From Natronomonas marina (GTDB lineage Archaea; Halobacteriota; Halobacteria; Halobacteriales; Haloarculaceae): a stretch of 64,000 bases of DNA. Below are positions 1 through 64,000 of this stretch, piece by piece. The DNA lies in NCBI RefSeq assembly GCF_024298905.1, contig NZ_CP101154.1, forward strand, positions 744,001-808,000, written 5' to 3'. Position 1 is the stretch's first letter; the number at the start of each line of letters is the position of its first letter. Made by a program: the position numbers and the translations under genes. The notes under the pieces are model-generated. The model worked only from the letters and a program-made list of their open reading frames with translations, did no database searches and was not told the DNA's origin.

Positions 1-253
1 GGCCGGTGGCGAAGTACTCGATACTGCCGTTCTGCTGGTTCTGACTGCCCGGCAGATGGTCGGTCTGTGTCGGAAGGTTGATCGTGAAGTTCACTGCCCC
101 GCTGCTGGTGTTGTACGTCGGTGCGTTCTCGCGTTCGTGCTGGTCGGCCGCGACCGTGCCGGCAAACGCCAGCACCGTCACGCCCCCGACGGCCGACACT
201 GCCAAAACGACCGCCAGAAGCGTCGCCGAAACTCGTTTGTTGCGCCTCTCCAT
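1..253 (-). CDS. Secreted surface protein, N-terminal part (runs off window)
   Basis: Only the first 84 residues are in the window; the 3' end lies to the left of base 1. The protein opens with MERRNKR and a hydrophobic stretch ending near VAADQHE, a good Sec-type signal peptide. The mature part that follows is polar and rich in Asn, Thr and Gln, as in haloarchaeal surface or S-layer-associated proteins. The ATG is the only good start. A TATA-like element (read on the minus strand as ggttatcc, around 280-287) lies at the right distance for a leaderless message. Function is not recognisable from this fragment. Confidence 0.7.
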   Translation of the reverse strand, partial: MERRNKRVSATLLAVVLAVSAVGGVTVLAFAGTVAADQHERENAPTYNTSSGAVNFTINLPTQTDHLPGSQNQQNGSIEYFATG

Positions 254-306
254 ACCGGTCAGTGATTCCCTTCTACTGGATAACCTCTCTGCGGGCAATT
301 TGCCGT

Positions 307-318
307 GGTTTATAAACC
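307..318. promoter_or_regulatory. 12-bp perfect palindrome between divergent genes
   Basis: The sequence ggtttataaacc is a perfect palindrome. It is followed at once by a second aaaccgt, so the half-site is partly repeated. It lies between the leftward secreted-protein gene and the rightward ABC transporter operon. It may be an operator or a TATA-containing promoter core; nothing else in this 191-base gap looks like a gene. Confidence 0.4.
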
Positions 319-444
319 GTAAACCGTGGTTAGGAGGTTCAGTATTAGGACGTGCGGCTCTCGCGTGTCGTCTCTCCCGGGCCGTTCCGAGTCGGCGTGG
401 CCGGTGGCGACTCCGTTTTCCGGCTGGCGCCCCTACGACGCGTA

Positions 445-1527
445 ATGACTGGCCGAAACGCCGGGGACGAACGTGAGCGGCCGACGGAGCGGAACGGCCA
501 CGCCGAGTCGTCGACCGGCCTCGACGTCGAGCCGTTCCCGACGGCGGCGGAGCGGTCGGTGCCCGACCGGGCGACGGACCCGGCCATCGAGGTCGAGGGA
601 CTGACCAAGCGATTCGGCGGGGGCGACGACGCGGTCGTGGCCGTCGACGACGTCTCCTTCGCGGTCGAGACGGGGTCGGTCGTCGGGCTGCTCGGTCCGA
701 ACGGCGCCGGCAAGACCACGCTCATCAAGTCGGTCCTGGGGATGGTGCTGCCCGACGAGGGGACCGTCCGGATTCGGGGCGTCGACGTGGCCGAGCGGCC
801 GCGAGCGGCCTACGCACACGTCGACGCGATGCTGGAGGGTGCGCGCAACGACTACTGGCGGCTGACGGTCCGGGAGAACCTCCGGTACTTCGCAACGGTG
901 GGCGGCGTCGACCCCGACTCCGTGGCCGACCGCCACGACCGCCTGCTGGAGCAACTCGAGTTGACCGAGAAGGCCGACACGCCGGTCCGGGACCTCTCCC
1001 GCGGCATGAAACAGAAGGTGTCGCTGGCGAGCGTCCTCGCTGGCGGCGCCGACGTCGTCTTCCTCGACGAACCGACGCTCGGCCTCGACGTCGAGAGCTC
1101 GCGGACCCTCCAGCGCGAGCTCCGCCGGCTCGTCGAACGCGAAGGCCTCACCGTCTTCGTCAGCAGCCACGACATGGACGTCGTCGAGACGGTCTGTGAT
1201 CGCGTGCTCGTGATGTCCGGGGGTCGCATCGTCGCCGACGACGGCGTCGAGGCGTTGCTCCGCCGCGGGGCGACCGGTCGGGTCGCCGTCACCAGCCCCG
1301 ACCTCGACGACGAGGCGGTCGCCGCCGTCCGCGAGCGGTTCGAGGTCACCGCCGTCGAGACCCGCGACCGCGGCACTCGCATCGAGGTCGCGGCCGCCGG
1401 CGAGGAGCTGTACGCGCTGATGGAGCGGCTGGCGGCGGCGGGCGTGACGCCCGAACGGGTCCGGACCGTCGAGCCGGACCTCGAGGACGTCTTCGTCGGC
1501 CTGACCGGGCAGGGGGAAGACCGATGA
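445..1527 (+). CDS. ABC transporter ATP-binding protein (ABC-2 exporter type)
   Basis: A 360-residue nucleotide-binding subunit of an ABC-2 type exporter. After an unusual acidic, low-complexity N-terminal extension of about 45 residues come the Walker A motif GPNGAGKTT (about residues 84-92), the signature LSRGMKQK and the Walker B segment VVFLDEP. The last 90 residues form the regulatory C-terminal domain seen in CcmA/NatA-type exporters. The start chosen is ATG 445; an in-frame upstream extension to 352 is possible but reads as non-coding. The stop overlaps the permease start (ATGA), so the two subunits are translationally coupled. The substrate (drug, lipid or polysaccharide) cannot be told. 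Confidence 0.9.
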   Translation: MTGRNAGDERERPTERNGHAESSTGLDVEPFPTAAERSVPDRATDPAIEVEGLTKRFGGGDDAVVAVDDVSFAVETGSVVGLLGPNGAGKTTLIKSVLGMVLPDEGTVRIRGVDVAERPRAAYAHVDAMLEGARNDYWRLTVRENLRYFATVGGVDPDSVADRHDRLLEQLELTEKADTPVRDLSRGMKQKVSLASVLAGGADVVFLDEPTLGLDVESSRTLQRELRRLVEREGLTVFVSSHDMDVVETVCDRVLVMSGGRIVADDGVEALLRRGATGRVAVTSPDLDDEAVAAVRERFEVTAVETRDRGTRIEVAAAGEELYALMERLAAAGVTPERVRTVEPDLEDVFVGLTGQGEDR

Positions 1528-2336
1528 GCACCGGACGACCGGAGGGGTCGGCCGACCGACGCGCGGCCGGCTACCGCCACCTCGCGCGGGCCGTCCTCTA
1601 CCGAGAGTACCTGCTGTTCGTCCGGTACCCCGCCAACGCCCTCGGCGGTATCGTCGTCTCGCTTTTCTTCTTCGGCGTGCTGTTCTACGGCGGTCGGATG
1701 CTCGCGGGACAGGCCCTGTCGGACTCCATCGAGGGCATCGTCGTCGGCTACTTCCTGTGGACGCTGTCGGTCGGCGCCTACTCCGCCATCTCCAACGACA
1801 TCGGCAGCGAGGTCCAGTGGGGGACCCTCGAGCGGCATGTGATGACGCCGTTCGGCTTCGCGCCGGTCGCCCTGCTGAAGGGGGCGGCGAAGGTCGTGCG
1901 GACGTTCCTCGTCTCGGCGGTCATCCTGGCGGCGATGCTTCTCATCACCGGCACTTCCCTGGAGTTGCACCTCCTCACGGTCGTCGTCGTGGCGACGCTC
2001 AGCGTCCTCTCGGTTCTGGGGCTGGGCTTCGCCGCGGGCGGCGTCACCGTCCTCTACAAGCGGGTCGGCAACTGGCTGAACCTGCTGCAGTTCGGCTTCG
2101 TCGTCCTCATTTCGGCGCCGGTCCTCGAGGTGCCCTGGATGGCGGTGCTGCCGCTGGCACACGGCAGCGCGCTCCTGCAGCGCGCGATGGTCGACGGCGT
2201 CCGCCTCTGGGAGTTCTCGCCCGCCGACCTCGCGCTGCTCGTCGCCGTCGCCGTCGGCTATCTCGCCGTCGGCTACGCGGTCTTCCAGCTGTCGACCCGC
2301 CGGGCGCGACGGCTCGGCGTCCTCGGGGACTACTGA
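1524..2336 (+). CDS. ABC-2 type transporter permease
   Basis: A 270-residue integral membrane protein with about six hydrophobic segments, for example around residues 40-60, 105-130, 135-165, 175-195 and 235-260. This is the topology of ABC2_membrane permeases. It overlaps the ATPase gene by four bases and is its membrane partner, probably as a homodimer driven by two ATPase copies. The first 20 residues are cytosolic and rich in Arg. Export is inferred from the family; there is no binding-protein gene nearby, which also fits an exporter. Confidence 0.88.
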   Translation: MSTGRPEGSADRRAAGYRHLARAVLYREYLLFVRYPANALGGIVVSLFFFGVLFYGGRMLAGQALSDSIEGIVVGYFLWTLSVGAYSAISNDIGSEVQWGTLERHVMTPFGFAPVALLKGAAKVVRTFLVSAVILAAMLLITGTSLELHLLTVVVVATLSVLSVLGLGFAAGGVTVLYKRVGNWLNLLQFGFVVLISAPVLEVPWMAVLPLAHGSALLQRAMVDGVRLWEFSPADLALLVAVAVGYLAVGYAVFQLSTRRARRLGVLGDY

Positions 2337-2338
2337 CA

Positions 2339-2500
2339 CTACTCGGCGAAAAAGCCCGAGAGGAACGCCGAGACTGCGACCGACAGCGCCACGTCGGTCA
2401 GGTCGTACTCCTCACCCTCCTCGGCGGCCCAGACGGTGATAGCGACGCTGACGAGGAGCGAGACGATGCCGTTGACGGTGTGCTTGCCGAACGAACCCAT
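2339..2500 (-). CDS. Small membrane protein, 53 aa
   Basis: A 53-residue protein starting MGSFGKHTVN and ending SGFFAE. It has two hydrophobic segments (about residues 9-24 and 37-51) joined by a short acidic loop. It converges with the ABC permease, the two stops being 2 bases apart. Codon use is typical of the genome, with strong GC at third positions. Small two-helix proteins of this kind are common hypothetical proteins in haloarchaea; no function can be given. Confidence 0.6.
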   Translation of the reverse strand: MGSFGKHTVNGIVSLLVSVAITVWAAEEGEEYDLTDVALSVAVSAFLSGFFAE

Positions 2501-2710
2501 GCGCGACCGTCGGCCGGCAGCGACAATAGCGTTGGCCTCCCGGCGGTGGTCCTGTTCAGAGAAGCGACGGCTGGCCGACGTGGGGTGCCCTGGTGGACTG
2601 AACGGGCGAGGGCTTTCGAGCCGCTCTCTACTCCGTCTCCGACACCTCTCTGAACACCGCCCCGGCGGTCGCCCGAGTATCCGAAAAACGGGCCGTCAAG
2701 CACGGGGAAC

Positions 2711-2718
2711 GCTTATGT
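2711..2718 (+). promoter_or_regulatory. TATA element of the nuclease lipoprotein gene
   Basis: The octamer gcttatgt is centred about 27 bases before ATG 2742. That is the spacing expected for a leaderless haloarchaeal transcript and supports that start over the in-frame ATG at 2715, which falls inside the element. Confidence 0.5.
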
Positions 2719-2741
2719 CTGTCAGCTCTCTGTGGGGAGCT

Positions 2742-3677
2742 ATGGACCGGCGGGCGTGGCTGTGTCTCGCCCTGCTCGTCTGTGCGAGCGGGTGTGCGGT
2801 CGGCATCGACGACCCGGCGCCCGCCGGGGACGCCGACGTGCCGTCGGCGCTTTCGGACACGGCGGTACAGAGGGTCCACACCGTCACCGTCGCCGACGTC
2901 GTCGACGGCGACACGATGGACGTTCGCTACGAGAACGGGAGCGACGACACCGTCCGACTTCTCGGGGTCGATACGCCGGAGGTCGAAACCGAGACCGACC
3001 CCGCGGAGTTCGAGGGGATACCGGAGACGGCGGCGGGCCGCGAGTGGCTCCGGGAGTGGGGCTACAGGGCCAGCGAGTTCGCCAGGGAGCGCCTCGACGG
3101 CGAGACGGTCCGAATCGTCGTCGATCGGCGGGCGGACGTCCGGGGCTCGTACGGTCGGCTGCTCGTCTACGTCTATCACGACGACGAGAACTTCAACCGG
3201 CTCCTCCTCGAGGAGGGGTACGCCGGACTGTACGACTCGGAGTTCTCGGAGCGGGCCGCCTTCGAGGACAGCGAGACCCGGGCGCGGGCCGACGGCGTCG
3301 GTCTGTGGGGGTTCGGCGGGTCGGCCGCCCGAAACGAGACGGCCAGCAGCCTCGTCGTCGCCCGGGTTCACGCCGACGCCGAAGGTGACGACCACGAGAA
3401 CCTCGGCGACGAGTACGTCGTCTTCGAGAACGCCGGCGAGGAGCCGCTGAACCTGTCGGGCTGGCGCGTCAGCGACGAGGCGGGCCACACCTACGTCTTC
3501 CCGGAGGGGTTCGTCCTCGAGGCGGGCGGCCGGGTGACGCTGTACTCGGGCGACGGGCCGGACACGGCGACGGCGGTGTACTGGAACAGCGACGGCGCCG
3601 TCTGGAACAACGGCGGTGACACGGTCTACGTCAGGTCGGCCGCCGGCGACCGGGTGCTGGCGGATTCCTACGGGTGA
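2742..3677 (+). CDS. Secreted lipoprotein: thermonuclease-like (SNase) domain plus lamin-tail domain
   Basis: A 311-residue protein. The N-terminus has a signal peptide ending in the lipobox CASGC, so it is probably a membrane-anchored extracellular lipoprotein. Residues about 45-195 are a staphylococcal-nuclease fold: DVVDGDTMDVRY, then RLLGVDTPEVE with the catalytic-type Arg and Glu, then RGSYGRLLVYVY, then LLLEEGYA. Residues about 205-311 are a lamin-tail (LTD) domain with DEYVVFENAG, LSGWRVSDEAG and the GGRVTLYSG turn. In other prokaryotes this pairing is found in extracellular nucleases that use DNA as a nutrient or clear it. Phosphodiester cleavage is inferred from the family; the Arg and Glu of the TPE region and the later Arg (RGSYGR) are in place. 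Confidence 0.88.
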   Translation: MDRRAWLCLALLVCASGCAVGIDDPAPAGDADVPSALSDTAVQRVHTVTVADVVDGDTMDVRYENGSDDTVRLLGVDTPEVETETDPAEFEGIPETAAGREWLREWGYRASEFARERLDGETVRIVVDRRADVRGSYGRLLVYVYHDDENFNRLLLEEGYAGLYDSEFSERAAFEDSETRARADGVGLWGFGGSAARNETASSLVVARVHADAEGDDHENLGDEYVVFENAGEEPLNLSGWRVSDEAGHTYVFPEGFVLEAGGRVTLYSGDGPDTATAVYWNSDGAVWNNGGDTVYVRSAAGDRVLADSYG

Positions 3678-3728
3678 GTGGGGTGCTGGCGGATGGTTCC
3701 CCACCCCCGCCGTCGAACGACAGCGCGT

Positions 3729-4409
3729 TCACCCGGCGTCCTCGGCGTCGGTCGTCCGCAGCAGGGCCGACAGCATCTTCGATTCGGCCTTCCGGAGGTG
3801 TTCGTCGACCGTCGAGGGCGCACATCCGAGCGTCTCGGCGAGTTCGCCCTGATTGACCTCCCGCGGGATGTCGTAGTAGCCCATGTCGACTGCGGTTTCG
3901 AACACCTCCCGCTGGCGCTCGGTCAGCATCGACAGCATGTCGCGGGTGCCCGGCGAGTACTTGCCGACCTGCTGGATAGAGACGTTGATCTCCTCGGGAA
4001 TCGCCTTCAGTGCCTCCCGGAGCATGTCGTGGGTGCCGACGATGGTGACCAGAACCCCGCCGCGGTCCGTGAACTCGATGGGCGTGTCGATGATGAGCGC
4101 GTACTTGTAGCACAGCGCCATCAGCGTCCCGGCGGGTTCGCCGGGGTGGACGTGACAGTAGAGGTGGAACGTGTTCTCGGCGTCGACGTCGAGGACGTCG
4201 TAGCTGATGAGCGATTCGTGGTCCGCGACGGCGTCGAGCACCGCGTCCTTGTCGCCCTGCAGGCGGTAGAGAAGCACCCCCGTTCCGTCGCCGAAGGCGT
4301 CGATGTGAAGCAGGGCGTCGCGGTCGACCTCGGCCAGCAGTGCCAACTCGGCGTCGAGGGGATGAATCCCGTTGTGTTTCGGCGTGAGGACGAGGTCGAA
4401 GTATCGCAT
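3729..4409 (-). CDS. HTH-10 family transcriptional regulator (bacterio-opsin-activator type)
   Basis: A 226-residue protein. The N-terminal two thirds form the sensor-like domain common in haloarchaeal Bat-type regulators, starting MRYFDLVLTPKHNGIHPLD. The C-terminal 60 residues are an HTH_10 domain: LTERQREVFETAVDMGYYD, then the helix-turn-helix GELAETLGCAPSTVDEHLR. The domain binds DNA. The effector and targets are unknown; the divergent neighbour is a cupin gene, which could be a target. Length and domain order match the many paralogues in Halobacteria. Confidence 0.85.
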   Translation of the reverse strand: MRYFDLVLTPKHNGIHPLDAELALLAEVDRDALLHIDAFGDGTGVLLYRLQGDKDAVLDAVADHESLISYDVLDVDAENTFHLYCHVHPGEPAGTLMALCYKYALIIDTPIEFTDRGGVLVTIVGTHDMLREALKAIPEEINVSIQQVGKYSPGTRDMLSMLTERQREVFETAVDMGYYDIPREVNQGELAETLGCAPSTVDEHLRKAESKMLSALLRTTDAEDAG

Positions 4410-4496
4410 GGGCTGGGCTTACGGCCATGTATCGGACCGGGGTTGGTAATCGTTTGGGGCTCGTGCCGCCGTCCCCGGACGACAACGCGGAAACTG

Positions 4497-4504
4497 TTTA
4501 TATT
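4497..4504 (+). promoter_or_regulatory. TATA element of the cupin gene
   Basis: The octamer tttatatt sits about 26 bases before ATG 4526 and is one of the clearest TATA boxes in the window. It indicates a leaderless transcript for the cupin gene. Confidence 0.6.
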
Positions 4505-4525
4505 TCCCGCGGGTAGCTGCCGCGC

Positions 4526-5029
4526 ATGCGAAAGGTAGCCGTCGACGAGGTCGACAACGAGCGCAGCCCCCTGGGGGTCCACAGCGTCCGTCGGCCGGTC
4601 TCGGACGCCCTCGGGACCGACCACTTCGCGATGAACTACTTCGAACTGGAACCCGGCGAGTCCTTCTCCGGGGGGCTCCACACCCACCACGACCAGGAGG
4701 AGCTGTTCTACGTCCAGTCGGGAGAGGCGACCTTCGACGTGGCCGACGAGCCCGATTCCTCGGCGACCGAAAGCGTCAGCGTGGACGCGGGCGAGGTCGT
4801 CCGGTTCCCGCCCGGGCAGTTCCAGGAGGGGTACAACGACGCCGACAACGACGAGACGGTGGTCGGGTTCGCCTTCGGCGCGCCCTCCTCGAAGCACGAC
4901 TGGGAGTCCATCGAGTCGGTGCTTCACTGCAGCGAGTGCGGCGAGGAGACCGGACACGGGCTGGCGTTGACCGACGAGAACCGATTCGAGTTCACCTGTG
5001 GGGAGTGCGGCAACGTGGTGTCGTTCTGA
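4526..5029 (+). CDS. Cupin domain protein with C-terminal zinc ribbon
   Basis: A 167-residue protein. Residues about 35-120 are a single cupin barrel with metal-binding motif 1 as LHTHHDQEELFYVQSG and a weaker motif 2. The last 35 residues hold two CxxC pairs (CSECGEETGHG and CGECGNVVSF), a zinc-ribbon arrangement. Cupins bind a metal and act as dioxygenases, isomerases or small-molecule sensors; which applies here is not evident. The joined ribbon suggests protein or nucleic-acid contact. It is transcribed from a strong TATA element and is divergent from the HTH regulator. Confidence 0.8.
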   Translation: MRKVAVDEVDNERSPLGVHSVRRPVSDALGTDHFAMNYFELEPGESFSGGLHTHHDQEELFYVQSGEATFDVADEPDSSATESVSVDAGEVVRFPPGQFQEGYNDADNDETVVGFAFGAPSSKHDWESIESVLHCSECGEETGHGLALTDENRFEFTCGECGNVVSF

Positions 5030-5112
5030 ATCCGACGCGTCGGAACCGCGTCGACGTAATTTTCACACCGAAGGGGAAAGGTATTTGTCTCTCCATATAA
5101 GGGATGTAACAC

Positions 5113-5271
5113 ATGCCACAATGCCGCAACTGTGATGCGTTCGTGACGGAGAACTACGTCCGCGTGTTCGCACCACAGGAGATGTCGACCGTGCGGGTCT
5201 GTCCGAACTGCGAGGACAAGCTCCGGGACGGCGCCGAGGTCCGAGAGGCGCGCTCGACGCGACAGAACTGA
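5113..5271 (+). CDS. Tiny zinc-finger protein, 52 aa
   Basis: A 52-residue protein, MPQCRNCDAFVT followed by a spacer and VCPNCEDKL, so it has two CxxC knuckles about 24 residues apart and a charged C-terminus. This is the CPxCG-type one-domain zinc-finger family that is numerous in haloarchaea (DUF7563-like, from memory). Such proteins act in regulation or protein contacts, but the role of this one is unknown. It follows the cupin by 83 bases and has an AT-rich leader (catataagg). Confidence 0.8.
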   Translation: MPQCRNCDAFVTENYVRVFAPQEMSTVRVCPNCEDKLRDGAEVREARSTRQN

Positions 5272-5326
5272 GTTTCGACACCGCCGGCTCGTCCGGCGAC
5301 ACCTTCTTCCGGCGTTTCCGCCCGGC

Positions 5327-6508
5327 CTACGGTCCCCTCACCGCCGTTCCCTCCTTCGGAGGAGTTTCGAGTGCTTCGAGGAGGTCCGCCTCGGGGACGA
5401 CCGTCGCGTCGGCGGGCGGGTCGGTCCCCTCGACGGCGAAAAGCGGCCGGCTCCGTGCGGCCAGTTCCGCGTTGGCGCCCTCGACCGGCGCCGCCAGCAC
5501 CGTCGCGTCGGCCGTCTCGATCAGGTCGGCGGCGGCCGCGAGTCGGTCCCCGTCGACGGGCCGGAATGGTGGCGCGGCCACCACCTCGCGGGCGACGCTG
5601 CCTGCGGTCGCCAGTGCGGCGTCGCCCTCCGGAAGCACGCCGGCGGTGACCTCGATGCCGGCGTCGACGAGCCGACCGAGGAGGCGGGCGGCCCGCTCGC
5701 CGCCGCCGAGGACGTGGACGCGGCGGCCCTCCGGCGGGGCGTCCGACAGCGGCGTCACCGCCCGCGTCCCGGTCACCGGGTTCGTCGACACCGCGGTCCG
5801 GACGCCGAACGCCGACTCCAGACGGTCGGCCGAAAGCACCGACTCCGGCGGCCCGGTGTCGAGGAGGCGACCCTCCGACAGCAGCGCCACCTCGTCGCAG
5901 AACCGCGCCGCCAGTTCCAGGTCGTGGATGGCCGCGACGACGGTCTTGCCCTCGTCGGCCAGTTCGCGGGCCAGCGCGAGGGTCCGCACCTGGTGGTTGA
6001 TGTCGAGGCTGGCCGTCGGTTCGTCCAGAAGCAGCGCGGGCGTCGACTGGGCCAGCGCCCGCGCGACGAGGACCCGCTGACGCTCGCCGCCGCTCAACCC
6101 CCCGACGGACCGGTCGGCGAACCGTGCGGTGTCGGTCCGTTCGAGGGCCCTCTCGACGGCCTCGTGGTCGGTGTCGTCGGCCGTCCCGAACCGCGAGCGG
6201 TGGGGCGTCCGTCCCATTGCGACGACGTCCCTGACGTCGAAGTCGAAGGCGAGGTGGGTCTCCTGTGGCACCGTCGCGGCCGCGCGGCTGATCTCCCGGG
6301 CCGACAGCGATTCGACCGCCGCACCGTCGAGGGTGACGGTCCCCTCGTCGGCCGGGAGGGCGCCGTTGCAGACGCGCAGAAGCGTCGTCTTCCCGGCGCC
6401 GTTGGGGCCGACCAGCGCCAGGAACTGTCCCTCCCCGACGCTCACGGAGACGTCGGAGAGTACCGTCGCCCCGCCGAGTTCGACGGAGACGCCCTCGACG
6501 GTTATCAC
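5327..6508 (-). CDS. btuD: Corrinoid ABC transporter ATP-binding protein BtuD with C-terminal extension
   Basis: A 393-residue ATPase that powers import of vitamin B12 or cobinamide through BtuC. Walker A is GPNGAGKTT at 34-42, the signature is LSGGERQRV near 138 and Walker B is [12 protein letters not shown]. The canonical subunit ends near residue 250. The remaining 140 residues form an extra Ala-rich Rossmann-like region starting [17 protein letters not shown]. To my recollection other haloarchaeal BtuD proteins are also long, but the role of this domain is not established. The start overlaps the btuC stop by four bases. An iron-siderophore system is the alternative reading. Confidence 0.85.
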
Positions 6509-7551
6509 AGCGCGTGCACCTCCCGGTTCCGCAGGAGATACAGGAAGAACGGGGCACCGAGCGCCGCGGTGATGATGCCGACGGGCATCTCGGCGGGGCC
6601 CATCCGGGCGACGGTGTCGGTCGCCACGAGGAAGGTCGCGCCCGCCAGCGCGCTCGTCGGCAGGAGGATGCGGTGGTCGGGGCCGACGACCAGACGCATC
6701 ATGTGGGGGACGATGAGGCCGACGAAGCCGATGACGCCGGAGACGGCGACGGCCGCGGCGGTGACGACGCTGGAGGTCGCAAGCAGGATTCGCTTGGTGC
6801 GCTCGACCTCGATACCGAGCGTGTGGGCGTCCTCCTCGCCGAGCAGGAGGACGTTGAGATCTCTCGCGTACGCGAGCAGGACGACGAAAAGCACCGCGAC
6901 GACCGGCAGCGCGACGCGGACGCGACCCCAGGTGCTGTTCTGAAGGTGGCCCATGAGCCAGTAGACGGCCGTCTCCAGGCCGTCGCCGGCGTGCAACAGC
7001 ATGAACGAGATGACGGCGCCGAGGAACGCCTGGACGGCGACGCCGGCCAGGAGGAGCGTGGCGACGGGCGTCCGGCCGCCCTCGGTGGCGACGAGGTAGA
7101 CGCCGAAGGCCGCGATCAACGCGCCGACGAACGCGAAGGCCGGCAGCCCGAACGGGACCGACAGCGGGAAGACGATGAACGCGACGGCACCGACGGCCGC
7201 GCCCGTCGAGACGCCGATGATGGAGGGGTCAGCCATCGGATTCCGGAAAAATCCCTGCATGACCGCGCCCGCCAGCGCCAGCGCGAACCCGACGACGGCC
7301 CCCAGTGCGATGCGCGGCAACCGAATCCGCCCGACGATGGTCTCGGTCGTTTGCGGCACCTCGAAGGAGAATGGTCGAACCCACACCAGACCGGACGCCC
7401 CGACGGACGGCACCGCGAGGTCGTTCAGGACCACCCGGGCGACCGACAGCGGACCGATGTCGGCGTAGCCGAGCGTCGCGCTGCCGAGCGCGACCCCCAC
7501 GAGCAGCCCGGCCAGCCCGGCCGACCACGCGACCGTCCGCCTGAGTACCAT
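6505..7551 (-). CDS. btuC: Corrinoid ABC transporter permease BtuC
   Basis: A 348-residue FecCD/BtuC-family permease with about ten membrane helices. Family marks include [24 protein letters not shown], which is helix 2 region with its Arg-Leu-Pro-Arg start, then [15 protein letters not shown], and the coupling-helix area [17 protein letters not shown]. It pumps the corrinoid with BtuD after capture by BtuF. ATG 7551 is chosen over an upstream TTG at 7560. It is divergent from btuF across a 60-base AT-rich gap and forms an operon with btuD. Confidence 0.88.
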
Positions 7552-7611
7552 GATGTGCAAGTTATATTGCTTTAGCCAAATATTTATTGTTCTCGTCGCA
7601 CTGTCCGGGTG
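7552..7611. promoter_or_regulatory. Divergent btuC / btuF promoter region
   Basis: This 60-base AT-rich gap drives both halves of the uptake system. The element atttattgtt near 7582-7591 is about 26 bases before btuF ATG 7612. On the other strand aatatttggc (about 7575-7584) is about 27 bases before btuC ATG 7551. The two TATA boxes overlap, so the two directions should compete or be co-regulated. No riboswitch fold could fit. Confidence 0.5.
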
Positions 7612-8730
7612 ATGCTACGACGCACGCTCGCCGCGACGCTCGCACTGTTCGTGATACTCTCGGCCTCAGTGGCCGCGGTTCCCGCCGCGGGCGCGGCGGT
7701 GCAGGCCGACTCGGACTGTTCGTTCCCCTACACCTCCCAGGACGCGACGGGGACGAACGTCACCGTCGACGGGGAACCGCAGCGAATCGTCGTCCTGCAG
7801 GCCAGCGCCGCCCAGACCGTCTGGGCACTCGACGCGGAGGAGCGCGTCGTCGGCGCGCCCGTGAACCCGACGACGTCGTACCTCGACGGTATCGAGGACA
7901 AGCAGGACGTTCTCCAGTCCGACCAGTTCACGGTCAGCCAGGAGGCCGTCGTCGAACTCGACGCCGACCTCGTGCTGGCGCCGAACGTCATCCCGGACGA
8001 GACGGTCGCCAGCCTCCGTGACGCCAACCAGACCGTCTACAAGTTCGGCTTCGGCACCTCGATGCCGTTCATCGCCGACAAGACGGCCGAGACCGGCCGG
8101 CTCATCGGTGCCTGCGAGGCCGCCGCCGAGACCAACGAGGCGTACAACGCCACGGTCGAGAACGTCAGCGAGGGGACCGACGAGTACGACCCCCCGCGGG
8201 TGATGTACTTCACCGACAACTTCACCGCCGGGAGCGGCACCTTCATCGACTCGCTCATCACGACGGCAGGCGGGACGAACGTCCCCGCGGAGAACGGCGT
8301 CCAGGGATACGGCCAGATAAACCAGGAGGCGCTCGTCGAGTGGAACCCCGAGGTCATCGTCGTCAGCGGCGTCGAGGGCGGCGTCCCCGACACCGACGCG
8401 TACGCGTCGACATTCGCGGTTCAGAACGACCAGGTCGTCACCGTCGACGCCAACTTCGTCAGCCAGCCCGGCCCGAGGGTCGTCGTCGCCCTGCAGACGA
8501 TGGCCGAGGCCTTCGCCGACGCCGAACTGGAGGGGGAGGCGACGCCGACGCCGACCGAGGCCGACGGCTCGATGGACGATGCCGAGAACGACGAGGCGAC
8601 CGAGGGCGGCGACGCGATGGAGGCGACCGCAACCGCTACCGCGGAGTCGACCGACGGTGACGGCGCCGGCTTCGGCGTCGCCGCCGCGCTCGTCGCGCTT
8701 TTGTCGGTCGCGCTTCTGGCCCGCCGGTAA
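7612..8730 (+). CDS. btuF: Corrinoid-binding protein BtuF with archaeosortase-type C-terminal tail
   Basis: A 372-residue secreted solute-binding protein (periplasmic-binding TroA/BtuF fold). An N-terminal signal peptide is followed by [20 protein letters not shown], a BtuF hallmark region, and the two-lobe body to about residue 305. A Thr/Glu/Asp-rich linker then leads to GDGAGFGV, a hydrophobic helix and a final ARR. This is a PGF-CTERM-like sorting tail that should be processed by archaeosortase and lipid-anchored. There is no lipobox. ATG 7612 is preferred over the GTG at 7609 because of TATA spacing. It captures cobalamin or cobinamide for BtuCD. Confidence 0.87.
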
Positions 8731-8741
8731 CCGTAATCGCC

Positions 8742-8752
8742 CTCTTTTTACG
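8742..8752 (+). promoter_or_regulatory. T-rich element: btuF terminator and SRP19 TATA
   Basis: The run ctctttttacg is 12 bases after the btuF stop and about 27 bases before the SRP19 ATG. It can end the first transcript (archaeal termination at T-tracts) and start the second. Confidence 0.45.
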
Positions 8753-8774
8753 CGCCGGCCGCCCACGCCCGAAC

Positions 8775-9053
8775 ATGGTCGAGAACGTCATCTGGCCCGC
8801 CTATCTCGACGCCACCTGCTCCCGGAACGAGGGCCGCCGGGTTCCCGAGGACCTCGCCGTCCCGGAGCCGACCGTCGACGAGATCGCCCAGGCGGTCCAG
8901 CAGGTCGGCTACGACTCCGTCATCGAGCGCGACAAGACCTACCCCCGCGAGTACGAACCCCGCGGGCGCGTCATCGTCAAGGGTGCCGACGACGCCACCA
9001 AGTCCGATCTGCTGGGTGCCATCGCGGCCTACCTCGGCGCCATCCGGGAGTGA
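8775..9053 (+). CDS. srp19: Signal recognition particle subunit SRP19
   Basis: A 92-residue SRP19. It binds the 7S RNA tip loops and helps load SRP54 for co-translational targeting of membrane and secreted proteins. Family marks are IWPAYLD near the N-terminus, the [17 protein letters not shown] segment and the basic [13 protein letters not shown] strand. Length matches archaeal SRP19. It opens a same-strand run that reaches the presenilin-type protease. Confidence 0.93.
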
Positions 9054-9161
9054 GATCCGCCCGCGACCCGTCGGTCCCTCGGGGCGTGACGGCGAAACGG
9101 GCGGTCGGCGACGGCCCCTGCCGGGGGAAGGGCTTTGCCACGGCCGGTGGAAGCCGCCACC

Positions 9162-9614
9162 ATGGCCACGACCCTCCATGTGGCGGTTCGACTCCTTCAC
9201 GTCCTCGCCGTGGCGCTCGCCGTCGGCGGCGCGGCGCTGCTGTGGCTCCGCGCGACGCGAGCGAGCGACCCCTCGGCGGTCGCCGACCTCCGGGAGCTCG
9301 CCGTCGACTACGAGTGGATGTTCTGGGGCGCCGTCGGCCTCGTCGTCGCGACCGGGGTCGGTAACCTCGGCGCCCTCGCGCCAGCGGTGCCCACGACCGA
9401 CACCGCCTGGGGTCTCGCCCTCGCCGGCAAACTCCTCGGCGTCGTACTCCTGCTTCTCGGGTCGGCGGTCCGGACGTCGATGGTCGGTGCCCTCGACGGG
9501 CTCTCCCGGGCGCACGCCGGACACGTCCGTCGTCGCTTGCGGGCGGGATACGCCGGGACGGCGGTGTGGCTCGGTGGGCTGGTCCTCGTCGGGGTGGTGC
9601 TCGCCCATGGCTGA
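9162..9614 (+). CDS. CopD-like integral membrane protein
   Basis: A 150-residue membrane protein with four hydrophobic helices (about residues 5-25, 48-68, 82-102 and 128-149). An early His (HVAVRLLHVLAVALAVGG) resembles the CopD/DUF2269-type four-helix family that may bind copper or haem. Function is not established. ATG 9162 is chosen; the sequence upstream is GC-rich and unlike protein. It overlaps the next gene by eight bases, so the two are coupled. Confidence 0.7.
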   Translation: MATTLHVAVRLLHVLAVALAVGGAALLWLRATRASDPSAVADLRELAVDYEWMFWGAVGLVVATGVGNLGALAPAVPTTDTAWGLALAGKLLGVVLLLLGSAVRTSMVGALDGLSRAHAGHVRRRLRAGYAGTAVWLGGLVLVGVVLAHG

Positions 9615-10089
9615 GCTACGCCGGTGGGCCTTCGCCGCGTTCCACACCGCGCTGCTCGTCGCCCTCGGCGTCTGGGCGATCCACCTGGGCGGCGCGGTCG
9701 GCGACCTCCTCCGGGGGCTGGACACGGCCGTCGGACTCGGCATCTACGGACTCCTGTGGGGGATCGGATGGAGCGTCACCGGGCGAGCCCTCGCGGCGGC
9801 ACCGCCCGCGTCCGCGAGGATGCGGTCCCTCGTGGCCCACGGCGCGCTGTACGGCGCCGTCACCGCGGTCGCCTTCCTCCTGGCGCTCGTCCTCGTCGGG
9901 GGCCCGCTCCTCGTGCTCCGACAGGGCCTGTCGGCTTCGGCACTGCTGCTCGTCGCGTCGACCGGCGCGGCAGCCGCGACCGTCGTCGGCGCGCTAATCG
10001 GCGCCCTCTTCGGCACCGTCGACGGCCTGCTCGCCCGCACCGGTGCGGCACTCGCCAGGCCGACCGCCGCGGACGAGCCTGGAAACTGA
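9607..10089 (+). CDS. Four-helix membrane protein, unknown function
   Basis: A 160-residue protein with about four to five hydrophobic segments, short charged turns and an acidic C-terminus (ADEPGN). It starts inside the 3' end of the preceding CopD-like gene. I do not recognise a family. Its position between SRP19 and Gar1, and its coupling to another small membrane protein, suggest the two work together, perhaps as a hetero-complex; this is inference only. Confidence 0.65.
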   Translation: MAELRRWAFAAFHTALLVALGVWAIHLGGAVGDLLRGLDTAVGLGIYGLLWGIGWSVTGRALAAAPPASARMRSLVAHGALYGAVTAVAFLLALVLVGGPLLVLRQGLSASALLLVASTGAAAATVVGALIGALFGTVDGLLARTGAALARPTAADEPGN

Positions 10090-10144
10090 TTTACCGCTCC
10101 GTCCCCCGAGTGCCGGGTATGCACCGTCGTCCGGGGGTCGGCCG

Positions 10145-10372
10145 ATGAACCGGGTCGGCGACGTCGTCCGAATCGCCCAGGGGCTCCTCGTGGTCCGCGC
10201 GCCCGACGACGCGACCCCCGAGATCGGGACGCCCGTCGTCGACGAGACGCTCGCCGACGTGGGCCGCGTCGTCGACGTCTTCGGTCCCGTCGAACGGCCC
10301 TACCTCGCCGTCTCACCGGCCGACGGAATCGTTCTCGCGGACCTGCTCGGCGAGCGGCTCTACGCCGACTGA
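10145..10372 (+). CDS. gar1: H/ACA RNA-protein complex protein Gar1-like
   Basis: A 75-residue Gar1/Naf1-fold protein: MNRVGDVVRIAQGLLVVRA, then the strand pair GTPVVDETLADVGRVVDVFGPV, and RPYLAVSP. It is the small beta-barrel that binds Cbf5 in H/ACA ribonucleoproteins, which guide pseudouridine formation in rRNA. Length and the DVFGPVxxPY core fit the family. ATG 10145 is chosen because the conserved fold begins there. Placement after SRP19 is a familiar archaeal arrangement. Confidence 0.88.
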   Translation: MNRVGDVVRIAQGLLVVRAPDDATPEIGTPVVDETLADVGRVVDVFGPVERPYLAVSPADGIVLADLLGERLYAD

Positions 10373-10411
10373 CACCACAACGACCAAACGGCCGCCGGTG
10401 GAGTTGCGAAC

Positions 10412-11449
10412 GTGAAGCGAGCATACGTCGCCGTCGCGGCCACCGTCGGGATTTTCGCGTTCGTCCAGGTGGGCGCGCTCGCCCTCGTCGAGCCGTTCAT
10501 GGAGGCCGGCTACCAGACCGTCGAGGACCCGACGGACCCGACCAACAGCCTGCTGTACGTCGGCGCCATCCTCGTGGCCACGGTCGTGATGCTGGCCGCC
10601 ATCCGCCTCGGCGTCGACCGCCTCATCCAGAGTCTTATCGTCTTCGCCGCCGTCTTCCTCGCCTTCTACGTCTTCTCGGTGGTGGTCCCGCCGCTTGTCA
10701 CCTACGGCGGGGCGAACGTCCTCGCGGTCGCCGCCGCCGTCGCGCTGGGGGCGGGGCTGCTCCTCTACCCCGAGTGGTACGTCATCGACGCCGCCGGCAT
10801 CGTGATGGGCGCAGGCGCGGCGGGGCTGTTCGGCATCAGTTTCGGGCTCGCGCCCGCCCTGCTCCTGCTCGTCGTGCTGGCCGTCTACGACGCCATCTCG
10901 GTGTACGGCACCGAACACATGCTCACACTGGCCTCGGGCGTGATGGACCTCCGGCTCCCGGTCGTCTTCGTTGTCCCGCTCACGCTCTCGTACTCCTTCC
11001 TCGACGACGAAGGGCCGGCGACGCTCGAGGACGACGGGGAGACGGACGACGACGGCGGGAGCGGCGGACGAGACGACGCGGGCGACGACGCTGCGGACGC
11101 CGCGAACGGCGACCCCGCCGAGACCGAGGATCCCTTCGCCCGGGACGCCTTCTTCATCGGCCTCGGGGACGCCGTCATCCCGACGATACTGGTCGCGTCG
11201 GCGGCCTTCTTCCGGCCGGGCGGGGCCGCACTCCTGGACGTGCCGGGGGTCGCACTGACGCTGCCGGCCCTCGGCGCGATGGCCGGGACGCTCCTCGGTC
11301 TGCTCGCGCTCATGTGGATGGTGATGAAGGGCCGCGCCCACGCCGGCCTGCCGCTGTTGAACGGCGGCGCCATCGCCGGGTACCTGCTGGGGACCGTCGT
11401 CGCCGGCGTGTCGCTGGTCGAGGCGGTCGGTATCGCGCCGTACCTCTGA
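10412..11449 (+). CDS. Presenilin-family intramembrane aspartyl protease (PSH)
   Basis: A 345-residue polytopic membrane protein with about nine helices. It has the two catalytic aspartates in the right context: YD at 159-160 (LAVYDAISVYG) and GLGD at 250-253 (GLGDAVIP). The PAL-like element is GLPLLNGG near 312. A strongly acidic loop of about 40 residues (about 200-240) splits the two catalytic helices, where presenilins are cut or variable. Members cleave substrates inside the bilayer. The start is GTG 10412, 39 bases after Gar1. Substrates in haloarchaea are not known to me. Confidence 0.85.
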   Translation: MKRAYVAVAATVGIFAFVQVGALALVEPFMEAGYQTVEDPTDPTNSLLYVGAILVATVVMLAAIRLGVDRLIQSLIVFAAVFLAFYVFSVVVPPLVTYGGANVLAVAAAVALGAGLLLYPEWYVIDAAGIVMGAGAAGLFGISFGLAPALLLLVVLAVYDAISVYGTEHMLTLASGVMDLRLPVVFVVPLTLSYSFLDDEGPATLEDDGETDDDGGSGGRDDAGDDAADAANGDPAETEDPFARDAFFIGLGDAVIPTILVASAAFFRPGGAALLDVPGVALTLPALGAMAGTLLGLLALMWMVMKGRAHAGLPLLNGGAIAGYLLGTVVAGVSLVEAVGIAPYL

Positions 11450-11453
11450 GTCG

Positions 11454-12452
11454 TCACTCGCCGGTCAGCGCCTCGCTGCCCGGCAGGAACTCGATGGTCC
11501 GGCCGAGACCGCGCTCTTCGGCCCGCTCGTAGAGGCTCCAGGCCGCCGCGACGGTCTCGATGCCGGTTCCCCCGCTGTCGAAGACTGTCACCTCGGGGTC
11601 GTCGGTCCGCCCGGGGCGGTGGCCCGCGACCACCTCGCCCAGTTCGGCGTGAACGTGGCCGTCGTCGACGAGGCCGGTCTCGCGGGCGGCAAGGAAGGCG
11701 CCGGCGTCCTGGAAGGCCCGGGCGCGCAGGTCCGGGACGTAGGTGCTCCGGGCCACCGTCGCCGGCGGTATCTCCCGCTTGTCGCGGTCGTACTGGCCCA
11801 TCGCGGTGACGTGGGCGCCGTCGGGGAGGTCGGCGTCCTCGAAGACGGGGCGCTCGGCCCGGGTCGCGGTGACGACCACGTCGGCGCCGTCGAGGGCGTC
11901 GGCCGCCGAGTCGACCGCCGTCACGTCGGCGTCGAGGCGGGCGTCGAACTCCTCGGCGAACGCCCGACGGTTCTCCGCCGTCGGCGAGAAGACCCGGACG
12001 CGCTCGAACTCCCGGACCGTCGCCGTCGCCCGCAACTGCCCGCGGGCCTGCGCGCCCGACCCGACGACGGCACAGGTCGTCGCGTCCGCCCGGGCGAGTG
12101 CGTCGACGGCGACGGCGCCGGTCGCGCCGGTCTTGAACGGGTTCATCGACGCGCCGTCGAGTAGCGCGACGAGGCGACCGGACTCGGCGTCGAAAAGCGG
12201 CAGCACGAAGTGGACGTCCTCGTCGCCGAAGCCGGCGGCGTAGGTGTACCCGCCCATGGCGCCGACCTCCGGGAGGACCGCCAGGTAGCCGGTGCACATC
12301 CCCGGCGGGTCCTCGGCGGCGAGTTTCGTCCGCGGTTCGGCCGACCCCTCGTTGCCGTGGCTCTCGTAGCCGGCGCGGACGGCCTCGACGTAGTCGCTCG
12401 GCGTCGCCAGGTCGGCGAGTTCGTCGCTTCGCAGGAACAGAACGTCGGTCAT
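11454..12452 (-). CDS. Ornithine cyclodeaminase / mu-crystallin family enzyme
   Basis: A 332-residue NAD(P)-dependent enzyme of the OCD/mu-crystallin family, which includes ornithine cyclodeaminase, alanine dehydrogenase and imine reductases. Marks are MGGYTYAAGF, LLDGASMNPFKTGATGAVA (substrate loop), and the Rossmann motif CAVVGSGAQARGQ near residue 130. ATG 12452 is used; a GTG six bases upstream is possible. It converges with the presenilin gene. In archaea the family's alanine dehydrogenase role is known, but the exact reaction here cannot be read from sequence. Confidence 0.82.
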   Translation of the reverse strand: MTDVLFLRSDELADLATPSDYVEAVRAGYESHGNEGSAEPRTKLAAEDPPGMCTGYLAVLPEVGAMGGYTYAAGFGDEDVHFVLPLFDAESGRLVALLDGASMNPFKTGATGAVAVDALARADATTCAVVGSGAQARGQLRATATVREFERVRVFSPTAENRRAFAEEFDARLDADVTAVDSAADALDGADVVVTATRAERPVFEDADLPDGAHVTAMGQYDRDKREIPPATVARSTYVPDLRARAFQDAGAFLAARETGLVDDGHVHAELGEVVAGHRPGRTDDPEVTVFDSGGTGIETVAAAWSLYERAEERGLGRTIEFLPGSEALTGE

Positions 12453-12490
12453 GGACACGGCTTCGGCCGCGGCGCGTTTAGGGACTGTGT

Positions 12491-12730
12491 CTACTCGGTG
12501 GTCGGGTGCGTGGCGGAGGCGGCCTCGGCCGTTCGGCCGGCGTTCCCACCCTGCGGGACGGCCGCGACCGGAGCGTTGACGAACATCGCGTGCCCCATCA
12601 GGCCGACCGCGACGGTCGAGGCCAGCGGCACCGCGACCGACATCTCGAGACCACCGGTGAGAAACAGCGCGGTCAGGCCGGCGAGCGAGAGCGGGATCAG
12701 GCCGAGCACGAGGTCGTAATAACTTGCCAT
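12491..12730 (-). CDS. Small two-helix membrane protein, 79 aa
   Basis: A 79-residue protein starting MASYYDLVLGLIPL with two hydrophobic helices (about 8-28 and 31-52) and a polar tail. It looks like the small DUF-type membrane proteins common in haloarchaea; function is unknown. A repeated sequence motif lies directly over its start, and a TATA element (gatataag on the plus strand, 12758-12765) is about 31 bases upstream, so its transcription may be tightly controlled. Confidence 0.7.
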   Translation of the reverse strand: MASYYDLVLGLIPLSLAGLTALFLTGGLEMSVAVPLASTVAVGLMGHAMFVNAPVAAVPQGGNAGRTAEAASATHPTTE

Positions 12731-12748
12731 AATATACTCATACGTATG
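12729..12748. promoter_or_regulatory. Operator-like motif, copy 1 (overlaps start of the 79-aa gene)
   Basis: The sequence ataatatactcata runs into the perfect palindrome catacgtatg (12739-12748). The same 14-base core recurs, with one change, exactly 100 bases to the right. It covers the start codon and likely transcription start of the leftward membrane-protein gene. Confidence 0.5.
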
Positions 12749-12828
12749 GGGAATACCGATATAAGTGTTTTGGAAGAATTTCGAGTAATCTATTCGGTGG
12801 CGACCTGTTGGCGCCAGGTACGTGCCTT

Positions 12829-12851
12829 ATAATATATTCATAACTTATGAA
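12829..12851. promoter_or_regulatory. Operator-like motif, copy 2, with 15-base palindrome
   Basis: Here ataatatattcata is followed by a perfect dyad ttcataacttatgaa (12837-12851). The core matches copy 1 at 13 of 14 positions, and the spacing between copies is exactly 100 bases. Confidence 0.5.
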
Positions 12852-13001
12852 ATGGTTTTCGAAGTAAAACCACTCCCAGTAGCCTCCGAACGACCGATAT
12901 CGAACCGGTCGAGATAGCGCGAATTTCGACCCGTCTCACCCGGATTTATTCGTACAGCGTATACCCAGTGGGGGGCCGGTGCCCCGGGAGAAGTCCGTTC
13001 G

Positions 13002-13008
13002 CTTATAC
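13002..13008 (+). promoter_or_regulatory. TATA element of the MFS gene
   Basis: The heptamer cttatac is about 28 bases before ATG 13033. It marks this ATG, rather than upstream GTG-type starts, as the leaderless start. Confidence 0.55.
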
Positions 13009-13032
13009 CACCGCCGCGAGAAGCCGGCGGCA

Positions 13033-14313
13033 ATGACGGACGGAGGGTCGCGCGTGGACTACGCCGCCCGGGCGCGGGACGTCCTCGGGTTCTCCCGGTG
13101 GTGGCAGATCGCGGCGGCGGTCGGGATGATGGCCGCCGTCAGCCCCTACCAGTACGTCTGGTCGTCCATCGCGCCGCCGCTCTCGGCGAGTCTCGACATC
13201 GCACCCGCCGCGCTCGGGGCGGTCTTTTCCTTCTACGTCGTCTTCCAGTCGCTCTCACAGTTCCCCGCCGGCTGGTGGCGCGACCGCCGGGGACCGCGAC
13301 TGCTGGTCTTCCTCGCGGCGCTTCTGGCCGGCGGCGGCTACGTCGGCCTCGCCTACGCCACGAGCGTCCTCCAGTTGTACGTCCTCTACTCGCTCGGCGC
13401 CGTCGGCGTCGGCATCGTCTACACCGTCGCGGTCAACACCGCCGTCAAGTGGTTCCCCGACCGGACCGGCCTGACGACGGGTCTCGGCACGATGGCCTTC
13501 GCGGCCGGCAGCGTCCTCGCGGTTCCCTACGTCCGCGCGAACGCGACCGTCGGCGGCTACGCGGCCGTCCTCCGGAACGTCGGGCTGGTCATCCTCGGGG
13601 TCCTACTTGTCGGGGCTCTCCTCCTCCGGGACCCGCCGGAGGCGTGGCTGGGGCTGGACGACGATGACGCGACGACCGACGTGGCCGCCTCGCTCCGGGG
13701 AAGCGCCTACACCACCCGCGAGATGCTCCGCACCTGGCAGTTCTGGCTGCTGTACGCGATGTTCGTCGCCACCGCCGGCGCCGACCTCGTCGTCATCGCC
13801 AACGTCGTCACCTTCGCCGACGAACTCGGGTTCACCTACGACGTCGCCACCGTCGCCGCCACGCTTCTGCCGCTCTCGGCCGGCGTCTCTCGGCTCGTCC
13901 TCGGGGAGGTGACCGACCGCGTCGGCCGCAAGCGCGTGATGGTCGTCTCCTTCCTGCTCGCGGGACTGTTCCGACTGGGACTCGTCGCCGCCGGCCGGGC
14001 CGACCGGCCGGTCGCCTTCGTCGCGCTCGTCCTGGCTGCGATGTTCTTCTCCTCGCCGCTGTACGTCTACTTCCCGTCGCTGCTGTCGGACTACTACGGC
14101 TCGGAGTTCTCCTCGAGCAACTACGCCGTCCTCTACACCGCGAAGGTCGGCGGCGGCGTCGTCGCCGGCACCGTCGCGGGCTACCTCGCGGCCGCCTATG
14201 GCTGGGGGCCGACCTTCGCGCTCGGCGGGGTGCTCGCGGCCGCTGCTGGCCTCGCCGCGCTCGTCCTCCGGCCGCCGTCAGACGCGGGTCTCGCCGCCGA
14301 CGTCCCGGACTGA
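13033..14313 (+). CDS. MFS transporter, oxalate/formate antiporter (OFA)-like
   Basis: A 426-residue major facilitator protein with twelve hydrophobic helices. The loop after helix 2 reads FPAGWWRDRRGPR, an MFS motif A, repeated in the second half as GEVTDRVGRKRV. The region YQYVWSSIAPPL and KWFPDRTGLTTGL is typical of the OFA subfamily (organic-acid antiporters). Substrate is unknown; monocarboxylates are the likeliest class. It is transcribed alone from a good TATA element. Confidence 0.83.
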   Translation: MTDGGSRVDYAARARDVLGFSRWWQIAAAVGMMAAVSPYQYVWSSIAPPLSASLDIAPAALGAVFSFYVVFQSLSQFPAGWWRDRRGPRLLVFLAALLAGGGYVGLAYATSVLQLYVLYSLGAVGVGIVYTVAVNTAVKWFPDRTGLTTGLGTMAFAAGSVLAVPYVRANATVGGYAAVLRNVGLVILGVLLVGALLLRDPPEAWLGLDDDDATTDVAASLRGSAYTTREMLRTWQFWLLYAMFVATAGADLVVIANVVTFADELGFTYDVATVAATLLPLSAGVSRLVLGEVTDRVGRKRVMVVSFLLAGLFRLGLVAAGRADRPVAFVALVLAAMFFSSPLYVYFPSLLSDYYGSEFSSSNYAVLYTAKVGGGVVAGTVAGYLAAAYGWGPTFALGGVLAAAAGLAALVLRPPSDAGLAADVPD

Positions 14314-14353
14314 ATCCGCAAGCACTTGTAGGGGGCCAGTCGAACGACCCCCC

Positions 14354-14764
14354 ATGACCGAGCAGTCGTTCCTCGAACAGCGACTCGACGCGAGCACCTG
14401 GCCAATCGCGGTCGGGGACATCGTCGTCCTGCTCCTGCTTCTGTTCGCCGGCACGCTCCAGCACCACTCCCTCGAATCGGTTCAGGCCGACCCGCTCATC
14501 TACGTCACCGCGGCCGGCCCCTTCGTCCTGGCGTGGCTCGTCTGTGCCCCGCTCGTGGGTGCGTACTCGCCGGGCGGCGGGTCGGCGCCGAACTCCTCCA
14601 TCCCGCTTGCGATCCGGTCGTGGATCCCCGCGGCCATTCTCGGACTCGTCGTCCGGGTCCTGGCCGACTTCGGCGGCGCCGACCCCATTTTCGCCGCCGT
14701 CATGCTCGTCGGCGGCGCCGTCGTGCTGTCGATCTGGCGGTTCCTCTACTTCCTCGTTCGATAG
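14354..14764 (+). CDS. DUF3054 family membrane protein
   Basis: A 136-residue protein with four hydrophobic helices and the family marks GDIVVLLLLLFAGTLQHHS and the Pro-rich turn after helix 2. DUF3054 proteins occur in actinobacteria and haloarchaea and have no known function. Start ATG 14354 fits the common N-terminus of the family (short polar lead, then helix 1). Confidence 0.8.
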   Translation: MTEQSFLEQRLDASTWPIAVGDIVVLLLLLFAGTLQHHSLESVQADPLIYVTAAGPFVLAWLVCAPLVGAYSPGGGSAPNSSIPLAIRSWIPAAILGLVVRVLADFGGADPIFAAVMLVGGAVVLSIWRFLYFLVR

Positions 14765-14897
14765 CGGGTCCCGGCCGTCGCTCCCTCCCGATCGTTCCGG
14801 GGCGTAGAACGCACGGGTGTCTCCGCGAGCGAAGGGCGGGAGCGTGGGTCGCCGACGGTGCCACGTTTTTTGCCGTTCCCGGCCACGTCTCGATAGT

Positions 14898-16019
14898 ATG
14901 TCGCGGCCAGCCGATCCGGACGTTCTCGTCGTTGGCGGCGGCATCGCCGGCCTCGGTCTCGCCGCGTACCTCCGGCGGCAGGGCGTACGGCCGACCGTCG
15001 TCGAGCAGGCACCCGACTGGCGCGGAAGCGGCTACGGCATCGGTCTCTGGAGCGGCGGTCTCTCGGTCCTCGACGACCTCGGCGTGCTCGACGCGGCCCG
15101 CCAGCGGGGCGCCGACCCCGACGGCTTCGAGATTCGGGCGGCCGGCGGCGACCGCCTCGCACGGACCGACCTGCCCGCCGACCGGACGCTGCTCTTGGCC
15201 GTCCACCGGGCCGACCTGCACGCGGCGCTCCGGGAGGCCGTCCCCGAGCCGTGGATACGGATGGACACGACGCCGACGCGGATCGAGCCGACCGCCGGCG
15301 GCGTCGACGTCGAGTTCGACGACGGCACGACCGGGGCGTTCGACGTCGTGGTCGGCGCCGACGGCGTCCACTCGACGGTCAGGGATGCCTGCTTCGACGA
15401 CTGGACGCGCCGCGCGCGGGACACCTACGTCTGGTCGCTGTGGGCCGAGCAGGACGTCGACGTCGGCCGGGACATGGTCAGCGTCTGGGGTCCCGGAAGC
15501 GAGGGGTTCGTCGCCCGCGTCGGCGACCGGGTGGGGCTGAACCTCGCCGCCAGACTCGACCACCCACCGGAGCCGCCCGCCCGGGCGGAACTCCGCCGGC
15601 AGGCCGACCGCGTCGGCTGGCGGCTCCCCGCCCTTCTCGAGGGGACGGACGACGACCCCTTCTTCGACCGCGTCCGGGAGGTGTCCTGCGAGTGCTGGCA
15701 CACCGACCGGGTGGTCCTGGTCGGGGACGCGGCCCACGCGATTCACCCGATCTCGGGGATGGGTGCCTCGCTCGCGCTCCGTGACGCCCGCGCGCTCGCC
15801 GGGGAACTCGCCACCGCCCGTCCGGGACGCGTCGGCCCCGCGCTGGCCCGCTACGAGACGCGGCGGCGCGACGAGGTGACCCGGGTCAAACGTCAGGCCG
15901 CGTTCGAGGCCGCGGTGACCTTCCTCGAGTCGGCGCCGCTCCGGCGACTCCGGAACGGTATCGTCCGGCACACGCCGCTCCTGGAACTCTTCGTGAAGCG
16001 GGAGCTGGCGGACTCGTAG
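14898..16019 (+). CDS. FAD-dependent monooxygenase (aromatic hydroxylase type)
   Basis: A 373-residue flavoprotein of the class A monooxygenase family. It has the ADP-binding GGGIAGLGLAAYLRR near residue 12, the DG motif VVGADGVHSTVR, and the flavin-ribityl motif VLVGDAAHAIHPISGMGAS in the second half. Such enzymes hydroxylate aromatic or polyketide substrates with NAD(P)H and oxygen, or act in quinone or carotenoid chemistry. The substrate is not evident. The ATG 14898 start places GxGxxG at the usual distance. Converges with a small membrane-protein gene. Confidence 0.83.
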   Translation: MSRPADPDVLVVGGGIAGLGLAAYLRRQGVRPTVVEQAPDWRGSGYGIGLWSGGLSVLDDLGVLDAARQRGADPDGFEIRAAGGDRLARTDLPADRTLLLAVHRADLHAALREAVPEPWIRMDTTPTRIEPTAGGVDVEFDDGTTGAFDVVVGADGVHSTVRDACFDDWTRRARDTYVWSLWAEQDVDVGRDMVSVWGPGSEGFVARVGDRVGLNLAARLDHPPEPPARAELRRQADRVGWRLPALLEGTDDDPFFDRVREVSCECWHTDRVVLVGDAAHAIHPISGMGASLALRDARALAGELATARPGRVGPALARYETRRRDEVTRVKRQAAFEAAVTFLESAPLRRLRNGIVRHTPLLELFVKRELADS

Positions 16020-16023
16020 GCCC

Positions 16024-16320
16024 CTACCCGTCCTCCATGGGCCGGCCGCACCGCCGGCACTCACAGAAGGTCCCCGAGGCACAGTCGACGGCGTGGCCGA
16101 ACCGTCGGCAGGCCAGTTCGATACTGCCGGCGTAGACCAGCCCCGTGGTTCCGAGGGCGGCCGCGCCGCCCGCGACCGAGAGACCGAGGGTCGCCCAGAA
16201 GACGACGACGACGGCCGCGCCAGCGACGGCGGCACCGAGCGCCGCGGCTCGCCTGTGAGTGGTTGCGGCCCGCTCGCCGAGCCGCGAGACGAGGGCCGCG
16301 CCCGGTTTCCCGTGTGGCAT
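16024..16320 (-). CDS. Small membrane protein with C-terminal cysteines, 98 aa
   Basis: A 98-residue protein. Two hydrophobic helices (about 28-45 and 47-68) are followed by a Cys-rich end, with CRRFGH, DCASGTFCECRRCG and MEDG. The cluster of five cysteines looks like a metal-binding knuckle on the cytosolic face. I do not recognise the family. The stop is 5 bases from the convergent monooxygenase stop. Confidence 0.65.
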   Translation of the reverse strand: MPHGKPGAALVSRLGERAATTHRRAAALGAAVAGAAVVVVFWATLGLSVAGGAAALGTTGLVYAGSIELACRRFGHAVDCASGTFCECRRCGRPMEDG

Positions 16321-16394
16321 GGTGTCCCTTCACAGGCCATCGGTACAAATAGGTTGTCCCGGTGCGGCCTCGTGGCCGACCGGTCGAGCACAGG

Positions 16395-16402
16395 GTTTTA
16401 CG
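16395..16402 (+). promoter_or_regulatory. TATA element of the ribbon-helix-helix gene
   Basis: The octamer gttttacg lies about 28 bases before ATG 16426 and picks that ATG as a leaderless start. Confidence 0.5.
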
Positions 16403-16425
16403 CCGGTGAACGTCAACTGTCGCGT

Positions 16426-16671
16426 ATGCCAGACGTCGAAGTATCCTTGCCGGACCGAATCGACAGCGAAATCGACCGGCTCATCGAACAGGGCGAGTTC
16501 CTGAACCGCGAGCAGGCCGTCGAGGAACTGCTCACGATGGGGGTGTCGGCGTACGCGCCCACCGAGGAGACCGACCAGCAGGAGGGCGAGGACCTGTTCA
16601 CCCAGATGACCGACGACCAGACGGACCCGGCGGCCCGCGACGACGACGGCGGCGACGAGTACACGTTCTAG
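16426..16671 (+). CDS. Ribbon-helix-helix (CopG-type) DNA-binding protein
   Basis: An 81-residue protein. The first 45 residues are a ribbon-helix-helix unit: beta strand VEVSLPDRI, helix EIDRLIEQG, FLNREQAVEELLTMG. The rest is an acidic tail. It should dimerise and bind DNA as a repressor. No toxin gene is adjacent, so it is probably not an antitoxin. Targets unknown. Confidence 0.82.
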   Translation: MPDVEVSLPDRIDSEIDRLIEQGEFLNREQAVEELLTMGVSAYAPTEETDQQEGEDLFTQMTDDQTDPAARDDDGGDEYTF

Positions 16672-16696
16672 CCGCGGCCGGCGGCGGGTGCGGCGG

Positions 16697-17434
16697 TCAG
16701 TCGGCCGACAGCGGCGCTTCGCTCCGGTAGACGTACCGTATCGGCAGCCCCTCCTCGTCGGTCGGGGGGTCGGCGGGTAGCGTCCGGCACTGGCCCGGCC
16801 CGGGCCGGACCGTGAGTCCCAGCGCGACCGCATCGAGGACGGCCGGAATCGGCACCGCGTGGCCCTCGGTTGCCTCGGCGACCGACTGGACGGTCGGGGG
16901 CGCGTCGCGGTCGAACTCCGCGAGGACGCGCATCCGCTCGGCGTAGCCGGCCGCGACCTCGGGCCGCTCGACGAGCGGTTCGCCCGCGAAGGCGCGGTAA
17001 CACAGTTCGGGGTGGGCCTCCACGAGGACGTCGCGGGCCTCGTCGATGGTCGTCATGAACTCGTCGACGGCAGTGACGAGGCGGGACCGCTGGAAGGCGG
17101 CCTCCGGCAGGTCGCTGCTGCTCTTCCGCTCGTGGACGCGGGCGGCCGTCGGGTAGCGCTGCTTGCGTGCGGCCTCCCGGACCGGCGCCGGGACGATGGC
17201 CCGCCGGCGGTCGCCGAGGTAGTCGGCGGCCGCCCGCTCGTTGGGCCGCGGCGCCGACGACGTCTCCAGGCCGACCGGCACGTCGACCGCGATGGTGTCG
17301 GCCGTCTCCTCGTAGCGCGTCCACAGTTCGCCGACGCCCTCGACGACCGCGGCGTGGTCGTAGCCGTCGTCGGTGTAGGCCACCGCCAGCCAGACGCCGC
17401 CACGAGCGACGCTTCCGACGTAGTAGTCGCTCAC
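16697..17434 (-). CDS. DUF429 family protein
   Basis: A 245-residue protein of the DUF429 (predicted RNase H-like nuclease) family. The core is YYVGSVARGGVWLAVAY, a later AVDVPVGL and the conserved R-P-N-E-R segment. GTG 17434 is chosen, because the family begins a few residues before the first strand; GTG 17458 gives an eight-residue longer form. Its biological role is not known. No operon partner is evident. Confidence 0.75.
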   Translation of the reverse strand: MSDYYVGSVARGGVWLAVAYTDDGYDHAAVVEGVGELWTRYEETADTIAVDVPVGLETSSAPRPNERAAADYLGDRRRAIVPAPVREAARKQRYPTAARVHERKSSSDLPEAAFQRSRLVTAVDEFMTTIDEARDVLVEAHPELCYRAFAGEPLVERPEVAAGYAERMRVLAEFDRDAPPTVQSVAEATEGHAVPIPAVLDAVALGLTVRPGPGQCRTLPADPPTDEEGLPIRYVYRSEAPLSAD

Positions 17435-17539
17435 ACCCGAACTAGAGGTAGCGACCACGTAGGTGTATCGCCGTCGTCGGACGCACGTCTCGCGTCCGTC
17501 TGCCGGTCGACCGGGCGTCGCCCGGAACCGTCTGGCGTC

Positions 17540-17776
17540 TCACTCCTCGGGTTGGCCCTCGCGGGCGACCTCCAGCGAGGAGACGAACCCGAAGTACGCG
17601 ACGACGCCGGCGAGCATGAAGAGGTAGTAGGCCCACGTCGGGCCGTCGACGAACCGGAAGAAGACGTTCACGAGCGTCACCCAGGCGACGGCGAAGACCA
17701 GGTCGGTGAACATCCCGCGGCGGTTCTCGCGGACGTAGTCGCCAACCCGCTCGAGGACGCTTCCGTCGGAGGCCAT
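17540..17776 (-). CDS. Small membrane protein, 78 aa
   Basis: A 78-residue protein with a charged N-terminus (VLERVGDYVRENRRG) and two hydrophobic helices (about 23-40 and 47-66). It lies 43 bases downstream of the mevalonate-pathway decarboxylase on the same strand and is probably cotranscribed. No family is recognised with confidence. Confidence 0.68.
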   Translation of the reverse strand: MASDGSVLERVGDYVRENRRGMFTDLVFAVAWVTLVNVFFRFVDGPTWAYYLFMLAGVVAYFGFVSSLEVAREGQPEE

Positions 17777-17819
17777 ACGCGACCCGTGGCGGCCGGCGGG
17801 GTAAAACCCTCCGGGCCGC

Positions 17820-18791
17820 TCAGAACAGCGCCTCGGTCTCGTCGAGCACCTCGGCGGGGCCACCGACCTCCCAGACGTGGGTGTCGATGCCGAGATCGGC
17901 GATGGCGGTCTCGACCCGGTCGACGTACTCGGCGGTCGTGTTCACGTACACCGAGGCGCCGGTGTCCGTCGAGAAGTAGACCGGGACGCCGTCCTCGCGC
18001 ATCTCGCGGACGGCCTCGAACACCTCGAGCGTCTCCGGCTGCCAGTAGACCCACCCCGCCGGCCCGGTCATCGTCGTCGCCGCCAGCGACAGCGAGTCGT
18101 GCTCGGCCGTCTCGAAGGTCGTCTCGAAGTCCGCCTCCCGCAGCGAGTGCCGTACCGTCCGTATCTGCTCGTGGATGTGGGCCATCCGCGCCTGAAACAT
18201 GTGGCTGTCGGCGGCCTCGCGGTGGGCCTCGGCGGTGTGCTTGAACGCGGGCACCTCGGCGGCGACGATGCGCAACTCGTCCTCGAGGTCGGATTCCAGT
18301 CGCTCCGAGCGGCAGTCGACGTCGTCGTTGCCGGTGTGGAGGTGCGAGAAGGCGCCGGTGACCGCCCGGGCGGCCGACGCCGACCCCCGGCGGGCGATGG
18401 CCGACATCTCCGGGTGGGTGAGGTCGAGGTCGGCCGCCGAACACAGCGCGACGGCGGCGGCCGCGAAACCGGACGCCGAGGAGCCGAACCCGATGTTCGT
18501 CGGGAAGTCGTTGACCGACTCGAAGCGGACGCGGTGGTCGAACCCGGCGAGTTCGCGGACCCGGTCGACGACCGATCGGATGCGCTCGGCACCGCGGCCG
18601 TCGACGACGTCGCCGTCGACGACGTAGCGGTCGGCCTCCAGCGAGGGGTCGAACTCGACGGTCGTCCGCGAGTGACTCGGCGCGGTACAGACGGAGATGG
18701 AGTCGTGGTACGGGAGGCGCAACTCCTCGTCGTGCATCCCGTGGTACTTGACCAGCCCCTGGATGGGGTGGGCCTTCGCGGTCGCCTTCAT
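17820..18791 (-). CDS. mvaD: Phosphomevalonate decarboxylase (mevalonate pathway)
   Basis: A 323-residue GHMP-superfamily enzyme. Marks are AHPIQGLVKYHG at the N-terminus, NDFPTNIGFGSSASG (the phosphate-binding loop, about 100-115) and RRGSASAARAVTG. In haloarchaea this protein decarboxylates phosphomevalonate to isopentenyl phosphate, which isopentenyl phosphate kinase then converts to IPP for the ether lipids, quinones and carotenoids. The same family also holds diphosphomevalonate decarboxylase, so that older name may appear in databases. The start is ATG 18791. Confidence 0.87.
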   Translation of the reverse strand: MKATAKAHPIQGLVKYHGMHDEELRLPYHDSISVCTAPSHSRTTVEFDPSLEADRYVVDGDVVDGRGAERIRSVVDRVRELAGFDHRVRFESVNDFPTNIGFGSSASGFAAAAVALCSAADLDLTHPEMSAIARRGSASAARAVTGAFSHLHTGNDDVDCRSERLESDLEDELRIVAAEVPAFKHTAEAHREAADSHMFQARMAHIHEQIRTVRHSLREADFETTFETAEHDSLSLAATTMTGPAGWVYWQPETLEVFEAVREMREDGVPVYFSTDTGASVYVNTTAEYVDRVETAIADLGIDTHVWEVGGPAEVLDETEALF

Positions 18792-18857
18792 GTCCCGACC
18801 TGTGGCGGAGGGCGCCTTTGCAGTTTCGAAGCCGCGTTTCCGCCGCTCCCGAGAAAG

Positions 18858-18864
18858 GCTTATT
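18858..18864 (+). promoter_or_regulatory. TATA element of the GNAT gene
   Basis: The heptamer gcttatt is about 27 bases before ATG 18889 and supports a leaderless start there. Confidence 0.5.
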
Positions 18865-18888
18865 CCGGACTCCCCCCACTCCCGTCTC

Positions 18889-19437
18889 ATGCCCGGCCCA
18901 CTGGTGCGGCGCGGCGAGCGAGTGACGCTCCGGACGGCCGAACGGGAGGACCGACCCTTCCTCCAGCGTGCGTGTGCGAACCCCCGGCTCCGGCACGCGG
19001 TCGGCAACCCCGTGATGGACCGCGAGGGGTTCGCGGAGAGCCGCGAGGACGACGACGCCGACCGGTTCGTCGTCTGTCTCGATGACGAGGCCGGTCCCGG
19101 AGCGCCCGACGACGACCCGCGTCGCGTCGGCGGGGCCTCCGTGACGGACACGAGTTACAAGCGGCCGGAACTGGGCTACTGGCTCGTTCCCGAGGTGCAC
19201 GGCGACGGCCACGGCGGGGAGTTGCTGTCGCTGCTCGTCGAGTACGCCTTCCGGCAGTACGACGCGCCGGCGGTCGGCGCGGCCGCCTACGACTTCAACG
19301 ACGCCTCCAGGGGCGTGCTGGAGTCGGTCGGGTTCGAAGAGGAGGGCCGCCGCCGGAAGTTCATGTTCGTCGACGGCGAGCATCGGGACCTGTGCCAGTA
19401 CGGCCTGCTCCGCGAGGAGTGGCGCGACCGGTCCTGA
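18889..19437 (+). CDS. GNAT family N-acetyltransferase
   Basis: A 182-residue acetyltransferase, closest in plan to the RimJ/RimL (Acetyltransf_3) type. Marks are VTLRTAEREDRPFLQ at the start, LGYWLVPEVHGDGHGGELL (acetyl-CoA loop) and the late DASRGVLESVGFEEEGRRR. It transfers acetyl groups to a protein N-terminus, an antibiotic or a small amine; the acceptor is unknown. Divergent from the decarboxylase gene. Confidence 0.85.
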   Translation: MPGPLVRRGERVTLRTAEREDRPFLQRACANPRLRHAVGNPVMDREGFAESREDDDADRFVVCLDDEAGPGAPDDDPRRVGGASVTDTSYKRPELGYWLVPEVHGDGHGGELLSLLVEYAFRQYDAPAVGAAAYDFNDASRGVLESVGFEEEGRRRKFMFVDGEHRDLCQYGLLREEWRDRS

Positions 19438-19476
19438 CGCCGGCCGCCGACGGCGGTCGGCCCGTCGCCCGTCCTG

Positions 19477-21087
19477 TCAGGCCTCCCGCGGGACGAACTG
19501 CACGACGACGTCGCGGTCCGGCTGGAGGTTGATGGCCGAGTCGACGCCCACCTCCGGGGCGTCGTGGGGGCCCTCGACACCCGGCCCGGCGAACTCGACG
19601 CGGTGGGTCGCCATCGCGGTCGCCAGGACGGTCGTCGCCTCCGTCGTCGCGATGGCCTCGCCGAGGCAGGCGTGTCGGCCGCCGGAGAAGGGGAAGTACG
19701 CGAACTCGTGGCGGTCGTCGTCCTCGAACCGCGAGGGGTCGAACGTCTCGGGGTCGTCCCACAGGTCGGCGTCGCGGTGGACGACGTAGGGACTCAACAG
19801 GACGTGGCTGCCCGCCTCGACATCGACGCCGCCGAACTCGGTGTCGGCCGTCGCGGTTCGGCCGAAGATGGGCAGCGGCGGGTAGAGTCGCAGCGTCTCC
19901 CGCCAGACCCGCCGGGTGTACGGTATCGAGTCGACGAATCCGCGACCGGCGACCGGGTGACAGGCCGCCTCGGGGCCGTCGGGCAGCGATTCGCGGTCCA
20001 GCGACTCCGGCCCGGCCAGGAGTGCCGTCTCCCGGGCTTCCTCGTGGATGCGCTCCTGGACCTCGGGGCGGCCGGCCAGCAGGTAGAACGCCCACGTCAG
20101 GCCGGCGCTCATGGTGGCGTGGCCGGCGATGAACAGGCCCATCACCTCCTGCCGGAGGGCGTCGGGACTGATGCGGTCGCCGGTCACGGGGTCGGTCCGG
20201 CGGAGCCACTCGCCGATGGCGTCGTCGAAGACCAGCGGCGTCCGCTCGCGTCGGGCGACGACGTCGTCGGCGGCCGACAGGAGCGTCTCGACGGCCTCGG
20301 TCGTCCGGCCCTCGTGGCGACCGGACAGCCGGATGTGGGGGTCGACGCCCAGCGGCCGGTGGACCCACGAGGGCAGCGGGACGCGGTCGGGGAGCTGTCG
20401 GGTCGCGTAGCTGGTGACGAGGTGGAGCTGTCGGCGCTTGAACAGCGACCGCAGCGTCGCCACGGCCTCGATGACGTCGACCTCGTGGGCGCGGATGTCG
20501 GAGCCGAAGAGCGAGACGCCGAGCAGCCGGAGCGTGAGCCGCCGCATCGCCGGCAACAGTCGGACGCCCTCGGAGCCGGCCGCCCACACGCGTGCGCCCT
20601 CGGGGACGGTGGTGGGGTCGCCGGCGCTGACCTGCCCCGGCATGCCGTCGGAGAGTTCCCCGAGGGTCGCAAGCGTCGTCTCGGCGATTTCGGGCACCTG
20701 GCTCTCGACGGTCTCCGCCCGGAACTCCGGGCCGACGAGCCGGAGGCGCTCTACCCACGAGCCCTCCTCGCTCTCGGCGTGGAGGCTGACGATGCTGTTG
20801 CGGACGACGCGGCTGAAATCGCGCGACCCCGGAACGTCCAGGGCGCGAAAGTCCGAGGGGTCCGACTGCAGCACCGACTGGACGTCGTCGGGGTTCGACA
20901 GCAGGTAGACGCCCGAGTCCAGCGCCGGGTGCAGCGGCGGCACCCGGACCACCTCCCCGTAGCGGTCCGCCAGCAGCGTCGCCGCGACGATCGGATCGTC
21001 GTTGACAAGCGTGGGGAGCAACTCGACGACCTCCGTCAGAGTCGGTCCCTCCCGTGGGTCGCCGCCGCCCCGATCGAGGATGCTCAT
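19477..21087 (-). CDS. Cytochrome P450
   Basis: A 536-residue cytochrome P450 with all class marks: I-helix AGHATMS at 321-327 (His where Asp/Glu is common), ETLR of the ExxR motif at 397-400 and the haem loop FPFSGGRHACLGEA with the ligand Cys at 474. It is longer than the typical 400-450 residue prokaryotic P450, with an extended N-terminal half. It hydroxylates or epoxidises an unknown lipid, terpenoid or carotenoid. No ferredoxin gene is adjacent. A TATA element (rc gttatacg near 21110-21117) sits 27 bases before the ATG. Confidence 0.9.
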   Translation of the reverse strand: MSILDRGGGDPREGPTLTEVVELLPTLVNDDPIVAATLLADRYGEVVRVPPLHPALDSGVYLLSNPDDVQSVLQSDPSDFRALDVPGSRDFSRVVRNSIVSLHAESEEGSWVERLRLVGPEFRAETVESQVPEIAETTLATLGELSDGMPGQVSAGDPTTVPEGARVWAAGSEGVRLLPAMRRLTLRLLGVSLFGSDIRAHEVDVIEAVATLRSLFKRRQLHLVTSYATRQLPDRVPLPSWVHRPLGVDPHIRLSGRHEGRTTEAVETLLSAADDVVARRERTPLVFDDAIGEWLRRTDPVTGDRISPDALRQEVMGLFIAGHATMSAGLTWAFYLLAGRPEVQERIHEEARETALLAGPESLDRESLPDGPEAACHPVAGRGFVDSIPYTRRVWRETLRLYPPLPIFGRTATADTEFGGVDVEAGSHVLLSPYVVHRDADLWDDPETFDPSRFEDDDRHEFAYFPFSGGRHACLGEAIATTEATTVLATAMATHRVEFAGPGVEGPHDAPEVGVDSAINLQPDRDVVVQFVPREA

Positions 21088-21244
21088 GTATGTGTGTTAT
21101 TGTCATGCACGTATAACTCGCCCGGCCGTTTTCGCGCTCGATACACGACGGCGGAGGGTTGAAGACGGGACGACGGGGACGGTCGGACCGGTCCGTGCCA
21201 CGGTTTCCGACCCGGCCGCCGACCGACGGGGTCGTGAGCGCCGG

Positions 21245-22504
21245 TCAGGGCCAGGTGCCGCTCTCGTCGTAGGCGTTCAGCACGCGCTGGATGGCGACGA
21301 CGTAGGCGGCCGTCCGAAAGTTCGGCAGGTCGTGTTCCTCGTAGGCGTCGATGAGTCCCTCGAAGGCCTCGACGATGTGGCGCTCCAGTTCCTCGTTGAC
21401 CCGCTCTTCGGTCCAGTAGAACCGCTGGCGGTTCTGGACCCACTCGAAGTACGAGACCGTGACGCCGCCGGCGTTGGCGAGGATGTCCGGGAAGACGTAG
21501 ACGTCCCGCTCGGTGAGCACGTCGTCGGCGTCGGGGGTCAGCGGGCCGTTGGCCGCCTCGACGATGACGTCGGCGCCGACCTCGCGGGCGAGTTCGGCGT
21601 CGATGGCGTTCTCCAGCGCCGCCGGCACGAGCAGGTCGACGTCCATCGTCAGCAACTCCTCGTTGGTCAACTCCTCGCTGGCGTCCTCGTAGCCGGTGAC
21701 CGAGCCGGTCTCGTTTTTGTACTCCTTGACAGCGTGGGTGTCGAGGCCCGCCGGATCGTAGATGGCACCCGAGGAGTCCGAGACGGCCACGACGCTGGCG
21801 CCCAGTTCGGACTCGAGCAGTTTCGCGGCGACGCTACCGGCGTTGCCGTACCCCTGGACGGCGACGGTGGCGCCCGTCATGTCCATGCCGAGGTAGTCGA
21901 ACGCCTCGCGGGCGGTGAGCATCGTCGAGCGGCCCGTCGCCTCCACGCGGCCCCGCGAGCCACCGGAGTCGATGGCCTTCCCGGTGATGACGCCCGGTTC
22001 GGTCGTCCCCTCCAGCGTCTCGTAGGTGTCCTTGATCCAGTTCATCTCCCGCTGGCCGGTGTTGACGTCGGGCGCAGGGATGTCCTTGTCCTGGCCGATG
22101 AACGGGCGCAGTTCCGTGGCGAACGAGCGGGTGATGCGTTCCAGTTCGCTCTCGGAGTAGTCGATGGGGTCGATGACGATGCCGCCCTTCCCGCCGCCGT
22201 AGGGGATGTCGACGACGGCGCACTTGTACACCATCCACCCCGACAGCGCCTTCACCTCGTCGCGGCTGACGCCGGGGTGGTACCGGATGCCGCCCTTGTA
22301 GGGGCCGCGGTCGCCGTTGAACTGCGAGCGGTAGGCCCGAAAGACGGAGAGCGACCCGTCGTCGAGTTCGACCGTGAGGTTCGCCTCGAGCACACGCTCC
22401 GGGTTCTTGAGCCGTTCCAGGGTGTCCTCCCCGACGTCGACGTACTTCGCGGCGTCGTCGACCTGCTCCTGCAGACTCTCGAACGGATTGACGTCGTCCG
22501 ACAT
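21245..22504 (-). CDS. gdhA: Glutamate dehydrogenase
   Basis: A 419-residue Glu/Leu/Phe/Val dehydrogenase. The catalytic Lys lies in PYGGGKGG (about residues 101-108), substrate Lys in [11 protein letters not shown], and the dinucleotide fold in VQGYGNAGS near 216. It interconverts glutamate with 2-oxoglutarate and ammonia. Cofactor preference cannot be fixed by eye. A palindromic cgcttaagcg near 22527-22536 lies at TATA distance before the ATG. The upstream same-strand neighbour is a CoA-ester lyase, 79 bases away. Confidence 0.94.
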
Positions 22505-22583
22505 GCCTCAACCGTCGACCAGTCGGCGCTTAAGCGTGACGAATCATATCACTGATATATTCTGTATGTGATTAAGGGGCGTA

Positions 22584-23426
22584 CTACTCGTCGGCGGCCC
22601 GGTGTCGTTCCATCACGCGCTCGGCGCGGGCCAGCAGGGGGGCGTCTATCATCTCGTCGTCGACGCGGAAGACGCCGCGCCCGCCGCTTTCCTCGCGGGC
22701 TGCGAGCACCTTCTCGGCCCACTCGACCTCCTCGGGGGCCGGCGTGAACGCCTCGTTGATGACGCTCACCTGGGCGGGATGGATGGCTATCTTCCCGTCG
22801 TAGCCCAGCTGGCCCGCGAAGGCGGTCTCCTCGGCCAGTCGGTCGGTGTCCTCGATGTCGGTGAACACCGTGTCGATGGCGTCCACGTCGGCGGCACCGG
22901 CCGCCAGAACGACGTGCTGGCGGGCGTAGGAGACCTCCTCGCCGCCCTCGGTTCGGGTCGCGCCGATGTCCGCAGAGAGGTCCTCGGCGCCGAAGGCGAC
23001 GGCCTCGACCGCCGGCGCGGCCGCGATGTCGGCAGCCTCGAGGATCCCGCGTGCGGACTCACAGACCGCGATGATCGGCAGGTCGGCGCCCCGTTCGCCG
23101 ATCAGTTCGTCGACCTCCACCATGCCGGCGGCGGATTCCGCCTTCGGTACCATCACCGAGTCGATTCGCGGATCGCCGTCGAGGACGGCGTCGAGATCGG
23201 CCGCCGCCGCCCGCCTGTCGGCGTTGACCCGGACGCAGACCTCGCAGTCGGGGTCGAACGACGGGTCGGCGAGGAGGTCCCGGACGGCGGCCCGTGCGTC
23301 GGCCTTCCGGTCCGGTGTGACCGCGTCCTCGAGGTCGAACACGACCGTGTCGGCGCCCGCTCCGGGGGCCTTCCGCATCAACTCCGGCTGATCGCCCGGC
23401 GAGAACAGTACGCTTCTGCGAGCCAT
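22584..23426 (-). CDS. HpcH/HpaI aldolase / CitE-type CoA-ester lyase
   Basis: A 280-residue TIM-barrel lyase. Marks are SVLFSPGDQPELMRKA, VVFDLEDAVTPDRKADAR, the SVMVPKAES strand and FGAEDLSADIG. The family cleaves malyl-CoA or beta-methylmalyl-CoA, or hydrolyses malyl-CoA; haloarchaea carry several paralogues, some in the methylaspartate cycle. The metal-binding Glu and Asp are present. Which CoA ester is used cannot be told. Glutamate dehydrogenase follows on the same strand and a MaoC hydratase lies beyond the next gene. Confidence 0.85.
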   Translation of the reverse strand: MARRSVLFSPGDQPELMRKAPGAGADTVVFDLEDAVTPDRKADARAAVRDLLADPSFDPDCEVCVRVNADRRAAAADLDAVLDGDPRIDSVMVPKAESAAGMVEVDELIGERGADLPIIAVCESARGILEAADIAAAPAVEAVAFGAEDLSADIGATRTEGGEEVSYARQHVVLAAGAADVDAIDTVFTDIEDTDRLAEETAFAGQLGYDGKIAIHPAQVSVINEAFTPAPEEVEWAEKVLAAREESGGRGVFRVDDEMIDAPLLARAERVMERHRAADE

Positions 23427-23480
23427 GCAGGGGCCAACGGCGGGCGGCCCCTTAATGGTGACAGGGGCCGCCCAGGGTGG

Positions 23481-24341
23481 CTATCGCCGTGCGAACAGAA
23501 CCGCACCGAGGAGCGCCGCCACCGCGACGGCGACGCCGAACCCGGCGCCGTCGCCGCTCGAACCGCCACCGCCGGCCGCTCCGTCGTCGGCCTCACTGTC
23601 GTTGGCCTCGTCGCCGCCCGCGTCGCCGTCACCCTCCCCGTCGGTCGGGGTCGCGGTGTCGCTGCCGTTCGTCTCGCTGTCGGTGGGCGTCGGCGTATCG
23701 TCGCCGTCGTCCATCTCGTCGGTCGGCGTGGGTGTATCGTCGTCCGTTCCCTCGTCGTCGGTCGGCGTATCGTCGTCGTCGCTCTCGAACGTCGGCGTGG
23801 GGTCGTCACCGTCCGCCGGGGTGTCCGCCGATCCGTTCTCCGATATCGACAGCGTGTCGCTGGACTGGGTGCCACCGGACTGGGGGTTCAGTGTGAAGAC
23901 GATCTCGTACTCGCCGGTGTCGGGGTTCGTCACGCCGGAGTACGCCACCACGACGTGATCGCCCTCGACGACGTTGTAGTTCCCGCTGAGGCGGATGGTG
24001 AGCGTCTCGCCGTTGTTCGAGGCACCGACGCCGCTGATGTCGTCGGAGACGTCCGTCGTCCCGCCGCTGGCACGCTCGATGTACATCTCCTCGATGTCGC
24101 TCTCGCCGACGTCGGCGACGTCGCCGTTCTGGCTGGTCGCCGAGTAGTCGACGTTCAGCCCCGTCAGCGAACTGCCGTTGATGCTGGGACCGACGTTCGC
24201 GGTCACCGTGTGCGTCGATGGGGCGTTCGCCTCGTCCGGGTCCGCCGATATCGACGAATCCGAGGCGGCCACGGGAGCCGCGAGCATACTCGTCGCCACT
24301 ACCACCGCCAGCAGAACGCCGAGCGTCGTGTTCCGTGTCAT
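23481..24341 (-). CDS. Secreted protein with Thr/Asp-rich linker and archaeosortase-type tail
   Basis: A 286-residue protein: N-terminal signal peptide (to about AAPVAA), a beta-rich domain of about 130 residues, then about 90 residues of alternating Asp and Thr-Pro repeats, and a GDGAGFGV-helix-FARR tail. The tail is a PGF-CTERM-like sorting signal, and the linker is probably O-glycosylated, as in S-layer proteins. The folded domain is not recognised. It lies between a CoA lyase and a MaoC gene with which it has no evident metabolic link. Confidence 0.78.
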   Translation of the reverse strand: MTRNTTLGVLLAVVVATSMLAAPVAASDSSISADPDEANAPSTHTVTANVGPSINGSSLTGLNVDYSATSQNGDVADVGESDIEEMYIERASGGTTDVSDDISGVGASNNGETLTIRLSGNYNVVEGDHVVVAYSGVTNPDTGEYEIVFTLNPQSGGTQSSDTLSISENGSADTPADGDDPTPTFESDDDDTPTDDEGTDDDTPTPTDEMDDGDDTPTPTDSETNGSDTATPTDGEGDGDAGGDEANDSEADDGAAGGGGSSGDGAGFGVAVAVAALLGAVLFARR

Positions 24342-24515
24342 GATTGGATATGCGGGACCGCCCGGTCGTATCGGGGGCTGTCCCGTTATCCGACTCGCGT
24401 CAGCCGACAGTATTAGAAGTTATGGCTGACAGTAAAGTCAATTCAATAATAATGTCGTTTTCGAGACGACGACGGGTCCGGTACCGTTTTGCCGCCGCCG
24501 GGCGTCCCCGCGGCC

Positions 24516-24977
24516 ATGCCCGGACGCTACTACGAGGAGTTCGAGGTCGGCGAGACCATCGAACACGACAAGCGACGGACGGTGAGCGAAGCCGACAACC
24601 AGCAGTTCTGCGACATGACGATGAACCAGCAGCCGCTGCACCTCGACGCCGAGTTCGCGGCCGACTCGCAGTTCGGCGAACGGCTCGTCAACGGGCTCTA
24701 CACGATGAGTCTGGCCGTCGGGCTGACCATCCCCGATACCACCGACGGCACCATCGTCGCCAACCTCTCGTACGACGACGTCGAGCACCCGAACCCGGTC
24801 TTTCACGGCGACACCATCTACGCGCGGACGACGGTGACGGACAAACGCGAGACCTCCGACGGCGAGCGCGGCGTCGTCACGATGCACGTCGAGGCGTACA
24901 AGGTCGAACCCGACGGGGAGGACACGCTAGTCTGTGAGTTCGACCGGACGGCACTGTCGCTGAAGCGATCCGACTGA
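24516..24977 (+). CDS. MaoC-like hotdog dehydratase
   Basis: A 153-residue MaoC family hydratase. The catalytic dyad region reads MNQQPLHLDAEFA, and the hotdog helix is GERLVNGLYTMSLAVGL. Members hydrate or dehydrate CoA thioesters such as enoyl-CoA or mesaconyl-CoA. Known mesaconyl-CoA hydratases are longer, so that role is only a possibility. The nearby CoA-ester lyase gene suggests they act in the same pathway. Confidence 0.85.
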   Translation: MPGRYYEEFEVGETIEHDKRRTVSEADNQQFCDMTMNQQPLHLDAEFAADSQFGERLVNGLYTMSLAVGLTIPDTTDGTIVANLSYDDVEHPNPVFHGDTIYARTTVTDKRETSDGERGVVTMHVEAYKVEPDGEDTLVCEFDRTALSLKRSD

Positions 24978-24985
24978 ATTTATAC
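24977..24985 (+). promoter_or_regulatory. TATA element of the PH-domain pair
   Basis: The element aatttatac overlaps the MaoC stop codon and is about 28 bases before ATG 25009, so the pair has its own promoter. Confidence 0.55.
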
Positions 24986-25008
24986 GTCCCCGCGGCGACG
25001 CCCCTGGT

Positions 25009-25539
25009 ATGTCAGATGACCCTCCAACGTCCGATGACCCTCCAACCCTCGAGTGGCTGACGCTCGACGACGACGAGGAACTGCTGTGGTCGAGCAATCC
25101 GCACAGGTACAGCCTCGTGTCGGCCTTCGTGGTCGGCATCCCGCTGTCCGTGGTCCTGATCGGGATCCCGATCCTCGTCGGATCATACCTCAGCTACACG
25201 AACACCAACTACGTCGTCACCGACGCCGGCCTCTACAAGAAGACGGGCGTGCTCTCGCGGGACGTCCAGAAGATCGGCTTCGACAAGGTCCAGAACACCT
25301 CCTACAGCCAGAGCGCGCTCGGTTCGTACTTCGGCTACGGCAACGTCGACATCTCGACGGCGGGCGGCGGCGGCACCGAGATGCGGTTCCGGTCGGTGCC
25401 CGAGCCCGCCGACGTTCAGGAGCTCATCAATCGGCACGTCAAGTCCGCCGAACCGGGCGACGACGGCAAGGCCGACGTCCTCGACGAGGTGCTCGAGGAG
25501 CTCCGCGCCATCCGGGCGGAACTGGAAGCCGACGGATGA
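25009..25539 (+). CDS. PH-domain (bPH2) membrane protein, first of pair
   Basis: A 176-residue protein with a hydrophobic hairpin (about residues 40-65) followed by a bacterial PH-like domain: TNYVVTDAGLYKKTGVLSR, VQKIGFDKVQNTSYSQ, and a C-terminal helix LEELRAIRAELE. The N-terminus is polar with the near-repeat DDPPTSDDPPT. YdbS/bPH2 proteins are membrane-bound and of unknown role. The stop overlaps the paralogue's start (ATGA). Confidence 0.8.
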   Translation: MSDDPPTSDDPPTLEWLTLDDDEELLWSSNPHRYSLVSAFVVGIPLSVVLIGIPILVGSYLSYTNTNYVVTDAGLYKKTGVLSRDVQKIGFDKVQNTSYSQSALGSYFGYGNVDISTAGGGGTEMRFRSVPEPADVQELINRHVKSAEPGDDGKADVLDEVLEELRAIRAELEADG

Positions 25540-26075
25540 CCGACGAGTGGCTCCGGCTCGAGGCAGGCGAGACCGTCGAGTGGGAGACCCGCCCGCGGCT
25601 CGTACGGGCAGCCCCGGGCGTCCTCGTCGGTCTCGCCGTCGCTGCCGCCGGCATCGCTGGCGCGGTCCTCGTCGACCAGTTGGCCGCCGTCCTCGTCGTG
25701 CTCGCGCCGCTGCCGGCCGTCTACGCGTACCTCCGGGTCGTCAACACCCGGTACGTCCTCACCGACCGGGCGCTGTACCGCAAGCGCGGCGTCGTCGGCA
25801 TCGACCTCCGGACCGTCGAGCTATCCCGCGTCCAGAACACCCGCTCGACGCAGGGCGTCCTCGGGGCCGCCTTCGGCCACGGCAGCGTCGAGATCGAGGT
25901 CGCCGGGGGCCGGGACCTCCGGTTCGCCGACATCTACGACCCCAACGAGGTCCGCCGCCACATCGAGGAGCTCGGCGGCGGCACCGAAGCCATCCCCGGA
26001 ACTACCGACCAGTGGCGGGCGGTCCTCGAGGAGTTGCGTGCCATCCGCCAGTCGCTCGACCGTCAGCCGAAGTAG
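25536..26075 (+). CDS. PH-domain (bPH2) membrane protein, second of pair
   Basis: A 179-residue paralogue of the preceding gene: two helices (about 30-70), the same NTRYVLTDRALYRKRGVVG and VELSRVQNTRSTQGVLGA, and an identical closing motif LEELRAIR. The two probably arose by duplication and form a heteromer. It overlaps the convergent redoxin gene by 13 bases at the 3' end. Confidence 0.8.
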   Translation: MTDEWLRLEAGETVEWETRPRLVRAAPGVLVGLAVAAAGIAGAVLVDQLAAVLVVLAPLPAVYAYLRVVNTRYVLTDRALYRKRGVVGIDLRTVELSRVQNTRSTQGVLGAAFGHGSVEIEVAGGRDLRFADIYDPNEVRRHIEELGGGTEAIPGTTDQWRAVLEELRAIRQSLDRQPK

Positions 26076-26590
26076 GCGTCGTAGTCGACGACGGCGTCAG
26101 TCCGGGCGGCCGGGAACGCCTCGGCCAGAGCCGGGGCGACCCGTTCGACGGGCGAGGGGTCCGGTCGCGCGAAGGCGTCGTCCGTCGACCAGGCGGCCTC
26201 GACCGTCCAGTCGGCGCCGACGAGGAAGACCGCCCGCTTCGGCGCGCCGTAGTGGCCCTCCCACTCGTCGTAACGGACGCCGTAGTACTCCGCGGCGCTG
26301 CCGCCGTCGCCCAGCAGCGCCATCGGGAGGTCGTACCGCTCGGCGTAGGCCGCCGACGCGTAGATGCTGTCCATCGAGACCGCCCACACCTGCAGGCCCT
26401 CGAGGTCGTGCCAGCCGGCGTCCCGGATCGCACACAGCTCGGCGGTTCCCGTCGGGAGGAACGTCGACGGGACGAACCACAGGAGTACGGCGTCGTCGCC
26501 CTCGACGGCCCGGTGGAGTTCGTACAGCCCCGGCTCGCCGCCCTCGACGCCGGGCAGCGAGAAGTCGGGCGCCGTCTGACCCTCGCGCAT
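26063..26590 (-). CDS. AhpC/TSA-type redoxin lacking the peroxidatic cysteine
   Basis: A 175-residue thioredoxin-fold protein, GQTAPDFSLPG at the N-terminus and LWFVPSTFLPTGTAELCAIRD in the active-site region (split here by residue runs under twenty). In peroxiredoxins of the AhpE type this segment reads F-T-x-x-C-T-x-E-L-C. Here the peroxidatic Cys position is Gly, while the second Cys (ELC) is kept. It should therefore not be a standard peroxidase. It may be a one-Cys reductase or a structural homologue. ATG 26590 is preferred over GTG 26593. Confidence 0.8.
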   Translation of the reverse strand: MREGQTAPDFSLPGVEGGEPGLYELHRAVEGDDAVLLWFVPSTFLPTGTAELCAIRDAGWHDLEGLQVWAVSMDSIYASAAYAERYDLPMALLGDGGSAAEYYGVRYDEWEGHYGAPKRAVFLVGADWTVEAAWSTDDAFARPDPSPVERVAPALAEAFPAARTDAVVDYDAYFG

Positions 26591-26666
26591 CACGGCCGCA
26601 CTTCCCGCCCGAGGTGCAAGTGTCTGCCGCTCGCTGCCGCCCGACTCGCCGGGAGAGGACCGAACC

Positions 26667-26673
26667 CATATAC
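26667..26673 (+). promoter_or_regulatory. TATA element of the hybrid kinase gene
   Basis: The heptamer catatac is about 27 bases before ATG 26697, supporting that start over the in-frame GTG at 26688. Confidence 0.5.
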
Positions 26674-26696
26674 ACGTCGATACCGAAGTGCCGCCG

Positions 26697-28685
26697 ATGC
26701 CCGAACAGGGTGGGTCGGGGGTCGGAACCGGCGGGGACGCCGAGCGAACGATTCGGGTCCTTGTCGTCGACGACGATCCCGACGTGGCGACGATGACCGC
26801 CGAACGCTTGCAGCGGACGGCGGCGGCCGATCTGTCGGCCGCCGTCGAACCCGGCGGCCGGTCGGGGCTGGAACGCCTCGAAGCCGAGCGGTTCGACGCC
26901 GTCGTCTCCGACTACGCGATGGAGGACATGGACGGTCTCGCGTTCCTCGAGGTGGTCCGGGAGGAGTACCCCGACCTCCCGTTCGTCCTCTTCACCGCCC
27001 GGGGAAGCGAGGACCTCGCCAGCCGCGCTATCTCGGCTGGGGTCACCGACTACGTGCGGAAGGGGTCGGCCGACGACCAGTACGACCTGCTGGCCCAGCG
27101 GGTCGAGTCGGCGGTTTCCCGACAGCGGACCGAGCGGGAACTGTCGGAACTGGACCGAATCAACCGGACGATACGGCGGACGATACGACGGGTCGTCGGC
27201 GGCGGGAACCGCGCCGAGATCGAGCGAGTGGTCTGTGAGACGCTGTCCGAATCGGCGCCGTACCTGTTCGCGTGGTTCGGGACGGTCACCGACGACGACC
27301 GTCTCGTCCCGGCGGCGTGGGCCGGCGTCGAACGCGGCTATCTCGACGACGTCACGGTGACGACCGACCGGAGCCCGACCGGGCAGGGCCCCTCCGGCCG
27401 GGCGGCCCGCTCCGGCGAGCCGCGGGCAACACAGAACATCCGGGAGGACCCCGACTTCGAACCGTGGCGCGAGGCGGCCGAACGGCGGGGCTACGAGTCC
27501 AGCGCGTCGATACCGGTGGCGTTCGGCGACACCAGGTACGGCATCCTGAACGTCTACGCCGACCGCCCCCAGGCCTTCGACGAGCGCGAACTCGAGGTGC
27601 TGGGCGAACTCGGGACCATCGTCGCCCACGCCATCCACCGGGTGACGCTGACGAACCGCCTTGAGGACCAGTACGAGACGCTGTTCGAGGAGTCGCCGGT
27701 GATGGCCGTCACGACCCGCAACGGGGACGACGGTCCGGTCGTCGAGAGCTGTAACCGACGCCTCCTCGACCGGCTCGGCTACGACCGCGAGGAGGTCGTC
27801 GGCGAGCCGCTGGCGTCGTTCTACACGGCGGATTCGGAGACGAAACTGTTCGACGGCGGCGGCTATCGGCGGGCACTGACCGACGATTTCGCCCGCGAGA
27901 AGCGAACGCTCGTGACGGCCGACGGCGAGGCCGTCGAGACGCTGCTCCGGGCCGTGCCCCGCGAGACCGAGACCGGCGAGACGGTCGGCACCTTCGCGCT
28001 CTACGTCGACATCTCCGAGCGCAAGCGCCTCGAGCGGGAGAACGAACGGCTCGACGCCTTCGCAAGCATCGTCAGCCACGACCTCCGCAATCCGCTGACC
28101 GTCATCAAGGGCCGTGCCGCCCTCGCCAGCGAGCAGTACGACAGCGAGGATGTCGACGCGATAGTCGACGCCGCGGCGCGCATGGAGGAACTCATCGACG
28201 ACCTCCTCGTCTTGGCCCGACAGGGCAAGTCCGTCGAGGAGACGACCCCCGTCCGGCTGTCGACGATCACCGAGGACTGCTGGGGGAACGTCGACACCGG
28301 GGGCGCCACGCTCGAGGTCGCAACCGACGCGACGGTGCTGGCCGACGAGTCCCGCCTCCAGCAACTGTTCGAGAATCTCGTCCGAAACAGTGTCGAACAC
28401 GGACCCGACGACGGCGAGACGGGCGACCTCACCATCACGGTCGGAGTCCTGCCGGACGGTGAGGGCTTCTACGTCGAAGACGACGGGGTCGGCATCCCTG
28501 AGGCCGAACGGGACCGCGTCTTCGAGGCCGGCTACTCGACCGACGACGACAGCACCGGCTTCGGACTCTCGATAGTGTCCGAGATAGCGGAGGCCCACGG
28601 CTGGACCGTCGAGACGACCGAAGGCGAGACGGGCGGCGCACGGTTCGAGTTCCGCGGTGTCGACGTGGTGGGCGAGCGCGGGTAG
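26697..28685 (+). CDS. REC-GAF-PAS histidine kinase
   Basis: A 662-residue soluble signalling protein. In order: receiver domain (about 20-135; VLVVDDDPD, phospho-acceptor Asp in VVSDYAMEDMDG, Lys in YVRKGS), GAF domain (about 155-315), PAS domain (about 320-435), HisKA (about 440-505; FASIVSHDLRNPL with the phospho-His) and HATPase (about 535-650; NLVRNSVEHG, DDGVGIP, STGFGLSIV). There is no membrane helix. The receiver at the front suggests it takes input from another kinase. No partner regulator is adjacent, which is usual in haloarchaea. Confidence 0.92.
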   Translation: MPEQGGSGVGTGGDAERTIRVLVVDDDPDVATMTAERLQRTAAADLSAAVEPGGRSGLERLEAERFDAVVSDYAMEDMDGLAFLEVVREEYPDLPFVLFTARGSEDLASRAISAGVTDYVRKGSADDQYDLLAQRVESAVSRQRTERELSELDRINRTIRRTIRRVVGGGNRAEIERVVCETLSESAPYLFAWFGTVTDDDRLVPAAWAGVERGYLDDVTVTTDRSPTGQGPSGRAARSGEPRATQNIREDPDFEPWREAAERRGYESSASIPVAFGDTRYGILNVYADRPQAFDERELEVLGELGTIVAHAIHRVTLTNRLEDQYETLFEESPVMAVTTRNGDDGPVVESCNRRLLDRLGYDREEVVGEPLASFYTADSETKLFDGGGYRRALTDDFAREKRTLVTADGEAVETLLRAVPRETETGETVGTFALYVDISERKRLERENERLDAFASIVSHDLRNPLTVIKGRAALASEQYDSEDVDAIVDAAARMEELIDDLLVLARQGKSVEETTPVRLSTITEDCWGNVDTGGATLEVATDATVLADESRLQQLFENLVRNSVEHGPDDGETGDLTITVGVLPDGEGFYVEDDGVGIPEAERDRVFEAGYSTDDDSTGFGLSIVSEIAEAHGWTVETTEGETGGARFEFRGVDVVGERG

Positions 28686-28692
28686 GGACCCG

Positions 28693-30396
28693 TTACAGGA
28701 CGGTGCCGTGTTTCTTCGAGGGGCGGTCCTTCTCGACGCCCTCGTAGAAGGCGAAGCGTTCGACGAGCTGGTCCCGAAGCGAGGACGGCGGGATTATCTC
28801 GTCGATAACGACCTCGCTTGCCATCCGACGGACGTCGATGTCCTCGCGGTACTCCTCGCGGAGCTCGGCCTCCTTGGCCTTGCGCTCTTCTTCGTCGTCG
28901 ATTTCGGCGAGCTTCCGGGCGTAGACGGCGTTGATGGCCGCTTCCGGACCCATGATGGCGATTTCGCCCGAGGGCAACGCGAGGGTGGACTCGGGATCGT
29001 AGGCCGGGCCGCTCATCGCGTAGATGCCCGCGCCGTAGGCCTTCCGGACGATGACGCACTGCTTGGGGACCGTCGCCTCGCTCGTCGCGTAGATCATCTT
29101 CTTGCCCTTCTCGAGGATGGCCTCCTTCTCGACCTGCGAGCCGGCCATGAAGCCGGGCGTGTCACAGAGGTACAGAAGCGGGACGTTGTAGGCGTCGCAC
29201 TTCCAGGCGAACTGGGCGGCCTTCTCGGCGGCGTCGGGGAAGATGGCGCCGGCCCGCTCTGCGGGCTGGTTGGCGATGACGCCGACCGACCGGCCGTCGA
29301 GGTGGGCGAAGCCGGTCAGGATTTCCGGCCCGTACTCGGGCTGCAGTTCGAAGAACGAGTCCCGGTCGACGACCCGCTCGACGACGTTCCGCATGTCGTA
29401 GCCCTTGTTCGGCTCGCTCGGGACGACCGAGTCGATGCCGTTCGGCTGGTACTTGGGGGGCTTCGGGCTGGCCCGCGGCGGCGTCTCGTCGGCGTTGTTC
29501 GGGAGGTACTTGACGAGTTCGGCGACGAGCTGTCGGGCGTGTTCCTCGTCGCGGGCGATGAGGTCCGCGCTGCCGGACTCGCGGGCGTGGACCGCCGGGC
29601 CGCCGAGGTCCTGCAGCGAGATCTCCTCGCCGGTCACCATCTCGACCATCCGCGGCGAGGCGATGGCCATCGCGCTCATCCCCTCGACCATCACGGTGAA
29701 GTCCGCGAAGACCGGCGTGTAGGCCGCGCCCGCGATGCAGGGCCCGTACAGCACGCATATCTGCGGGACGCGCCCCGAGAGCCGCGAGTGGTTGTAGTAG
29801 TACTTCCCGATGCCCTCGCGGTTGGCGAAGAAGCCGGTCTGCTGGTCGATGCGGCCGCCCGAGGAGTCCATCAGGTAGAGGACGGGCTGGCCCGTCTTCA
29901 GCGCCCGCTGCTGCATCCGCAGGAACTTCTCGACGCCCTTGGCGGCCATGCTGCCGCGCTTGACCGTGTAGTCGTTGGCCATGAAGTGGACGTCCCGGCT
30001 CTCGAACTCGGCGGCGCCGGTGATGAGTCCGTCCGCCGGCAACTGGTCGTCGGCGTCGAACTCGGCGAACGTGCCGTCCTCGAAGAGGAAGCCGTCCTCG
30101 CCGAACCACGTCTCGATGCGGTCCCTGACGAACAGTTTGCCCTCCTCCGACAACTGCTCTTTGTACTTCTCGGGGCCCCCCGCCTCTATCTCCTCGATTT
30201 CCTCGAGCAGTTCCGCCTCCCGCTCGGTCGGGCCGAGGTCGTCCTCGATGGGCGAGAGGTCGGCCTCGCCGCGCGCGGCCGGTTCGTCGGCGTCGCCGAC
30301 GTACACCTCCACGTCGGTCTCGGCGTGGGTGGCCATCGCCCGGGCGATGGCCTCGGCCTCCTCGACGCTCGCGTCGCCACCAATGCGGACCTTCAT
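28693..30396 (-). CDS. pccB: Acyl-CoA (propionyl/acetyl-CoA) carboxylase beta subunit with N-terminal extension
   Basis: A 567-residue carboxyltransferase. The beta-subunit body starts near residue 55 and holds the two ClpP-like halves: DGTFAEFDADD, MDSSGGRIDQQTG, YGPCIAGAAYTPVFADF, GGPAVHARESGSAD, then LYLCDTPGFMAGSQ and KAYGAGIYAMSGPAYDP. It transfers CO2 from biotin to propionyl- or acetyl-CoA. The first 50 residues (MKVRIGGDASVEEAEAIA...) resemble the acyl-CoA carboxylase epsilon subunit of actinobacteria. The biotin carboxylase alpha subunit is not in the window. Confidence 0.9.
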   Translation of the reverse strand: MKVRIGGDASVEEAEAIARAMATHAETDVEVYVGDADEPAARGEADLSPIEDDLGPTEREAELLEEIEEIEAGGPEKYKEQLSEEGKLFVRDRIETWFGEDGFLFEDGTFAEFDADDQLPADGLITGAAEFESRDVHFMANDYTVKRGSMAAKGVEKFLRMQQRALKTGQPVLYLMDSSGGRIDQQTGFFANREGIGKYYYNHSRLSGRVPQICVLYGPCIAGAAYTPVFADFTVMVEGMSAMAIASPRMVEMVTGEEISLQDLGGPAVHARESGSADLIARDEEHARQLVAELVKYLPNNADETPPRASPKPPKYQPNGIDSVVPSEPNKGYDMRNVVERVVDRDSFFELQPEYGPEILTGFAHLDGRSVGVIANQPAERAGAIFPDAAEKAAQFAWKCDAYNVPLLYLCDTPGFMAGSQVEKEAILEKGKKMIYATSEATVPKQCVIVRKAYGAGIYAMSGPAYDPESTLALPSGEIAIMGPEAAINAVYARKLAEIDDEEERKAKEAELREEYREDIDVRRMASEVVIDEIIPPSSLRDQLVERFAFYEGVEKDRPSKKHGTVL

Positions 30397-30472
30397 ACCC
30401 CTACCGTCCGGCGTGGCGACTAAACCGTTTTCTATCGCCCGGAAACTGAACGGACGTTTTCAGTTCACCCGG

Positions 30473-30706
30473 CTACCACCGGGCCAGGTGTCGTTCGGCG
30501 ACGCCGACGGCCTCGACGTCGCGGCCCGCGACCGTACCGTGCCAGGTCCCGAACGGCTGGTCGTACCGGGAGGTCAGCGGGCCGACGTCGACGTCCTCCT
30601 CGCGGCGCCCCTCGCCGAGCCGGAGGTCCGTGTCGGGAAAGCGCCCGGCGTAGGTGCCGAACGACGGCCCGGAGTCGGTGACCGGGGTCGGGGGTGCCTC
30701 CCGCAT
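30473..30706 (-). CDS. Hypothetical protein, 77 aa
   Basis: A 77-residue ORF, starting 8 bases after the fructose-bisphosphatase stop on the same strand. The C-terminus reads RYDQPFGTWHGTVAG and AERHLARW, which resembles the end of larger beta-sandwich lipocalin-like proteins (DUF2804 style), so it could be a remnant or an independent small protein. Codon use agrees with its neighbours. No function is assigned. Confidence 0.5.
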   Translation of the reverse strand: MREAPPTPVTDSGPSFGTYAGRFPDTDLRLGEGRREEDVDVGPLTSRYDQPFGTWHGTVAGRDVEAVGVAERHLARW

Positions 30707-30714
30707 CGCCCCGG

Positions 30715-31563
30715 TCAGGAGAGCGCCGCCTCCAGCCGTTCGACGTACTCGTCGTCGCCGACGAAGAGCGGCGTCCGCTCGTGGAGGCCGTCGGGTTCGC
30801 AGTCCAAGAGCGACCGCTCGCCGTTCGAGGAGGCCCCGCCAGCGGTCTCGACGACGTGGGCGATGGGGTGGCCCTCGAAGAGTAGCCGGAGTTTGCCCGC
30901 CGGCCGGTCACGGAGGCCGGGGTAGCCGAAGATGCCGCCGTAGGTGAGCACCTGGTTCACGTCGCCGATCATCGCCCCGCCGTAGCGGAGCTTGAGTTCC
31001 TCCTCAACCTCGGCGACGTAGTCGGCGAAGGCGTCGGTCCAGTTCGGCACGCGGCCGCCGAAGCCGTAGACGGTCGGCTCATCGGGCAGCCGGAGGTCCC
31101 CGGTGACGAGTTCGCGGTCGCCGTCGTCGTCGAGGACCCACTCCCGGACCGTCCCCTCGCGGGCCAGGACCATCGTCGTGACGGGACCGAAGAGGACGAA
31201 CCCCGAGGCGACCAGCGCCGACCCCGGCGCCGGCAGCGGTTCCTCGTAGACCCCGAACAGCGTTCCCATCGTGTTGTTCGACTTGAGGTTCGAGGAGCCG
31301 TCGAGCGGGTCGCAGGCGACGTGGAACTCGCCCCCGTCTCCGTCGACGACCGCCTCCCGTTCCTCGCTGGCGTAGCTCCCGACGGCCGGGAGGTCGAGCA
31401 GCCGCTCTTCGAGCAGTTCGTCGGCGTAGACGTCCGCCGCCAGTTGCCGCTCGCCGGAGGGGTTCTCCTCGCTCTCGTAGACGCGGCGGCCGGCCAGTCC
31501 CGCCCGCACCTCGGGGGCCGTCCGGGCGACGACGTCGACTATCGCCTCGACGGGGTCGCTCAT
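30715..31563 (-). CDS. fbp: Fructose-1,6-bisphosphatase (class I fold)
   Basis: A 282-residue enzyme that hydrolyses fructose 1,6-bisphosphate for gluconeogenesis. The metal and phosphate site is FHVACDPLDGSSNL, preceded by the Glu-Glu of SYASEEREAVV. Later marks are YGGAMIGDVNQVLTYGGIFGYP and the substrate Tyr. It is shorter than the usual bacterial enzyme (about 330). The start codon overlaps the aldolase stop (ATGA), so the pair forms an operon. Confidence 0.92.
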   Translation of the reverse strand: MSDPVEAIVDVVARTAPEVRAGLAGRRVYESEENPSGERQLAADVYADELLEERLLDLPAVGSYASEEREAVVDGDGGEFHVACDPLDGSSNLKSNNTMGTLFGVYEEPLPAPGSALVASGFVLFGPVTTMVLAREGTVREWVLDDDGDRELVTGDLRLPDEPTVYGFGGRVPNWTDAFADYVAEVEEELKLRYGGAMIGDVNQVLTYGGIFGYPGLRDRPAGKLRLLFEGHPIAHVVETAGGASSNGERSLLDCEPDGLHERTPLFVGDDEYVERLEAALS

Positions 31564-32357
31564 CGCTCGGCGGCGGCCAGCGCATCGTCGACGGTCGACT
31601 CCTCGAAGATGACCTGCTCGAGGGCGTCGAGGATGCGGGTGGGGTCCTCCCGCTGCCAGACGTTGCGGCCGACCGCCAGCCCCTTGCCGCCGGCGTCGAT
31701 GGTCTCCTTGACGGACGCGAGGAACTCCCGGTCGGTCGTCTTCGAGCCGCCGGACATGACCACCTTCGTCGGCCCGGCCATCCGGACGGCGTCCTCCATC
31801 GCCTCGCGGGAGCCGGGGTGTTTGACCTTGGCGACGTCGGCGCCCAGCTCCAGCGCCAGCCGCGCGGCGTAGGAGATGGTCGAGGGCTTGGTGTCGTTCT
31901 TCAGGCCCTGCCCGCGCGGGTACGACCACATGACGACCGGCAGGTCGCGGTGGCGGGCCGCCTCCTGTGCCTCGCGGAACTCCTCGACCATCTCTATCTC
32001 GTGGTTCGAGCCGCCGTACACCGTGAAGCCGACCGAGGAGGCGCCCAACTGCTCGGCGTAGTCGACCGTGCAGTTGACCGCCGAGTCGGGTTCGCCCATC
32101 CAGAGGTTCGACGTGCCGTTGAGCTTCAACAGCAGGTCGACGCGGTCCTCGTAACTGGGATACAGCGCCTCGGCGATGCCCTTCTGGACGGCCACCGAGG
32201 TGACGGCGGGGTGGGTCGCCGCCTCGAAAGTCCGCTCGGGGTCGGCGCTCTCCGGGACGTCCCGGAAGTCGACCGGGCCGTGCTCGAGGCCGTGGTCGTA
32301 CGCGAGGATGAGTACCTTCCCGTCCCGGCACAGCGGCGTGTCGTCGATGGGAATCAT
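31560..32357 (-). CDS. fba: Class I fructose-bisphosphate aldolase, archaeal (DhnA) type
   Basis: A 265-residue DhnA-type aldolase: ILAYDHGLEHGPVDF at the N-terminus, MWSYPRGQG, and the Schiff-base Lys in GADVAKVKHPGS. It reversibly joins dihydroxyacetone phosphate and glyceraldehyde 3-phosphate to fructose 1,6-bisphosphate. Coupling to fructose-bisphosphatase points to the gluconeogenic direction. Some paralogues instead act in aromatic amino-acid synthesis (ADTH synthase), but the neighbour favours aldolase. Confidence 0.92.
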   Translation of the reverse strand: MIPIDDTPLCRDGKVLILAYDHGLEHGPVDFRDVPESADPERTFEAATHPAVTSVAVQKGIAEALYPSYEDRVDLLLKLNGTSNLWMGEPDSAVNCTVDYAEQLGASSVGFTVYGGSNHEIEMVEEFREAQEAARHRDLPVVMWSYPRGQGLKNDTKPSTISYAARLALELGADVAKVKHPGSREAMEDAVRMAGPTKVVMSGGSKTTDREFLASVKETIDAGGKGLAVGRNVWQREDPTRILDALEQVIFEESTVDDALAAAER

Positions 32358-32738
32358 ACGGACGGACCTGCGGCGAGACGGACAAAGAAGATTCTGGTAC
32401 GCCGGATTCGGGGGGCAGGGCCGTCGGGAGCCCGTGGGCCATCGGCCGTTCGGCGGGAAGCGTCGGCGGGCGAGCCGGTAGGCGGGTGCTGACCCGCCGA
32501 CACCGGGGCGTCCACCGCAGCGTAACGAACCGTTTCCCCGGGTTACTGGACGTTTGGGCTCCCGTTCCCGTCCGCCCGGCAGGTAGCGTGGCCCATCCGT
32601 GCCGGTCGCGCAGCGCTGGCGACGCGCCGCCGTACCGGGAAAGTTCGGCCTTTTTCGAGAAGCCGGGGCGTACCGGAATCGCCCGACGATGAACGATTCT
32701 TCCCCCTTTTACCGGTCGGCTCCGCCCTGGCGAACGCA
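32358..32738. other. 381-base intergenic region
   Basis: No convincing gene. It holds the upstream region of the aldolase operon on the left and, on the right, the T-rich element cttttacc near 32707-32714, at TATA distance before the DUF4397 gene ATG 32739. The middle is GC-rich without visible repeats. Confidence 0.6.
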
Positions 32739-33755
32739 ATGTCACCGACAAGGCGCGATACGATGCTGGCCGCCGGTGCCGTCGGAGCGGTCGGCGTGCT
32801 CGGCGGTACTGCGACGGCGATACAGGACGACGGCAACGGCACCTCCGACGGCGAGATGCCCGGCGAGGGCGAGGCGGCGGTAGCGCTCGCTCACCTCGCA
32901 CCGGACGCCCCCGCGGTCGACGTTCTGCTCGACGGCACCACCGCCGTCTCGGGACTCGAGTACGGAACCCTCACCGACTACCTGACCCTCGAGGCCGGCA
33001 CCTACACCGTCGAACTCCTGCCGGCGATGGGCGACGGCGGCAACGGTAACGGCGGTACCGACGACGGTTCTGACAACGGTACCGACGACGGCAACGGGGA
33101 CGGCGGCGACGCCCCGGACGTTCTCTACGAGACGGAGGTGACCGTCGAGGCGACGTTCCAGACGATCGCGGCCATCGGCGAGGTAGGGGCCGGGACCTTC
33201 GAGACGGTCGTGCTGTCGGATTACGACGTGGCACAGGTCAGACTCGTTCACGCCTCGCCGGGGGCGCCGGCCGTCGACGTCACCGTCGCGGACACCAACC
33301 TCACGCTGTTCGACGACGTATCGTTCGGCGACTCGACCGACTACGTGGCCGTCCCCGGCGGCGACTACGAACTGGAGGTGCGGGTCGCCGAGTTCGGCAA
33401 CGCCGGCGAGGTGGTCGGCACGTTCGAGGCGAGCGTCGAGTCCGGGATGGCATACTCGGTGTTCGCCGCCGGAAAGGTCGGCGACGAAGACACGCCGTTC
33501 CAGCTACTCCCCAGGGTCGACGGCGTGACCGCGATGGCCGACGACGACGGTAACGACAACGGCGACGACGGAATGGACGACGGCAACGGCAACGGCGACG
33601 ACGGAACGGACGACGGCAACGGCAACGGCGACGACGGAACGGACGACGGCAACGGCGACGACGGAACGGACGACGGCAACGGCGACGACGGAACGGACGA
33701 CGGCAACGGCGACGACGGCAACGGTGGAGAGACGCCGGGCGACGGCGAGGCGTAA
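32739..33755 (+). CDS. Secreted DUF4397 protein with acidic repeat tail (Tat signal)
   Basis: A 338-residue exported protein. The N-terminus TRRDTMLAAGAVG is a twin-arginine signal. The body holds two DUF4397-like halves: VALAHLAPDAPAVDVLLDG and later VRLVHASPGAPAVDVTVAD, each followed by a YVAVPGGDYELEV-type strand. The first half is interrupted by a Gly/Asn/Asp insert. The last 75 residues are a repeat GDDGTDDGNGN. DUF4397 domains are surface domains of unknown function. There is no sorting tail. Confidence 0.83.
   Translation: MSPTRRDTMLAAGAVGAVGVLGGTATAIQDDGNGTSDGEMPGEGEAAVALAHLAPDAPAVDVLLDGTTAVSGLEYGTLTDYLTLEAGTYTVELLPAMGDGGNGNGGTDDGSDNGTDDGNGDGGDAPDVLYETEVTVEATFQTIAAIGEVGAGTFETVVLSDYDVAQVRLVHASPGAPAVDVTVADTNLTLFDDVSFGDSTDYVAVPGGDYELEVRVAEFGNAGEVVGTFEASVESGMAYSVFAAGKVGDEDTPFQLLPRVDGVTAMADDDGNDNGDDGMDDGNGNGDDGTDDGNGNGDDGTDDGNGDDGTDDGNGDDGTDDGNGDDGNGGETPGDGEA
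33561..33725. repeat. Tandem repeats encoding GDDGTDDGN units
   Basis: About five units of 27 or 33 bases (gacgacggaacggacgacgg core) run in frame inside the DUF4397 gene. Unit length shifts between 9 and 11 codons, always by whole codons, as expected for slippage kept in frame. Confidence 0.85.
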
Positions 33756-33859
33756 TCCTCGAACGCGGTCGCGGCCGCGCGTAGGGACCGGCGACCGTCC
33801 CACCGGCGGTCGCCGGACCGGGTCGGCAATTTTACGCCGGTCGGGCCCGCACCGACCGT

Positions 33860-34720
33860 ATGCGCGAACTCGAATCGGTCGACACCGTCGGCGTCGTCGG
33901 CGCGGGAACGATGGGCAGCGGCATCGCACAGGTAGCGGCGACGGCCGGCTACGACGTCGTCCTGCGCGACGTCGAATCGGCGTTCCTCGAGGACGGTCTC
34001 GAGCGCATCGAGGACAGCCTCGACAGACTGGTCGACAGGGGGGACCTCTCGCGGGCGGACGCGGAGGCGGCACTCGACCGCATCGAGACGACGACCGACC
34101 TCGAGGCGCTGGCGGGGACCGACCTGGTCGTCGAGGCCGCCGTCGAGAACATGGATGTAAAGCGGGAGATATTCGCCGACCTCGACTCCGTGACCGACGA
34201 GGACGTGGTGCTGGCGACGAACACCTCGACGCTGTCGATCACGACCATCGCCGCCGCGACCGAGCGGCCGGAACTGGTCGTCGGCGTCCACTTCATGAAC
34301 CCCGTGCCGGTGATGAAGGGCGTGGAGGTCGTCGTCGGCGAGAAGACGGCGCCCGAGGTCGTCACGCTCGCACACGCCTTCTCGGAGTCGCTCGACAAGG
34401 AGACCTGGGAGTCCGACGACAAACCCGGTTTCGTCTCCAACCGTATCCTCATGCCGTGGATCAACGAGGGGATACGGGCCTTCGACGAGGGCGTCGCCAC
34501 CAAGGAGGACATCGACCGCGGGATGAAACTCGGGACCAACGTGCCGATGGGGCCGCTGGAGCTGGCCGACCACATCGGCCTGGACATCTGTCTGGACGCC
34601 ACCGAGACGCTCCACGAGGAGCTAGGTGACCGCTACAAGCCCGCCTACCTGCTGAAGCGGAAGGTCGACGCCGGCGACCTCGGCAAGAAGACCGGAGCCG
34701 GGTTCTACGAGTACGACTAA
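33860..34720 (+). CDS. 3-Hydroxyacyl-CoA dehydrogenase
   Basis: A 286-residue stand-alone enzyme. The NAD motif is [15 protein letters not shown] near residue 12. The catalytic His is in [14 protein letters not shown], followed by the partner Glu region, and the C-terminal helical domain holds [15 protein letters not shown]. It oxidises 3-hydroxyacyl-CoA to 3-ketoacyl-CoA in beta-oxidation, or reduces acetoacetyl-CoA. A TATA element (aattttacg, about 33827-33835) precedes it by about 28 bases. Near acyl-CoA dehydrogenase. Confidence 0.93.
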
Positions 34721-34941
34721 CCGCCCTCGGGCGGTTCGTCGCGGTGGACGTCCGGGTTGACTATCTCCTCGGCCTCCTCCTGGCGCTTCTCGGAGCGTTC
34801 CTTCTCCGCTTCGATCCGCTCTTCTTGGGCCTCCTCGCGGGCCTCGAGGTGTTCCTCGACGATTTCCTCTTCCTCGTCGTCGGGGACGTCCTCTACCTCC
34901 TCCGGCAGTTCGTCCTCGGCGTCCTCGGAGTTGTCACTCAT
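34717..34941 (-). CDS. Small acidic coiled-coil protein, 74 aa
   Basis: A 74-residue protein in which Glu and Asp make up close to half of all residues, with a predicted long helix ([20 protein letters not shown]). It overlaps the 3' end of the hydroxyacyl-CoA dehydrogenase by four bases. Haloarchaea carry many such small acidic proteins; no function is known. Confidence 0.65.
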
Positions 34942-35052
34942 GCGTACGCCGTCTTGTTGGCGTGCTGTCGTGTTATACCTGGCGGTGGGTCCGGTCGTCG
35001 GCCGGACGACCGCTTGGGGAAGCGTAAAGTACGAACGGCCGAATCCACGCGT

Positions 35053-36195
35053 ATGGATTTCAGTCTCGACGCCGAGGGCAGGCAGATCAAGAGCATGGTC
35101 GCGGAGTTCGTCGACGAGGAAGTCGTTCCGGTGGCCGACGAGATAGACCACGACGACGAGTTCCCCTGGGAACTCGTCGAGGAACTGGCCGACCTCGACC
35201 TGATGGGGATGCCGTTCCCCGAGGAGTACGGCGGCGCGGGGCTGGACTACCACGCATACCCGGCCGCCCTCGAGGAGATATCCCGGGGGTCGGGCGGCCT
35301 CGGCACCATCGTCGCCGCCCACATCTCGCTGGCCGGCAACATGATATACGCCTTCGGCACCGAGGAACAGAAAGAGGAGTTCCTCACACCGCTGGCCGAG
35401 GGCGAGGACATCGGCGCGTTCGCCCTCTCGGAACCCGGCGCGGGCAGCGACGTGCCCGCCATGGAGACGACCGCCGAGAAGGAGGGCGACGGCTACGTCA
35501 TCGACGGCGGCAAACTGTGGATTTCCAACGGTTCGGTCGCCGACACGGTCACCGTCTTCGCCAAGACCGACCCCGAGGCCGGCAACCGGGGCATCTCGTC
35601 GTTCGTCGTCCGCCCCGAGGAGGACGACGGCTTCATCGTCGAGGGTACCGAGGACAAACTCGGCGACAAGGGGTGTCCGACCGCGGAGTTGCGGTTCGAC
35701 AACCTCCACGTCCCCGAATCGCGTCGGCTCGGCGAGGAGGGCCGCGGCTTCGTCCACGCGCTGAAGACGCTCAACGGCGGCCGCATCACCATCGCCGCCC
35801 GCTCGATCGGTATCGCACAGGCCGCCCTCGACGCGGCCCTGGAGTACAGCCAGGACCGCGAGCAGTTCGACCAGCCCATCTCCGACTTCCAGGCCATCCA
35901 GCACAAACTGGCCGACATGGACACCAAGACACGGGCAGCGCGTCTGCTGATGCACTCGGCGGCCGACAAGAAGATAGCCGGCGAGAACTTCGTCAAGGAG
36001 GCCGCCCAGGCGAAACTGTACGCCTCCGAGGTGAGCCGAGAGGTCGCCAACGAGGGCATCCAGATTCACGGCGGCTACGGCTACACGAAGGACTTCCCCG
36101 CCGAACGGTTCTACCGGGACGCCAAACTCAACGAGATCTACGAGGGCACCAGCGAGGTGCTGCGCAACACCATCGCCAACGAACTGCTGGAGTGA
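35053..36195 (+). CDS. Acyl-CoA dehydrogenase
   Basis: A 380-residue flavoenzyme. Marks are [12 protein letters not shown] and [13 protein letters not shown] (flavin and substrate contacts), the [18 protein letters not shown] helix, and the catalytic-Glu loop [16 protein letters not shown] near the C-terminus. It makes the trans-2-enoyl-CoA in fatty-acid or branched-chain degradation, passing electrons to ETF. It starts at ATG 35053 behind a TATA-like gcgtaaagt. Next to 3-hydroxyacyl-CoA dehydrogenase, which works two steps later. Confidence 0.93.
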
Positions 36196-36196
36196 G

Positions 36197-36466
36197 CTAC
36201 GCCACCTTCTCCGTCATCCACTCGTAGTGGGCATCGAGGGCGTCGCGGCCCGCCCCTGTCAGCGAGTAGACGTCGTGGATGCCGTCGACCTCCCGCTCGA
36301 CGAAGCCGGCCTCGACGAGTCGCTCCAGCGCGCCCCGGAACTGTTTTGCGTCGATTCGGTCGTCGTAGTGGTCCTCCAGAGCTACCTTCAGTTGCTGTTG
36401 GCGATAGGACTCCTCGGCCAGCAGGATACAGACGTCGCGCCGCAGACCGCTGTTGAGCCAGCGCAT
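36197..36466 (-). CDS. PadR-like winged-helix regulator
   Basis: An 89-residue winged-helix protein: LRRDVCILLAEESYRQQQLK, helix DAKQFRGALERLVEAGFVER and the wing DGIHDVYSLTGAGRDAL. It should bind DNA as a dimer. The stop is one base from the acyl-CoA dehydrogenase stop (convergent). Start ATG 36466; the open frame upstream is GC-rich and non-protein-like. Targets are unknown; similar small PadR-type proteins are numerous in haloarchaea. Confidence 0.78.
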   Translation of the reverse strand: MRWLNSGLRRDVCILLAEESYRQQQLKVALEDHYDDRIDAKQFRGALERLVEAGFVEREVDGIHDVYSLTGAGRDALDAHYEWMTEKVA

Positions 36467-36605
36467 ACGCCCCCCACGCCCCCCAGCGGGTCGGGCCTTA
36501 CGGTTCGTCGGCGCTCCGGTCCCGCCCGCGGCCGCCCCCGATCCGACTCGCCGACGGTTCGCCGGAACCGACAGTTTCCCGGTCGTCCCGTCCGTCGGGT
36601 CGGCC

Positions 36606-36881
36606 GTGCCCGACACGACCGCCGAATCGGACGGCATCACCGCCCGCTACCGCGAGACCGACGAGGAGCGCCTGCTGGAGTTCGAGAGCGACGGCCGGAC
36701 CGCCGTCGTCGCACAGAACGTCGAGGGGTACGCGATGCTGAAGGTCCGGCCGACCGCCGACGGCGACGAACTCGAGCGGTACTACGGCTTCGAGATGGCG
36801 CTGGACCACGCCGCCGAACTGCTGGGGGTCGCGCCGGCCGAGTTGCCCGTGCCCGACGCCGCGGCCGACATGGGGATGTGA
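36606..36881 (+). CDS. Conserved hypothetical protein, 91 aa
   Basis: A 91-residue soluble acidic protein starting at GTG 36606 (VPDTTAESDGITARYRETDEE). It has an alternating strand pattern, a helix LERYYGFEMALDHAAELLG and a Pro-rich end. A start further upstream would add a GC-rich Pro/Arg stretch that does not look like protein. Family not recognised. Confidence 0.62.
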   Translation: MPDTTAESDGITARYRETDEERLLEFESDGRTAVVAQNVEGYAMLKVRPTADGDELERYYGFEMALDHAAELLGVAPAELPVPDAAADMGM

Positions 36882-37011
36882 CCCACCGCCGGCACCTGCG
36901 ACGCGAGCGGCGCGACCGGTGGGAGGCCACAGGACGGCCGAGCGGGGCGACGCCAGTATCGCGGGTCGTATTCGGCGGAACCATTAACCACATCTACGTA
37001 CGAATCCACAC

Positions 37012-38037
37012 ATGGCAACCCCGACGCGCGTCCTCATCGTCGACGACGACCCCTCCCTCGCCGACCTGATGGCGAATCAGCTCTCGGAGCTGCGGGAGGG
37101 GTTCTCCATCCGCGTCGAGACGAACCCCAACGACGCGCTCGACGCGGTCGATACGGGCAACATCGACTGCGTCCTCAGCGACTACCACATGCCCGAAATG
37201 GACGGCCTTGAGTTGCTCCGGTACGTCCGCGAGATGGAGCACGGCATCCCCTTCATCCTCTTTACCTCCCGTGGGAGCGAAGAGATAGCCAGCGAGGCCG
37301 TCTCCGAGGGCGTCACCGACTACTTCCGGAAGCGCCGCGGCACCGAACAGTGGGAGGTACTCGCCAATCGCATCGAGAACTCCGCGGCCCGCTACCGGGC
37401 CGAACGGGCCGTCCAGCGCCGGGAGGCGGCGCTGCACGACCTCGCCCGGACCGTCATCGACAGCGTCTCGACGCCCGTCGAGGAACTGCTCGAACTCGGC
37501 CGGGAGACCCTCGACGTCGAGTACGGCGCACTCGTCCAGGGGGAGGGCGCCAACGCCGAGATACTGGTCGAGAGCGTCGACGGCTCGGTGCCGTATCCGA
37601 CGGCTGACGGCCCGACGCTGGTCGACGACCTCGACGACCTGACGGTCGACGGCGGCAGCGTCGTCACCGGAACGGCCGACGGCGACGGGAACGGAGACGG
37701 CGAGGAGTTCAGCGCCTACATCGGGAGTACGATCTACGTCGGTGATCGACGGTACGGGACGCTCTGTTTCTGCGACCGCACGGAGCGCGAGGGCTTCTCC
37801 GAGTGGGAGCGGACCTTCGTCGAGTTGCTCGGCGACTGGCTGGGTCACGAACTGACCGGCGAGTGGGCCCGCGACCGCGACGAGGCCGTCCGGTCGGCCC
37901 GGAGCCGCATCGAGCGGGTCCGGGAGGCCATCGACGAGAGCGACGACGAGACCGCACGGGAGGAACTCGACGCGATAGCGGAGTTGCTCGACCAGGACCC
38001 ACCCTCCGCGACGGCCGTCTCCATCGAACTCTCCTAG
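37012..38037 (+). CDS. Response regulator: REC plus GAF domain
   Basis: A 341-residue protein. The receiver occupies 1-125 ([13 protein letters not shown]; phospho-Asp in [13 protein letters not shown]; switch Thr in LFTSRGSEE; Lys in DYFRKR). A GAF-like sensor domain follows (about 145-285), and a helical tail with acidic residues closes it. No DNA-binding or kinase domain is present, so it must act through protein contacts, like the orphan REC-GAF proteins of haloarchaea. Overlaps the convergent hydrolase by four bases. Confidence 0.88.
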
Positions 38038-38942
38038 ACCAGCAGGTCGACGAACTCCGCGGGGTGTTCGGCGTGCGGCAGCAGGTCGGCGTTGTCGAAG
38101 ACGACGAGCCGTGCGTCCGCCCGCTCGGCGAGTTCACGCCCCGCCGAGAGCGGCGGGAGTTCGGCCTCCCGACCCCAGACGACCGTCGTCGGGACGCCCG
38201 TCTCGGCCAACCGCGCGCCGAGGTCGACGTCGAGGTCGAGGAAGCCGCTGATAAACGACGCCGGCGCGAACCGCGCGCCCGCCTGGTGGGCCGTCTTCCA
38301 GTCGTACTCGACCCACTCGTCGGTTATCGACGCCGTCTCCGCGAAGCCGTGATCCGCGAGGAAGTACCGGATGGACGGCTTCGAGGCCAGCAGGTTGTAC
38401 AGCCCTTCCCCGACGACCGGCGACCGGAGCAGCGACCGGAGCCACGTCCGCCGCCCGGGAATCGTCGTCGCCGTCGGACAGACGAGGACGAACTCCGTCG
38501 CCGGGACGTCCTCGACGGCCGCGAGGTAGGCGGCCGAAAGCGAGGAGGCCACGACGGTCGGCTCGTCGGTCATCTCGCGGAGGAAGTCGCCGACGAAGGC
38601 GACGTACAGCGACCCCGAGTACATCAGCGGCGGCCTGTCGGAGTGGCCGAACCCGGGGATGTCGGGCGCGAGAACGTGGTACTCCTCGGCGAGGGCGTCG
38701 ACCACGTACCGGAACTCGTGGCTCGACGCGGCGGCGTTGATGCCGTGCAACAGTAGTAGGTCGGGGTTCGAGGGGTCGCCCGCCTCGGTGTAGGCGACGT
38801 CGAAGCCCCGCCAGCGGTACGTCTCCATCGGCCGCCCGAGCGGGACGTCCAGTTCCGCGGGGTCGTTCCGGAGGGCGGCGTTGCCGGCGGCGACCGCGCC
38901 GATACCGACTGCGGTACCGCCGAGCAGTCGCTTCAGGTTCAT
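38034..38942 (-). CDS. Alpha/beta hydrolase
   Basis: A 302-residue alpha/beta-hydrolase fold. Marks are [17 protein letters not shown] (oxyanion region), [14 protein letters not shown] and the nucleophile elbow [12 protein letters not shown], where the usual G-x-S-x-G reads A-S-S-L-S-A. The terminal acid ([14 protein letters not shown]) includes a His. A short hydrophobic N-terminus ([15 protein letters not shown]) may anchor it. Substrate unknown. ATG 38942. Confidence 0.82.
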
Positions 38943-38986
38943 GCCGGACCCGACGGCCCTGACGCGTTTAGAACTACCGCCCGCGG

Positions 38987-40027
38987 CTAGTCGTCGCGCT
39001 TCTTTCGGACGCACTCCGCGACGGGCGAGATTATCTCGTCGACCACCGAGTAGGGGTCGGTCTCCTTGGCCGTGACGGCCTCGATGTAGGCGTCCAGGCC
39101 GCCGCGGGCGTCGAGTTCCTCTTCGATCAGCGCGGCGCTGTCCTCCCGGAGCAGCGTCCGTATCTCCGCGGCGTAGCGCTGGCGGGCCTGCGCCTGTAGT
39201 TCGCCCGTCTCCTCGAGCCAGCGGACGTGGTCGGCCAGCACCTCGAGGAACTCCTCGACCCCCTCGCCGGTCTTGGCGACCGTCTCGACGATCGGCGGCT
39301 GACGCTCGTCGTCGTCTTTGCCGCCGTCGCTGGCCTCTCCTTCGACCGCGCCGGCGCCGTGGTGGCCAGCCATCGGCGAGGCGTCCCGCATGTGGATCAT
39401 CTCGCGCAGTTCCTTGACCGTCCGGTCGGCGCCGTCGACGTCGGCCTTGTTGACGACGAAGACGTCGGCGATTTCGAGGATGCCCGCCTTCAGCATCTGG
39501 ACGTCGTCGCCGGAGCCAGGCGGTACCAGGACGGCGACGGTGTCGGCCGTCCTGACGATGTCGACCTCGTTTTGGCCGGCGCCGACCGTCTCGACGATTA
39601 TCCGGTCCTTGCCGAAGGCGTCCAGCGCCTTCACCGCGTCCGTGGTCGCCGTCGAGAGGCCGCCCAGCGACCCCCTCGCCGACATCGACCGGAAGAACAC
39701 GTCCATGTCACCGACGTTGGAGGCCATCCGGATGCGGTCGCCCAGCACTGCCCCGCCGGTGAACGGCGAGGAGGGGTCGATGGCGATGACGCCGACCGTC
39801 TCGCCGCGCTCGCGGTAGGTCGCCGCCATCTTGTCGACCAGCGTCGACTTGCCCGCCCCCGGCGACCCCGTGATTCCGATGACCTGGGCGTGGCCGGTGT
39901 GTTCGTGCAGTTGCGAGACGAGGTCGCGGTAGCCCGGCGACCGGTTCTCGATCTTCGTGATGACCCGCGCGAGCGCCCGGTGTTTGCCTGCCAGTAGCTC
40001 GTCGATGAGCGACTCGTCTCCGCTCAT
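38987..40027 (-). CDS. meaB: MeaB-type GTPase (methylmalonyl-CoA mutase chaperone)
   Basis: A 346-residue G3E-family GTPase. Walker A is [12 protein letters not shown] (51-62), then [18 protein letters not shown], the [11 protein letters not shown] switch and NKAD specificity loop. It protects and reactivates adenosylcobalamin-dependent methylmalonyl-CoA mutase. An acidic insert (about 225-245) follows the NKAD motif. Its start touches the stop of the mutase B12-binding subunit, confirming the partner. Confidence 0.93.
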
Positions 40028-40444
40028 CTATCGGTCGGGGGCGTTCTCGCGGACGAAGTCGATGGTCTCCTGCATCGAGGCGCCGGGGCCGAAGATCTCG
40101 GACACGCCGAGTTCGTACAGTTCCTCGCGGTCCTCCTCGGGGACGATGCCGCCGACGAGCACGAGCGTGTCCTCGAAGGCGTCGTACTCCTTCAGCCCGT
40201 CGACGATCTTCGGGACGAGCGTGTCGTGGGCCCCCGAGAGAATGGAGATGCCGAGGACGTCGACGTCCTCCTGGACGGCCGCCTGGACGATTTCGTCGGG
40301 CGATTTGTGCAGTCCCGAGTAGATGACCTCGAACCCGGCGTCCCGGAACGCCCGCGCGATGACGTGGGCGCCCCGGTCGTGACCGTCGAGACCGACCTTC
40401 GCTACGAGACACCTGATGGTTCGCTGCTCTTGCTCCGTGCTCAT
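40028..40444 (-). CDS. Methylmalonyl-CoA mutase B12-binding subunit
   Basis: A 138-residue cobalamin-binding domain. The DxHxxG motif is VGLDGHDRGAHV, with His22 as the lower cobalt ligand; SxL is in GISILSGAHDT and GG in VLVGGIVPEED. In archaea this small subunit pairs with a separate large catalytic subunit, which is not in the window. It converts (R)-methylmalonyl-CoA to succinyl-CoA. Directly ahead of meaB with no gap. Confidence 0.92.
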   Translation of the reverse strand: MSTEQEQRTIRCLVAKVGLDGHDRGAHVIARAFRDAGFEVIYSGLHKSPDEIVQAAVQEDVDVLGISILSGAHDTLVPKIVDGLKEYDAFEDTLVLVGGIVPEEDREELYELGVSEIFGPGASMQETIDFVRENAPDR

Positions 40445-40597
40445 ACACTCCTCTTCCGTGGCAAAGCGTTTCACTCTAACGGAGCGCCGGCCGGGCGGCG
40501 GATCACCCTCTCGCGGGCGCTCGACCCCGGCGCTCGCGGGAAAATCGCCCGACTCGGGTGAGGTCACCACACACACGCCCCGGCGAGGGTTCGATGG

Positions 40598-40606
40598 GTT
40601 TATGAA
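40598..40606 (+). promoter_or_regulatory. TATA element of tRNA-Ala
   Basis: The element gtttatgaa is centred about 34 bases before the mature tRNA 5' end, leaving room for a short 5' leader. Confidence 0.5.
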
Positions 40607-40636
40607 TCGCACCCGGATAGTATCGGCCGCGTTCGC

Positions 40637-40708
40637 GGGCTCGTAGATCAGCGGTAGATCATCCCCCTGGCACGGGGAAGGCCCCGGGTTCAAATCCCGG
40701 CGAGTCCA
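40637..40708 (+). tRNA. tRNA-Ala (anticodon GGC)
   Basis: A complete 72-nucleotide cloverleaf: acceptor GGGCTCG/CGAGTCC with the G3-U70 pair that marks alanine tRNA, D arm GATC-AGCGGTA-GATC, anticodon stem TCCCC/GGGGA, loop CTGGCAC with anticodon GGC at 40669-40671, and T arm CCGGG-TTCAAAT-CCCGG. Discriminator is A; CCA is not encoded and no intron is seen. It reads GCC codons, frequent in this GC-rich genome. Confidence 0.96.
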
Positions 40709-40758
40709 CTCACTCCTTTCGCTCGCTTTGCTCGCTCCAGTCGTTCGTGGACTCGCCG
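40698..40758. repeat. Inverted repeat of the tRNA 3' end
   Basis: The tRNA end cggcgagtccac (40698-40709) is repeated in reverse as gtggactcgccg at 40747-40758. The two arms could form a 12-bp stem just after the tRNA. Confidence 0.7.
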
Positions 40759-40764
40759 ACCTTC

Positions 40765-40783
40765 GCAAAGCCTTCGGCTTTGC
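40765..40783. terminator. Hairpin after tRNA-Ala
   Basis: A perfect 8-bp stem gcaaagcc / ggctttgc with a 3-base loop. It lies within the repeat-rich segment that follows the tRNA and may stabilise the 3' end or act in termination. No T-run follows it. Confidence 0.35.
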
Positions 40784-40787
40784 TCAG

Positions 40788-40800
40788 TCCCGGCGAGTCC
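40788..40800 (+). repeat. Direct copy of the tRNA-Ala 3' end (att-like)
   Basis: The 13 bases tcccggcgagtcc repeat the last 13 paired bases of tRNA-Ala (40695-40707). Such direct copies mark the far end of elements that integrate at tRNA genes; here only 80 bases lie between, so any element has been lost or was never present. Confidence 0.5.
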
Positions 40801-40918
40801 GTTTCCGAACGCGGTGAACACGGACGGGCGAACACCGCTCCGTGCGCGAGGGCGTCGAACACCCGAACGGTCCCCGACACGCGAACGACCGAACGAACTG
40901 TTGGCCGCCCGGGAGCCG

Positions 40919-41392
40919 CTATCCGTCCCCTCCGGCGGTCGGGGTCGCCGTACCGACCCGCCGCTCGACGCTGTTTTCGACCTTCGTGCCGAGTTCGTCG
41001 CGGCTGATATCGCCGTCGAGGTAGGACTCGATCCAGGCCCGTTCCATCCGCCAGGTGGCGACGAGCGTACCGTCGACGCGGACCCGGGCGTCCAGTCCGG
41101 CGACCGCCCAGCCGCCGTAGACGCGGTCGAAGAAGGCCCGGGCGACGTCGCTGACGCTGGCTCTGACGCCCGCTTCGGAGGCTTCGGCCGGCGAGTAGGC
41201 AAGTGTGGCCCGCTCGCCGACCGACAGCTTCCGGACGGCGTGGCCGTCACTCTCGACTGCGTCCCGGAGGGCGTTGCTGTAGACCTCGTTGTCTTCCGTC
41301 TCGGTCGCCGGGTCGCCGCCGTCGCTCGAACAGCCGGCGGTGGCGGGGACCGCAGCGAGCGCGAGCCCGGCGAGGTATCGGCGCCGTCGCAT
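40919..41392 (-). CDS. Lipoprotein, unknown function
   Basis: A 157-residue protein beginning MRRRRYLAGLALAAVPATAGC, an Arg-rich signal (Tat-like) with a lipobox TAGC, so it is exported and lipid-anchored. The mature part opens with a Ser/Asp/Glu-rich linker and then one alpha/beta domain of about 110 residues. Its domain is not recognised. It ends in a low-complexity TPTAGGDG tail. Confidence 0.75.
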   Translation of the reverse strand: MRRRRYLAGLALAAVPATAGCSSDGGDPATETEDNEVYSNALRDAVESDGHAVRKLSVGERATLAYSPAEASEAGVRASVSDVARAFFDRVYGGWAVAGLDARVRVDGTLVATWRMERAWIESYLDGDISRDELGTKVENSVERRVGTATPTAGGDG

Positions 41393-41487
41393 ACCCGTTC
41401 GTCGGCGGTTCGCCTGCTAAACGTTGACCCGGTCATGAGCGGTCCGGTTTGAGTAGCCTCATTACCCCGGCGCGGGAACGGCGTGGT

Positions 41488-41676
41488 ATGTCGGCGACGG
41501 CGCGGTCGAGATTCGGGTGGCTGTGGCCGCTCGTCGGAACGGCGTACCTGGTCTATCTCGCGCTCCAGCCGCCGCCGGCCCGGTACGTCGGCGTGGCCTG
41601 TCTGGTAGTGGTCACGCCGCTCCTGATCGGCTGGCTCGCGGGCGCGCTCCTCGACGTCGGACCGTGGGCCGACTAG
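41488..41676 (+). CDS. Small two-helix membrane protein, 62 aa
   Basis: A 62-residue protein starting at ATG 41488 (MSATARSRFGWLWPL) with two hydrophobic helices separated by QPPPARY. It overlaps the convergent DUF7385-like gene by four bases. Function unknown. Confidence 0.6.
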   Translation: MSATARSRFGWLWPLVGTAYLVYLALQPPPARYVGVACLVVVTPLLIGWLAGALLDVGPWAD

Positions 41677-41903
41677 GGCTTGTGCGTGAAGATGAACGCC
41701 TGATCGTCCTCGACGCCGACACAGAGGTCCAGTTGCCGAGAGAGGTTCAAACTCGTCGGGTTCTGCTTGCAGACGACCAGATCGTCGAACGGCTCCTCGC
41801 AGGCCGGACACGCGACCGAAACGGTGTTCTGGTAGGTCTTTATCGCCGGGTTCTCGTCTCTGGGTGTCAGCGATGCGAGAAGTTCGTCGGTGTCGATGTC
41901 CAT
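41673..41903 (-). CDS. DUF7385-like zinc-knuckle protein, 76 aa
   Basis: A 76-residue soluble protein: VSVACPACEEPFDDLVVCKQ, with one CxxC and a third Cys, then LNLSRQLDLCVG with a fourth Cys, and FTHKP at the end. I recall this small haloarchaeal family as one sometimes labelled a flagella-cluster protein. The four cysteines could bind zinc. It lies close to the pilus-like locus, but no functional link is shown. Confidence 0.72.
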   Translation of the reverse strand: MDIDTDELLASLTPRDENPAIKTYQNTVSVACPACEEPFDDLVVCKQNPTSLNLSRQLDLCVGVEDDQAFIFTHKP

Positions 41904-41984
41904 ACGGCTCCCAACGGGGCAGTCCTATTCAATTCTCGGGGCACCGCGTCGAACTCGCCGCGAAGAAGTTCCGGACGGTCGAAC

Positions 41985-42083
41985 TCAGTCGGCTCCTTCG
42001 TGGCCTCGATCCCAGACGTTCGAGACGGATTCGCCGGTCGGTGGTGTGTGGCTGACGTCCTCCAGTGTCTCTTTCTCTTCCAT
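41985..42083 (-). CDS. Candidate micro-protein, 32 aa
   Basis: A 32-residue frame beginning MEEKETLEDVSHTPPTG and ending WDRGHEGAD. Composition is acidic and protein-like, with haloarchaeal third-position bias. A TATA-like gttaagtac on the minus strand lies about 30 bases upstream. It looks like the very small conserved proteins of haloarchaea, but this cannot be shown without comparison. Confidence 0.4.
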   Translation of the reverse strand: MEEKETLEDVSHTPPTGESVSNVWDRGHEGAD

Positions 42084-42133
42084 CGTGCCATGCCGTAGCA
42101 CATCGAATGTACTTAACGGTTGCCTGGGACCTG

Positions 42134-42153
42134 TTATAACACATTATAACATA
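42134..42153. repeat. 10-base tandem repeat (TTATAACAYA x2)
   Basis: Two copies in direct repeat, one helical turn apart: ttataacaca then ttataacata. Could be a double TATA element or a binding site for a regulator. Confidence 0.4.
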
Positions 42154-42352
42154 TTAATCCTGCCGACATCGACAGTATTCGTCGGATTATCGGTCGTTCA
42201 GTGATTTCCGGCCCGAATACGAACTGATCGTCGAATGAACGTCGAACGTGTTGCCCGGACGTTCGGCTACGGCCGCCGCCGATGTGTACCGGCGTTCTGG
42301 GCGCCGTTTCTCGTTTGCACCGTGCGGTACGAGCGTCGAAACGGCCGGACTT

Positions 42353-42360
42353 CTTATCAG
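42353..42360 (+). promoter_or_regulatory. TATA element of the large prepilin-like gene
   Basis: The octamer cttatcag is about 28 bases before ATG 42384. Confidence 0.5.
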
Positions 42361-42383
42361 TACTCGTCTCCGGATCTTGTACA

Positions 42384-43880
42384 ATGCTGGCGTCGCTACC
42401 GGACCGGGGACAGTCCTCCCCCATCGGCGTCGTCCTCCTTCTGGGGTTGACGCTGACCGCCGCCGTGGGTATCGTCGCGATCGGCGGCGACGCCATTCGG
42501 GACACACAGAGTCGATCGGAGATCGGCCAGGCCGAACAGGCCATGTCCCAGTTCGACGCGCGGGCCGCACAGGTCGCACTCGGCGACTCCGAGGCCCAGA
42601 CCGTCTCGCTCGGCGGGCAGAGCGGACAGTACCGCGTCGAGAACGACGTCGGGCGGGTCCGCCTCATCCACGAGAACTGGAACGGGACCGACTGTGACGA
42701 CTGCGAGGACTACGCCTCCTTCGACAACACCACCGACGACGGCAACACGACGATCCTGTACAACGAGACGCTCGGGGCGGTCGTCTACGAGTCCGACGAC
42801 ACCGAGGTGGCCTACCAGGGTGGCGGCGTCTGGCGGAGATCCCCCGAGGGCGACTCCCGGCTGGTCTCCTCGCCGGAGTTCCACTACCGGGGTGCGACGC
42901 TGACCTTCCCGCTGGTCCGCATCGAGGGTAGCGACGGCGCGAGCGGGCAGGTGACGGCCCGGGTCAACAGGGTCGAGACCGCCGAGGACGTCTACGCCAA
43001 CACCTCCGAGACCTACCCCGACGGCAGCACCGAACTGCTCAATCCCGTCCAGAACGGCAACGTCTCCGTCGAGATAACCAGCGACTACTGCGAGGGGTGG
43101 CGAACCTACTTCGAGGAACGGACGGAGGGCGACGTCTCCGACTGCAACGGCGGCACCGTCACCGCCGAGATCATCACGCTCGGTACCCAGGGCGATTTCA
43201 GCATCATCGGCGGCGAGTCGATCTCGGTCCGTGGACAGGACGCGGGCCACTCTCTCGATAGCCTCGACCTCCAGTTCCGCGGCGATTCGGCCTCGGACTT
43301 CAACAACTTCGGCTGGTCGATGGCCGGCGAGACCGGCGACAAGCGCATCGAGATCTACGTCGAAAAACGGGGGGGCGGCACCAACTGCGGCGACCCCGTT
43401 CGGACGGTCGTCTACTACAGCGATAACGACGGCGACAACTACCATACGTGGGTCCTCGACGAGAACCACGGCACGAACCCCTTCGAGATCACCTGCCCGG
43501 CCGGCGACGAGATACTCGACGTCGACCTGCTCGACTCTTCGCGGACGTTCGAGTACACCGACGCCGCCAACCACGGCAGCGACGACCTCCTGACGTTCGA
43601 CAACTACGATCAGGGAACCTTCAACAGTACCGAGGACCTGAGCGGCCACCCGGCCGACCCCGGAACCACCGAATCGACGGGCGACGAGGAGCCGGTCGAC
43701 CTCGTCGTCCAGCACCACTTCACGATGATGGACGACATGGACGTGTCCATCGAGGAACGGCAACAGGGCAACGCGGGGCTGAACGACCAGTCGGTCGGGA
43801 ACATCGTCTACGATGGCGGTGGCAACGTCGTGACCTACCTCCACGTCACCGAAAACAGGGTACGAGTCGAACTGTCGTAG
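42384..43880 (+). CDS. Large prepilin-like surface protein (DUF7289 type)
   Basis: A 498-residue exported protein. The leader MLASLPDRG precedes QSSPIGVVLLLGLTLTAAV, which is a class III (type IV pilin-like) signal with predicted PibD cleavage after Gly9 and the mature helix left as an assembly stem. The rest is a large beta-rich extracellular part with six cysteines, including DCDDC, and several N-glycosylation sequons. It is far longer than a major pilin, so it may be a tip or minor component. The stop abuts the convergent operon of the other prepilin-like genes. Confidence 0.82.
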   Translation: MLASLPDRGQSSPIGVVLLLGLTLTAAVGIVAIGGDAIRDTQSRSEIGQAEQAMSQFDARAAQVALGDSEAQTVSLGGQSGQYRVENDVGRVRLIHENWNGTDCDDCEDYASFDNTTDDGNTTILYNETLGAVVYESDDTEVAYQGGGVWRRSPEGDSRLVSSPEFHYRGATLTFPLVRIEGSDGASGQVTARVNRVETAEDVYANTSETYPDGSTELLNPVQNGNVSVEITSDYCEGWRTYFEERTEGDVSDCNGGTVTAEIITLGTQGDFSIIGGESISVRGQDAGHSLDSLDLQFRGDSASDFNNFGWSMAGETGDKRIEIYVEKRGGGTNCGDPVRTVVYYSDNDGDNYHTWVLDENHGTNPFEITCPAGDEILDVDLLDSSRTFEYTDAANHGSDDLLTFDNYDQGTFNSTEDLSGHPADPGTTESTGDEEPVDLVVQHHFTMMDDMDVSIEERQQGNAGLNDQSVGNIVYDGGGNVVTYLHVTENRVRVELS

Positions 43881-44669
43881 TCAGGTCAGCACCACGCGAA
43901 CGCGGACCCGCGAGACGGCGAGTTTGTCCACGTCGAACCCGTCGCAGATGACCATCGTCGTGTCCGGGCCGCCGACCGTCGGGTCCCGGTCGTCGCAGTT
44001 GCCGCCCCAGGTCGAATCGGCCGCCGAAATCCGCTCCTCGTAGTACTCCTCCCAGACGTCGTCCCGGTCGGGGTGGGTCTGCATCTTCAGGACGACGTCG
44101 GTGCTCGACCCCCGGTTGACGAGGACGTTGCTCGTCAGTTCCTCGGCCCGGACCAGCACCGTCGATGTCGAGGCGCCGACGCCCTGGTCGCTGCCGCGCA
44201 GGGAGATGTACCGGACTACGACGGTGCCGTCGCCGAACAGGAAGTCCGGTTCGCTCAGCATGATGGCACTCTCGTCTTGGACCCGTATCACCGCGCCGTT
44301 CTCGTAGACGAGACTGGTGTCGCCGGGCGCGTCGTACCGGATTGCGACGGGGTTCGCCTCGGCGGCCGTGGCCATCCCCGATGACTTGATGCTCACCTTC
44401 CGGTTCACCGTCGTCGTCAACTGGGCGTCGGCGAGTTTGATCTCGGTCGCCCGGTTCGGCGCCTCGCCGCGGCCCATCTGCTGGAAGTTGTTCGCCAGCA
44501 CGTCGAAGGCCCGTTCGGCGTTGTTGACCCGTTCTGCGTCCCGGGTGTCGTCCAGCCCCGAGAGGCCGCCGACGTAGACGATGGAGATGGTCCCCAACAC
44601 GAGCGAGAACACGAGGACGAACCCGATGACCTCGCTGACCGCGCGGCTGTCGGCGGTTACGCTACGCAT
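43881..44669 (-). CDS. Prepilin-like protein (DUF7289 type)
   Basis: A 262-residue exported protein. Leader MRSVTADSRA precedes VSEVIGFVLVFSLVLG, a class III signal with cleavage predicted after Ala10. It has two cysteines near the C-terminus (GGNCDDRD and VICDGFD), able to pair. It is the last gene of the seven-gene pilus-like operon; its start overlaps the upstream stop by eight bases. It likely joins the surface structure. Confidence 0.8.
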   Translation of the reverse strand: MRSVTADSRAVSEVIGFVLVFSLVLGTISIVYVGGLSGLDDTRDAERVNNAERAFDVLANNFQQMGRGEAPNRATEIKLADAQLTTTVNRKVSIKSSGMATAAEANPVAIRYDAPGDTSLVYENGAVIRVQDESAIMLSEPDFLFGDGTVVVRYISLRGSDQGVGASTSTVLVRAEELTSNVLVNRGSSTDVVLKMQTHPDRDDVWEEYYEERISAADSTWGGNCDDRDPTVGGPDTTMVICDGFDVDKLAVSRVRVRVVLT

Positions 44670-45117
44670 TCGACACCTCCAGTTCGTCGGGACCGCTCTC
44701 GTACTCGACGACGATTTCGCCGCCGCTAACCGTCGACTCGGCGACGGCGGTCTCGCTTGCGACGCCTATCTCGACGGTCACCTCGGGCCGGGTCGCCGTC
44801 AACTCCAGATACGGAACCGTCGGACCGTTACTGTCCGTCCTGACGGCCACTTTGTACTGGGAACCGACGACCTGCTCCGGTATCGTTCGGGTGATCGCTA
44901 TCTCGGAGGCGCCGTCGGTCCGGTGGAGCCGGTCGGCGGCGGCGATGTCGGCCGACACCTGCTGGCCGATGACGCGGAGTTCGCTCCTGCTCGTCTGCTC
45001 GCGCTGGTCCTCGACGAAGCCGCCCGCCGCGATGAGGAGTCCCGAGACCAGAAGCGTCGAGATGCCCAGCGTCAGCACGTAGCCGAACACCGGGGAGACA
45101 CCGCGCTCGCCGTTCAT
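44662..45117 (-). CDS. Prepilin-like protein (DUF7266 type)
   Basis: A 151-residue protein. MNGERG is followed by VSPVFGYVLTLGISTLL, a class III signal with predicted cleavage after Gly6. The mature domain is short, beta-rich and without cysteine. It overlaps both neighbours (4 and 8 bases), so translation is coupled through the operon. Size and hydrophobic stem resemble minor pseudopilins. Confidence 0.8.
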   Translation of the reverse strand: MNGERGVSPVFGYVLTLGISTLLVSGLLIAAGGFVEDQREQTSRSELRVIGQQVSADIAAADRLHRTDGASEIAITRTIPEQVVGSQYKVAVRTDSNGPTVPYLELTATRPEVTVEIGVASETAVAESTVSGGEIVVEYESGPDELEVSNA

Positions 45118-46178
45118 TCTACCAGGCTCCACTCGGCCGCCAGTTCGTCGTTCTCGTAGGTGACGCCCTCGCTGCGGAACTCCGCGGTGACGCTGGCCTC
45201 GTAGATGACCGCCTTCGCCGTCGGGTCGTCCCCGCTGGTCGGATCGTAGTAGGGCGCCCGGTCGGCCCGCGTGTCGACGATGACGTCGTAGGTCCCGTTG
45301 ACCCGCGGTTCGGGGTCGGTGAGGGCGAGTCCGAGCAGGCTCCCGTCCGTCTCCGTGTTTTGGTAGGAGACGTTGTGAGCAGTGCCCGTCACCTCGTCGG
45401 TGTAGAACTCCAGCTCCGGGCAGTGCTCGCCGCCGAACGACGCGTTCAGGAGGTCGACCGAGATGTCGCCGTCCGTGCTGGCACAGGAGTTCGTGTCGTC
45501 GAGGTCGTCGAGGTCCGAGAGACTGAGCGTGAGCCCGAAGCCGCTGGGGTCCTCGACGAGGACGTAGCCCGTATCGGGCAACACGCCCCGGAAGAAGTAG
45601 ACGTGCCACTCGTCGCCGTCCGCGGTCTCGATGGCGACGTTGAACGCCTCGCCGAGCACGTTGTCCAGCGTGTGGGTGGTCGCGTCCAGAAGCGACGGCC
45701 GCTGCAGCAGGAGTTCGAACCGGCCGACCTCTTCGGTCTCGTTGACCAGCGTCCACTCCTCCTGGCCCGCGAGGGAGCCGCCAGCGGTGAAGCCCCGGTC
45801 GACATCGGTCTGCCGGATGCGGGTCCCCTCGACCGTGCTCTTCTCGCGGTACTCGACGAATCGGCCGGTCTTCCCGTACCGGCGCTCCAGACTGGTCGAC
45901 CACAGCGCGAGGTCGTCGTCGTAGCCGTTCTCGACGGCGGTGTAGTCGTCGTCGGTGACGGCGGCGTTGGACCTGTCGATGAGTCCCTGGAGGTCCCGCT
46001 CGACCAGTTGTTGGTTCTCGGCCACCTGGCTGGCCTCCTCGCCGGTCGACCGGGTCGCCAGGTTCTCCGTGTAGATGCCGCTGTTGACCACCAGCGCGAG
46101 CCCGACGAACACCGTCGCTATCAGCAGCGACGTGATGAGCAGTATCTGGGCGCGGTCCCGCCGCGTCACATCCGCCAT
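45114..46178 (-). CDS. Prepilin-like protein (DUF7261 type)
   Basis: A 354-residue exported protein. MADVTRRDRA precedes QILLITSLLIATVFVGLAL, the stem helix. The extracellular part holds two cysteines (TNSCAS and GEHCPE). Helix-rich N-terminal third, then beta-rich. It overlaps DUF7288 by 13 bases and DUF7266 by four. Role inferred from context as a component or adaptor of the pilus-like structure. Confidence 0.8.
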   Translation of the reverse strand: MADVTRRDRAQILLITSLLIATVFVGLALVVNSGIYTENLATRSTGEEASQVAENQQLVERDLQGLIDRSNAAVTDDDYTAVENGYDDDLALWSTSLERRYGKTGRFVEYREKSTVEGTRIRQTDVDRGFTAGGSLAGQEEWTLVNETEEVGRFELLLQRPSLLDATTHTLDNVLGEAFNVAIETADGDEWHVYFFRGVLPDTGYVLVEDPSGFGLTLSLSDLDDLDDTNSCASTDGDISVDLLNASFGGEHCPELEFYTDEVTGTAHNVSYQNTETDGSLLGLALTDPEPRVNGTYDVIVDTRADRAPYYDPTSGDDPTAKAVIYEASVTAEFRSEGVTYENDELAAEWSLVE

Positions 46179-46747
46179 ACCGTCACCTCCACGCGAACGA
46201 CGTTGTAGACGCTGTTGCCGTCGGAATCGGGCGGTATCACGTCCTCGTACGTGTCGGCGTTCTCGGCGGTCGTCGAGATGCCCGGCGCCGTCAACTCGTC
46301 GTCTTTGTAGATGGTCACCGTCCGGCTGGCGCTGACGGCGTTGTCGCTCGGCTCGCCCCGATAGACCATCTCGACGGGGTCGGCGTTGCCCGGGTGGACG
46401 ACGACGTTCACCGCCAGTCCCCGCCCGTCGAAGGCCCGCTGGGTGATGTCGCCGAAGTCGTTGGGCGGGTAGCTGTTCGTGTAGAAGGTGACCCGCTCGG
46501 CGTCGTAGAACTCCGCTTCGGTGTCGTCCCAGAACAGCACGGCGTCCTTCAGCACGCCGGCCTCCTGGGCGGCCGTCAGCACGCCCGACGCGGAGGCGCG
46601 CTGCTGGTTCTCGATGTGCTGGTTCGAGGTGCTGGCCGACAGCGGCGTCACCGCCGTCACCTGCAGGGCGAAGACGAGACTCGAGACGAGTAGCACCGCG
46701 GCGATGATCGCCTCCAGCGTGTAGGCCTGGCCGCGGTCGGTTACCAT
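46166..46747 (-). CDS. Prepilin-like protein (DUF7288 type)
   Basis: A 193-residue protein. MVTDRG is followed by QAYTLEAIIAAVLLVSSLV; note Glu at position 6 of the mature stem (QAYTLE), near the Glu5 position typical of type IV pilins. No cysteines. It overlaps DUF7287 by seven bases and DUF7261 by 13. It is the only member with a pilin-like acidic residue so near the cleavage site, so it may be the main subunit. Confidence 0.8.
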   Translation of the reverse strand: MVTDRGQAYTLEAIIAAVLLVSSLVFALQVTAVTPLSASTSNQHIENQQRASASGVLTAAQEAGVLKDAVLFWDDTEAEFYDAERVTFYTNSYPPNDFGDITQRAFDGRGLAVNVVVHPGNADPVEMVYRGEPSDNAVSASRTVTIYKDDELTAPGISTTAENADTYEDVIPPDSDGNSVYNVVRVEVTVWRM

Positions 46748-47322
46748 ACTCTCACCTCGAGGGTCGCATCACAGGTGTTCACCTCGGTGCTGGCCGTATC
46801 GAAGTCACAGCCCGGTATCGTGACGATACGCCGGGCGACGACGACGGAGTCCTGGTCGGTCGGTTCCTCGCCAGCCACGAACGCGGTGTCACAGCTGAAA
46901 CTCCCGTTGTCCTCGTGGATAACGCCGACGGCGTCGTTGTGGCAGACCGAACGGAACCGGTCGTCGCCGGAGGCGTCCGGGTTGATCTGGTTGATCGTGA
47001 CGTTGGCGTTCAGCCGACTGCCGTCGACGCCGATCCGCTCGTAGAAGGTGCCGCCGCTGTAGCCGCAGTCGGGGTTGGCGTCCCCGTCGAAGAAGTCGTC
47101 GGCACACTCCGCGTCGACGACGAACGGATCGGCCGGGTCGCCGAGGCCGCCCTCGGCGAGGTGGCTGGCGACGCGGTCGGCGGCGACGCTTCTGTCCTGG
47201 TCGCCCTCGACGAACGGCGTCGTCAGCGACGGGATGAACGTGAACACGAACGTCACCGCGACGAGGAATATCCCCATCGCGATGGCGAAATCGAGCGGCG
47301 TCTGTGCGCGATTTCCTGCCAT
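46741..47322 (-). CDS. Prepilin-like protein (DUF7287 type)
   Basis: A 193-residue protein. MAGNRA precedes QTPLDFAIAMGIFLVAVTFV, a class III signal. The extracellular part has six cysteines (ECADD, PDCGY, VCHND, SCDTA, GCDFD, TCDAT), many for a secreted haloarchaeal protein, which suggests three disulfides. It starts four bases after the platform-protein stop and is the first of the prepilin-like genes in the operon. Confidence 0.8.
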   Translation of the reverse strand: MAGNRAQTPLDFAIAMGIFLVAVTFVFTFIPSLTTPFVEGDQDRSVAADRVASHLAEGGLGDPADPFVVDAECADDFFDGDANPDCGYSGGTFYERIGVDGSRLNANVTINQINPDASGDDRFRSVCHNDAVGVIHEDNGSFSCDTAFVAGEEPTDQDSVVVARRIVTIPGCDFDTASTEVNTCDATLEVRVW

Positions 47323-47326
47323 AGTA

Positions 47327-49333
47327 TCACACGAACATGAACGTGATCAGCGCCAGTGTCGGGAGGACGACGACGAACTTCAGCCCCGCCATCAGGCTCA
47401 CGTCGCGGATGTAGCCGGCGATGAGCCCGGAGATGATGGCCTGCAGCGTGACGGCGTGGAAGAACAAAAGCGTCAGCACCTCGATGTCGAGACCGCCGCC
47501 GAACTGGTCGGAGCCGCCCTCGGCAGCCTGCTGGGTCAGCCCCGCCATCGTGTCGAGGAACTCCACCTTCAGCAGCGCCATGACGCCGAGCAGGGTCACG
47601 TAGGTCATGATGATGATGACCATCTGCATCCGCGTCCGTGACTTGCGGTCGCGCTCGATGTCGTCCTGGTTCTCCGAGGCCTGGGCGGCCGTCGACAGCA
47701 CCTGCGTAATCTGACTCGACGCCTCCTGGGCCTTCGAGATGAGCTTCACGGTCCGTGCCAGCCGGGGGATGTGGTACTTGTTGTTGAACTCCCGCAGCGC
47801 CGTCTTCAGGCTCGTCCCGTAGTTGACCTTCGCGTACATCACCCTGAACTCCTCCGCCAGCCGTCCCGAGGAGGTCTCGGCGACGACGTTCAACGACTCC
47901 AGGAGCGTCATCCCGGTGTCGTTGGCGCTGGAGAGCTTCCGGAGGTTGTCCGAGAGTTTGTTCGTGATCGAACTCCGCGAGCGGACGTTCCACTCGTGGA
48001 ATATCGTCAGCGGCACGAAGTTGACGTACAGCGGGAGGTACACCCAGAAGAACGTCCCCCGGACCGGGCCGGCGAGCAGCCCGTCGACGGAGGTCGGCGC
48101 GAAGCCGGCCATCACCGAGAAGCCGACGAGCACGAGCGAGATGGGGACGGTGAGGGCGAGGACGGCAAGCGGATAATCCCGGAAGAACAGGTGCGGCGCC
48201 TTGAGGACGCTCGCGGTCAGGTGGGCTCCTTCCCGGGACTTCACCCGATCGAACACCGAGTAGTCGCCGGCGTAGTCGTCGGCCAGCCCCAGATCGAACA
48301 TCCCGTCGGACTCGCCGACGACCTCCCCCCGCTCGTCGCGGAGGTAGCCGTCGCCGACCTCGTCCTGAACGACGGTCGATACCAAGACCAGAAATCCCGC
48401 CCCGATGAGCGGGATCAACCCGTAGACCGTCCCGTACAGGAGCCTGTCGTTTGCCTCCCCGAGCATCGACATGATGACGAGGATAATGATGAGAAGCAGG
48501 GGGAAAAGCGACAGCGTCATGTACATCTCGCCGAACAGCTCGAGGGTCTCCAGCACCAGCTCCTGTTCCTGCTTCGAGGTCCGCATCTGCTTTTCCTTCT
48601 GGTCTTCGAGGAACTTCTCCATGTCACCCCCGGAGTTGATGATCGAGAGCATGTCCGTGAGGAACTGGCTGAGTTCGTCGGAGGGGGTCTGTGCGGCCTG
48701 GTTTCGGATTGCCGTCCGGTAGTCGGTGTCGAAGTACTCCGTCTCCAGGACGATCGACTGGAACTCCTTTGCCACCTCGCCGTAGGTGTCGTCGGCCTTC
48801 GCCATGGCCTGCAGTATCTCCAGTTGGTTGAGGCCGCCGACCGACAGCGCGTACATGAACGACACCGAGTCCGACAGCAGCACGTTTATCTCTCGCTTCC
48901 GGGCGTCGGCGTCGAGGTAGGGCTTGCCGACCATCCCGCCGAAGCCCGCTCCGAAGCCGATGGAGCCGAAGACGAGCCCCGAGACGACGATGATGAAGGG
49001 TATCTTGAGCGCGTTGACGATGCCGAGGTACGGCTCCGGCAGCGACAACCCGAGGAACGTCGGCGGTTCGGTGACGAGGAAGGTAACGATCGCCCAGCCG
49101 ACGGCGGTTCCGAGGAGCCACAGCACGACCCCCGCCAGCACGCCGATCCCGAGGGACTTCGAGAGGTAGATTTCGACCGTCTCCGGCATGCGCGCCTCGG
49201 CGAGTTTCGACTCCAGATTCCCGACGAAGTCGCCCTCGTCGTCGAACAGCCGGGTGTAGAGCGGGTAGAACGCGTCCGCGAGGACGTTTCCTCCCGATCC
49301 GGTGTTGGTACTCTCGGCGGACCCGAGGCTCAT
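47327..49333 (-). CDS. pilC: Type IV pilus / type II secretion platform protein (GspF/PilC type), double domain
   Basis: A 668-residue inner-membrane platform with two T2SSF domains (about 140-290 and 470-620) and about eight membrane helices. Marks in the first copy include LPEPYLGIV and DSVSFMYALSVGGLNQ; the second has NDTGMTLLESLNVVAE. In archaea the platform is longer and duplicated compared with bacterial PilC. It turns with the ATPase to push prepilin-like subunits out of the membrane. The start overlaps the ATPase stop by four bases. Confidence 0.9.
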   Translation of the reverse strand: MSLGSAESTNTGSGGNVLADAFYPLYTRLFDDEGDFVGNLESKLAEARMPETVEIYLSKSLGIGVLAGVVLWLLGTAVGWAIVTFLVTEPPTFLGLSLPEPYLGIVNALKIPFIIVVSGLVFGSIGFGAGFGGMVGKPYLDADARKREINVLLSDSVSFMYALSVGGLNQLEILQAMAKADDTYGEVAKEFQSIVLETEYFDTDYRTAIRNQAAQTPSDELSQFLTDMLSIINSGGDMEKFLEDQKEKQMRTSKQEQELVLETLELFGEMYMTLSLFPLLLIIILVIMSMLGEANDRLLYGTVYGLIPLIGAGFLVLVSTVVQDEVGDGYLRDERGEVVGESDGMFDLGLADDYAGDYSVFDRVKSREGAHLTASVLKAPHLFFRDYPLAVLALTVPISLVLVGFSVMAGFAPTSVDGLLAGPVRGTFFWVYLPLYVNFVPLTIFHEWNVRSRSSITNKLSDNLRKLSSANDTGMTLLESLNVVAETSSGRLAEEFRVMYAKVNYGTSLKTALREFNNKYHIPRLARTVKLISKAQEASSQITQVLSTAAQASENQDDIERDRKSRTRMQMVIIIMTYVTLLGVMALLKVEFLDTMAGLTQQAAEGGSDQFGGGLDIEVLTLLFFHAVTLQAIISGLIAGYIRDVSLMAGLKFVVVLPTLALITFMFV

Positions 49334-51669
49334 GGTTCGCTCCTGTCCGTCCCGTCGTCGCCCCGTGACGTCTCACCACCGTCGGTCGTCGCCTCGCCGT
49401 CACCGGTCTCGAAGGAGAACCCGCCGTAATCGAACTCCTCGTCCGAACTCGTCTCTCCGGGGTCAACGTCGCCGGCCTCGTCTATCTCGAGGGCGTCGGC
49501 GACGCCCTTCTCGACGGGTTCGTCCCCGTACTCCGCCAGCAGGTCCTCGCCGTCCCGAATGACCTCGCGGGCCTCCGCGAGCATCCCCTCGCCGGCCGAG
49601 GGTCGCGGCACCATCGCCTCCTTTTCGGGGTCGATGTCGATCTTGACCGACTCCATCTCCCGGAGGTCCTCCAGGGACCGCTCGAGTCCGTCGTTGGCGA
49701 TGAGCCCCAGGATGGACTCGGGATCGTTGATGAACGCCTGCAGCGTCGCGGCGACCTGGGTGTAGGTGTTGAGCCCCTGCTCGATCAGGTACGCTAAAAC
49801 GAGCTTTCGCATGAACATCTCCCGGTCGAGGCGCTCTTTGGTCCACCCGCGGTCGAACTGTATCTCGTCCAAGGTGTTCGACTCGCCCATCTGGAGGAAC
49901 TCGTCGGTCTCGGCCTGCCACTGGTAGACGTCCTGGACGTTGATCTCGTCGTTCTCGGGGTCGTAGTGGTTGATCTCTGTCAGCGACTTGTTCCGGCGGA
50001 CCTTGTTGCCCTGGACCCGCGTCTGGGTCTGGATCGAGACCAGATCCAGCGCCGTGAACATCGTCTTCGAGACGTTGATCGGGTCGGTCGTGAACCGCTT
50101 TATCACCTCGCCGACCGAGTCGGCGTGGAACGTCGTCAGCGTGGTGTGGCCGGTGGACATGACCTGGAACAGCGTCCGGCCCTCCTCGCCACGTATCTCG
50201 CCCATCACGATGTACTCCGGCCGCTGCCGCAGTGCGGCCTCCAGCAGGTCGAACTCGTCGACGTCACCCTTGTCGCCCTCGCTGAATGACGGCCGCGTGA
50301 CGCTTGCGATCCAGTTGCGCTGCGGGAGTTCGACCTCGCGGGTGTCCTCGATGGAGACGATCTTCGCCTTCGAGGGGATGAAAAGCGAGACGGCGTTCAG
50401 GCTGGTGGTCTTCCCGGAGGCGGTGCCGCCGGCGAAGATGAGCGACTTGTGGTTCTCGATGCACAGCCAGAGGAAGGCCATCTCCTCCAGGGAGAACGTG
50501 TTCCAGTTGATGAGGTCGACGGGCGTGAACGGGACGTCCTTGAACTGCCGGATCGTGTAGTTCGTCCCGTGGTCGGAGACCTCCCGGCCGAGGGTCAACT
50601 GCGAGCGCGACCCGTCCGGCAGCGTCGCGTCGACCTGTGGGTTCCGTTTCGAGATGCCCTTGCCGGACCGCTGTGAGAGTTTCACCACGAAGTCGTCGAG
50701 TTCCTCCTCGCCGTGGTAGACGTTGGTGATGATCTGCTCGTAGTCGGAGTGGTAGACGAAGACGGGGGAGTTGTAGCCGTCACAGGAGATGTCCTCGACG
50801 TTGATGTCGTGTTTGATGCCGTCGATCCGCTCGAAGCCGATGAAGTCCCGCTTCAGGAGGTAGAGGAGCTTCTCGATCTGGTACTCGGTGAGGGTGTCGT
50901 CGTCCTCGCTTATGACCGCGGGTTCGGGGCGGGACGCCACGCCCTGTAGCTGGCCGGACCGTTCGGTCCGCTCGGCGCTTTCGCCCATGCCGACCGTACT
51001 CTTGAGGCCACCGAGCAGGCCGCCGTCGTCGGGCCGGGCATCGTCGTCGTAGAGGTCGTACCGCTCCAGCAGCTCGTGGGCCTCCCGCTCGATGACGTCG
51101 GCGCGGGCGTCCTCGCTGCCCTGGACGACCACCTGGTCGCTGGAGTACTTGATGGCGGTCTTGAGCTTTCCCGAGAGGAACTCCCTGAGGTCCTCCTCGA
51201 TGGGGGTGAGGTGCGGTTCGATGAGGTAGTACTTCTTCTCGTTTTCCTTCTCGGAGTGGAAGATGACGACGAAGGCGTACGGCTTGTTCACCCAGTACCG
51301 CTCGACCTCCCGGAAGTGGTGTTTCTTCTCTGCGGGGACGGCCTTCTCGAGGTCGTAGCGGTTGACGACCGTGGTACCGCCGTTCTCGGCCGTGAAGAAG
51401 GCGTCCTCGTCGAGTTCGGGACTGACGCGGACGGTCCGTTCGGTGGCGGTGTCGGTCAGTCGGGCGGCGGCCTGACCGGCGCCGCCGATCATCTCCTCGA
51501 GTTCGCCGGCGTCGAACGCTCCGGCGTCGGCTTTCGCTCTGAGTTCCTCGAGGTCGTATCGGTCCGGTTCGGCGGCCCCCCCTTCCGCCGAAGCCTCCGA
51601 CTCGGTGTCGGCTGGTTCGACCGGTTCCCCGGCACCGGCCGCGTCGCCGTCCGCGTCGTCGATAGCCAT
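49330..51669 (-). CDS. pilB: Type IV pilus / type II secretion ATPase (PilB/GspE type)
   Basis: A 779-residue assembly ATPase. The N-terminal 250 residues are a long acidic extension and a regulatory domain. The catalytic core has Walker A FAGGTASGKTTS (about 413-424), the Asp box SIEDTREVELPQ, Walker B YIVMGEIRGEEG (about 486-497) and the His box STGHTTLTTFHADS. It powers filament assembly. The first gene of the operon; ATG 51669 is used rather than GTG 51675. No retraction ATPase (PilT) is present. Confidence 0.92.
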   Translation of the reverse strand: MAIDDADGDAAGAGEPVEPADTESEASAEGGAAEPDRYDLEELRAKADAGAFDAGELEEMIGGAGQAAARLTDTATERTVRVSPELDEDAFFTAENGGTTVVNRYDLEKAVPAEKKHHFREVERYWVNKPYAFVVIFHSEKENEKKYYLIEPHLTPIEEDLREFLSGKLKTAIKYSSDQVVVQGSEDARADVIEREAHELLERYDLYDDDARPDDGGLLGGLKSTVGMGESAERTERSGQLQGVASRPEPAVISEDDDTLTEYQIEKLLYLLKRDFIGFERIDGIKHDINVEDISCDGYNSPVFVYHSDYEQIITNVYHGEEELDDFVVKLSQRSGKGISKRNPQVDATLPDGSRSQLTLGREVSDHGTNYTIRQFKDVPFTPVDLINWNTFSLEEMAFLWLCIENHKSLIFAGGTASGKTTSLNAVSLFIPSKAKIVSIEDTREVELPQRNWIASVTRPSFSEGDKGDVDEFDLLEAALRQRPEYIVMGEIRGEEGRTLFQVMSTGHTTLTTFHADSVGEVIKRFTTDPINVSKTMFTALDLVSIQTQTRVQGNKVRRNKSLTEINHYDPENDEINVQDVYQWQAETDEFLQMGESNTLDEIQFDRGWTKERLDREMFMRKLVLAYLIEQGLNTYTQVAATLQAFINDPESILGLIANDGLERSLEDLREMESVKIDIDPEKEAMVPRPSAGEGMLAEAREVIRDGEDLLAEYGDEPVEKGVADALEIDEAGDVDPGETSSDEEFDYGGFSFETGDGEATTDGGETSRGDDGTDRSEP

Positions 51670-51809
51670 TGGCACACCCTTTCACCCCACCGGCGAAAAA
51701 GGTTTAGGCGCTATCTAGGCTCGAAACCGCGCGCCTGTGTGCACCCGTAACCGATATTAAGTACCCGTTAAACGACGGTAACGCGGACTAAACCCGACGT
51801 ATCGAGAGC

Positions 51810-52952
51810 TTACGCGACGAACCGCTCGAGGCGGTTCATCGCCTCCTTCAGTTCGTCGAGACCGGTCGCGTAGGAGGCGCGGAGGTGGCCCTCGGCGCCC
51901 GCGCCGAAGGCGGTGCCGGGGACCATCGCCACCCCCTCCGCCTCGAGCAGGTCCTCGGCGAACGCCTCGGCGTCCTCGCCCGGACAGGCCGGGAAGACGT
52001 AGAAGGCGCCCGTCGCCTCGAAGCAGTCGATGCCCATCTCCTCGAACCGCGACAGCACGAAGTTCCGGCGGCGGTCGTACTGGGCGCGCATCTCGGCGAC
52101 CTCCTCGCGGCAGTTGCGCAGCGCCTCGATGGCGGCGTACTGGGCGGTGGTCGGCGCCGACAGCATCGTGTACTGGTGGACGCGGTTCATCGCGGCGACG
52201 ACCTCGCTGGGGGCCATCGCGTAGCCGAGTCGGAGCCCCGTCATGGCGTAGGCCTTCGAGAACCCGTTGAACACGACGGTCCGCTCCCGCATGCCGTCGA
52301 ACTCGGCGATGGAGACGTGGTCGCCCTCGTAGGTGAGGTCGGCGTATATCTCGTCGGAGAGGACGGCGACGTCGTGCTCCCGGCAGAATTCCGCGACGGC
52401 AGCGAGTTCGAGGCGGTCCATCGTCGCACCCGTGGGGTTGTTCGGGTAGCAGTACACCAGCAGGTCGGCCTCGTCGGCGCCGGCCTCGTACAGCACCTCC
52501 GGGGTGAGTTTGAACTCGTCCTCGACGCGGGTGGGCACGTCGAGGACCTCGCCGCCGGCGAACCTGACGCCCGGTCTGTAGGAGACGTAACAGGGCTGGG
52601 CGACGGCGACGGTGTCGCCGGGGTTCACCAGCGCCCGGAAGGCGACGTCGATGGCCTCGCTGGCGCCCGCGGTCACGAGGACCTCCTCGTCGGGGTCGTA
52701 CTCGAGGTTCCACCGGCGGGCGTCCTCCGCGATGGCCTCCCGGAGTTCCCGCTTGCCCCGGTTGGCGGTGTAGGAGGTCTGTCCGCGCTCCAGGGAGGTG
52801 ATGGCGGCCTCGCGGGCGGCCCACGGTGCCGAGAAGTCCGGTTCGCCGACGCCCAGCGAGATGACGTCGTCCATCTCCTCGGCCAACTCGAAGAACCGCC
52901 GGATGCCCGACGGCGGCGTCTCGGCGACACGGTCGGAGGGCGTGAGCGTCAT
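51810..52952 (-). CDS. Class I/II PLP aminotransferase
   Basis: A 380-residue aspartate-aminotransferase-fold enzyme: SLGVGEPDFSAPW, VTAGASEAIDVAFRAL, YCYPNNPTGATM, and the PLP-binding Lys in FNGFSKAYAMTGLRLGY. Conserved Arg for carboxylate binding is in RASYATG. It acts on an aromatic, aspartate or alanine-type amino acid; the substrate is undetermined. The upstream Lrp gene overlaps its start (ATGA), so it is probably the regulator's main target. Confidence 0.9.
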   Translation of the reverse strand: MTLTPSDRVAETPPSGIRRFFELAEEMDDVISLGVGEPDFSAPWAAREAAITSLERGQTSYTANRGKRELREAIAEDARRWNLEYDPDEEVLVTAGASEAIDVAFRALVNPGDTVAVAQPCYVSYRPGVRFAGGEVLDVPTRVEDEFKLTPEVLYEAGADEADLLVYCYPNNPTGATMDRLELAAVAEFCREHDVAVLSDEIYADLTYEGDHVSIAEFDGMRERTVVFNGFSKAYAMTGLRLGYAMAPSEVVAAMNRVHQYTMLSAPTTAQYAAIEALRNCREEVAEMRAQYDRRRNFVLSRFEEMGIDCFEATGAFYVFPACPGEDAEAFAEDLLEAEGVAMVPGTAFGAGAEGHLRASYATGLDELKEAMNRLERFVA

Positions 52953-53437
52953 GGCGTGACCGACAGGCGGTCGTCGTCGCCGCCGTCGTCGAAGCGGTAG
53001 CCGCCCTGCTTGTAGGTCTCCATGATGTAGTGGGTGACCGTCTGGGTGATCTCGGGCAGCGGCGCGACCTTGTCGCTTATGAACCGCGAGACCTCCCGCA
53101 TCGAGTCGCCCTCGACCTCGAGCGCGAAGTCGTAGTCGCCGGAGACGAGCCGCAACCCCTGCACCTCGGGGAAGCCGGCCAGCCGCTTTGCGACATCGCG
53201 GTAACTGGTCTCGCGGTCCAGCGTGACGTTGCACTCGACGTGGGCCTGGACGCGCTCGTCCCCGACGGCGTCCCAGTCGACGATGGCGGTGTAGCCCTGG
53301 ATGACCCCGTCGGCCTCCAGTTCGGCGATCTTCGCCTCGACCTCGTCGGCCGACAGCCCCGTCAGCCGCGCGAGGTCGGCCGTCGAGTGGCGGGCGTCCT
53401 CGCACAGCAACTCCAGGAGTTCCTCGGCGTGGTCCAT
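52949..53437 (-). CDS. Lrp/AsnC-family transcriptional regulator
   Basis: A 162-residue Lrp protein. The N-terminal HTH is LLELLCEDARHSTADLARLTG then ADEVEAKIAELEADGVIQGY (shown split). The C-terminal RAM domain senses amino acids (VECNVTLDRE, VSGDYDFALEVEG). The gene is cotranscribed with the aminotransferase, whose start its stop overlaps. The likely role is amino-acid-responsive control of that enzyme. Confidence 0.9.
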   Translation of the reverse strand: MDHAEELLELLCEDARHSTADLARLTGLSADEVEAKIAELEADGVIQGYTAIVDWDAVGDERVQAHVECNVTLDRETSYRDVAKRLAGFPEVQGLRLVSGDYDFALEVEGDSMREVSRFISDKVAPLPEITQTVTHYIMETYKQGGYRFDDGGDDDRLSVTP

Positions 53438-53601
53438 GGAGAATAGGACGGCAGCGCGGACTAAAGGGTTGCGAGGCCCCGTCAGTTCCTGCCACGGAGG
53501 CACCTATTATAATGGTCGTTAATGTGGTTCGGCATATAAGGTCAGTGGTTGGTATATTATCTCTCGATACTCTTATTATGTAGAGGATCGCACGGGGATG
53601 T

Positions 53602-53784
53602 ATGCAGCAGCACGCGTTGCAGACGGCACTGACACTGTATCAGGGCGGAACACTGGACGTCGAGACGGCGGCCCGACAGGCCGGCATCTCCCCCAGCAGA
53701 CTCCGCCGTGCCGTCGACCGCGTCGGCGGACCGAGTCCCGCCCCGCGGGCCGACACCGAGCGCGTCTCCCTCGGCGCGGACTGA
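53602..53784 (+). CDS. Small HTH-like protein, 60 aa (DUF7317 type)
   Basis: A 60-residue protein: ALTLYQGGTLDVETAARQAG then ISPSRLRRAVDRVG, which is a helix-turn-helix like that of small antitoxin-type or UPF0175 proteins. The N-terminus MQQHALQTAL is chosen at ATG 53602, behind an AT-rich leader with tatattatc and cttattatg. No toxin neighbour. Widespread in haloarchaea; role unknown. Confidence 0.72.
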   Translation: MQQHALQTALTLYQGGTLDVETAARQAGISPSRLRRAVDRVGGPSPAPRADTERVSLGAD

Positions 53785-53820
53785 GGGCCAATTAAGTCCC
53801 GGGGGTGACAACCCCCCGCC

Positions 53821-55062
53821 GTGTCGCGTCACGCGCCGCTCGTCGTCGGTCTGGTCTCCGGCTCCCACGTCGTCAACCACGCGTACCTCCTGCTTTTCGC
53901 CCCCGCCTTCCCGCTGCTCGGTGCGGAGTTCGGCGTCTCCGTCGCCGCCCTCGGACTCGCCGTCGGCGTCGTCAACGCCGTCGTCACCGCCGGACAGCTC
54001 CCGCTCGGCTACGTCTCCGACAGCTACAGCCACACCGCCGTCCTCGTGGGGTCGCTCGCCGTCGGCACGCTCGGCGCGGCGCTGGCCGCGGTCGCACCCT
54101 CCTACGAGGCCCTGCTCGGTGCCGCCGCGGTGATGGGCGCCGGCGTCGCGGGACATCACCCCGCCCACTACCCGCTCATCTCGGCGGCCGCCCCCGACGC
54201 CTACCGCTCGCGGGCCTACAGCGTCCACGGCTTCGCCGGCGCTCTCGGACTGGCGGTGCCGTTCGCCGCGGTGCCGGCCGCTGTCGCGCTCGGCTACGGC
54301 TGGCGGGCGGCCTTCGCAGCGGTCGCCGCCCTCGGGGTCTGTTACACCGCCGTCACGGTGCTCGCGGTCCGACGAGTGCCCCGCGAACTCGCCCGCGCCG
54401 GCGCCGAAGCCCGCGAGGTCGAGGCCGACGATACCGGCGGGACGCCCGGCGGTCGCGGCCGGGCGCTGGTCCGCCGGTTCCGTTCGTACCTCCGGACCGT
54501 GGCCGGCGCACCGCTCGTTCTCCTCCTGACGGCGCTGTGGTTCGTCAACAGCGCCGCAGCGTGGGGCGTCCGGACCTACGCCGCGACGGTGCTGGACGCC
54601 GGTTACGGGCTGGAGGCCGGAACCGCCTCGATAGTCGCCAGTGCCATGCTCGTCGTCGGCGCCGTCGTCCTGCTGGGCGGCGGCTACCTGGGCGACAGGG
54701 TCGGTCCGGTTCCGCTTCTGTACGCCGGCTACGGCGCGCTCGTCGTCTTTGCCGGCGCACTGGCGTCCGCACGCCTGCCGCTCGTCGCCGCCGTCGGCGT
54801 CGTCCTCCTGCTCGCGGCGACCGTCGACCTCTCGCGGCCGGCACGGGCGACGCTGACCGACCTCGCCTCCGAGCGCCGCGACGTCGGGAAGAACTTCGCG
54901 CTGATGACGGTCGGTATCTCGCTCGGCGGCGCCGTCGCGCCGCCCTTCTACGGCTACGTCATCGAGACCGCGAGCGTCGAGACCGCCTTCCTCGCCATCG
55001 CGGCGACGGCCGCCGTCGCGCTCGCGCTGTCGGCGTTCGTCGCCCGGGCCGCCGCCGAGTGA
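53821..55062 (+). CDS. MFS transporter
   Basis: A 413-residue major facilitator with twelve hydrophobic helices. The helix 2-3 loop LPLGYVSDSYSH is a degenerate motif A. A longer cytosolic loop (about 190-215, EAREVEADDTGG) joins the halves. The start is GTG 53821, 37 bases after the small HTH gene, so the pair may share a transcript. Substrate not identifiable. Confidence 0.8.
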   Translation: MSRHAPLVVGLVSGSHVVNHAYLLLFAPAFPLLGAEFGVSVAALGLAVGVVNAVVTAGQLPLGYVSDSYSHTAVLVGSLAVGTLGAALAAVAPSYEALLGAAAVMGAGVAGHHPAHYPLISAAAPDAYRSRAYSVHGFAGALGLAVPFAAVPAAVALGYGWRAAFAAVAALGVCYTAVTVLAVRRVPRELARAGAEAREVEADDTGGTPGGRGRALVRRFRSYLRTVAGAPLVLLLTALWFVNSAAAWGVRTYAATVLDAGYGLEAGTASIVASAMLVVGAVVLLGGGYLGDRVGPVPLLYAGYGALVVFAGALASARLPLVAAVGVVLLLAATVDLSRPARATLTDLASERRDVGKNFALMTVGISLGGAVAPPFYGYVIETASVETAFLAIAATAAVALALSAFVARAAAE

Positions 55063-55068
55063 GGGGCC

Positions 55069-56223
55069 CTACCAGCTCGCCTGTCCGTAGATGAGGTTCC
55101 GCTGAATCTCGTTGGCACCCTCGTAGATGACCGGAATCCTGACGTCACGGTAGACCCGCGAGATGCGGTTCTCCGTCAGCACGGACCGACCGCCGTGCAG
55201 TTGCATCCCGCGCTCGGCACAGGTGTTGGCCGTCTCCGTCGACTTGACCTTCGCCATCGCGGCCCAGAACCCGGCGTTGTCCTTCGCGGCGACGCGGTCG
55301 GCGGCCTCCCAGTTGAGCGCACGCGCCGCCTGAAACTCCGTCATCATGTCCGCGAGGATGTGCTGGACCGTCTGGAACTCCGTGATGGTGCGGCCGAAGG
55401 CCGTTCGGCCGTGCGCGAAGTCGGCGGCCTCCTCGATGGCCGCGGCCGCCAGGCCGAGACCGTGCCCGCCGACGACGACCCGGCCGTAGTTGAAGAACTC
55501 CGCGAGCATGTAGAAGCCCGTCCCCTCGGCGCCGATGAGGTTCTCCTCGGGAATCCGAGCGCCGTCGAGTTCGATGCGGGCCTGCTTGGAGGCTCGGAAG
55601 CCCATCTTCTCGGGGATGTGCTCGGCATCGTAGCCGGCGGTGTCGGTCGGCACGACGAACAGCGAGTAGTTGCCGTAGCGGTCCTCGGGGTCGTCGCCGG
55701 TTTTCGCGTACAGCGTCACCCAGTCGGCCTCGACGCCGTTGCCGACCCAGTACTTCTCGCCGTCCAGCACCCACTCGTCGCCCTCCTTGCGGGCGGTCGT
55801 CTCCATACCGGCGAGGTCCGATCCCGTCTCCGGTTCGGAGACGGCCAGCCCCGAGAGCATCTCGTGTTCGGCGACGGGCCGGAGGTAGGCCTCCTTCTGG
55901 GCATCGGTCCCGTACTCCTCGAGTATCTTCGTGCCGAAGCTCGCGAGCTGCAGCGTCAGCGCGATGCCGGCGTCGGCCCGGTACAGTTCCTCGGTCATCG
56001 CGAGCAACTGGTGGACGTCGAATCCCCGGCCGCCGTACTCCTCGCTGATGTCCTGAGCCACGAGGCCGGCCTCCATGCCGGCCTCCAGGACCTCCCAGGG
56101 GTACTCGCCGGTCTCGAAGTAGTCGGCCGCGACCGGTTCGATGTACTCGGCGGCGAACTCCCGCGCCTCCTGTTTGACGTCGTGTGCGTGCTCCGGGACG
56201 GGACCGTTGTCTAACAATTCCAT
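55069..56223 (-). CDS. Acyl-CoA dehydrogenase (second copy)
   Basis: A 384-residue enzyme of the same family as the one at 35 kb but divergent in sequence: LAVSEPETGSDLAGMETTA, GEKYWVGNGVEADW, and the catalytic-Glu loop VIYEGANEIQRNLIYG. It dehydrogenates an acyl-CoA and passes electrons to ETF. An acyl-CoA ligase follows upstream on the same strand, so the two may make and oxidise the same acyl-CoA. The leader is AT-rich (gaatataagatttcc). Confidence 0.92.
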   Translation of the reverse strand: MELLDNGPVPEHAHDVKQEAREFAAEYIEPVAADYFETGEYPWEVLEAGMEAGLVAQDISEEYGGRGFDVHQLLAMTEELYRADAGIALTLQLASFGTKILEEYGTDAQKEAYLRPVAEHEMLSGLAVSEPETGSDLAGMETTARKEGDEWVLDGEKYWVGNGVEADWVTLYAKTGDDPEDRYGNYSLFVVPTDTAGYDAEHIPEKMGFRASKQARIELDGARIPEENLIGAEGTGFYMLAEFFNYGRVVVGGHGLGLAAAAIEEAADFAHGRTAFGRTITEFQTVQHILADMMTEFQAARALNWEAADRVAAKDNAGFWAAMAKVKSTETANTCAERGMQLHGGRSVLTENRISRVYRDVRIPVIYEGANEIQRNLIYGQASW

Positions 56224-56312
56224 ACCAACTAGAATATAAGATTTCCATCGTTAAAAATTGGTTGCCTTCAATTGCCGGTCGGAAGCGAAAGAGGAGGTAA
56301 CGGCTTCCGGGT

Positions 56313-57962
<1,650 letters not shown>

Positions 57963-58035
57963 CCCTTGCACGTAGAGGCGAGACTAACTTGGTTCTTGTC
58001 ACCCGACCACAATCAAAAGGGAAGCCGTCGCCGCG

Positions 58036-58692
58036 CTACCCGACGCGGCGGCTGACCGCAAGCCCCTCCCCCAGCGGTAACAGCGTCGTCTCGAAGGAAT
58101 CGGCCGCGCGGACGTGGTCCAGGTAGTCGGCGACACCCCCGGCCATCCCCCCGCGGGTCCCGCGGTCCTCGACGACCAGCCGGTAGATCTCCTCGAAGTC
58201 GAACGGACCCGCCGTCATGTTGTCCGCGACGACGACGCCGCCCGCGGAGACCTTCCCGCGAACCGCCTCGAACGCCTCCACGTAGCGCTCCTTCTCGTTG
58301 TCGATCAGCACGACATCGAACGGGCCGCGGTACTCCTCGACCGTCTCGATCGCGTCACCCAGTTCGAACCGGGTCGTGACGCCGAAATCGCCGCGGGCGA
58401 GGTACTCGCGGGCGTCGTCGAGTTCGTCGGCGTCGACCTCCGTGAGGACCAGTTCGCCGTCGGCCGGCAGTCCGCGGGCGAACCAGTACGCCGAGTAGCC
58501 GAACCCGGAGCCGAACTCGAAGACGCGCCGGGCGTCGACGAGGCCGGCGAGTTGCTGGAGCCAGCCGCCGACCGCTGGCCCGACGGTCGGGAACCCCGTC
58601 TCGGCGGCGCGGGCGTCCATCTCGCGGAGCACCTCGTCCGACTGCGGGCCGACCGCCTCGGCGAACGTCTCGACGTCGTCGGGTACGGTCAT
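58036..58692 (-). CDS. O-methyltransferase (family 3)
   Basis: A 218-residue SAM-dependent methyltransferase: RVFEFGSGFGYSAYWFARG (SAM loop near 55), LTEVDADELDDAREYL, and FDVVLIDNEKERYVEAFEA with metal-ligand Asp residues. It resembles the caffeoyl-CoA/catechol class. Substrate unknown; other possible acceptors are small hydroxylated compounds. ATG 58692. Confidence 0.88.
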   Translation of the reverse strand: MTVPDDVETFAEAVGPQSDEVLREMDARAAETGFPTVGPAVGGWLQQLAGLVDARRVFEFGSGFGYSAYWFARGLPADGELVLTEVDADELDDAREYLARGDFGVTTRFELGDAIETVEEYRGPFDVVLIDNEKERYVEAFEAVRGKVSAGGVVVADNMTAGPFDFEEIYRLVVEDRGTRGGMAGGVADYLDHVRAADSFETTLLPLGEGLAVSRRVG

Positions 58693-58773
58693 GCGGCGAC
58701 GTTGGCGGCCGGCGGGCAAAAGCGCTCCTCCGTTCCGGCCGCCACCCCGTCCACGCGGCTCGCTGGCCCGGCC

Positions 58774-59148
58774 TCACCGGTACCGGTTCACCGGGAAGGT
58801 GATCCGGTCGCCGACGCCGTAGGGCCGCTTGACCATGATGTACACCCAGCCGATCAGCGAGAACAGCGGCTGCTGGAGCGCGAAGGTGACCGCGAAGCCG
58901 ACGATGCCGAGCGAAAAGAGCAGTCCGAGGTACTGTCGAGTGAGCACGGCCGTCACGCCCACGACCGCCAGGACGATGAAGACGACCCGCAGGAGGCTCC
59001 GGAAGTCGTGCTTGCGACGCTTGTCCTCGGTGCGCTCGAGGAGGAGCTCGACGACGACGGCCAGCGCCGCGCCGCCGGCCAACAGTCCCCGGCTCAAGGG
59101 CGCCGTCAGCGCCACGCCGCCGACCGCTTCCTCGAGACCGACCGGCAC
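58774..59148 (-). pseudogene. Truncated mechanosensitive channel (MscS family)
   Basis: A 124-residue frame with the membrane part of an MscS channel: two helices, then FALQQPLFSLIGWVYIM and KRPYGVGDRI, which is the pore helix and the join to the beta domain. It stops after FPVNRYR, exactly where the Sm-like beta domain should begin; no such sequence appears downstream in any frame. The channel could not form a normal vestibule. Possible start GTG 59148; a start further up is not excluded. Confidence 0.65.
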
Positions 59149-59192
59149 CCCCCAGCTGATCGGAGCACCCAACGAACGCCGGTTAAAACCCC

Positions 59193-59201
59193 GGATATAC
59201 T
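59193..59201. promoter_or_regulatory. AT-rich core between truncated mscS and the 60-aa gene
   Basis: The element ggatatact lies between the divergent genes and may serve as the TATA box for the rightward gene, about 34 bases before ATG 59232. The ggttaaaacc at 59181-59190 may serve the leftward gene. Confidence 0.35.
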
Positions 59202-59231
59202 CCCCGACAGGCTGAGGCCCTCCGGGTACCG

Positions 59232-59414
59232 ATGGAAGTACGAACGGGAAGCATGAGAGAGGACCTGATCGACTCGATACACGACCGACTCGACGAGATG
59301 CGAAGCGAGGCCTCCACCGAGCAGTCCCGCCAGATACGCGAAGTCCAGCAGATGGTAGTCGGCATCCGCGAAAGCGCCGACCCTCCGGCGGACGATCCGT
59401 CGGTCGACGACTGA
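59232..59414 (+). CDS. Small helical protein, 60 aa
   Basis: A 60-residue protein, mostly one long amphipathic helix (REDLIDSIHDRLDEMR, SRQIREVQQMVVGIRES) with a disordered acidic end. It may form a coiled coil. Start ATG 59232; ATG 59253 is an alternative. Family not recognised. Confidence 0.6.
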   Translation: MEVRTGSMREDLIDSIHDRLDEMRSEASTEQSRQIREVQQMVVGIRESADPPADDPSVDD

Positions 59415-59548
59415 AGCGGAACTCGACCCGAGCGGGGAAACGTCCCCCCATCGCAGGACACGAATGGTATCGGACTGTCACGTCCGGCGTTAATTTAATT
59501 CGGCCGATGCTTACTTTACAGTTCGTTGAGTATTCCCGTCGGCCGATC

Positions 59549-60343
59549 ATGAGCGAGCAACCCGGACCCGACCGAACCGACGAAGAGCCGGACGCCGCCA
59601 GCGACGACGAGGAGTTCGACTTCGAGGAGGAGTCGGACGAGGAGGGCGTCCAGAACGAACAACAGCGGCGGCTCGAGGAGATGGAACAGCGCCTCGAGCG
59701 GAAAGAGGCCGAACTCGACGAGCGCGAACAGCGCCTCGAACGGGAGGCCGAGGAGCTCGACGAGCGCGAGGACGACCTGCTGGAGCGCCGCGAGGAGGTC
59801 GTCGACCTCCGCGAGGAGGTCGAGGAACTCGAAAGCGACATCGAGGAACGGAAGCAGCGCCTCGACGAGCGGGAGGCGGCCATCGAAGAACAGGAGCGCG
59901 AACTCGACGAGCGGAAGTCCGAACTCGCCCGGAAGGAAAAGACCCTCCAGAACTACGTCGGCAACGAGCTCGACGACGTCGAGAGCCGGCTGTCCGAGAC
60001 CGTCCGCGACGCCGTCCGTTCCTCGATGCAGGACGTCGAGGGCGGTGGCGGCGTCGACGAGGAGACGCTGACGACGACGGTCCGGGAGAGCGTCGACGCG
60101 GCGATGGACCAGCAGGATTTGGACGGCTCCAGCAGCCCGTTCGGCGCCGTGCTGGGATCGCTTCTGGCCTTCCTCGGCATCCTGCTCGTCGCCGGCGGCG
60201 TGGCCAACGGGCTGCTCACGTTCGTCGGGACGACGGCAGTCAGTCCGCTGTTCGAACAGAGCTCCGCCAACTACATCGCCGCGTCCGTCCTCGTCATCAT
60301 CGGCTTCGCCGCGAACCTCGCCGCCGCGGCCGGCCGGGTCTGA
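59549..60343 (+). CDS. Coiled-coil protein with C-terminal membrane helices
   Basis: A 264-residue protein. Residues about 30-140 are an extremely regular Glu/Arg-rich coiled coil (LEREAEELDEREDDLLERRE style) with many heptads. A short helical region follows, then two hydrophobic helices (about 198-220 and 236-260). It therefore is a membrane-tethered rod. Start ATG 59549; an upstream ATG at 59507 would add 14 residues. Function unknown. The rod could span from the membrane or link proteins. Confidence 0.75.
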   Translation: MSEQPGPDRTDEEPDAASDDEEFDFEEESDEEGVQNEQQRRLEEMEQRLERKEAELDEREQRLEREAEELDEREDDLLERREEVVDLREEVEELESDIEERKQRLDEREAAIEEQERELDERKSELARKEKTLQNYVGNELDDVESRLSETVRDAVRSSMQDVEGGGGVDEETLTTTVRESVDAAMDQQDLDGSSSPFGAVLGSLLAFLGILLVAGGVANGLLTFVGTTAVSPLFEQSSANYIAASVLVIIGFAANLAAAAGRV

Positions 60344-60403
60344 TCGGACCGCCGGCACGACGATTTCTCCGGCTCCGACCCGGCAGTCGACACTGTCGAC
60401 GCC

Positions 60404-60973
60404 TCAGTCCCGCCACTTGATCGAACAGCCCCGCGAGGGACGGAACTCGGCGTCCGGTTTTTCGCCGGCGAGGACGTCCTCGATGACCGACCGCATCTCG
60501 AAGCCCGGCTGGCCGGACGGTTCCGCGTCGGGGTCGAGGGCGTCGTCGAACCGGCCGTGATAGACCAGTCGGAAGCCGTCGTCGTTCTCGAAGAGGAACG
60601 GGTCCGGGGTACAGACGGCGCCGTAGGCTTCGGCGACGGCCTGTGGTTCGTCTCTGAGGTAGGCCGTGACGTCGATGTCGCCCGACTCGACGTACTCGAC
60701 CATCCTCTCGAAGGAGTCCTCGGGGTACTCCTCGGCGTCGTTGGGGTTGATGCCGACGACGGCCACCTCCTCGTAGTCGTCGGCGATGGCGTTCATCGCC
60801 CCGAACTTCGCCTGTGCGTACGGACAGTGGTTGCAGGTGAAGACCACGAGCAGGGCGTCGTACTCCTCGAAGTCCTCGAGGGAGTACGTCTCGCCGTCGG
60901 TTCCCGGGAGGTCGAAGTCGGGGGGCCTGTCACCACGTTCGAGACGGTCGGATTCGGATTCGAGCGCGACCAT
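60404..60973 (-). CDS. Thioredoxin-fold redox protein (AhpC/TSA-like, CxxC type)
   Basis: A 189-residue thioredoxin-fold protein. PPDFDLPGTDG starts the fold, FTCNHCPYAQAKFG holds the CxxC pair, and SRGCSIKW, with a third Cys, is near the C-terminus. This group of prokaryotic proteins acts in thiol transfer or peroxide removal. Contrast with the redoxin at 26 kb, which lacks the peroxidatic Cys. ATG 60973. Confidence 0.85.
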   Translation of the reverse strand: MVALESESDRLERGDRPPDFDLPGTDGETYSLEDFEEYDALLVVFTCNHCPYAQAKFGAMNAIADDYEEVAVVGINPNDAEEYPEDSFERMVEYVESGDIDVTAYLRDEPQAVAEAYGAVCTPDPFLFENDDGFRLVYHGRFDDALDPDAEPSGQPGFEMRSVIEDVLAGEKPDAEFRPSRGCSIKWRD

Positions 60974-61037
60974 ACCGGCCGTAGGGGGTCCGGGCACCTA
61001 AACGCACCCGAAACGACGCTCGAAACGGCCGGCGGGG

Positions 61038-61044
61038 ATTTACC
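61038..61044 (+). promoter_or_regulatory. TATA element deciding the GTG start of the LEA/WHy gene
   Basis: The heptamer atttacc is about 26 bases before GTG 61067 and selects that codon in a long open frame without a suitable ATG. Confidence 0.5.
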
Positions 61045-61066
61045 CGTCGAGGGACACGTCCCGGAC

Positions 61067-62890
61067 GTGGAGCCGGAACTCACGCGACGGAACGTCGCCA
61101 TCGGCGTCGCAGCGGTCGCCGGAGTGTTGCTGTTGCTGTCGGCGACGGTCGCGGTCGCCTACGACTCGCCGCGCGTCCGAAGCACCGAGAGCCAGTTCGG
61201 CACGGTGACCGCCGAGGCGTCGGCCGTCGACACCACCATCGTCGTCCGAAACCCCAACGGGGTCGCGGTTCCCGGCGGCGTCGACCTGCAGTACACCGTC
61301 TCGCTCAACGACGTCCGGGTCGCCCGCGGCGCCGAGTCCGGCGTCGACATCGCCCCGGGCAACAACAGCATCGAAACGAACGCGACCTTCGACAACGGCA
61401 AGATACCGGCCTGGTGGGTCACCCACATCAACGGCAACGAGACGTCGACGATGACGACGACGGCCGACGTCGGCGTCGCCGGCCTGCCCGTCGGGCCGAC
61501 GCTGACCGTCGAGCGCCGCGAGATAGAGACCGACCTGCTGGGGCCGCTGGCCGCCGAGAACGCCTCCCGGATGTCGCTGAACGACACGGACCTGCTGGTC
61601 ATCGAGAACCAGACGGGTCGCTGGGGCGAGGCCGACGACCAGCGGACGCCGCTGGTCGTCTCCAACGCCCTCCGGAACGTCCACGACCGCCCGGTCGAGA
61701 TCGACGGCACCGACTACGAGATACGGATGAACGGCGTCGTCGTCGGCGAGGGCGAGACGACCAACGGCGTCGCGCTGGCGCCCGGCGAGTCCACCACCTA
61801 CGACGTCCGGGCGGTCATCGACACCCAGCGGATGCAGCGGTGGTGGGTGAGTCACCTCCGCAACGGCGAGACGACGGACCTCACAATCGAGGTGTTCGCC
61901 GTCGCGGTCGTCGACGGCGAGCGGGAGCGCCTCCCGCTGACCGTCTACGAGCGGCAGGCGGTCTTCGAGACCGACTTCCTCGACACCGGCGAGACGTCGG
62001 TCCGGGTCGTCGGGGACGGCAGCGGGTCGAACGCCTCCTTCGCCCGCCCGACGGTCCGGAACTCGACGAGCGCGTGGGGCGAGGTGCGCGACGACGAGAC
62101 CGAGGTCCGAACGACCGTCCGAATCGACAATCCCACCGACGAGGCGTACGCCGATCTGCTCGCGCTCGTCGTCGACCAGCGGACGACCATCGCCGGCGTC
62201 ACGGCCTCGGAGGGCACCGAACGGGTCGAGGACCTGCCGCGAGGGAGCGGGACCGTCGAGGTGACCTCGACGATGCCGCACTCGGTCGTCCCCGAGTGGT
62301 GGGCGGCCCACCTCGAGAACGGCGAGCGGTCGCGTAGCCGGACCGAACTCGACGCCGACGCGGACGCCGCGGTCACGACGCTGCCCGTCGACCTCCCGGA
62401 CCGGAACTCGACCGTCGAAACGGACACGCTGGCCGACCTCGACGACGACTCGACGCGGGCCGTCGAGAGCGAGGAGACGGGGCGACGGCTCCTGACCGTC
62501 CACTCGACGAGCGCCGAGTACGTCGACCCGACGCCCGAGCGGGCGACCATCGTCGTCCGGGCCGACCTCGAGAACGACAACCCGCTCTCGTCGGTGACCA
62601 TCCGCGACGTCGACTACACCGTCGCGCTCAACGACGTGACGCTGGCCGACCGGACCGCTCCCGAGACCCACACCCTCGACCCCGGCGAGCGCCGGACCGT
62701 CGAGTTCACGCTCGTGCTGAACAACTCCCGGATGGCGGCGTGGTGGCCGACCCACGTCCGCCGAAACGAGGTGTCGACGCTGGACCGCTCGGCGACCGCG
62801 ACCGTCGAGACCGGCGGCGACACCGAACGGGTCGAGTTGGAGTTCCTCTCGACCGACCGGACCGTCGAGACGGACCTCCTGGCCGACTGA
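61067..62890 (+). CDS. Membrane-anchored protein with four LEA-2 / WHy-type repeats
   Basis: A 607-residue protein starting at GTG 61067. One N-terminal hydrophobic helix (NVAIGVAAVAGVLLLLSA) acts as an anchor. Four homologous domains follow, each with an early strand (VDLQYTVSLNDV / TDYEIRMNGVVVG / LLALVVDQRTTI / VDYTVALNDVTL) and a late motif with paired Trp and His: PAWWVTHINGNE, QRWWVSHLRNGE, PEWWAAHLENGE, AAWWPTHVRRNE. LEA-2/WHy domains are linked to desiccation and stress. The tail is acidic. Likely extracellular or cell-wall facing. Confidence 0.8.
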   Translation: MEPELTRRNVAIGVAAVAGVLLLLSATVAVAYDSPRVRSTESQFGTVTAEASAVDTTIVVRNPNGVAVPGGVDLQYTVSLNDVRVARGAESGVDIAPGNNSIETNATFDNGKIPAWWVTHINGNETSTMTTTADVGVAGLPVGPTLTVERREIETDLLGPLAAENASRMSLNDTDLLVIENQTGRWGEADDQRTPLVVSNALRNVHDRPVEIDGTDYEIRMNGVVVGEGETTNGVALAPGESTTYDVRAVIDTQRMQRWWVSHLRNGETTDLTIEVFAVAVVDGERERLPLTVYERQAVFETDFLDTGETSVRVVGDGSGSNASFARPTVRNSTSAWGEVRDDETEVRTTVRIDNPTDEAYADLLALVVDQRTTIAGVTASEGTERVEDLPRGSGTVEVTSTMPHSVVPEWWAAHLENGERSRSRTELDADADAAVTTLPVDLPDRNSTVETDTLADLDDDSTRAVESEETGRRLLTVHSTSAEYVDPTPERATIVVRADLENDNPLSSVTIRDVDYTVALNDVTLADRTAPETHTLDPGERRTVEFTLVLNNSRMAAWWPTHVRRNEVSTLDRSATATVETGGDTERVELEFLSTDRTVETDLLAD

Positions 62891-62901
62891 GTGGGTACAC
62901 C

Positions 62902-62909
62902 GCTTATAC
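62902..62909 (+). promoter_or_regulatory. TATA element of the metallo-hydrolase gene
   Basis: The octamer gcttatac is about 27 bases before ATG 62932. Confidence 0.55.
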
Positions 62910-62931
62910 GCGGTCGGCCCCTCTTTCAACC

Positions 62932-63720
62932 ATGGACCTCCACCTGCTGGACCGGGGCCGAATCCACGCCGACCTGAACTTCGCGCTCGACGGGACGGCG
63001 GTCGCCGCCCACAGCGACCCCAATCCGGATCTCGAGTACGCCGAGTTCGCCGTCTGGAACCTCGTCGTCGACCACCCCGAGGCGACGATCCTGTGGGACA
63101 CCGGCTCCCACCCCGACGCCGCCGACGGCTACTGGCCGGCACCGCTGTACGAGGCCTTCGCCCACCCCGACGCCGCCGAGCGGGACCTCGAGACGGCGCT
63201 CGGCGAGGTCGGTCTCGCAGTCGACGACATCGACTGCGTCGTCCAGTCGCACCTCCACCTCGACCACGCCGGCGGCCTGCACCACTTCGCCGGGACCGAC
63301 GTGCCGGTGTACGTCCACCGGCGGGAACTGGAACACGCCTACCTGTCGGCGAACACGACCGCCGGCGGGACCGCCTACCTCGAAAGCGACTTCGATCACG
63401 ACCTGAACTGGCAGGTGGTCGACCAGCACCGCCACCACCTCCTCGACGGCATCGAGTTGCTCCACGTCCCGGGCCACACGCCGGGACTGCTCGGCGCGCT
63501 CCTCGAACGCGACGGCGAGAACGTCCTCGTCGCCGGCGACGCGGCGTTCCTCGAGGCCAACTACGAGGAGGGTCACTCGATGGGGGCCAGCCTGCTGTAC
63601 GACTCGCGGGCCGCCGCCGACAGCATCGAGTTCCTGCGGGACGTCGAGCGGCGCCACGACGCCCGCGTCCTCTACGGGCACGACCCCGACCAGTTCGAGC
63701 GGTTGCGCGGGGAGTTCTGA
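62932..63720 (+). CDS. AHL-lactonase-like metallo-beta-lactamase fold hydrolase
   Basis: A 262-residue MBL-fold enzyme: TILWDTGSHPDA, the metal motif SHLHLDHAGGL (HxHxDH), a further His in HVPGHTPGLLG and Asp in LVAGDAAFL, then the late YGHDPDQF His. This matches N-acyl homoserine lactonases (AiiA/AttM class) in plan, including the late His. It may open lactones of quorum signals or other small lactones. Whether haloarchaea meet such signals is unknown. Confidence 0.85.
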   Translation: MDLHLLDRGRIHADLNFALDGTAVAAHSDPNPDLEYAEFAVWNLVVDHPEATILWDTGSHPDAADGYWPAPLYEAFAHPDAAERDLETALGEVGLAVDDIDCVVQSHLHLDHAGGLHHFAGTDVPVYVHRRELEHAYLSANTTAGGTAYLESDFDHDLNWQVVDQHRHHLLDGIELLHVPGHTPGLLGALLERDGENVLVAGDAAFLEANYEEGHSMGASLLYDSRAAADSIEFLRDVERRHDARVLYGHDPDQFERLRGEF

Positions 63721-63888
63721 CCGGGAAACGGATCGAAACGGCCGTGAGGGTGGGCCGACGAACCGTTCCTCCGTTCGGGTCGGCGTCGCCGGCCGCTCGC
63801 GGATGCTCCCGGGGGATCTACGCTCTCGTCCAGCGGAATCACACCATCGGATTCGGGGAAGCGACCGACGGGATCGAACCGCGAACGC
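63721..63888. other. 168-base intergenic region
   Basis: No gene or strong repeat seen between two converging genes. Confidence 0.5.
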
Positions 63889-64000
63889 CTACCGCGGCTG
63901 CCAGCCGTCGGGGTGGTCGCTCGTCTCCGCCGTCTCGACGCGGACCCGGTCGCGTTCGAGGTCGATGCGGCCGTCGAACACCTGTGCGAAGGTGTGGATC
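63889..64000 (-). CDS. C-terminal end of an unidentified protein (runs off window)
   Basis: The last 36 codons of a leftward gene, reading IHTFAQVFDGRIDLERD and ending SDHPDGWQPR, then a TAG stop. The frame shows normal coding bias. The family cannot be told from this piece. Confidence 0.55.
   Translation of the reverse strand, partial: IHTFAQVFDGRIDLERDRVRVETAETSDHPDGWQPR

Follow-up and report, generated by a model that had tools for sequence, protein, structure and literature searches.

Operators of the archaeal Lrp family (Ss-LrpB, Ptr2) combine a palindromic anchor with further sites on one face of the DNA that reach the promoter, and Lrp/AsnC-type palindromic sites measure about 13–15 bp. 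For two targets activated by Ss-LrpB, the core site lies more than 100 bp upstream and occupancy extends downstream at higher concentration (PMC2995911). Archaeal ribbon-helix-helix regulators likewise bind a high-affinity distal site and oligomerise towards the core promoter (PMC7408454), and the motif of the haloarchaeal regulator CdrS was found 41–110 nt upstream of the transcription start at 15 of 18 sites (PMC8406309). A haloarchaeal palindromic motif adjoining BRE/TATA is also known for CsmR of Haloferax volcanii, with the consensus TATCA(N4)TGATA in 50 of 65 peaks (PMC13286277). In the bacterial repression loops of lac and ara, two operators are separated by whole helical turns, and refits of lac data gave in vivo helical repeats of 11.08 and 11.60 bp (PMC1762422). 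The promoter compared here with these systems is that of p79, a gene for a small membrane protein of Natronomonas marina.

The p79 gene and the palindromes before it

The window, i.e., the whole stretch of 64,000 nucleotides that was analysed, has a haloarchaeal-type base composition (64–73% G+C per 2-kb step), and the p79 protein encoded in it is hydrophobic by eye. No Pfam or NCBIfam match for p79 was obtained at E≤0.001. At the same threshold, a single-sequence search gave matches in 103 of 146 genomes of the window's family, and a profile of 25 rows gave matches in 356 of the 391 genomes sampled across the class and in 83 of 86 genera. Matches were also present in 111 of 119 genomes of a second family and 21 of 26 genomes of a third. 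Part of the matches in these searches were weak and of paralogue grade. Residues M1, Y4, Y5, D6, L9, I12, P13, G27, H47, F50 and P54 were invariant across the 25 rows. A diverged p79 paralogue occurs in the same genome (C1:333346-333507); inspection of its 150 upstream bases revealed no palindrome.

On the same strand as p79 and separated from it by a gap of 38 bp is an ornithine cyclodeaminase-like gene, probably its operon partner, which was found downstream of p79 in 70 of 77 loci (only partially in one). Many haloarchaeal loci share the order seen at 10412-12730 of the window, in which p79 and this gene are followed by a converging gene for a presenilin-family protease. The divergent upstream neighbour in the window is an MFS gene starting at 13033. 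This upstream position is variable, being occupied by MFS genes in 12 of 14 loci of the window's genus and by DUF3054 genes in the remaining two as well as in many loci elsewhere.

Table 1. Features of the p79 locus (positions in the window)
Feature	Position	Strand	Remarks
Ornithine cyclodeaminase/mu-crystallin family gene	11454..12452	-	PF02423; downstream of p79
p79	12491..12730	-	ORF; 79 aa, two putative membrane segments (by eye)
First 14-base core copy, ATAATATACTCATA	12729..12742	+	Species-specific extension of proximal element
Proximal palindrome, CATACGTATG	12739..12748	.	Between TATA box and start codon; CATASTAT position
BRE-like AAAACAC and TATA box TTATAT	12758..12771	-	First T of TATA box at 12764
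Second 14-base core copy, ATAATATATTCATA	12829..12842	+	Species-specific extension of distal palindrome
Distal palindrome, TTCATAACTTATGAA	12837..12851	.	Core CATAASTTATG at 12839-12849; candidate high-affinity regulator site

The sequence-only reading of this DNA had drawn attention to a 14-base core that is present twice, exactly 100 bases apart, with a palindrome joined to each copy. These observations were borne out: the offset is 100 bases, the two copies are the sole matches in the window at up to two mismatches (0.01 expected from shuffled windows), and both palindromes are perfect, share half-sites and have centres 100.5 bases apart. The first copy, said to cover the p79 start codon, overlaps two of its three bases (ATG, minus strand, 12730-12728). 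Across the whole genome (3.99 Mb), eight matches were obtained at up to two mismatches, two of them exact and six with two mismatches, compared with seven for the reversed core; the 14-mer was rejected as a regulon motif for want of a third copy at up to one mismatch. Counts of the shorter core ATAASTTAT, found at three genomic places versus five for its reversed control, were not above that control and are uninformative, and its two further places (L087, L088) were inspected only at a glance.

A different result was obtained for the palindrome. In the first set of orthologue promoters, CATAASTTATG was present at up to two mismatches in 72 of 73, in forms that appeared by eye as CATAAGTTATG or CATAACTTATG, whereas the 14-base core beside the distal palindrome was exact in the window alone and within two mismatches in 3 of 72 other promoters. 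Among 164 promoters (one per genome; 61 genus labels), 162 carried the palindrome at up to two mismatches, with no mismatch in 76, one in 55, two in 31 and three in 2. All 30 promoters obtained subsequently from 32 genomes, two of which gave short matches and no locus, carried it at this level too. Five loci without a profile hit were dropped, as were 12 others (two were duplicates, one came from a cut contig, one had no usable start, one repeated the window and seven were weak paralogues) and those with identical upstream sequence or from already represented genomes. Judged from this comparison of promoters, the palindromes are the conserved unit and the 14-base core is a local, species-specific embellishment of them; the assignment of the site to the small membrane gene is upheld, and so is its conservation before orthologues. 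In one genus (L018, L026, L034 and others), a conserved stretch with TTGTGAA and CACAAG was noted by eye about 180 bp before p79, upstream of the palindrome.

The core promoter of p79 has the haloarchaeal leaderless layout, with BRE and TATA box about 30 bp before the ATG. The distance from TATA box to ATG is 34 in the window, from which the transcript is probably leaderless, and 33–36 bp in 68 of 72 promoters. In Haloferax volcanii, 72% of protein-coding transcripts were described as leaderless (PMC4983044). Conservation anchored on the TATA box peaked at TAT (-23), TAT (-12), BRE/TATA, CATA-S-TAT (+16 to +23) and the start region. These elements were compared with 37 control promoters picked from four genomes solely by their BRE/TATA/ATG pattern, which replaced an earlier control set from the locus data that was too small (n=6). 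Thus, CATASTATG at up to two mismatches was located at +16 in 66 of 144 p79 promoters versus none of the 37 controls, and anywhere from +9 to +26 in 75 of 144 versus 8 of 37. TAT or TAC occurred at -23 in 65% of p79 promoters and 3% of controls, and at -12 in 51% and 3%, respectively. The upstream palindrome was within two mismatches in 1 of 37 controls versus 144 of 144 p79 promoters, the latter by selection.

Spacing between the palindrome and the TATA box

Spacing is given here as the distance between the centre of the palindrome and the first T of the TATA box. For the 144 promoters in which the elements were clear, the values were 36, 47, 56–58, 67–69, 78–82 and 92–93 bp with nothing between, and the later set added 102, so that the teeth of the resulting comb stand overall at 36, 47, 58, 69, 80–81, 92 and 102 bp. 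In the window, the centre of the distal palindrome (12844) lies 80 bp upstream of the TATA box. The pooled set of 167 promoters from 74 genera gave a period of 11.26 bp (bootstrap 11.12–11.44), and a fit of the same set to tooth number gave 11.23 bp (residual spread, 0.65 bp). Promoters with a weak palindrome or TATA match (20 of 164) and 7 of the 30 later ones were left out of these counts; several of those omitted fit by eye and remain uncounted.

Distance windows were fixed before the later promoters were fetched, and 19 of the 23 testable promoters fell inside them. Of the four outside, two from one genus were at 102 bp, i.e., the next tooth, and two from another genus were at 71 bp, 2 bp off. 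Thirteen of the 19 fitting promoters belong to a family already known at 57–58 bp, one of them to a previously included genus, and in six of the genomes the location of an exact copy of the palindrome was known beforehand. The informative new cases are therefore five genera, with distances of 69, 80 and 91 bp inside the windows, 102 bp at the next tooth and 71 bp as a miss. Five genera were also found to switch tooth internally, by about 11–13 or 23 bp. Random spacings equalled the observed phasing in 1 of 5000 trials with 8 independent cases and in 0 of 5000 with 10, relatedness being a concern for these statistics. A short tree built from 174 nt of p79 coding DNA is weak, and the 19 spacing changes counted on it are an upper guess. 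A figure based on uniform placement is to be disregarded, its windows having been chosen after the data were seen. Together, these comparisons of aligned promoters support a helical-face constraint on the spacing of palindrome and TATA box.

Similar phasing was noted between the two palindromes. The proximal element shares its half-sites with the distal palindrome, is matched better than in shuffled sequence (a mean of 2.04 mismatches versus 3.67), and was found at up to two mismatches between TATA box and ATG in 91 of 144 promoters. In these 91 usable promoters, the distances between centres, with the phase fixed at zero, were best fitted by 11.14 bp per turn; 79 were within 1 bp of 56, 67, 78, 89, 100–101 or 112 bp and 12 were not. 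The pair in the window, 100.5 bp apart, corresponds to nine turns of about 11.14 bp. The earlier equation of 100 bases with close to ten turns is thus not supported: the data fit a turn of about 11.2 bp, and at 10.5 bp per turn the two palindromes would be out of phase (mean cosine -0.69). A turn of about 11.2 instead of 10.5 bp matches loops in negatively supercoiled E. coli DNA (PMC1762422). The suggestion of cooperation on the same DNA face survives in changed form, as a helical-face constraint on spacing in which 100 bases is one of at least seven spacings.

Readings of the p79 promoter

We consider it probable, from the conservation and phasing of its elements, that region 12728-12851 is the p79 promoter with a two-ended operator, on which a putative dimeric regulator anchored distally would act from one DNA face. 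The helical register implies that whatever occupies the palindrome has to lie on the side of the helix that also carries the TATA complex or the proximal palindrome. According to the proposed mechanism, a putative dimeric DNA-binding protein would occupy the distal CATAASTTATG with high affinity and reach the promoter on the same helix face through a short DNA loop or, alternatively, by filling weaker phased half-sites (TAT at -23 and -12) down to CATASTAT, where the protein would close the start region, with an effect that may be mainly repression. We infer that protein is present at both ends, that it is one single protein and that repression prevails, the sign of the effect being a guess. 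Mainly repression is favoured on two grounds: a protein at the proximal site would obstruct initiation, and BRE/TATA is near consensus. Against the two-ended operator stand the degenerate proximal palindrome, likely targets with spacings off the comb, the two promoters at 71 bp and the strongest A/T period from -60 to -8, which is 5.5 instead of 11 bp.

A close rival of this favoured repressor reading, although itself rather doubtful, is that the distal protein is an upstream activator that recruits TBP/TFB or RNA polymerase from the same face, the proximal element being an unusually conserved initiation region. Activation would suit the distal position of the palindrome, the strictness with which it keeps phase with the TATA box and the presence of phased TAT blocks immediately before BRE, and archaeal activators need placement on the same face about two turns from the TATA box (PMC7408454). 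Control promoters, too, show A/T at +18/+19 (68–70%). However, CATASTATG at +16 exceeds the controls, and archaeal activators are described as usually serving weak core promoters (PMC7408454), whereas BRE/TATA of p79 is near consensus.

Wrapping of the entire stretch by an octamer-forming protein, Lrp-like or of the nucleoid type, with the palindrome as its strongest contact, is unlikely. It would agree with A/T content from -49 to -8, which has power in the 10–12.5 bp band (permutation P 0.0026), with the condensation of about 100 bp by Ss-LrpB and with the alignment of Lrp sites to one face (PMC2995911). A wrap of fixed size, however, would not easily tolerate lengths from palindrome to TATA box of 36 to 102 bp. 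Further, the intermediate blocks are weak (-34 in 13% and -45 in 30% of promoters), and over -60 to -8 the strongest period of A/T content is 5.5 bp, not 11, for which reason a continuous 11-bp ladder is not established.

That the site serves the MFS gene of this divergent intergenic region instead of p79 is very improbable, since the upstream neighbour changes among loci while the distance to the p79 TATA box stays on the comb. A functionless chance repeat in AT-rich intergenic DNA, compatible with confinement of the 14-base identity to one species, is hardly credible: on the class-wide conservation of palindrome and phase, chance is refuted for the palindrome and still holds for the additional bases in the 14-mer.

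Other sites and comparison with known regulators

By hand count, the exact 13-mer YCATAASTTATGR was present in 111 of 242 genomes versus 25 for the reversed control. Among the matches listed, which are not totals, 75 exact sites were assigned by hand, those of p79 by comparing coordinates with the searches: 47 lie at p79, 9 at a diverged p79 paralogue, 14 at DUF555 genes, 3 at DUF7512 genes and 2 elsewhere. Thus, 73 of the 75 listed sites adjoin four recurring gene sets, mostly of small membrane proteins, and no regulator gene was seen in the recurring sets among the sites listed. The DUF555 loci (L242-L248, L250, L253, L254, L258, L259, L261 and L222) represent 14 genomes of three families, and a divergent gene for a 58-aa membrane-like protein was found by eye or tblastn in 13 of them; at L259, tblastn for this gene gave no match. 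The single exact sites at L255 and L260 precede lipoprotein-like and amidohydrolase-like genes, respectively (names by eye). An attempt to extend the p79 comb to other targets failed. In p79 paralogues of one genus, the TATA box lies at about 60–62 and the proximal element at 82; for DUF7512 genes, the TATA box lies at 50 or 71. These spacings are off the comb and count against a fully general rule.

More tentatively, and somewhat less likely than not, nearly all haloarchaea may share one putative regulator that would act from a distal palindrome on a tiny regulon of small membrane proteins. Its assembly would be so sensitive to helical face that the p79 promoter could vary in length by whole turns alone, and the comb would then reflect the in vivo helical repeat of haloarchaeal DNA (about 11.26 bp). 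With the present results, a very widespread haloarchaeal gene without a described family gains a defined promoter and its putative regulator a 15-bp bait. The spacing comb amounts to an experiment of nature on helical phase in archaeal transcription, from which the twist of DNA in living haloarchaeal cells can be estimated. Among the matches listed in literature searches on the palindrome strings, DUF7512/DUF555, haloarchaeal motifs, small proteins and helical spacing, no description of this site was found.

CdrS is an unlikely regulator of p79, judged from the promoters of its published target dacZ. In 28 dacZ loci of one haloarchaeal family, the palindrome was found at up to one mismatch in none and at up to two mismatches in four, somewhere in the locus, with one of these upstream of dacZ (L274, about 70 bp before). 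Many dacZ promoters of one family (L264-L291) carry, by eye, sequences resembling GCGTCTGACG or GCATGACGG about 45 nt upstream of the start, which may be the CdrS site. CsmR is also unlikely, its published consensus being different from CATAASTTATG.

Compared with the Lrp family, CATAASTTATG with its flanks has the size of an Lrp/AsnC-type palindromic site, and the distal site is in register with the TATA box, while the intermediate and proximal sites are degenerate. Neighbouring Lrp-family sites are two or three turns apart, whereas p79 promoters have one anchor that occupies at least seven turn-spaced positions across the class. As in two-operator loops, the palindromes lie at integral turns (11.14 bp, phase zero). 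Spacing was sampled by engineering for lac and ara; for p79, where a loop is putative, it was sampled by evolution. Helix-phased operators are already known; an evolutionary comb that spans a whole class, with seven or more teeth and attached to a putative small-protein regulon, was not found among the papers listed in the literature searches.
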